Below are positions 1 through 20,762 of a stretch of 20,762 bases of DNA, piece after piece (the stretch's first letter is position 1; each line of letters starts with the position of its first letter). The stretch is from a virus, in the IMG/VR virus record IMGVR_UViG_3300010354_000853, positions 1-20,762 of that record. One strand, given 5' to 3'. The notes under the pieces are model-generated. The model did no database searches. It worked only from the letters and a program-made list of their open reading frames with translations, and was not told the DNA's origin. A program made the position numbers and the translations under genes.

Positions 1-741
1 ACAACCTTGGCAAGTGAAACCGACACGGCAAAGAAACAAGCTATTGAGTACAAGCTTGAAGAAATAAAAAAGGCTTTGGACTCTGCCGAGGTTTTTTCAA
101 GCGTGGCATACGAGAAGAATCTTGTTGCTAGTACGTATGCGGCTTCTACAGCGGATACACCACAATCAGGATCACCTACACTCGCCAGCAGCCTTAAAGA
201 GGGCAGCATTACAAATGCGGATGGAACCATAAAGCTAGGCCCCGGGACTACCCCCGCTGGAGCTAACGGCAATGGCGCTCTTACTGCGATGTCTCAAGCT
301 TTCATCGACTCTGCCGAACAAGTAAAGCTTGCGCTGAATACCAGAAAAATCGCACTTCAGGTAGAACAGCAGCGTGCTGCAGGGCCGGCCGATAAGAAAA
401 AGATTGAGGCTCAGATTGCAGCCATAGACGAAGCTATTGCGGCTGCCAGTGTTTATGCAAGTGTTGCTTACGAATCCAAGAACCTAGAAGGGGTTGCCTC
501 AAGCAGTAGTACAGCAGATGCTGCTGGCAAGATACTGCCGGCAACAAATGTCAGCGGTACAGAGAGTACTGGTAGTAGTACAAACAAAGCGGATACTCCA
601 AGTAGTGGAGGAGAGGGCACAAAAATGGCTGATTCAAAAGCAAGTGAAGCAAAGGGTGCGGGGGCAAAGAGCCCTGAAGCTCCCGCGAGCGGTGCAGGTG
701 AAGGCAAGGCTGGGGGTTCTGATAAACCCAGTGAAGCTTAG
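1..741 (+). CDS. Ala/Ser-rich protein with internal duplication, 5'-truncated by window edge
   Basis: I do not recognise the family. The reading frame is open from base 1. The first possible start is a TTG at 7, but no upstream stop is visible, so the gene probably begins before the window. Counting from that TTG, residues 9-39 and 130-160 are two copies of one module: a lysine/glutamate-rich helix followed by the pattern A-[ES]-V-[FY]-[SA]-S-V-A-Y-E-(S)-K-N-L. Both copies are followed by a low-complexity Ala/Ser/Thr/Gly linker. The C-terminus (about 175-244) is almost wholly Ser, Gly, Ala, Lys and Pro and is probably disordered. No signal peptide, membrane segment or catalytic motif is seen. 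It lies 80 bases ahead of the tube-like gene in the structural cluster, so a virion or tail-assembly role is possible but only inferred from position. Confidence 0.6.
   Translation, partial: TTLASETDTAKKQAIEYKLEEIKKALDSAEVFSSVAYEKNLVASTYAASTADTPQSGSPTLASSLKEGSITNADGTIKLGPGTTPAGANGNGALTAMSQAFIDSAEQVKLALNTRKIALQVEQQRAAGPADKKKIEAQIAAIDEAIAAASVYASVAYESKNLEGVASSSSTADAAGKILPATNVSGTESTGSSTNKADTPSSGGEGTKMADSKASEAKGAGAKSPEAPASGAGEGKAGGSDKPSEA
31..123 (+). repeat. First copy of 31-residue helical module
   Basis: This encodes residues 9-39 of the first gene. It pairs with the copy at 394-486: both begin with a Lys/Glu-rich helix and end in a near-identical S-V-A-Y-E-(S)-K-N-L segment. The resemblance is clear in protein but weak in DNA, so the duplication is old. 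Confidence 0.6.
394..486 (+). repeat. Second copy of 31-residue helical module
   Basis: This encodes residues 130-160 of the first gene and is the partner of the module at 31-123. A Ser/Thr/Ala linker follows, as after the first copy. Confidence 0.6.
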
Positions 742-784
742 TCTCAATATTGCTCAGATACTAGAGAAAACGTTAATCTACTTT

Positions 785-790
785 AGGAGG
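785..790 (+). promoter_or_regulatory. Strong Shine-Dalgarno AGGAGG for a 10-codon reading frame
   Basis: AGGAGG lies nine bases ahead of an ATG at 800, a near-ideal arrangement and the best SD in the window. It serves the short frame at 800-832. The tube-like gene has its own SD, AAGGAG at 806-811, ten bases before its ATG at 822 and inside the short frame. Confidence 0.6.
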
Positions 791-799
791 GTCCGGATA

Positions 800-832
800 A
801 TGGGTAAGGAGTTGTACGCAGATGGCCGGTAG
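800..832 (+). CDS. Possible 10-codon leader peptide overlapping the tube gene start
   Basis: ATG at 800 opens a frame reading MGKELYADGR and stopping with TAG at 830-832, eight bases beyond the ATG (822) of the tube-like gene and in a different frame. It has the strongest SD in the window. Ribosomes finishing the peptide would stop on the downstream start, a layout suited to translational coupling or dosage control of a highly made protein. It could equally be a chance frame left over from an older N-terminus. There is no proof that it is translated. Confidence 0.35.
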   Translation: MGKELYADGR

Positions 833-1529
833 TGTTGGTAATAACGTTCTTAACATCGGCGGCGCCGACCCAATTCAGGGTTATGACGTAGGCGTTTGGG
901 TACATGATGCCCAGAACGGAAATAAGCTTCTGCTCGGGCAGTTTACCAGCATTGTCGTAACCATCCGCAATGCTACCGAAGCCTATATGGAGTTCGGCCA
1001 GCGCTACCCACGCTACCTTGATGGTGAAATGCAGATTGCATTCGTAATGGAAAAGGGTCTGCTTGACCTGAATGCTTTCCAAGAAACCTTTGGTTTCAAG
1101 CGCATCACCCGCGATAAGCGTTTTGGTCGCAGCCCCCGATTCACGGTAACCTTCTCAGCAGACCCCGTTGATGCAGCGGCGCTCGAGGAAAGTATTGCGA
1201 ACGATCCCCTGCAGGATTGGGGGGCCGGCGGCCGCCGCGATGTAACCGGTCGTTTTGTTCTTGAGCAGTGCAAGGTAGACTCTTGGCACTTTGCTGCTAC
1301 CGCTGGACGGCAGGTTGTTGCAACGCAGTGGCAGGGTGTTGCTGAAGGCTTTGCTGCAGTACCTGGTGACTACTCTGTCAGCACTGACCTCCAGACGCCG
1401 GAGGCTCAAGATGGTCAAACAATTCGCAACACGAAGTTTAGTAATGCTTCGTTCACGGGTGGCAACCCTGATGCAATTGCAACAACTGACCGGACCATTG
1501 GCGGTTACGAGACCAAGAAGTCGTCCTAA
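822..1529 (+). CDS. Tail tube-like structural protein
   Basis: This is probably a protein of the inner tail tube, or a tube-like adaptor joining tube to baseplate. The 235-residue product is beta-rich with no membrane segment. The stretch from about residue 36 to 120 (Gly-Gln-Phe-x-Ser-Ile, then Glu-x-Tyr-x-x-x-Gly-Gln-Arg, then Tyr-Leu-Asp-Gly-Glu and a strand pair ending in Lys-Gly-Leu-x-Asp) resembles the gp19/XkdM-type tube fold, in which a subunit describes a loop and then a target-rank strand pair. The ATG at 822 is preceded by AAGGAG. A glycine-poor, Asn/Thr-rich tail closes the protein. It sits directly before the hub gene with no tape-measure gene between. That favours a tube-initiator role like T4 gp54 as an alternative to the major tube. 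The assignment is by pattern only. Confidence 0.55.
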   Translation: MAGSVGNNVLNIGGADPIQGYDVGVWVHDAQNGNKLLLGQFTSIVVTIRNATEAYMEFGQRYPRYLDGEMQIAFVMEKGLLDLNAFQETFGFKRITRDKRFGRSPRFTVTFSADPVDAAALEESIANDPLQDWGAGGRRDVTGRFVLEQCKVDSWHFAATAGRQVVATQWQGVAEGFAAVPGDYSVSTDLQTPEAQDGQTIRNTKFSNASFTGGNPDAIATTDRTIGGYETKKSS

Positions 1530-1545
1530 TCGCTAGAAATAGTAG

Positions 1546-1551
1546 TATACT
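1546..1551 (+). promoter_or_regulatory. TATACT box just ahead of an SD-less GTG start
   Basis: TATACT ends six bases before the hub gene's GTG at 1558, and no SD-like sequence lies between the preceding stop (1527-1529) and that start. A -10 element at this distance would give a message starting at or next to the GTG, meaning a leaderless one. No convincing -35 element is seen, so this is a weak candidate. Confidence 0.2.
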
Positions 1552-1557
1552 GCCCTT

Positions 1558-3222
1558 GTGAGCAACACATTCTCAATACCTTGGGCCGCGGTATACCGAA
1601 GTAATGAAGAGGGGGTCCGCAGGGACCTCCTCTTCGGTCGTTCGGATCAGGACCACGGCTGGAAACTGGTGGAATGCACGATTGCCCAGACCAGGTACTG
1701 GGCCTGTTCTACTGCCCAGTTTACGATTACCCGCCAGATCCTTACCAACTCCGAGTCTTCCTTGCAGTTTGACAAGGAGCTTGAAGAGTACATTTTGCCC
1801 GAAGATCCTATTGTCATAGACATGGGTTATGCAAGCAACCTGTTTACCGATACGGTACCTGAGAAAAGCAGGAACAGGGTGTTCTTCGGCTACATCGATA
1901 CCATCAACGTCAAGGTAAGTGCTCGAGGCGTAAAGGTTACGGTGAGTTGCCGCGATTCCATGCGGTTCCTGATTGATAACAAGTTTGTCGGCCAACTGCT
2001 GACATACCAAACAGCAAATGGGTATGGCATACAATCAGTTTCAGGATTTGACAAAATACAAGAACCAAACGGAGCCAAGCCTATTACTAGAGGCGAGGTT
2101 GAGGATGCACTGACGACAAAAGGGTATCCAAAGGTGCTACTCAGCGATGCCCTGCGAAAGGATCTCGTTATTGCTTGGCTGATATATGCTGGTTCTAACG
2201 GAGCGTGCAAACCGGGCCACCTAGTACACTCCGAGAGAACCAACTCTACAAGCAAGATGCGCGCAGTAGAGAGCGGTTTAAGGCTACCTCCTTACAACAC
2301 CCCCGACCCAGCCATTGAGGTCTCTTCGCGTATACTGGCGCCACCAAAAGATGAAGCCCAGGGAATCAGCAACTACAACATCATGAATAAGTTTCCATTA
2401 GAGGTGCTCAAGCACCTTGGCTCTTTAGAAGCAGAACCAAGAGAGCTTTACGCTGATATAAACACCGGGCGCATCTGCTGGCGCAAGCGAAGGCTGGTAA
2501 ATCCAGACAAGCCATTCGATCTCTTTTTCTTGAAGCATGGTCCGCAGGGACAACCGCCAAACGTTATTTCTGCAGAAGTAGACTGGTCCAGCGTAGGAAC
2601 CATTTCAGAAATTATTGTAGTGAACCCACAGGCGGAGGCAGGGCAGTCTACGGCTGCAGCAGCCAGCTCCGGTATTCTAAAAGTTGTTGGCCGCTTACCG
2701 GACAACCGTTTCCACAAGGAACTAATCAAGGAAGCATTTGGGTTTCGCTACTTTACCAAGCGCACTCGATACATCTTTGACGAAACCGTGACAGCAGCCG
2801 ATCCTGAAAACGGCATTTCGCTGATTGACGCAATGTTCCGAATTTGGGGCAAGGACCTGCGCGCCGGTACGGCTGTGATTGCGGGCAACCCGTTTATCAG
2901 ACCGGGCACAACCATCAGGACGCACAATTTCGGGCTTTTTGATGGACAGCGTTTCAGGGTTGAAGCAGTCACGCACAAATTTACTGCTAGCGGCTCCGCC
3001 AAGGGATTTAGAACTAGTTTGGCGTTTGCAGAACCTGATGAAGATCGTGAAGCAATTCAGGACAAGGTGCAGAAGTCTGTAAAGTCCAAGAATGGCGGTA
3101 AAGGTATCTACGTTAACGACGTCACGCAGAAGATCAAAAAGAATACCGGTGGAAATGCGGTCTTCAAGAATCAAGACTACGCAGACGTCAAGCGGGATAC
3201 TCTAGGAAAACCGTTGAACTGA
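1558..3222 (+). CDS. Baseplate hub protein, gp27/gpD/XkdQ-like
   Basis: This is the likely hub, a ring at the tail tip joining tube to spike. Residues about 107-143 (R-V-F-F-G-Y-I-D-x-I then a strand ending in V-T-V-S-C-R-D-S) form the characteristic first barrel motif of late-control D/XkdQ/gp27 proteins, in which the protein modifies a field of two beta-barrels. Residues about 429-495 (I-W-G-K-D-L-R-A-G, then G-N-P-F-I-R-P-G-T-T-I and a strand ending F-x-V-E-A-V-T-H-K-F) match the second barrel and C-terminal strand. At 554 residues it is longer than T4 gp27 (about 390). The extra length lies largely in residues 145-330. An in-frame TAG at 1543-1545 makes the GTG at 1558 the first possible start, and it has no SD. 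The next gene begins seven bases after the stop. Confidence 0.72.
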   Translation: MSNTFSIPWAAVYRSNEEGVRRDLLFGRSDQDHGWKLVECTIAQTRYWACSTAQFTITRQILTNSESSLQFDKELEEYILPEDPIVIDMGYASNLFTDTVPEKSRNRVFFGYIDTINVKVSARGVKVTVSCRDSMRFLIDNKFVGQLLTYQTANGYGIQSVSGFDKIQEPNGAKPITRGEVEDALTTKGYPKVLLSDALRKDLVIAWLIYAGSNGACKPGHLVHSERTNSTSKMRAVESGLRLPPYNTPDPAIEVSSRILAPPKDEAQGISNYNIMNKFPLEVLKHLGSLEAEPRELYADINTGRICWRKRRLVNPDKPFDLFFLKHGPQGQPPNVISAEVDWSSVGTISEIIVVNPQAEAGQSTAAAASSGILKVVGRLPDNRFHKELIKEAFGFRYFTKRTRYIFDETVTAADPENGISLIDAMFRIWGKDLRAGTAVIAGNPFIRPGTTIRTHNFGLFDGQRFRVEAVTHKFTASGSAKGFRTSLAFAEPDEDREAIQDKVQKSVKSKNGGKGIYVNDVTQKIKKNTGGNAVFKNQDYADVKRDTLGKPLN

Positions 3223-3229
3223 GGACTCT

Positions 3230-4057
3230 ATGTTTAATCCGGAAGATCGCGCTGGATTCGACCAAACTTGGAGTCAGGCTGTAAATGATTACCACAGCTC
3301 ACCAGGTGGTACCATTTCGGGTTTTGTAACCAAGCACAACCCTGATGGTACGATTTCCGTTTTGTCCGCAAGCTCAGGCGGGGAACTTGTGCTGGGAAGC
3401 GTGCGGAAAGCCGCAGGTGGGGTTGTAGGACCCGGCACCGGCCAGATTGACGTACCAGGGATCGGCACCGAAGTAAAACTCACCAACAACCAGTCGCGGT
3501 CCTATGGAAACGCCAAGAACTACGTGTCCTTGGGAAACGTGTTTTCTTCAGATTTTCCACACCCAACGCACCCGTCGCTCTTTGACCCCAAAACCAAAAA
3601 GCTCAAACTCGGCACTTATGGCTACCAAGGCGGCCTTGCCGTAGGGGACAACACCACACCCGCTTCGGTACATTTCCACGACACCGATGGCGGCTATCAC
3701 GACCTGACAATGGGTAAGCGCACTGACAGAAGGTTTGGCGCCATCGACAATTCCGCGGACGGGCCTGCTGTAACGCCAGATGATGTTTCAGGCATGAAAG
3801 CCGGTAATGGTATTGCGCTAGCACACAATGCTATTGCTGACGTACCGCTTGTAGACGTTGATGCTGCTTCGGATCTTACTGCTTTGTCAGACGTGTTTGG
3901 TAATTCGTCTACAAATTTGGGTTTGTCCGCTATTTCCATGGAAAACGGCGCAAACAGTTTTTCTGATACAGTAGGAAAACAGGCTGATGCACTTGCAATT
4001 GCCAACTGGGCAGAGGATGCTGGGTATGGTGAAAGTGAGCCGGACGACTTGTACTAA
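3230..4057 (+). CDS. Baseplate spike protein with OB-fold-like N-terminal domain
   Basis: This is probably the part of the central spike that sits on the hub. Residues about 26-101 show the pattern of gp5/gpV-type OB domains: Gly-Thr-Ile-Ser-Gly-x-Val, a D-G-T-I turn, G-P-G at 67-69, then V-P-G-I-G-T-E-V (75-82) and a final strand V-S-L-G-N. The rest is unusual. Residues about 105-165 are rich in His, Pro and Gly with several H-x-H-like pairs, and the last 80 residues are Ala/Asp/Ser-rich and probably helical or disordered. There is no lysozyme domain and no repetitive beta-helix, unlike T4 gp5 or P2 gpV. GAGGA at 3221-3225 supports the ATG at 3230. The stop TAA shares one base with the ATG of the next gene. 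Confidence 0.6.
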   Translation: MFNPEDRAGFDQTWSQAVNDYHSSPGGTISGFVTKHNPDGTISVLSASSGGELVLGSVRKAAGGVVGPGTGQIDVPGIGTEVKLTNNQSRSYGNAKNYVSLGNVFSSDFPHPTHPSLFDPKTKKLKLGTYGYQGGLAVGDNTTPASVHFHDTDGGYHDLTMGKRTDRRFGAIDNSADGPAVTPDDVSGMKAGNGIALAHNAIADVPLVDVDAASDLTALSDVFGNSSTNLGLSAISMENGANSFSDTVGKQADALAIANWAEDAGYGESEPDDLY

Positions 4058-6540
4058 TGGAAGACAAGGACGAGTTTGATAATATCAGTACAGTTGAATA
4101 CTCACTGACTGATAACTATAGCGCTGCGCCGTCTTTTGGCGTTTCTGCCGAAGAAGAGTTTACCGACGATCCCGTACCGGCGGTCGTACCTGCGGCACCG
4201 TCTATTCCAACACCAGAGGGCTTTCCCGAATTTCCTCTGCCCACGGTGCCCGGGCTTCCAAATATTCCACAACCAAAGTTGGATATTCCCGGTGTAGCGC
4301 TTCCAGCGATTCCTGACGGTCAGCTAGCAGCTTTGGTGCCACCCGCGCCAACTGCGCTGATGGACAAGGTAAAAAACGACATCGGTGACCTTAAGCCCGA
4401 GCAAAAGCTGTCTCAGGCTACCTCGGTGCTAAGCTTTCCTTCCGAGCCACAAGCTATCAGCAAAGATATTGCCAAGGTTGCTCCAAAGGTTGCCGAAGAC
4501 ATTCTGCAACAGGTAGTAAAGAACACTACCGCGCTGTTTACCGGCTTCTTTGTTCCTAATGCAGGTATTCTGCAGATGATCACAGGTGTCATCGGGCAAG
4601 GCCTTGCAATAGGGTCACAGGCGTTGACCATGTATGGTCAGGCCGTGTCTGCCTATACCGCTCTGATCAAGACCAAGGAGCAGCTCGAGGACGCTCTGAA
4701 AAACGGTTTTGCCAGTGTGATGAACCAGTTGTCTGGTTTGACCGGCACAAGGCAGGTGCCTACCGGATTGCGCAACCCGCTTTCTTCAGATGTTCCTGAA
4801 CACGAACTGGCAACTGACAAGGCCAATCGAGCGGATTGGCCTAACGGGCCGGACGTGGCTCAAGATCCCTTGGCAAACCTCAGTAACAGTGTGCGCATGG
4901 TCGAAGACATGCACAGCTTGGCAACCGGGCTGAGTTCTGCAGAAAAAGCTACTGCCGTGCTCGGCAAGTCCTACTCGTTCTTGGCGCAGGGTTTGGGCAA
5001 GCCTGCACTTGGGCTTCAGATGGACGGGATGCTGCGGCTTCACACCTTGAACTCCGTAAATGTGCGCGGTGCTGAAGCAACCAGTGCTTCTACCCTGAAG
5101 GAACACAATTTACGAGAGTTGAAGAAGGCAGTAGAGCAAGGCGGTGCTCTACAGCAAGGTACCGTCAAGGGAACATTGGCAGGAGACGTAACAGGAGCCT
5201 GCGCAGGGGTGGTGGCAAACGCTGCCGTGAACGGTGCCATATCGGGCAGTGGCTCTGGCACACTGTCAGGAGAGCTGACAGCTCAGATCGGCAAGGCCCA
5301 AGTTGCTGGCGGTACGGTACAGCCGGACGGTTCCATTACCGGCGCTACCGTGACCGTACAGTCGCTTCAAGACGTTGGCATCAGCAACGCATCCGGCAAT
5401 GTCAGTGTGCAGGGTACTCTTACAGGAGCCACCAGCAACGCCTCTTTCACTGGCGAGGCCAACGGCTTTGTAGAAGGCTCAATGACGGGTTCGCTTAGCG
5501 GTACTGTTGAAGCCGCCGGCACACAGACCCCTGCTGTGGTGAAAGATGCAACGGTTTCCGGGTTGTCCGGTACAGGCTCGGTCAATGGTGTAGGAGAAGT
5601 AACTGGGACAGGGGTAGTTACCGGTGAGGTTTCCGGTAGCCTTTCGGGCGGTGCGGTGTCTGGTGCAGAAGTTTCTGGTGGAACTGTAGCAGGAGCCACT
5701 ATCACCAACCCCGTTTATGGTCCCGATGGAGCTCTTGAGGGTGGCACACTCACAGGCACTGCGCAGAACGTTGCAACTCTGGGTGGAACTACCACAGGTC
5801 AGCTGACGGGAACTGCAAACGGTTCGTTCTCTGGTAACGGCAAAGCCAGCGTCCAAGGCAAGGCCAAGGTTACAGCTACTGGCGGTACGATAAACGGCGG
5901 CAAATGCCTACTAAGCGCTCCCAGTTCCGCAGCCGACCTGAAAGCAAAGCTTGCTGCTTTGAAGGGCAAGGGCACCGGGGCAATGCCAGGAAATATCCTT
6001 GAGTTAGGTTATGGGGATGATCCAGCTTCTTTGGGTCGAGGATACCTGCAAGCCCTTCCGGGAAAGATAGCAGATAACTTGGGTTCGGCAAACGGACGTT
6101 TGCTGGATGAGTACATGACATCGCCTTCGGCCGACTTGGATAGTCTGACACCCCTCCTGCCAGACTTGTTGCTACCAGCCGATCCCGTACTGCAGCAGTT
6201 GATTGAAGCTCTTAGAACCATGCAAGAGCTGATCATCTATGTAGAAGCCCTGCCGGACGATACCATCAGTTTAATGCAACAGAAAGTAACTCAGGTAGGT
6301 GCTGACTTCCTGTTCTTTATGCAAGTAATCCGAAACCAAGCGCCCGAGTTTGGCGACAGAACACGATTTGCCGCTAACTACCTCAGGCGAAGTTTTACCT
6401 ACAACCAGAGGCAGTTGGTAAGATTGCTGGCTTCCCGCTGGGATGAGCTGCAAACTACCGCCTCTCTAGTAGAAGATGAAACACTGAGAGCCGTTGTAGA
6501 GCGCGTGATGAGTTACCGCAAGAAGGTGTTCGGCCGATGA
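4057..6540 (+). CDS. Large virion protein with glycine-rich beta repeats, probable spike-associated protein
   Basis: I do not recognise a named family for this 827-residue product. In order it has an acidic start, a Pro-rich stretch (about 45-105) with repeated I-P/L-P pairs, a hydrophobic helical segment (about 165-215) followed by a charged helix, a linker, a long Gly/Thr/Ser/Val-rich region (362-615) of short strands with Gly every six to eight residues, and a helical C-terminal domain (about 620-827) ending in basic residues. The glycine region recalls beta-helix or beta-roll shafts. The start overlaps the preceding stop (TAATG) and the end overlaps the next gene (ATGA), so the three genes are probably translated together. 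By position it should belong to the spike or inner baseplate. The hydrophobic segment could also suggest a membrane-contacting or ejected role. Function is uncertain. Confidence 0.65.
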   Translation: MEDKDEFDNISTVEYSLTDNYSAAPSFGVSAEEEFTDDPVPAVVPAAPSIPTPEGFPEFPLPTVPGLPNIPQPKLDIPGVALPAIPDGQLAALVPPAPTALMDKVKNDIGDLKPEQKLSQATSVLSFPSEPQAISKDIAKVAPKVAEDILQQVVKNTTALFTGFFVPNAGILQMITGVIGQGLAIGSQALTMYGQAVSAYTALIKTKEQLEDALKNGFASVMNQLSGLTGTRQVPTGLRNPLSSDVPEHELATDKANRADWPNGPDVAQDPLANLSNSVRMVEDMHSLATGLSSAEKATAVLGKSYSFLAQGLGKPALGLQMDGMLRLHTLNSVNVRGAEATSASTLKEHNLRELKKAVEQGGALQQGTVKGTLAGDVTGACAGVVANAAVNGAISGSGSGTLSGELTAQIGKAQVAGGTVQPDGSITGATVTVQSLQDVGISNASGNVSVQGTLTGATSNASFTGEANGFVEGSMTGSLSGTVEAAGTQTPAVVKDATVSGLSGTGSVNGVGEVTGTGVVTGEVSGSLSGGAVSGAEVSGGTVAGATITNPVYGPDGALEGGTLTGTAQNVATLGGTTTGQLTGTANGSFSGNGKASVQGKAKVTATGGTINGGKCLLSAPSSAADLKAKLAALKGKGTGAMPGNILELGYGDDPASLGRGYLQALPGKIADNLGSANGRLLDEYMTSPSADLDSLTPLLPDLLLPADPVLQQLIEALRTMQELIIYVEALPDDTISLMQQKVTQVGADFLFFMQVIRNQAPEFGDRTRFAANYLRRSFTYNQRQLVRLLASRWDELQTTASLVEDETLRAVVERVMSYRKKVFGR
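5140..5901 (+). repeat. Glycine-rich short-strand repeat region in the 827-residue protein
   Basis: This encodes residues 362-615, an irregular array of short units such as G-T-L-x-G, G-S-L-S-G and G-x-V-x-G with almost no charged residues. Spacing of Gly is roughly six to eight residues, as in beta-helical shafts. The DNA shows no exact tandem period, so the pattern is selected at the protein level. Confidence 0.55.
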
Positions 6541-8015
6541 GCTTTAGCTTGTTCACCGATCTGCTTGACCAAGCAGAGAACACCAACCTTCTTGAGAACG
6601 TCCTCAAGGGCAAAGCCGGTTTGGACGGAGTTTTGCACACAGCTGGCTTTGCTGCAATGGGCCGCGCGGCTATGCTGCTAAACCAAGAGCAGGAGCCCAA
6701 GAACCTTTCACCCCGCATAGGTTCCATTCTGGGTGACGGGGCAGCGCACTTGGAAGGTAGTAGCCAGCCGACTGCAGTGGCCGGCTACATGCGAAGTGTG
6801 TCTGATGTTCTTGTGGACAACGGCAATCTGACTAGTGCGGCAAAGGCAGGAGTAAATCCTTCTGTCACCGCCACGCAGGAGGTAGTAAAGGATCTGCAGC
6901 TCAAAACTGCCGTAGCAAATGAGCAGCGAGCCCTCCAGCGGGGTGAGACGACTTCGGGTGGTGGTGAAGGTGCCAACGACGTTGACTTCAAGGCTGAAGG
7001 TTCTCAGACACAAGGCTACATTGACGGTGCTCTGGACCAACACAACACGACCATAAAGACTACTTTGACCACAACCATCCCCACGTTGGGAGCAATGGTC
7101 AAGTCAATCAAAGGTTTGAAGGTAGCAGACAGTGCGCTTGATGCCCGTGCGTCCTTTGTAAACGATCGAGTAAAGGATCTTACCAACGCCTTAGCGTCAA
7201 CAACCATCAAAAAGGTTAGTGGTGTTCAGCTTCAAAGAGTGTTTGAAGGTTACATACACGCAGCAAAATTTTCTCTGTTCAAAGCAGGGTCTAGTGTAGC
7301 CCTTGAAGCACCTAGTGTGCGTCTAGCGGGTCAGCTGCTTACAATGCAAGCCAATATTGTCCTGACTGAAGCCGACGATATCGGGTTTGTGGGGCAGTGG
7401 ATGAGCCAGCAGCTAAAGCACAGCTGGACTCTGGGTACGGAAAATATTGCTGCAGTGGCCAACACCAATCTGCTTCTTACAGCCGGCACCGCAAAGTATT
7501 ATGGCCAGCAGGGAACTACCATAGGCGACAAGAAAACCGTTGTGCTGGGAGTTGATACTGCAGGCGGATTGGTTCTTGACGATAGCGGCAGCATCAGTCT
7601 CGTCAACAACAAAAGATTAGGTATCAAGCTTTCCGAAAGCGGTTCGATACAGATTGCTGCGGCAAAAGCCGCGCAATTGGAGCTTACGGATCAGGGAAAG
7701 ATTGTTCTGCAGGCTAAGGATACTGCCACAACAAAAGCCAAGACCGTCGAGGTAATAGGCAATGACAAGGTAGTGATCAGAGTAGGAGGTTCGGCTATTG
7801 TAGTCAGCTCAAGCAAAATTGACCTGAACCCTTCCTCGGTACCGCAGGTTTCCAGTCCTGAGCAAACCAGTGTTGCTGACGTTCCTACGCTGGATATCGT
7901 GTTTGCCACGCCTCCAAAGCCCTCTGAAACACCTCAGCGCGAAGCAACTAGCCTTCCGGCCAAGGGTAAGAGAAACCCGATTCCTGCGCCTCTTCCGTAT
8001 AAGCCAAACGCCTAG
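6537..8015 (+). CDS. Central spike protein with VgrG/gp5-like beta-helix C-terminus
   Basis: This is probably the membrane-piercing needle of the baseplate. Residues 1-228 are mostly helical and of unknown family. From about 229 to 430 the protein becomes regular short strands, such as V-A-L-E-A-P-S-V-R-L, S-I-Q-I-A-A-A-K-A and K-I-V-L-Q-A-K-D. It ends in V-V-I-R-V-G-G-S-A-I-V-V-S-S-S-K-I-D-L (412-430), which closely matches the closing strands of T6SS VgrG and phage gp5/gpV needles. A Pro/Ser-rich tail of about 60 residues follows, which those families usually lack. It carries no lysozyme or OB domain; the gene two upstream supplies the OB part. The ATG at 6537 overlaps the preceding stop by four bases (ATGA). 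Confidence 0.65.
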   Translation: MSFSLFTDLLDQAENTNLLENVLKGKAGLDGVLHTAGFAAMGRAAMLLNQEQEPKNLSPRIGSILGDGAAHLEGSSQPTAVAGYMRSVSDVLVDNGNLTSAAKAGVNPSVTATQEVVKDLQLKTAVANEQRALQRGETTSGGGEGANDVDFKAEGSQTQGYIDGALDQHNTTIKTTLTTTIPTLGAMVKSIKGLKVADSALDARASFVNDRVKDLTNALASTTIKKVSGVQLQRVFEGYIHAAKFSLFKAGSSVALEAPSVRLAGQLLTMQANIVLTEADDIGFVGQWMSQQLKHSWTLGTENIAAVANTNLLLTAGTAKYYGQQGTTIGDKKTVVLGVDTAGGLVLDDSGSISLVNNKRLGIKLSESGSIQIAAAKAAQLELTDQGKIVLQAKDTATTKAKTVEVIGNDKVVIRVGGSAIVVSSSKIDLNPSSVPQVSSPEQTSVADVPTLDIVFATPPKPSETPQREATSLPAKGKRNPIPAPLPYKPNA

Positions 8016-8047
8016 AAATATCCGGGTAGTGGCGGTTTACTAAGTGT

Positions 8048-8052
8048 GGAGG
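8048..8052 (+). promoter_or_regulatory. GGAGG ribosome binding site for a TTG start
   Basis: GGAGG lies ten bases before the TTG at 8063 in the 47-base gap after the spike gene. No in-frame ATG lies near, and the protein read from the TTG begins at the normal gp25-family N-terminus, so this site decides the start. Confidence 0.55.
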
Positions 8053-8062
8053 ATTACGGGCC

Positions 8063-8527
8063 TTGATTCTTGATCCCAAACAGCTTGGCACCGATATTGT
8101 CATCAGTGAGTCTGGTGACCTTGCTGTGTACGGGCGGGACTTTGACGCAATTGACGGCCCGGACCACGTAATCCTGCGGTTTGCTCGAGAGCTGATGAGC
8201 CCGGCTAATCTGCTGTCAACCTACTGCCGAGACGCCGGCGGCATTCAGGCTGTTGCCGAAGATTACGGCAATGAGGCTTTTTACCAGTTGTCAGAACCTC
8301 TTGACGACCAGTGGGTAGAAAGCGTCAAGCAGGCGATATACCTGGTTGCGGATGCTCAACCAAACCTAGAAATTGAAAATGTTGATTACCACGTACTCGA
8401 TCCCAACAAGGGTGTATTCGGTTTTGAGATTTTGGTGGCTGTAGACGGTGAAGCGCTAAAACGCCTTTACTTGGAAAACAGCGCGCTTGGTTTTAATGTG
8501 AGGGTCCTAGATGGCAATCGTACCTAA
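8063..8527 (+). CDS. Baseplate wedge protein, gp25/gpW/XkdS-like
   Basis: This is a small wedge subunit that in related contractile tails contacts the sheath and helps start its assembly. The 154-residue product has the family layout: an N-terminal strand pair D-I-V-I-S-E-S-G-D-L followed by a helix containing V-I-L-R-F-A-R-E-L (about 38-46), a central helix, then V-D-Y-H-V-L-D-P and a final strand G-F-E-I-L-V. Its length fits the gp25-like family (about 110-160). The start is TTG at 8063 with GGAGG upstream. The stop lies 17 bases inside the next gene, so the two are probably coupled. The gp25 - J - I-position order that follows is the classic order in P2-, Mu- and PBSX-type tails and supports the call. 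Confidence 0.8.
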   Translation: MILDPKQLGTDIVISESGDLAVYGRDFDAIDGPDHVILRFARELMSPANLLSTYCRDAGGIQAVAEDYGNEAFYQLSEPLDDQWVESVKQAIYLVADAQPNLEIENVDYHVLDPNKGVFGFEILVAVDGEALKRLYLENSALGFNVRVLDGNRT

Positions 8528-9608
8528 GACAGTCAATGATATCTTGACTGAAATCAGCGACTCTCTCGTAGATTCGTATGCCGTTTCTACCGACGTTGGG
8601 GCTGGAACAGTAATTGGCGCCCTTGTGCGTTCGTTTGCGGCACCCCTTGCAGACTTGTGGGCAAGCCTTGCTGACGTGGAACGAGATTCCAACATTGCTA
8701 CCGCTACGGGTGACAGTCTTGATCTGCTTGTGAACTCATTTGGTATGACACGCTCTCAGGGCAGCTCCGCAATGGGCTACGTAATTGCTCAACCGAAAGC
8801 ACTGACTAACGTGGGTGTTGTGACTGAAGGTTCAAACTTTATCTATGGAAACCTGCTCTTGGTTGTTGGTAGCGATACGGCTTTGCAGGCTCCCTACTCA
8901 CGAATTCCTGTAACGGCAGGTACTCTGGGTGCAGACTTCAACCTGCCCGCCGGTACGGTAGTTCTTTCGACAAATCCGACCCTCAACACTCAGTTTTCTT
9001 TTGTTGTCGGTAACCAGCTAAACGGAGCGAACTTACCAGAGATAGGTCTCGTCGGCGGGCAAGATCCTGAGTCAGATACAGAGCTCAGGGCGCGCTTTGC
9101 ATCCTACCTACAGTCGCTCACCAGAGCTACTTACCAAGCTGTACTACAAGCCCTGCAAAGCATTCCGTCACTGAAATCGGTTGCTCTTCTTGATGCTACA
9201 CCAATGCCCGGGTTTATCTCTGTATACGTTGATGACAACAGTGCTGCTACTGAGGTTTCTGAGGAGATCAAGACTGCCGTAGACCAAGCGTTATACGAGT
9301 GGAAAGCCGCAGGAGTCGGTGTTCGCCTCTACATGCTGGACAAGGTCGTAGCGCCGGTAACAATCAACTTGGTCGTAGACTCAGCCAGTATACCCGCCAC
9401 GGTGCAGCAAACCGTAAGGCAGGCCATCATCGCGTTGTTGAATGGCTATGCGCAGGGTCAGCCGCTATACGTGAGCAAGCTGGTAGACGTAGCGTTTAAC
9501 ACTGCTGGGGTTGTGGACGTCAAAGTCGTTTCACCGGCTGAAGATGTAGCCGTAGGAACTCACCAGGCTTTCAGAGCGTCAGCGGTAACGGTCAATGTCA
9601 CCATTTAG
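8511..9608 (+). CDS. Baseplate J-like wedge protein (gp6/gpJ/XkdT family)
   Basis: This is the core wedge protein that forms the iris-like ring around the hub in contractile baseplates. The 365 residues show the family pattern. The N-terminal helices contain D-V-G-A-G-T-V-I-G-A-L and a segment ending G-D-S-L-D-L-L. The middle beta domain has A-G-T-L-G-A-D-F-N-L-P-A-G-T-V (in the family this region is G-x-x-x-N-x-P-x-G-T). Then comes the hallmark G-G-x-D-x-E-S-D-x-E-L-R-A-R (about 181-194), and a C-terminal V-Y-V-D-D segment with two alternating helices and strands. GAGGG at 8500-8504 supports the ATG at 8511. It overlaps the gp25-like gene by 17 bases and the next gene by 14. Confidence 0.85.
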   Translation: MAIVPKTVNDILTEISDSLVDSYAVSTDVGAGTVIGALVRSFAAPLADLWASLADVERDSNIATATGDSLDLLVNSFGMTRSQGSSAMGYVIAQPKALTNVGVVTEGSNFIYGNLLLVVGSDTALQAPYSRIPVTAGTLGADFNLPAGTVVLSTNPTLNTQFSFVVGNQLNGANLPEIGLVGGQDPESDTELRARFASYLQSLTRATYQAVLQALQSIPSLKSVALLDATPMPGFISVYVDDNSAATEVSEEIKTAVDQALYEWKAAGVGVRLYMLDKVVAPVTINLVVDSASIPATVQQTVRQAIIALLNGYAQGQPLYVSKLVDVAFNTAGVVDVKVVSPAEDVAVGTHQAFRASAVTVNVTI

Positions 9609-10623
9609 CCGTAACCCGATCAGACCCAGCAACAGCGCCCTCAGGAAATATGTTCTGAGGGCAATAGCGCGCCAGATACCCATTGCACCCGCTTGGTTTT
9701 CTGCCGAAAGCTTGCAGGCAGACAAGGAGCTAGGTAAGCACCTGCGTGCTTGGAGTGTAGTACTCGGAGATGCTGCAACGGCGGTCATGCAGCAGAAGTA
9801 CAACATTCTACTTTCATCCGCCGAGGGTTCAAATCTTGATACTATTGCCCAAGCTTTGGGCTTCAAGAGAAAAGCAGGCGAAACTGACGACGCTTACGCT
9901 ACGAGGGTTTCAAGCGAACTTACCGTAGACCGCGTTACTCCGTCGGCAATGGAAGCCATTCTTACAAGGCTGGATTCTACTGCTTCAAGTTTTCTATTTG
10001 AACCTTGGACTTACTTGAAGTTCAGAAGTGACACCAAGCCCCGCTCAGGGCGTACACGACGTGCAGACACTTGGTATTTCCGCGGCGGTGTAGCCGACCT
10101 AGTCCACGACAGGTACGTGGAGGATTACTACAGCGCTGCCCTAAAGTCCTTGGCGGCTGGTGTAAAAGGTTACTTTACCCTGCAGATGGAAGGGCAAGTA
10201 GAAGCCAGTGACGATGCTACTTCTGCTATCTGGCCCGATACCAACGAGCAGTTGGGTTTCATCACCAACAGTGTTGAAGTCACCACCGATAGTGTTGATT
10301 CTTATACTGAGATAGACGGTGAGATTCTTGTCCAAAAACCGGCCGGGTTGCAGGTAGACCAGTTTATTGAGGTGCTTGTCACAACAACACCGCAAGTTCT
10401 TGTGACAGCTGGGCTGATTTTTGAAAACCTGTCCAGAAATTATCGCCTAGAAGCGGATATGTTACAGTCTGCACTTACTGGAACTCCTGTGTATACTGTA
10501 GTTGTAGAGGACCCGTTTGATCTTCTGCAGCATACTAATATCCAACCCGCACCCATCATCCTGAATGGTCTTGCAGAACTGGACGATTCGTGGACACTTG
10601 GTGGGTATGGGGTGTTCATGTAG
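9595..10623 (+). CDS. Baseplate/tail protein in the gpI/XkdU position
   Basis: In P2- and PBSX-type tails the gene after J encodes gpI or XkdU, which completes the wedge, and position suggests the same here. The 342-residue protein has a basic N-terminus, then helical segments including N-L-D-T-I-A-Q-A-L-G-F and D-D-A-Y-A-T-R-V (about 78-105), an architecture seen in XkdU/gpI-like and J-like helical domains. A beta domain holds S-G-R-T-R-R-A-D-T-W-Y-F-R-G-G-V (about 148-163), and a beta-rich C-terminal half follows. It is longer than P2 gpI (about 180), so the C-terminal half is extra. The ATG at 9595 lies inside the J gene and has only a weak SD, so coupling is likely. A strong hairpin lies at 9637-9662 within its first 25 codons. 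A gp7-like wedge role is an alternative. Confidence 0.55.
   Translation: MSPFSRNPIRPSNSALRKYVLRAIARQIPIAPAWFSAESLQADKELGKHLRAWSVVLGDAATAVMQQKYNILLSSAEGSNLDTIAQALGFKRKAGETDDAYATRVSSELTVDRVTPSAMEAILTRLDSTASSFLFEPWTYLKFRSDTKPRSGRTRRADTWYFRGGVADLVHDRYVEDYYSAALKSLAAGVKGYFTLQMEGQVEASDDATSAIWPDTNEQLGFITNSVEVTTDSVDSYTEIDGEILVQKPAGLQVDQFIEVLVTTTPQVLVTAGLIFENLSRNYRLEADMLQSALTGTPVYTVVVEDPFDLLQHTNIQPAPIILNGLAELDDSWTLGGYGVFM
9637..9662 (+). other. Eight-bp perfect inverted repeat near the start of the gpI-position gene
   Basis: GCCCTCAG and CTGAGGGC are separated by ten bases. With a G-U and an A-U pair inside, the stem reaches ten base pairs around a six-base loop. It begins 42 bases after the start codon and 29 bases after the end of the J gene. 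No T-run follows, so it is not a standard terminator. It may shape translation or mRNA stability, or be a chance product of the codons. Confidence 0.5.
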
Positions 10624-10647
10624 ACCCAAACGGAGAAACTGGAACAG

Positions 10648-11421
10648 ATGCTACCGGCGACCACGAAATATATCGGTGTAACCACCATCGGCGGTCACGT
10701 CGCGCGTGCAATTGACTTCCAAGCTCGGGAAGACGTCTATGCGGTTCTGGGCAAGAGCAGCCCGTGGGTACCCACCGCGCAGGATCCCACACTGTCTGAT
10801 GACAATCCGCCAGTGCCCTCGCCTACGGCGACAGTGTTGGACGATCCGATTGTCGCAAAGAAGTGCGTCCTGAACTTGGTAGTTCCGGATGCTGCCGGCA
10901 GCATTACTGCCTACGGGCAGAAGTGGCGTCTGGTCACGCCAACCGAAGCCGCAGCACAAGGCGCCCGCTGGGTATTGGTCACTGCCAGCTTTGACTATAA
11001 CGAAGCTCCAGTGTCAGCCTTTGACTCGTTTCTGACCAGCAATGTCGCAGTTGGCGCAACGACGCTTCAGCTGAACACTGTCGTAGGCTACCAAGTCGGC
11101 CACGTACTGCAGCTGGGTGTAGCCGGGCAAGAGGTAACCGTTACGAACGTCAATGCAGGTACCGGTGTGTTGACAATTGACGCTGCTATGGTAACCGCAC
11201 TGCCCAAGGGTACCTACGTAACCAACACCAGCGTACCCACAAAGTTCTCATACCGGCAGGTAGCAGTAGTGTCGCACGCTACCTCTACTGGTCTTCCGGG
11301 TCAGCACCTTGTTCCGCATGGCTTCCTCGAGGACCCTATTCTGGTCTACTATTACAACACCACACCTATTCCTCGTGCACTCAACCGCCGGGATTCGCTG
11401 GTGTTGATCCTTACCTTCTAG
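10648..11421 (+). CDS. Baseplate wedge protein resembling T4 gp8
   Basis: In T4, gp8 is a dimeric wedge protein that binds gp10, gp7 and gp6. The 257-residue product matches it at both ends as I remember the T4 sequence. Residues 28-40 (E-D-V-Y-A-V-L-G-K-S-S-P-W) followed by an acidic then P-P-x-P stretch (51-59) mirror the gp8 segment F-I-T-F-G-R-S-x-P-W and its P-P-Y-P. The C-terminus (V-Y-Y-Y-N-x-x-P-I-P-R-A then L-V-L-I-L-T-F) mirrors gp8's M-E-N-R-P-P-I and final I-L-F-T-F. Between them, about residues 129-190 form a small beta module (V-A-V-G-A-T-T-L-Q-L ... Y-Q-V-G-H-V-L-Q-L) that I do not recall in gp8. T4 gp8 is about 334 residues, so this is shorter. A weak SD precedes the ATG. The call rests on recalled motifs. 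Confidence 0.55.
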   Translation: MLPATTKYIGVTTIGGHVARAIDFQAREDVYAVLGKSSPWVPTAQDPTLSDDNPPVPSPTATVLDDPIVAKKCVLNLVVPDAAGSITAYGQKWRLVTPTEAAAQGARWVLVTASFDYNEAPVSAFDSFLTSNVAVGATTLQLNTVVGYQVGHVLQLGVAGQEVTVTNVNAGTGVLTIDAAMVTALPKGTYVTNTSVPTKFSYRQVAVVSHATSTGLPGQHLVPHGFLEDPILVYYYNTTPIPRALNRRDSLVLILTF

Positions 11422-11430
11422 GAGCTACTC

Positions 11431-14400
11431 GTGGCCGAACCGTTTTACAGCCGCTACAGCCAGAAGGGCAAGGATTCTTTGGGCAATCCCATCGGGATGC
11501 CCGTGCCCTCCGGTACCAACCCGGACTTTGTGCTTACCGGACGGGAGCAGGGCTGGAAGTTTGTACAGGCTGTACCAGGCCGTGCAGATCAGGTTGCGGA
11601 GTTCAACGAAGTTCAGGAAATTCTGCAGGACCAGATCAAGGAACTTGGCGACTACGTACTACGTGACGGCCAGACCGTAGGTATTCAAATCCGCGTAGAC
11701 AAGACTGTCACTCCTGCCAAGCTGTACATTGAGTGGCAGAACCCCGCGGTACCTGGTCGTGTGTATGCCATGGGCCAGTTCCATCGTGTACCAGAGCAGA
11801 TGTCGCTAAGCTTGACGGATGGTTTTACAGCAACTGGTTTGGAAACTATTGCTTTCCGTATCGTCAAGCGCGTGCTGACGGAAGTCGAAGAAGCAGGGCT
11901 GTACGATCAGATCATTGGTGAAGAGAACTACGGCGCACCCGGTGCCTACCGCTGGGTTTACGACATCATTCCTGTGGTCAAGACAGATGCAAACCGCGAC
12001 ACGTACAGCGACAGCTACGACATCTGGATTTTGCAGGATGGTGATGTAAGGATCTCGGCAAATGATCAATTGGCCGAAGTGGACCGCCACCTGATCAGCT
12101 ACACGGACGATCTGTCAGGCAATTGCTTGGTCCGCGGTATGCGCGTGAGGGTTGAAGACAAGGACATCAATACACTACGGATTCTCGTGGACCGCGGGCG
12201 GGCCTATGTCAGCGGCCGTGCCGTGGGTTATAACACCACGACCGAGAAGACCACACCCAAGACCAAGACTGACGTCACCTTGGTTGCGGGCGAACCACTG
12301 GCATTGACCGTTGCCGACATTCCTTATGGCCAGTCTGCTGCCCCGACGCTGCAGAAGACCTACAGCTTGGTCAACAGCCCGATCAAGGTAGTGTCACAAC
12401 TGACTCTGCCGGTAGTCATCAAGAAGCAGGGACTGGTTGGTGATGTATTCAAGGTCAACGTCGCGGACCCGTTTGAAATCTACATTCCTGTCAGCCCACC
12501 CGTTTACGGCCCTCGTCTGAGTATCGTTTCGGTTACCGAGCTGGGGGCAGGTAGCGCTCGTACGGCAGTGATCTTTACGGCCACTTCCAGCGGTTTCCGT
12601 ACGTCGTCGGCAATGACTGGCAGGACCATTGAAGTAGTCTGGGTCTACAATGCGCTGCTCAACTACGGTACCGATTTCAATCTGACCTCTGGTGGCAAGC
12701 AACTGGACATCACGCGGGAGTCTTATAACTACCCTTCCAGCCTGCAGCTTGCCAGCACAGATACTGCCAGTTATGTCTACCCTGGCGTCGGCTCTACAAA
12801 GCTGACAGCAACTGCCACCGTAGGAGCAACACAGATTACGGTAGTGTCCACCGAGGGCCTCAAAGTCGGTCAACGCCTGTACCTTGGAAACAACCGCAAC
12901 CCCAGCAACGGTACTGCAGGGCAGCAGTCAAACAGCAGCTATGACGAATTGGTGTACATCAATGAAGTCAACAATAGCACCACACTTACCCTAAAGAGTG
13001 CACTAACTCGTGCCCACACGGCTGACCTAAACAGTGCTTCTGGGGATTCGCTGTACGGGGACAAGGACTACATCGGCCTCGCCAGCAATATCTACAGCGG
13101 TTCGGTAAACTACGCGTGGTTGCTTGACCGAATCGATATTGTCTATATCGACCAAGACAATAACATTGCCATTCAGGTCGGACAGAGCAACAAGCCGGCT
13201 TACGCGCCTTCACTACCACAAAATGTTTTGCCCATCGCCAAGTTGGTGATTCCGGCAAATGCAGAGGCAGCCGGTATCGCAGTCGAGCGCTTTGATGTGC
13301 AGCGCTTGGACCAGCAGGACCTGCAGAAGCTGCTCAAGCGGGTTGAGCGCGCCGAGTACAACGCGGCTATTCAGAACTTGCAGTTGCTTTCTTATACCAA
13401 GGCCAGCGCCAGCGGCTTAAACCTACGTGGCATTCTTACGGATCCATTCGTAAACACGGATATTCTTGAGGTCACTGCTATCAGGAATGAGAGCGATGAC
13501 TACGCACCCTACGTGCGTGACATCAGTGGTGATATCTCTATCAGCATCGACCCGGACAACGGCGTACTGTCACCCGCGCTGGACATGTTTACCAGCGCCT
13601 TGTCAGTCAACACCAACCTTTCTACCTGCTTTGCCGGCGCGCAGTCCATTGCGCTGTACCACACGCTTACAGGATCTGCCTCGGTTTCTAATACGGTTTA
13701 TACCGATACGGAAATCATCAGAGGCAGCAGCGTCACCGCTAAGCCAACGCTTTTGGTAGACACTGCGCACAACACTCTTCCTGTAACAACTACGGAAACG
13801 TTCCCATTTCTGAACGTCAATACCCGCACTGTAGAAAGCATTCCTTCAAAGCTGGAAGGCGGTTACTGGCGTCATCGGCAGAATGATGTGCCGTGGTTGG
13901 CCCAGCGCAGCATTTACTTTCCTTTGGAAGCAGTTTACGTCAAGGGCCGTAATATTCCTGCTGGGTCCTACACCATCGTTGTAGACGGTTACACCGTTCT
14001 GGAAAACGGTAACCCCAAGTCAGTAACGCCAAACGCCTCAGGTGACTTTAGTGTATCTGTTACGCTGCCGGAAACCACCATAAGCGGGCACAACTCTCGT
14101 ACGGTCAAGTTGGTGGATACTTCGGGGACAGTTGTTGCTACTACACTTATTGGTGCAAACATCAGCGAAACCTCATTTCTTCCGGTAGTAAACGACAGCT
14201 TGGCCGTAAGTCCGTACGTGCCCGTTGCTCAGACCTTCGCCTTTACCAAGGACACGTTCATTCGTGGGTTGAGCATTCGTCTTTCTGCCGTAGGTGCTGC
14301 TTCGGCTTGGCTCGAGGTGCAGGTTCGCAACACCGACGCTTCTGGTCAACCAGGAGATCGAATCTTGGCCCGCAAGCGGGTATTTGGTAACCAGCTGACT

Positions 14401-15687
14401 CCAAATATTCTGCAGGCCATCGAGTTTGACGGCGCTAACGGCACCTATGACCCGATCCTGTGTGAGGCCAACGTTACCTATGCCATCTGTTTTGTTGCAT
14501 CGGCAACCGACGCTTTTGTACTCAGCAAGGCTGTGGTTGGTAAGATCGACCAGAACAACGCTACGGTAGCGTCCAAGCCGATCGGCTCTGGCAATGTCTA
14601 CACCAGCCCGGATGGGTCCAGCTGGTTGGTTCAAACGAGCTCCAGCCTTGTGCTACAGCTGCGCGAGTGTCAGTTCAATGTCGACAAGAACTTGGTTGTT
14701 TTCAACCCTGTAAGCACGGAAGACTTCAGTGTAGATAAGCTGGCCTATCTACTGCCACGTGTCCAGCAGCTGCTACCCAAAACGACGTCCATCAAGTGGT
14801 CGTACACGATTGACAACGAGATCAATGAAACCGCTATTCCCGTAGACACCGACGGTACACTGGAACCCGAGGCCATCGCCAAATTGGCAACGCCGCCGAG
14901 TGCGCAGACCGTAACGCTACGTGCTCGCCTATATGGCAGCTCCTCGCTGAGCCCGCAGATCGGTCGTAACAACGCCAAGCTGTTGGTGTTCAACCCCAAG
15001 ACCGCTGGTGTGTACAAGTCACGCAAGGTCTCCGGTGTACCAACGTACAACAATGCACGGGTGACATTCCAGCTATACACCCTATCGGGCGATGATGCCG
15101 TGAAGGTCTTCTTTGCGCCATTTGGTGCAGCCGATGCCTACGCAGCATTTACAATCACGGGGAATGCCAAGGTTGGCGACAAGCTCAAGCTAGTCATCGA
15201 CGGCACCGAATACCTGATGCCCGCGTACGCACCGGCTGGTTCCCCGACACTAGCAGAGTTTGTCAGCACTGCGCAGGCATGGCTGGAATCGCAGACTACC
15301 TTTGGTCTGCTCAAGCGTGTTGACCTGGATAGCACAAACTACAAGTTCTACTTGTACCGCAAGAACAACCAAGCCTTTGTATCCGGCGATGTCGTGCCCG
15401 CCATCGTCAAAGGTGCAGACGCTACCAGCACACTTGCAATCAGTGGTTCTACCGAATACTCCTACAAGTCCGTCACGGGAACTCCGGTAAAGCAAGTAGC
15501 GGATACGTTGTACACGGAATATACCTATGATTTGAGTGTTCCTGTTGAAGAAACGGTCCATCCGGATTACAGTGTAGGTAATCAACCGCCGAAGTCATTC
15601 CGCGTACAGCTTGAGCTCAAGACCAGCTCAAATCTGACGCTTTATCCAAGGGTCCGTAATCTGTCAGTGATTGTCGCGAGCGTGTAG
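11431..15687 (+). CDS. Large DUF4815-type baseplate protein, probable fiber connector
   Basis: This 1418-residue structural protein probably sits at the baseplate rim and carries fibers. Its N-terminal 300 residues show the DUF4815 pattern: a helix E-F-N-E-V-Q-E-I-L-Q-D-Q-I-K-x-L-G-D, then L-R-D-G-Q-T-V, an A-Y-R-W-V-Y-D-I-I-P-V segment, and I-L-V-D-R-G-R-A-Y-V-S-G-R-A-V-G-Y. A small beta module (about 458-533) resembles the one in the preceding gp8-like protein. Coiled-coil-like residues follow near 610-650. A jelly-roll-like domain begins A-Q-T-F-A-F-T-K-D-T-F-I (about 933) and has the G-x-P-G-D-R-I-L-A pattern of phage carbohydrate-binding-type domains. The C-terminus is beta-rich. AGGAG at 11420-11424 supports the GTG at 11431. 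No catalytic motif is seen. Confidence 0.72.
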   Translation: MAEPFYSRYSQKGKDSLGNPIGMPVPSGTNPDFVLTGREQGWKFVQAVPGRADQVAEFNEVQEILQDQIKELGDYVLRDGQTVGIQIRVDKTVTPAKLYIEWQNPAVPGRVYAMGQFHRVPEQMSLSLTDGFTATGLETIAFRIVKRVLTEVEEAGLYDQIIGEENYGAPGAYRWVYDIIPVVKTDANRDTYSDSYDIWILQDGDVRISANDQLAEVDRHLISYTDDLSGNCLVRGMRVRVEDKDINTLRILVDRGRAYVSGRAVGYNTTTEKTTPKTKTDVTLVAGEPLALTVADIPYGQSAAPTLQKTYSLVNSPIKVVSQLTLPVVIKKQGLVGDVFKVNVADPFEIYIPVSPPVYGPRLSIVSVTELGAGSARTAVIFTATSSGFRTSSAMTGRTIEVVWVYNALLNYGTDFNLTSGGKQLDITRESYNYPSSLQLASTDTASYVYPGVGSTKLTATATVGATQITVVSTEGLKVGQRLYLGNNRNPSNGTAGQQSNSSYDELVYINEVNNSTTLTLKSALTRAHTADLNSASGDSLYGDKDYIGLASNIYSGSVNYAWLLDRIDIVYIDQDNNIAIQVGQSNKPAYAPSLPQNVLPIAKLVIPANAEAAGIAVERFDVQRLDQQDLQKLLKRVERAEYNAAIQNLQLLSYTKASASGLNLRGILTDPFVNTDILEVTAIRNESDDYAPYVRDISGDISISIDPDNGVLSPALDMFTSALSVNTNLSTCFAGAQSIALYHTLTGSASVSNTVYTDTEIIRGSSVTAKPTLLVDTAHNTLPVTTTETFPFLNVNTRTVESIPSKLEGGYWRHRQNDVPWLAQRSIYFPLEAVYVKGRNIPAGSYTIVVDGYTVLENGNPKSVTPNASGDFSVSVTLPETTISGHNSRTVKLVDTSGTVVATTLIGANISETSFLPVVNDSLAVSPYVPVAQTFAFTKDTFIRGLSIRLSAVGAASAWLEVQVRNTDASGQPGDRILARKRVFGNQLTPNILQAIEFDGANGTYDPILCEANVTYAICFVASATDAFVLSKAVVGKIDQNNATVASKPIGSGNVYTSPDGSSWLVQTSSSLVLQLRECQFNVDKNLVVFNPVSTEDFSVDKLAYLLPRVQQLLPKTTSIKWSYTIDNEINETAIPVDTDGTLEPEAIAKLATPPSAQTVTLRARLYGSSSLSPQIGRNNAKLLVFNPKTAGVYKSRKVSGVPTYNNARVTFQLYTLSGDDAVKVFFAPFGAADAYAAFTITGNAKVGDKLKLVIDGTEYLMPAYAPAGSPTLAEFVSTAQAWLESQTTFGLLKRVDLDSTNYKFYLYRKNNQAFVSGDVVPAIVKGADATSTLAISGSTEYSYKSVTGTPVKQVADTLYTEYTYDLSVPVEETVHPDYSVGNQPPKSFRVQLELKTSSNLTLYPRVRNLSVIVASV

Positions 15688-15688
15688 C

Positions 15689-15868
15689 ATGAATCAAGTC
15701 GTACCTGATCATGTCACGTGTGCCAACACGGGTGCTTGGATCTTTCGTCCGTCTAAGGGAGAGCAGGCTCTGGAACTGGTTAAGCAGCTTCTGGATTTGC
15801 TGGCGACTTCCCCCGAGCTACCGGCTTCGGTTGTTGAGGCTGTAGCAACGATTCGGAGGTCGGCATGA
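15689..15868 (+). CDS. Small hypothetical protein, 59 residues
   Basis: This small gene fills the space between the connector and the first fiber. ATG at 15689 directly follows the TAG at 15685-15687 with one base between, and its TGA overlaps the next ATG (ATGA). The product has a short N-terminal part with two aromatic residues and one Cys, then an amphipathic helix-rich C-terminal half (E-Q-A-L-E-L-V-K-Q-L-L-D-L-L, then a second helix ending R-R-S-A). I recognise no family. The tight fit between coupled genes argues that it is real. It could be a structural adaptor or assembly factor, which is inference from position only. Its SD is weak, so it is probably translated by coupling. Confidence 0.6.
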   Translation: MNQVVPDHVTCANTGAWIFRPSKGEQALELVKQLLDLLATSPELPASVVEAVATIRRSA

Positions 15869-17979
15869 GCGTTCTTGAGCCGATCAACCAGCAGCAGCTG
15901 CTGGCTGAGGGACTGGACACCATCAACCGCAACTTCAACACTCTGTTGAACATTGCGCAGGCCACTAAGGCATCGGACAACAGCTCGGGGCTCGTACCGC
16001 CGGTAACGCTGGACCGTGCGCCGGTAAATCTCATTCTCAACTCAGGCTTTGAAAAAGGTGATCTTGTCGGTTGGAGCGAAGACGACAACGGAGGCTCTGA
16101 TTCTGCAGATTCCAGTATTGTCGACACCATTGCTGCCAATGGTCGAAAGTCTTTGAAAGTCGAAGCGGTTGCACAGAATCACAGAGCCTACCAAGGTTTA
16201 GCAGTTGTCGCAGGACAGAGTCTCAGTGCCCGCGTAAGGTTGAAGGTTGAAAGCGCCGAAGCCGGTACGGTATCGTCCCTGCGCGTGGGTTTCTATGACG
16301 CGGCGGATGCACTGATTTTGGAAGAAACTGCTTCCGGCTCCATGACCAACATCACCACCTGGCAGGAGCTGGTTCTTGAAGGCTTGACCGTACCTGCCGA
16401 AGCTGCAAGCGCTTTGGTTGCCCTTGAGGTAGCTGCAGAGGGAACAGACGGCACTGCAGTCGTGTACTGGGACGATGCGCAGGCAAATCTGCTTGCAGAA
16501 CTTGCTGATTACACCGACAACAACGACTTGTTGGCGTACAACAAGTTCGTCATTCCTGAAGCTGCCAAGGGTTTGATGCTGGCACTGGATCATGGCATCT
16601 TTCTGGCGGCATCGCAGTTCTCGATCCGCCCTGGTCAGCTTGCCCTTGCCTACGAACCGGCCACCCCTGCTGTAGTTCAGCTGACTTGGTCTGGGCTGGG
16701 TGCAGGCATTACGTCGCCTAAGGCCTTGACACGTATTACTGGCAAGAACGAGCGCTACTGGCAATTACCTGTTGACTACAGTACCAATGTACTGGTCTTT
16801 GATCACGGACTGCTGCTGCGTCGTGACCAGTACCAAGTAGATGGCGACGTGGTCATTTTGAACTATGTGCCCAGCGACCAGCCGGCCGGCTTCCAGGTAA
16901 CGGCCGCTTGGGGCGCGGGCGGCCCCGGGATTACGCCGCCAACCGCGCTCGAGCGAATTCCCGGGGCTACGCCGCTTGATACACGCTACTGGCAACTACC
17001 GGAGGATTCCGGGGACAGCGTGCTGGTCTTCGATCACGGCATCGCGCTTGATGTACAGGACTACACGGTTGACCTTGGCAAACGCGTTGTCCAGCTTAAC
17101 TACTCACCAACCGGCAACCCTTTTGATATTTCTGCATCTTGGGGCTTCACAATGGACGGCCTGTTCATTGAAAATGCCGTGCTGTCGCCCAGTCCCAACG
17201 GCTCGGTGGTGCAGTTTACCATTCCGCAGGATCCCGTAGTAAGCAGTGTGCGCATTAGGGCAAAGCTCCTGAACGGGGAGGTGGTTTACTACGAACGTGG
17301 TGTAGATTACACCATTGAAGGCCGCAGGATCGTTTTTGCGGTGGCACCGCCAGCTTTCTCGACGTTGTTTGCTTCGATGATGGCGGTTGTACTGAATAAC
17401 GACCTATCGGTCTCCAAGGTCAACAACTTTGAGGCCGTAGCGTGGAACGCTACCGGTATCGGGACAACTGCACAGGGCAACAAGTTGGTAGCCGTTGGTC
17501 CAGACGGCAAGTTACCTAACAACATCGTACCAAACGTACCAACCGTTGATGGGTTTGGTGCCATCTCCACCGCGGATGGTTCAGTCGGTACATCCGGGGC
17601 GTCGGACAAGTTGATTGCAGTAGGCGCGGACGGTCGTTTCACCAATGCGCCACTACCCCAAGACATACAGCTCGGTGCAACCAATCTCTCTTTGGTAGAG
17701 ACTATCGGTTTGGATGTCGATGTCAACGACCTGACCGAGAAGTGGGAATACAACGCCGACGGTAGTCTCAAGTCTGTAAAGTGGTTGGATGCCACGAATT
17801 CGGCCAAAAAGACTATTACCTACGAGTACAACACCGATCTGACCATCAAGAAGCGTACTGATGTCATCAGCACTTTCGTAAACACTCGTGTAGGTAACCA
17901 GACTATTACCCGCACGGTTGTCAGAAACTACACTTACAATGTCGATGGCACCATGTCGGTAGCGAAGACGGTGAGCTAA
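15865..17979 (+). CDS. Modular tail fiber/adhesin with CBM-like domain and four beta repeats
   Basis: This is probably a receptor-binding or fiber protein. After a helical N-terminus (1-45) likely to attach to the baseplate, residues about 54-213 look like a carbohydrate-binding jelly roll: N-L-I-L-N-S-G-F-E-K-G-D-L-V-G-W at the start, a K-S-L-K-V-E-A strand, and V-V-Y-W-D-D-A-Q at the end, as in CBM4/9-like modules. Four beta repeats follow (about 222-293, 294-372, 373-432, 432-510); the second and third share R-Y-W-Q-L-P and V-L-V-F-D-H-G. Two copies of K-L-[VI]-A-V-G-x-D-G-[KR] follow. The C-terminal 80 residues are YD-repeat-like strands such as W-E-Y-N-A-D-G-S-L. GGAGG at 15855-15859 supports the ATG. 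Confidence 0.72.
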   Translation: MSVLEPINQQQLLAEGLDTINRNFNTLLNIAQATKASDNSSGLVPPVTLDRAPVNLILNSGFEKGDLVGWSEDDNGGSDSADSSIVDTIAANGRKSLKVEAVAQNHRAYQGLAVVAGQSLSARVRLKVESAEAGTVSSLRVGFYDAADALILEETASGSMTNITTWQELVLEGLTVPAEAASALVALEVAAEGTDGTAVVYWDDAQANLLAELADYTDNNDLLAYNKFVIPEAAKGLMLALDHGIFLAASQFSIRPGQLALAYEPATPAVVQLTWSGLGAGITSPKALTRITGKNERYWQLPVDYSTNVLVFDHGLLLRRDQYQVDGDVVILNYVPSDQPAGFQVTAAWGAGGPGITPPTALERIPGATPLDTRYWQLPEDSGDSVLVFDHGIALDVQDYTVDLGKRVVQLNYSPTGNPFDISASWGFTMDGLFIENAVLSPSPNGSVVQFTIPQDPVVSSVRIRAKLLNGEVVYYERGVDYTIEGRRIVFAVAPPAFSTLFASMMAVVLNNDLSVSKVNNFEAVAWNATGIGTTAQGNKLVAVGPDGKLPNNIVPNVPTVDGFGAISTADGSVGTSGASDKLIAVGADGRFTNAPLPQDIQLGATNLSLVETIGLDVDVNDLTEKWEYNADGSLKSVKWLDATNSAKKTITYEYNTDLTIKKRTDVISTFVNTRVGNQTITRTVVRNYTYNVDGTMSVAKTVS
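16528..17394 (+). repeat. Four diverged beta repeats in the CBM-bearing fiber
   Basis: Units start near 16528, 16744, 16981 and 17158 and are 60-80 residues long. The second and third are clearest, both with R-Y-W-Q-L-P, then V-L-V-F-D-H-G and a tyrosine strand after it. The first and last are more diverged. The DNA differs at many silent positions, so the copies are old. Confidence 0.6.
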
Positions 17980-17982
17980 GCC

Positions 17983-19686
17983 ATGTACGACGTATCAAAC
18001 TACTCGGCAGTACAGCAGGCTTCCATCAACCAGCTGATCGGCAAGATTTACGGCCAGCCGGATAACACTCTGACCACCGACTACGCGTCGGGTGATCGTG
18101 TCAGTCCGGAGCTGTTCAACCTGCGCAATAACCAGGTCGATGCGATGTTGGCCTATTTGGAAGACAGCCGACGCGATGAAACAGCCCGCGCCATCAACGC
18201 GGAGGGTACGCTTAACAACCGCTTAGTTGGTGTAACCTTTGCGATTACGGGTGGTCGCAGCTGGATTGCCGAACCATTCAGTGGGCAGCAGCTGGTACTG
18301 AATCCACTTGTGCCGGAAACAGTATCGGTGCTGCTTTCCAAGGGCCAAGGTCTTATCAACGGCAAGTACGTTGCCATTCCCACCAACCCCACGCAGATTG
18401 ACTTTACTCTAAACGTGGCCAAGGACTTGGTCATCAACGACAGCGGTGAATTAAGCCTCCAGTCAAATGGCTACACCGAGGCTGAGAATGAACTGGTTGT
18501 CGGCTATTGGAGCGGTACGGTCTACTCGGAGCGTATTCTTGGCCAAGCCTTCCTCAACGATGTCACCTTCAAGGATGACGTGACTATTGAGGGCAACCTG
18601 ATTGTTTCTGGTACGACGACGACGGTCAATTCCACAAACTTAGATGTCAAGGACCGAGTCATCCACCTCAACGTCACTGCGGGTGACGATGTGGCCCTAC
18701 CTAGTGCCATCAGCGGTATAGCGGTAGATCGCGGTGCTGTGGCCGGTACAAAGCGCTCACTAGCTTCGCTGATCTGGCTGGAGGGGTCTTCTCGCTGGCA
18801 CTTCAGTAACACACTTGAGGATGACCTGACTGAGGTTTCAGGCGGCAGCTTGGATGTCGCACTCAAAGATTTGTACGCCCGCAACGGTTCTTGGTCCGGA
18901 ACGCTTGATGTAACCGGCGCAGTCGCGCTGTCTAATACGCTTGGCGTAGCTAGTGACTTTGCGGTAAACACCAACAAATTCATTGTTACTGCTACCTCGG
19001 GCAATACCACGGTTGCTGGAACGCTCGGTGTTACGGGTGCGACAACTTTGTCAAACACCTTGGACGTTACGGGCGCAGCTACGCTGTCCAGCACGCTTGC
19101 AGTAACCGGCAACTTGACGGTCAACACCAACAAGTTTGTTGTCACAGCTGCGTCCGGTAATACTTCTATTGCCGGAACGCTGGGTGTTACCGGGGCGACC
19201 ACGCTGTCCAGCACGCTCGGCGTTACTGGTGCCACGACTTTGTCCAGCACGCTGGGTGTAGCCGGCAACTTGACGGTCAACACCAACAAGTTTGTTGTCA
19301 CGGCCGCTTCGGGCAATACCGCGGTTGCGGGAACACTGTCCGTAGACGGTGACACTGCGCTCAAGGGTAGCACCACAGTTGGTGATGCTGACGCTGATCT
19401 GCTTAAGGTAAAAAGTATTACCCTACAGACTGACACTCGTCAGCGCGCTATTACTTATGATGCAAACGGCAGAATCGCTGCTATCGTAGAAAAGAGTTCT
19501 GATGGTGCGACAACACTCAAGACAACTACGTTTAGTTACAGCGGCACTGAAACAGATATTAACTCCGTTGCAATAGCCGCGGGTGGGGTGACAACTACCC
19601 TAACTTTTGCATATACTTCAATCAATGATCCTGTTGATGGAACTCCGCAGTCGCAGCTTACTGGCGTGACCAGTGCGGTTGCCTAG
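17983..19686 (+). CDS. Tail fiber protein with 52-residue beta repeats
   Basis: This is a probable fiber. The N-terminus (about 1-70) has N-L-R-N-N-Q-V-D-A-M-L, typical of baseplate-attaching phage structural proteins. A beta-sandwich-like part follows (70-200), containing N-G-K-Y-V-A-I-P. Residues 204-231 carry G-N-L-I-V-S-G-T-T-T-T-V-N-S-T, then D-V-K-D-R-V-I-H-L-N, a motif frequent in phage fiber and receptor-binding proteins. Three units of T-L-G-V-T-G-A-T-T-L-S-S, N-L-T-V-N-T-N-K-F and G-N-T-x-x-A-G follow (about 307-450). The last 110 residues have YD-like strands: R-A-I-T-Y-D-A-N-G-R-I, then F-S-Y-S-G-T-E. The start ATG lies three bases after the preceding stop. The C-terminal part looks richer in A+T than the rest, which may mean a swapped tip. 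Confidence 0.72.
   Translation: MYDVSNYSAVQQASINQLIGKIYGQPDNTLTTDYASGDRVSPELFNLRNNQVDAMLAYLEDSRRDETARAINAEGTLNNRLVGVTFAITGGRSWIAEPFSGQQLVLNPLVPETVSVLLSKGQGLINGKYVAIPTNPTQIDFTLNVAKDLVINDSGELSLQSNGYTEAENELVVGYWSGTVYSERILGQAFLNDVTFKDDVTIEGNLIVSGTTTTVNSTNLDVKDRVIHLNVTAGDDVALPSAISGIAVDRGAVAGTKRSLASLIWLEGSSRWHFSNTLEDDLTEVSGGSLDVALKDLYARNGSWSGTLDVTGAVALSNTLGVASDFAVNTNKFIVTATSGNTTVAGTLGVTGATTLSNTLDVTGAATLSSTLAVTGNLTVNTNKFVVTAASGNTSIAGTLGVTGATTLSSTLGVTGATTLSSTLGVAGNLTVNTNKFVVTAASGNTAVAGTLSVDGDTALKGSTTVGDADADLLKVKSITLQTDTRQRAITYDANGRIAAIVEKSSDGATTLKTTTFSYSGTETDINSVAIAAGGVTTTLTFAYTSINDPVDGTPQSQLTGVTSAVA
18901..19332 (+). repeat. Three-unit tandem repeat (120, 156 and 156 bp) in fiber gene
   Basis: Units run 18901-19020, 19021-19176 and 19177-19332. 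The last two are 52 residues each. The first is 40 residues because it has one fewer 12-residue T-L-G-V-T-G-A-T-T-L-S-S subunit. A 40-base block is identical at 19106-19145 and 19262-19301, exactly 156 bases apart, which indicates recent duplication or gene conversion. Confidence 0.85.
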
Positions 19687-19704
19687 TAGCCTGAGGAATT
19701 AACC

Positions 19705-20762
19705 GTGGAAGAATATCTGGCGATTAACCACATGCAGCGCAAGCTGTCTACGGCTAATCCTATTCACGGTGCGCTCTTGGGCGTAGCGCAGGTCGCTAAC
19801 GAGAATGCCAAGATCATTCTTGCCAACCCATCTGCAGCGCAGACCATCAGTGGTCAGAACCTGACTATCTCGGCAGACTTGGCCGTAAACGGCGGCGACC
19901 TGACGACAACCGCTACTACATTCAACCTTCTGAATGCGACTGCAACTACCGTAAACATTGCAGGTGCCGCTACAGCACTTAGCTTGGGCGCAGCCACAGG
20001 AACGGCTACGATCAAGAATGCTTCGGTTGTTTTGGACGGCGACCTTCAGGTCAAGGGTGGTGACGTAACCACCACGGCTACGACGTTCAACCTTCTGAAC
20101 GCAACGGCAACTACAGTAAACTTTGCCGGAGCTGCAACAAGCCTCAACTTGGGTGCCGCGACTGGAACGGCTACCCTAAACAACGCTAATACGATCATCA
20201 AGGGCAACGCGCGTATCGGCGGCAGTACCGCCCCTACAAACGCTCTCGACGTAACTGGCGCTGCTACCGTATCGGGCAACTTCACGGTTGATTCGACAAC
20301 GCTGCACGTAGATTCCACGAATAATCGCGTCGGCGTTGGCACTACAAGCCCAAGCTATCCGTTTGACTTTAGGAGCAACACTGCGGGTACGGTCACTTTC
20401 GGCCTGACCAACACGGATACAGGCGCATCGTCTGATGTCAGATTGTCGCTGTTTAACAGCGCAACAAACGGTGGAGTGATTCAACGCAGCACTGGGCACG
20501 CTACTGAAGCCAGTGATACGGTAATGTACTCGTCGGCTAATAACCTGCGATTCTATACAAACAGCAACCTCAGAGCCACAATTGCTTCTACAGGTGAGCT
20601 CACTTTGCAGGGCGACCTGGCAGTCGGCGGTGGCGACCTAACTACAACTGCAACTACCTTCAACCTGCTGAATGCTACGGCAACCACTGTAAACTTTGCC
20701 GGCGCCGCGACAGCGCTGAACATGGGTGTGGCGGGCGGCACTGTGACTGTTGCCGGTGACCT
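19705..20762 (+). CDS. Tail fiber protein with 55-residue repeats, 3'-truncated by window edge
   Basis: The frame is open from GTG at 19705 to the end of the window (352 complete codons). GAGGA at 19693-19697 with seven bases of spacing supports this start. The N-terminus (M-E-E-Y-L-A-I-N-H-M-Q-R-K-L) is helical and could attach to the baseplate. From about residue 59 the product is made of a repeat containing G-G-D-L-T-T-T-A-T-T-F-N-L-L-N-A, then T-V-N-F-A-G-A-A-T-x-L, seen at 19879, 20044 and 20617. Between copies lies a different beta segment with N-N-R-V-G-V-G-T-T-S-P, a motif commonly found in phage fibers and structural proteins. It follows the previous fiber with an 18-base gap. The receptor-binding tip, if this is a fiber, lies beyond the window. 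Confidence 0.75.
   Translation, partial: MEEYLAINHMQRKLSTANPIHGALLGVAQVANENAKIILANPSAAQTISGQNLTISADLAVNGGDLTTTATTFNLLNATATTVNIAGAATALSLGAATGTATIKNASVVLDGDLQVKGGDVTTTATTFNLLNATATTVNFAGAATSLNLGAATGTATLNNANTIIKGNARIGGSTAPTNALDVTGAATVSGNFTVDSTTLHVDSTNNRVGVGTTSPSYPFDFRSNTAGTVTFGLTNTDTGASSDVRLSLFNSATNGGVIQRSTGHATEASDTVMYSSANNLRFYTNSNLRATIASTGELTLQGDLAVGGGDLTTTATTFNLLNATATTVNFAGAATALNMGVAGGTVTVAGD
19879..20208 (+). repeat. Two tandem 165-bp repeats in the last fiber gene
   Basis: Units are 19879-20043 and 20044-20208, 55 residues each. Both contain the same 18-residue core TTTATTFNLLNATATTVN. Nine of those 18 codons differ silently between the two copies, so protein sequence is conserved while DNA has diverged. 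Confidence 0.85.
20617..20762 (+). repeat. Third copy of the 55-residue fiber repeat, cut by window end
   Basis: This copy restarts the same unit as 19879 and 20044 after an unrelated stretch of about 136 residues. The 18-residue core is again identical, and again uses different silent codons. The sequence ends inside this copy. Confidence 0.8.

Follow-up and report, generated by a model that had tools for sequence, protein, structure and literature searches.

On balance, we favour the reading that this viral locus encodes the central spike of a contractile tail as a set of separate chains: a hub, an OB plug, and a needle that is formed by an 827- and a 492-residue protein and may include a beta-helix, with a PAAR tip probably encoded apart from these genes. 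The window (the whole stretch of DNA that was analysed, 20,762 bases) is the complete IMG/VR virus entry IMGVR_UViG_3300010354_000853, a single contig. Encoded on its plus strand are a tube-like protein, the hub, three spike-candidate ORFs, a protein at the gp25 position, Baseplate J, and additional proteins of wedge and fibre-like type (Table 1). The original prediction had placed the spike on three coupled genes, and the three ORFs, their sizes (275, 827, and 492 residues), and their 1-base (TAATG) and 4-base (ATGA) overlaps are all present as claimed. The gene order, hub, OB, 827/492, gp25 position, and gpJ, was counted in favour of the spike reading.

Table 1. Features of the 20,762-base window, with the evidence for each
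Feature	Position	Strand	Basis
Probable tail tube, 235 aa	822..1529	+	phrog_34837, E 3.8e-38
Baseplate hub, gp27-like spike part, 554 aa	1558..3222	+	phrog_177 (baseplate hub), E 3.4e-8; phrog_52 (tail protein), E 4e-6
Probable OB plug, 275 aa	3230..4057	+	Orthologue of P0002
OB-like stretch, about residues 27-105 of the 275-aa protein	3308..3544	+	Alignment A10 with six relatives
827-aa protein	4057..6540	+	N-terminal half of the relatives' 992-aa chain, plus insert
Glycine-rich insert, residues 337-627 of the 827-aa protein	5065..5937	+	21% Gly, period 4, no counterpart in the 992-aa chain
C-terminal domain, residues 628-820 of the 827-aa protein	5938..6516	+	Matches 360-557 of the 992-aa chain (blastp E 2e-14)
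ATGA start-stop overlap at the 827/492 split site	6537..6540	+	Sequence
Candidate needle, 492 aa	6537..8015	+	C-terminal half of the relatives' 992-aa chain
VgrG-like beta repeat, about residues 350-435 of the 492-aa protein	7584..7841	+	NF041249 (VgrG), E 0.009; DUF2345; 6u9e
Wedge protein, gp25/sheath-initiator position, 154 aa	8063..8527	+	Matches LMM01 gp100 and Microcoleus 31313
Baseplate J (gp6-like) wedge protein	8511..9608	+	PF04865, E 1.8e-15; phrog_6, E 3.8e-39

The genes on either side set the frame for this reading. The 235-aa protein is probably the tail tube, a role taken from gene position: its homologues lie directly after the sheath gene in LMM01 (gp92), the Microcoleus phage, and the contigs L017, L018, and L020. 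The 554-aa hub matched no Pfam family; it has homologues in LMM01 gp93 and Microcoleus 31301. The 154-aa wedge protein had no match in the family profile scans, and we infer that it takes the gp25 role; its orthologue in L002 also matches SPO1 gp14.1. Further downstream, the wedge genes at 9595-15687 (342, 257, and 1418 aa) resemble SPO1 gp15.1, gp16.1, and gp16.2. The window is thus mosaic, with Herelleviridae-type (SPO1-like) wedges against an LMM01-type core, whose tube-like and hub proteins match LMM01 and the Microcoleus phage.

The 275-aa protein probably carries an OB domain, a conclusion that comes by way of its orthologue in a relative, P0002 (60 bits, with E 5e-19 among 37 proteins). 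P0002 matched the VgrG model TIGR01646 at E 2.2e-4 over model positions 388-474 of 480, far under the cut-off, and PF04717 at E 1.1e-3; it was the only PF04717 place at E <=0.001 in the 205-kb record. An OB profile built from five distant relatives, leaving out both the 275-aa protein and P0002, ranked the P0002 gene first of 381 ORFs (E 3e-5); the runner-up, the 492-aa ORF, reached E 0.73, and the 275-aa gene was not in the best six. When P0002 was added to the profile, the 275-aa gene became the best window ORF (E 0.22). Set against the OB domain of T4 gp5 and P2 gpV, the OB matches of P0002 stay under the curated cut-offs and the 275-aa protein is silent alone. The predicted OB-like domain is therefore upheld through the orthologue (VgrG 2e-4, PF04717 1e-3, leave-out profile 3e-5), but not by the window protein itself, which had no significant family match in the phrog, Pfam, and NCBIfam scans.

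Structural databases were searched with the same proteins. P0002 alone found 9mlp at E 0.22, among three PDB matches, and the 275-aa/P0002 pair found no spike protein in the PDB. The profile of A10, an alignment of the hub-adjacent proteins from seven phages (the window and six relatives), matched 17 PDB sequences with E-values of up to 10, including VgrG, Afp8, and Pam3 spike chains. Twelve of these were named VgrG, T6SS, Afp8, or spike, three were cyanovirin-N, and one was ThiS-like; the remaining one, annotated 'Cytoplasmic protein', was the best match (E 0.0018). PF04717 was matched individually by three of the seven A10 members, the 275-aa protein not being one of them. When single proteins were used to scan the viral contigs, neither the 275- and 492-aa proteins nor gpJ retrieved a relative, and tblastn of phage records with the 275-aa protein was likewise empty. 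AlphaFold2 models of the 275- and 492-aa proteins, each computed with the orthologues from L002 and L004 (a near-identical pair), had mean pLDDT values of 32.3 and 33.8, respectively, and their strand patterns were given no weight.

Sequence comparison gives weak support to a VgrG-like beta-helix close to the C-terminus of the 492-aa protein. The best PDB match of residues 350-435 or so was the VgrG 6u9e (E 0.033), and the sole NCBIfam match of this end was the short VgrG model NF041249, of the Francisella type. Pfam scanning of the cut segment returned sarcoglycan (E 0.0047), DUF2345 (E 0.0049), and B_lectin (E 0.05), the boundaries having been picked after a scan of the whole protein in which the same three families scored 0.072, 0.083, and 0.17. 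The VgrG-like closing strands that had been predicted here are thus weakly supported (E 0.005-0.033, and 0.083 for DUF2345 with the whole protein, alongside unrelated families). Hydrophobic residues in the segment repeat at lag 8 (p 0.007, maximum over 40 lags); this signal is modest, because p fell under 0.03 in 6 of 16 combinations of segment and property, among them residues 1-320 of this protein at lag 28. A PDB search with the 492-aa alignment found no spike protein. In the relatives described below, the corresponding part of a 992-aa chain is shorter, repeats at lag 9 (p 0.023), and had no spike-family match in Pfam and NCBIfam. No OB match was found in the 492-, 827-, or 992-aa proteins in the Pfam and NCBIfam scans. 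Three neighbours show weak matches to the three VgrG parts, which was counted in favour of the spike reading: the hub (VgrG_rel, E 0.019), P0002 (2.2e-4), and the 492-aa protein (0.009).

Other spike and tip genes were sought in the related records. PAAR proteins were present in three of seven (the 205-kb and 195-kb records and LMM01), one region each (G001:C1:90426-90707, G004:C1:112884-113072, and LMM01 55795-56046), all away from the baseplate cluster; none was found in the other four records or among the 14 window proteins scanned. Two matches to PF18352 (E 0.02 and 0.03) were under the cut-off and outside the baseplate loci, and were disregarded. The relatives' records contained no second Phage_base_V place, and seven related records contained no Gp5_C or DUF2345 match at E <=0.1. 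The latter two profiles also miss the relatives' own needle candidates, and a needle as diverged as the 492-aa protein would escape them; these negative results therefore speak only in part against a complete spike gene elsewhere, and the relatives' records may be incomplete.

These results bear on a different account of the locus, in which the 275-aa OB protein and a PAAR tip form the whole of a short spike, and the 827- and 492-aa proteins serve elsewhere in the baseplate or in a fibre, their genes being adjacent by chance. The match of P0002 to VgrG extends up to position 474 of 480, so that the protein may hold the needle's first strands; some relatives have PAAR genes, and the resemblance of the 492-aa beta segment to VgrG is weak. 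Against this, VgrG is the best NCBIfam and PDB match of that very segment, and the 492-aa gene sits between the OB gene and the gene at the gp25 position. We regard the short spike as rather doubtful, and keep to the reading in which the 827- and 492-aa proteins belong to the needle.

The relationship between these two proteins became apparent from three related contigs of 205, 118, and 41 kb, which were recovered with the hub as query. They have different metagenome ids and are syntenic with the window as far as they extend; since they are near-identical where compared, they represent one lineage. In each of them, the counterpart of the 827- and 492-aa proteins is a single chain of 992 residues that lacks the glycine-rich insert. 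This chain (R_p992) scored 140.8 bits with the 827-aa protein and 185.3 bits with the 492-aa protein in phmmer. Its residues 31-329 match residues 41-336 of the 827-aa protein, residues 360-557 match 628-820 of the same protein, and residues 601-979 match 39-488 of the 492-aa protein, placing the break between the halves at about residues 557-587. When two proteins occur fused in a relative, this is commonly taken to mean that they interact. The fusion suggests that the 827- and 492-aa proteins touch and is the best evidence for a complex; they are probably neighbours within one assembly. It also alters the original prediction in one respect: an OB domain and a needle on separate chains remain the best reading of the locus, but the count of three genes is a lineage detail, as the relatives have a single 992-aa chain in place of 827/492. 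The direction of the change, split or fusion, is not polarised, because no outgroup aligns. Scans of the viral contigs with alignments of the 492- and 827-aa regions returned only the same three contigs, and tblastn of the 992-aa chain in phage records gave no match.

The insert that distinguishes the 827-aa protein from the 992-aa chain had been taken for a glycine-rich shaft. It is indeed rich in glycine, but its period is 4 rather than 8 (the repeat at lag 4 was reached in 0 of 2000 shuffles), and its hydrophobic residues have no period (p 0.63). These two properties make it ill-matched to a gp5-type helix. The insert had no match in 50,697 phage records by tblastn with the low-complexity filter on. 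As for the C-terminal domain that follows it, homology to L017_348, L018_382, and L020_472 was considered and found unsupported by profile comparison. A proline-rich motif of the FPxLPxLP type is common, by eye only, to the 827-aa protein, the 992-aa chain, LMM01 gp98, and Microcoleus 31310.

The junction between the 827- and 492-aa genes was inspected for signs that the two frames might in reality be one. The first start in the 492-aa frame is the ATG at 6537; the nearest upstream stop lies at 6477-6479 and another at 6444, so that the frame is open for only 19 codons before its ATG. An SD-like GAAGG precedes the ATGA, no base run longer than 3 occurs after 6477, and the region 6400-6560 contains no slippery heptamer (X XXY YYZ). 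The missing slippery site and the in-frame upstream stop together lead us to expect two polypeptides. A sequencing or assembly frameshift in what is truly one gene, as in the relative, would explain why the two parts match the 992-aa chain almost end to end, and the record is a single contig. The in-frame stops at 6444 and 6477, however, leave room for an indel only within roughly the final 20 codons, where the junction is a clean ATGA with the features just mentioned, making an error of this kind quite unlikely. A -1 programmed frameshift by which some of the 827-aa chains would continue into the 492-aa protein, for which the differing frames and their overlap at the stop might speak, is highly improbable and was rejected, given the absent heptamer and the 19 open codons. 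The original prediction had further derived a fixed ratio of the products from the gene overlaps. This part was abandoned, because such overlaps are common: among 26 pairs of neighbouring genes on the same strand in the LMM01 stretch, a hand count gave five with an overlap of 1 or 4 bases.

In the multi-chain spike that we favour, the 554-aa hub would close the tube, by homology, and the 275-aa protein would form the OB plug under it, a placement that combines the domain of the orthologue with a presumed location. The 827- and 492-aa chains, probably made by coupled re-initiation at the ATGA, would form the rest of the needle as one assembly, as their fusion suggests. A beta-helix with weak homology to VgrG may lie near the end of the 492-aa chain, and a separately encoded PAAR protein, of the kind in some relatives' records, would probably sharpen the tip. 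Contraction would then drive the stack through the host envelope. The trimer symmetry of this model is taken from T4, as described in PMC5924787. Since the 827/492 boundary falls between matched domains and the two chains would arise by coupled re-initiation, the assembled shape need not differ from that of the fused form.

The favoured arrangement has partial counterparts in known systems. According to PMC5924787, the T4 central spike consists of gp27, gp5, and gp5.4, with the OB domain and beta-helix of gp5 in one chain. The hub, OB domain, needle, and PAAR tip of T4 all have counterparts or candidates here or in the relatives, whereas the OB domain and beta-helix here seem to belong to separate genes, and about 1,150 further residues are encoded in between. 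The single-chain combination found in T4 gp5 and P2 gpV is on different ORFs both in the window and in L002; the spike-candidate proteins may nevertheless work like gp5. VgrG fuses gp27, OB, and beta-helix parts within 600-650 residues; here the parts are on separate ORFs, and none of the nine scanned proteins reached the curated VgrG cut-off. The VgrG of Francisella, according to the same source, is without the gp27-like head and, by modelling, without the OB fold, for which PdpA is the proposed supplier. The similarity is that our candidate needle chain has no OB match and that OB support lies in a neighbouring gene; the difference is that one protein is proposed for hub and OB in Francisella, whereas here they are separate and there is an extra partner of 827 residues.

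A spike protein that is single in one phage and spread over two genes in a relative has also been described for the Bacillus phages Vp4 and Deep-Blue: Gp188 and Gp186 of Deep-Blue each correspond to one end of Vp4 Gp111 (PMC11406892, section 10). The authors assigned the Deep-Blue parts to piercing and host binding, and that section contains no separation of an OB domain. Anabaena phage A-1(L) gp25 is a cyanophage central spike with an OB fold and a beta-strand domain, but has all of these in one chain (PMC10966104). Among the matches listed in a literature search, titles and abstract openings mentioned no split OB and needle in LMM01-type phages. Divided needles are thus already known from Francisella and Deep-Blue, and what is new is the 992-aa fused form of 827/492 without the insert, together with the OB-like start of the hub-adjacent gene in five further relatives.

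The locus also resembles those of a wider group of phages, which were recovered by scanning viral contigs with the hub and tube-like proteins. Scans of bacterial and archaeal genomes gave no match, nor did tblastn in phage records with either hub, and a PDB search with the hub pair found no spike protein. The tube-like, hub, gp25-position, and gpJ genes are collinear in Ma-LMM01 (gp92, gp93, gp100, and gp101), Microcoleus phage My-WqHQDG, and IMG/VR contig L018; L017 has the tube-like, hub, and gp25-position genes, and L020 the sheath, tube-like, and hub genes only. As in the window, Ma-LMM01 (gp92-gp101) and the Microcoleus phage have an OB-like gene after the hub. In contrast, this gene carries an amidase-like or beta-lactamase-like domain in these two phages and is followed by genes annotated as peptidases or amidases, and their large proteins share no detectable sequence with 827/492.

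An OB-like stretch opens the gene after the hub in all five of these relatives (LMM01, the Microcoleus phage, L017, L018, and L020), the gene being short in L020 (164 aa) and long in L017 (684 aa) and L018 (666 aa). LMM01 gp94 matched PF04717 at E 2.2e-5 and Amidase_3 at E 0.043, and in Microcoleus 31302 (L013:17352-19313) the OB-like N-terminus precedes a domain resembling class A beta-lactamases (NCBIfam E 2.6e-4, far under the cut-off). The OB plugs may carry exchangeable wall enzymes, amidase-like in LMM01 and beta-lactamase-like in the Microcoleus phage. PF04717 matched in the record of L017 (E 0.007, 13.4 bits) and had no match in the records of L018, L020, and the Microcoleus phage. In profile comparisons, the OB-like start of L017/L018 matched that of L020 at E 8.8e-5 (probability 60%) and that of LMM01/Microcoleus at E 6e-4 (29%), where hhalign E-values refer to single pairs, just as those of our small-set blastp and phmmer searches refer to sets of few sequences.

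Downstream of these genes, L017_561, L018_498, and L020_515 are linked together through L018_498 and were picked by eye as needle candidates. Pfam matched L018_498 to Lysozyme_like (E 0.02) and L020_515 to RNA_pol_RpbG (E 8e-4), and L017_561 to nothing; no spike family was found in the three by Pfam or by a PDB search with alignment A11. Their comparison with the 492-aa protein gave E >1 and hhalign probabilities of <=2.5%. In L017 and L018, the needle may instead lie inside the long OB genes. Gene boundaries have shifted elsewhere in the group as well: residues 1104-1176 of LMM01 gp98 (L011:17544-21077) match a separate 168-aa Microcoleus gene (L013:27251-27757) at E 8e-5. Since no profile matches the needle of these relatives, we can only infer a clade-wide separation of OB and needle genes. 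We tentatively raise the possibility, below an even chance in our view, that throughout the large LMM01-related myophages the OB plug is uncoupled from a hetero-oligomeric needle whose chains are cut and joined differently in each phage, with exchangeable wall enzymes on the plug and inserts, for example the glycine-rich one of the 827-aa protein, that lengthen the needle.

This assignment offers a testable spike function for baseplate genes of LMM01-type cyanophages and of their uncultured relatives that carry the annotation hypothetical. Moreover, the 992-aa chain and the 827- plus 492-aa proteins form a natural fused and unfused pair with which to ask whether a needle has to be a single unbroken chain in order to pierce a membrane. 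Two minor observations were also made. Tube-like genes occur as a tandem pair in L017 (3421-5108) and L002 (7955-9997). The 704-aa protein at 15865-17979 of the window has a CBM_4_9 carbohydrate-binding match at E 4e-5, just under the cut-off, and is perhaps a host-binding fibre.
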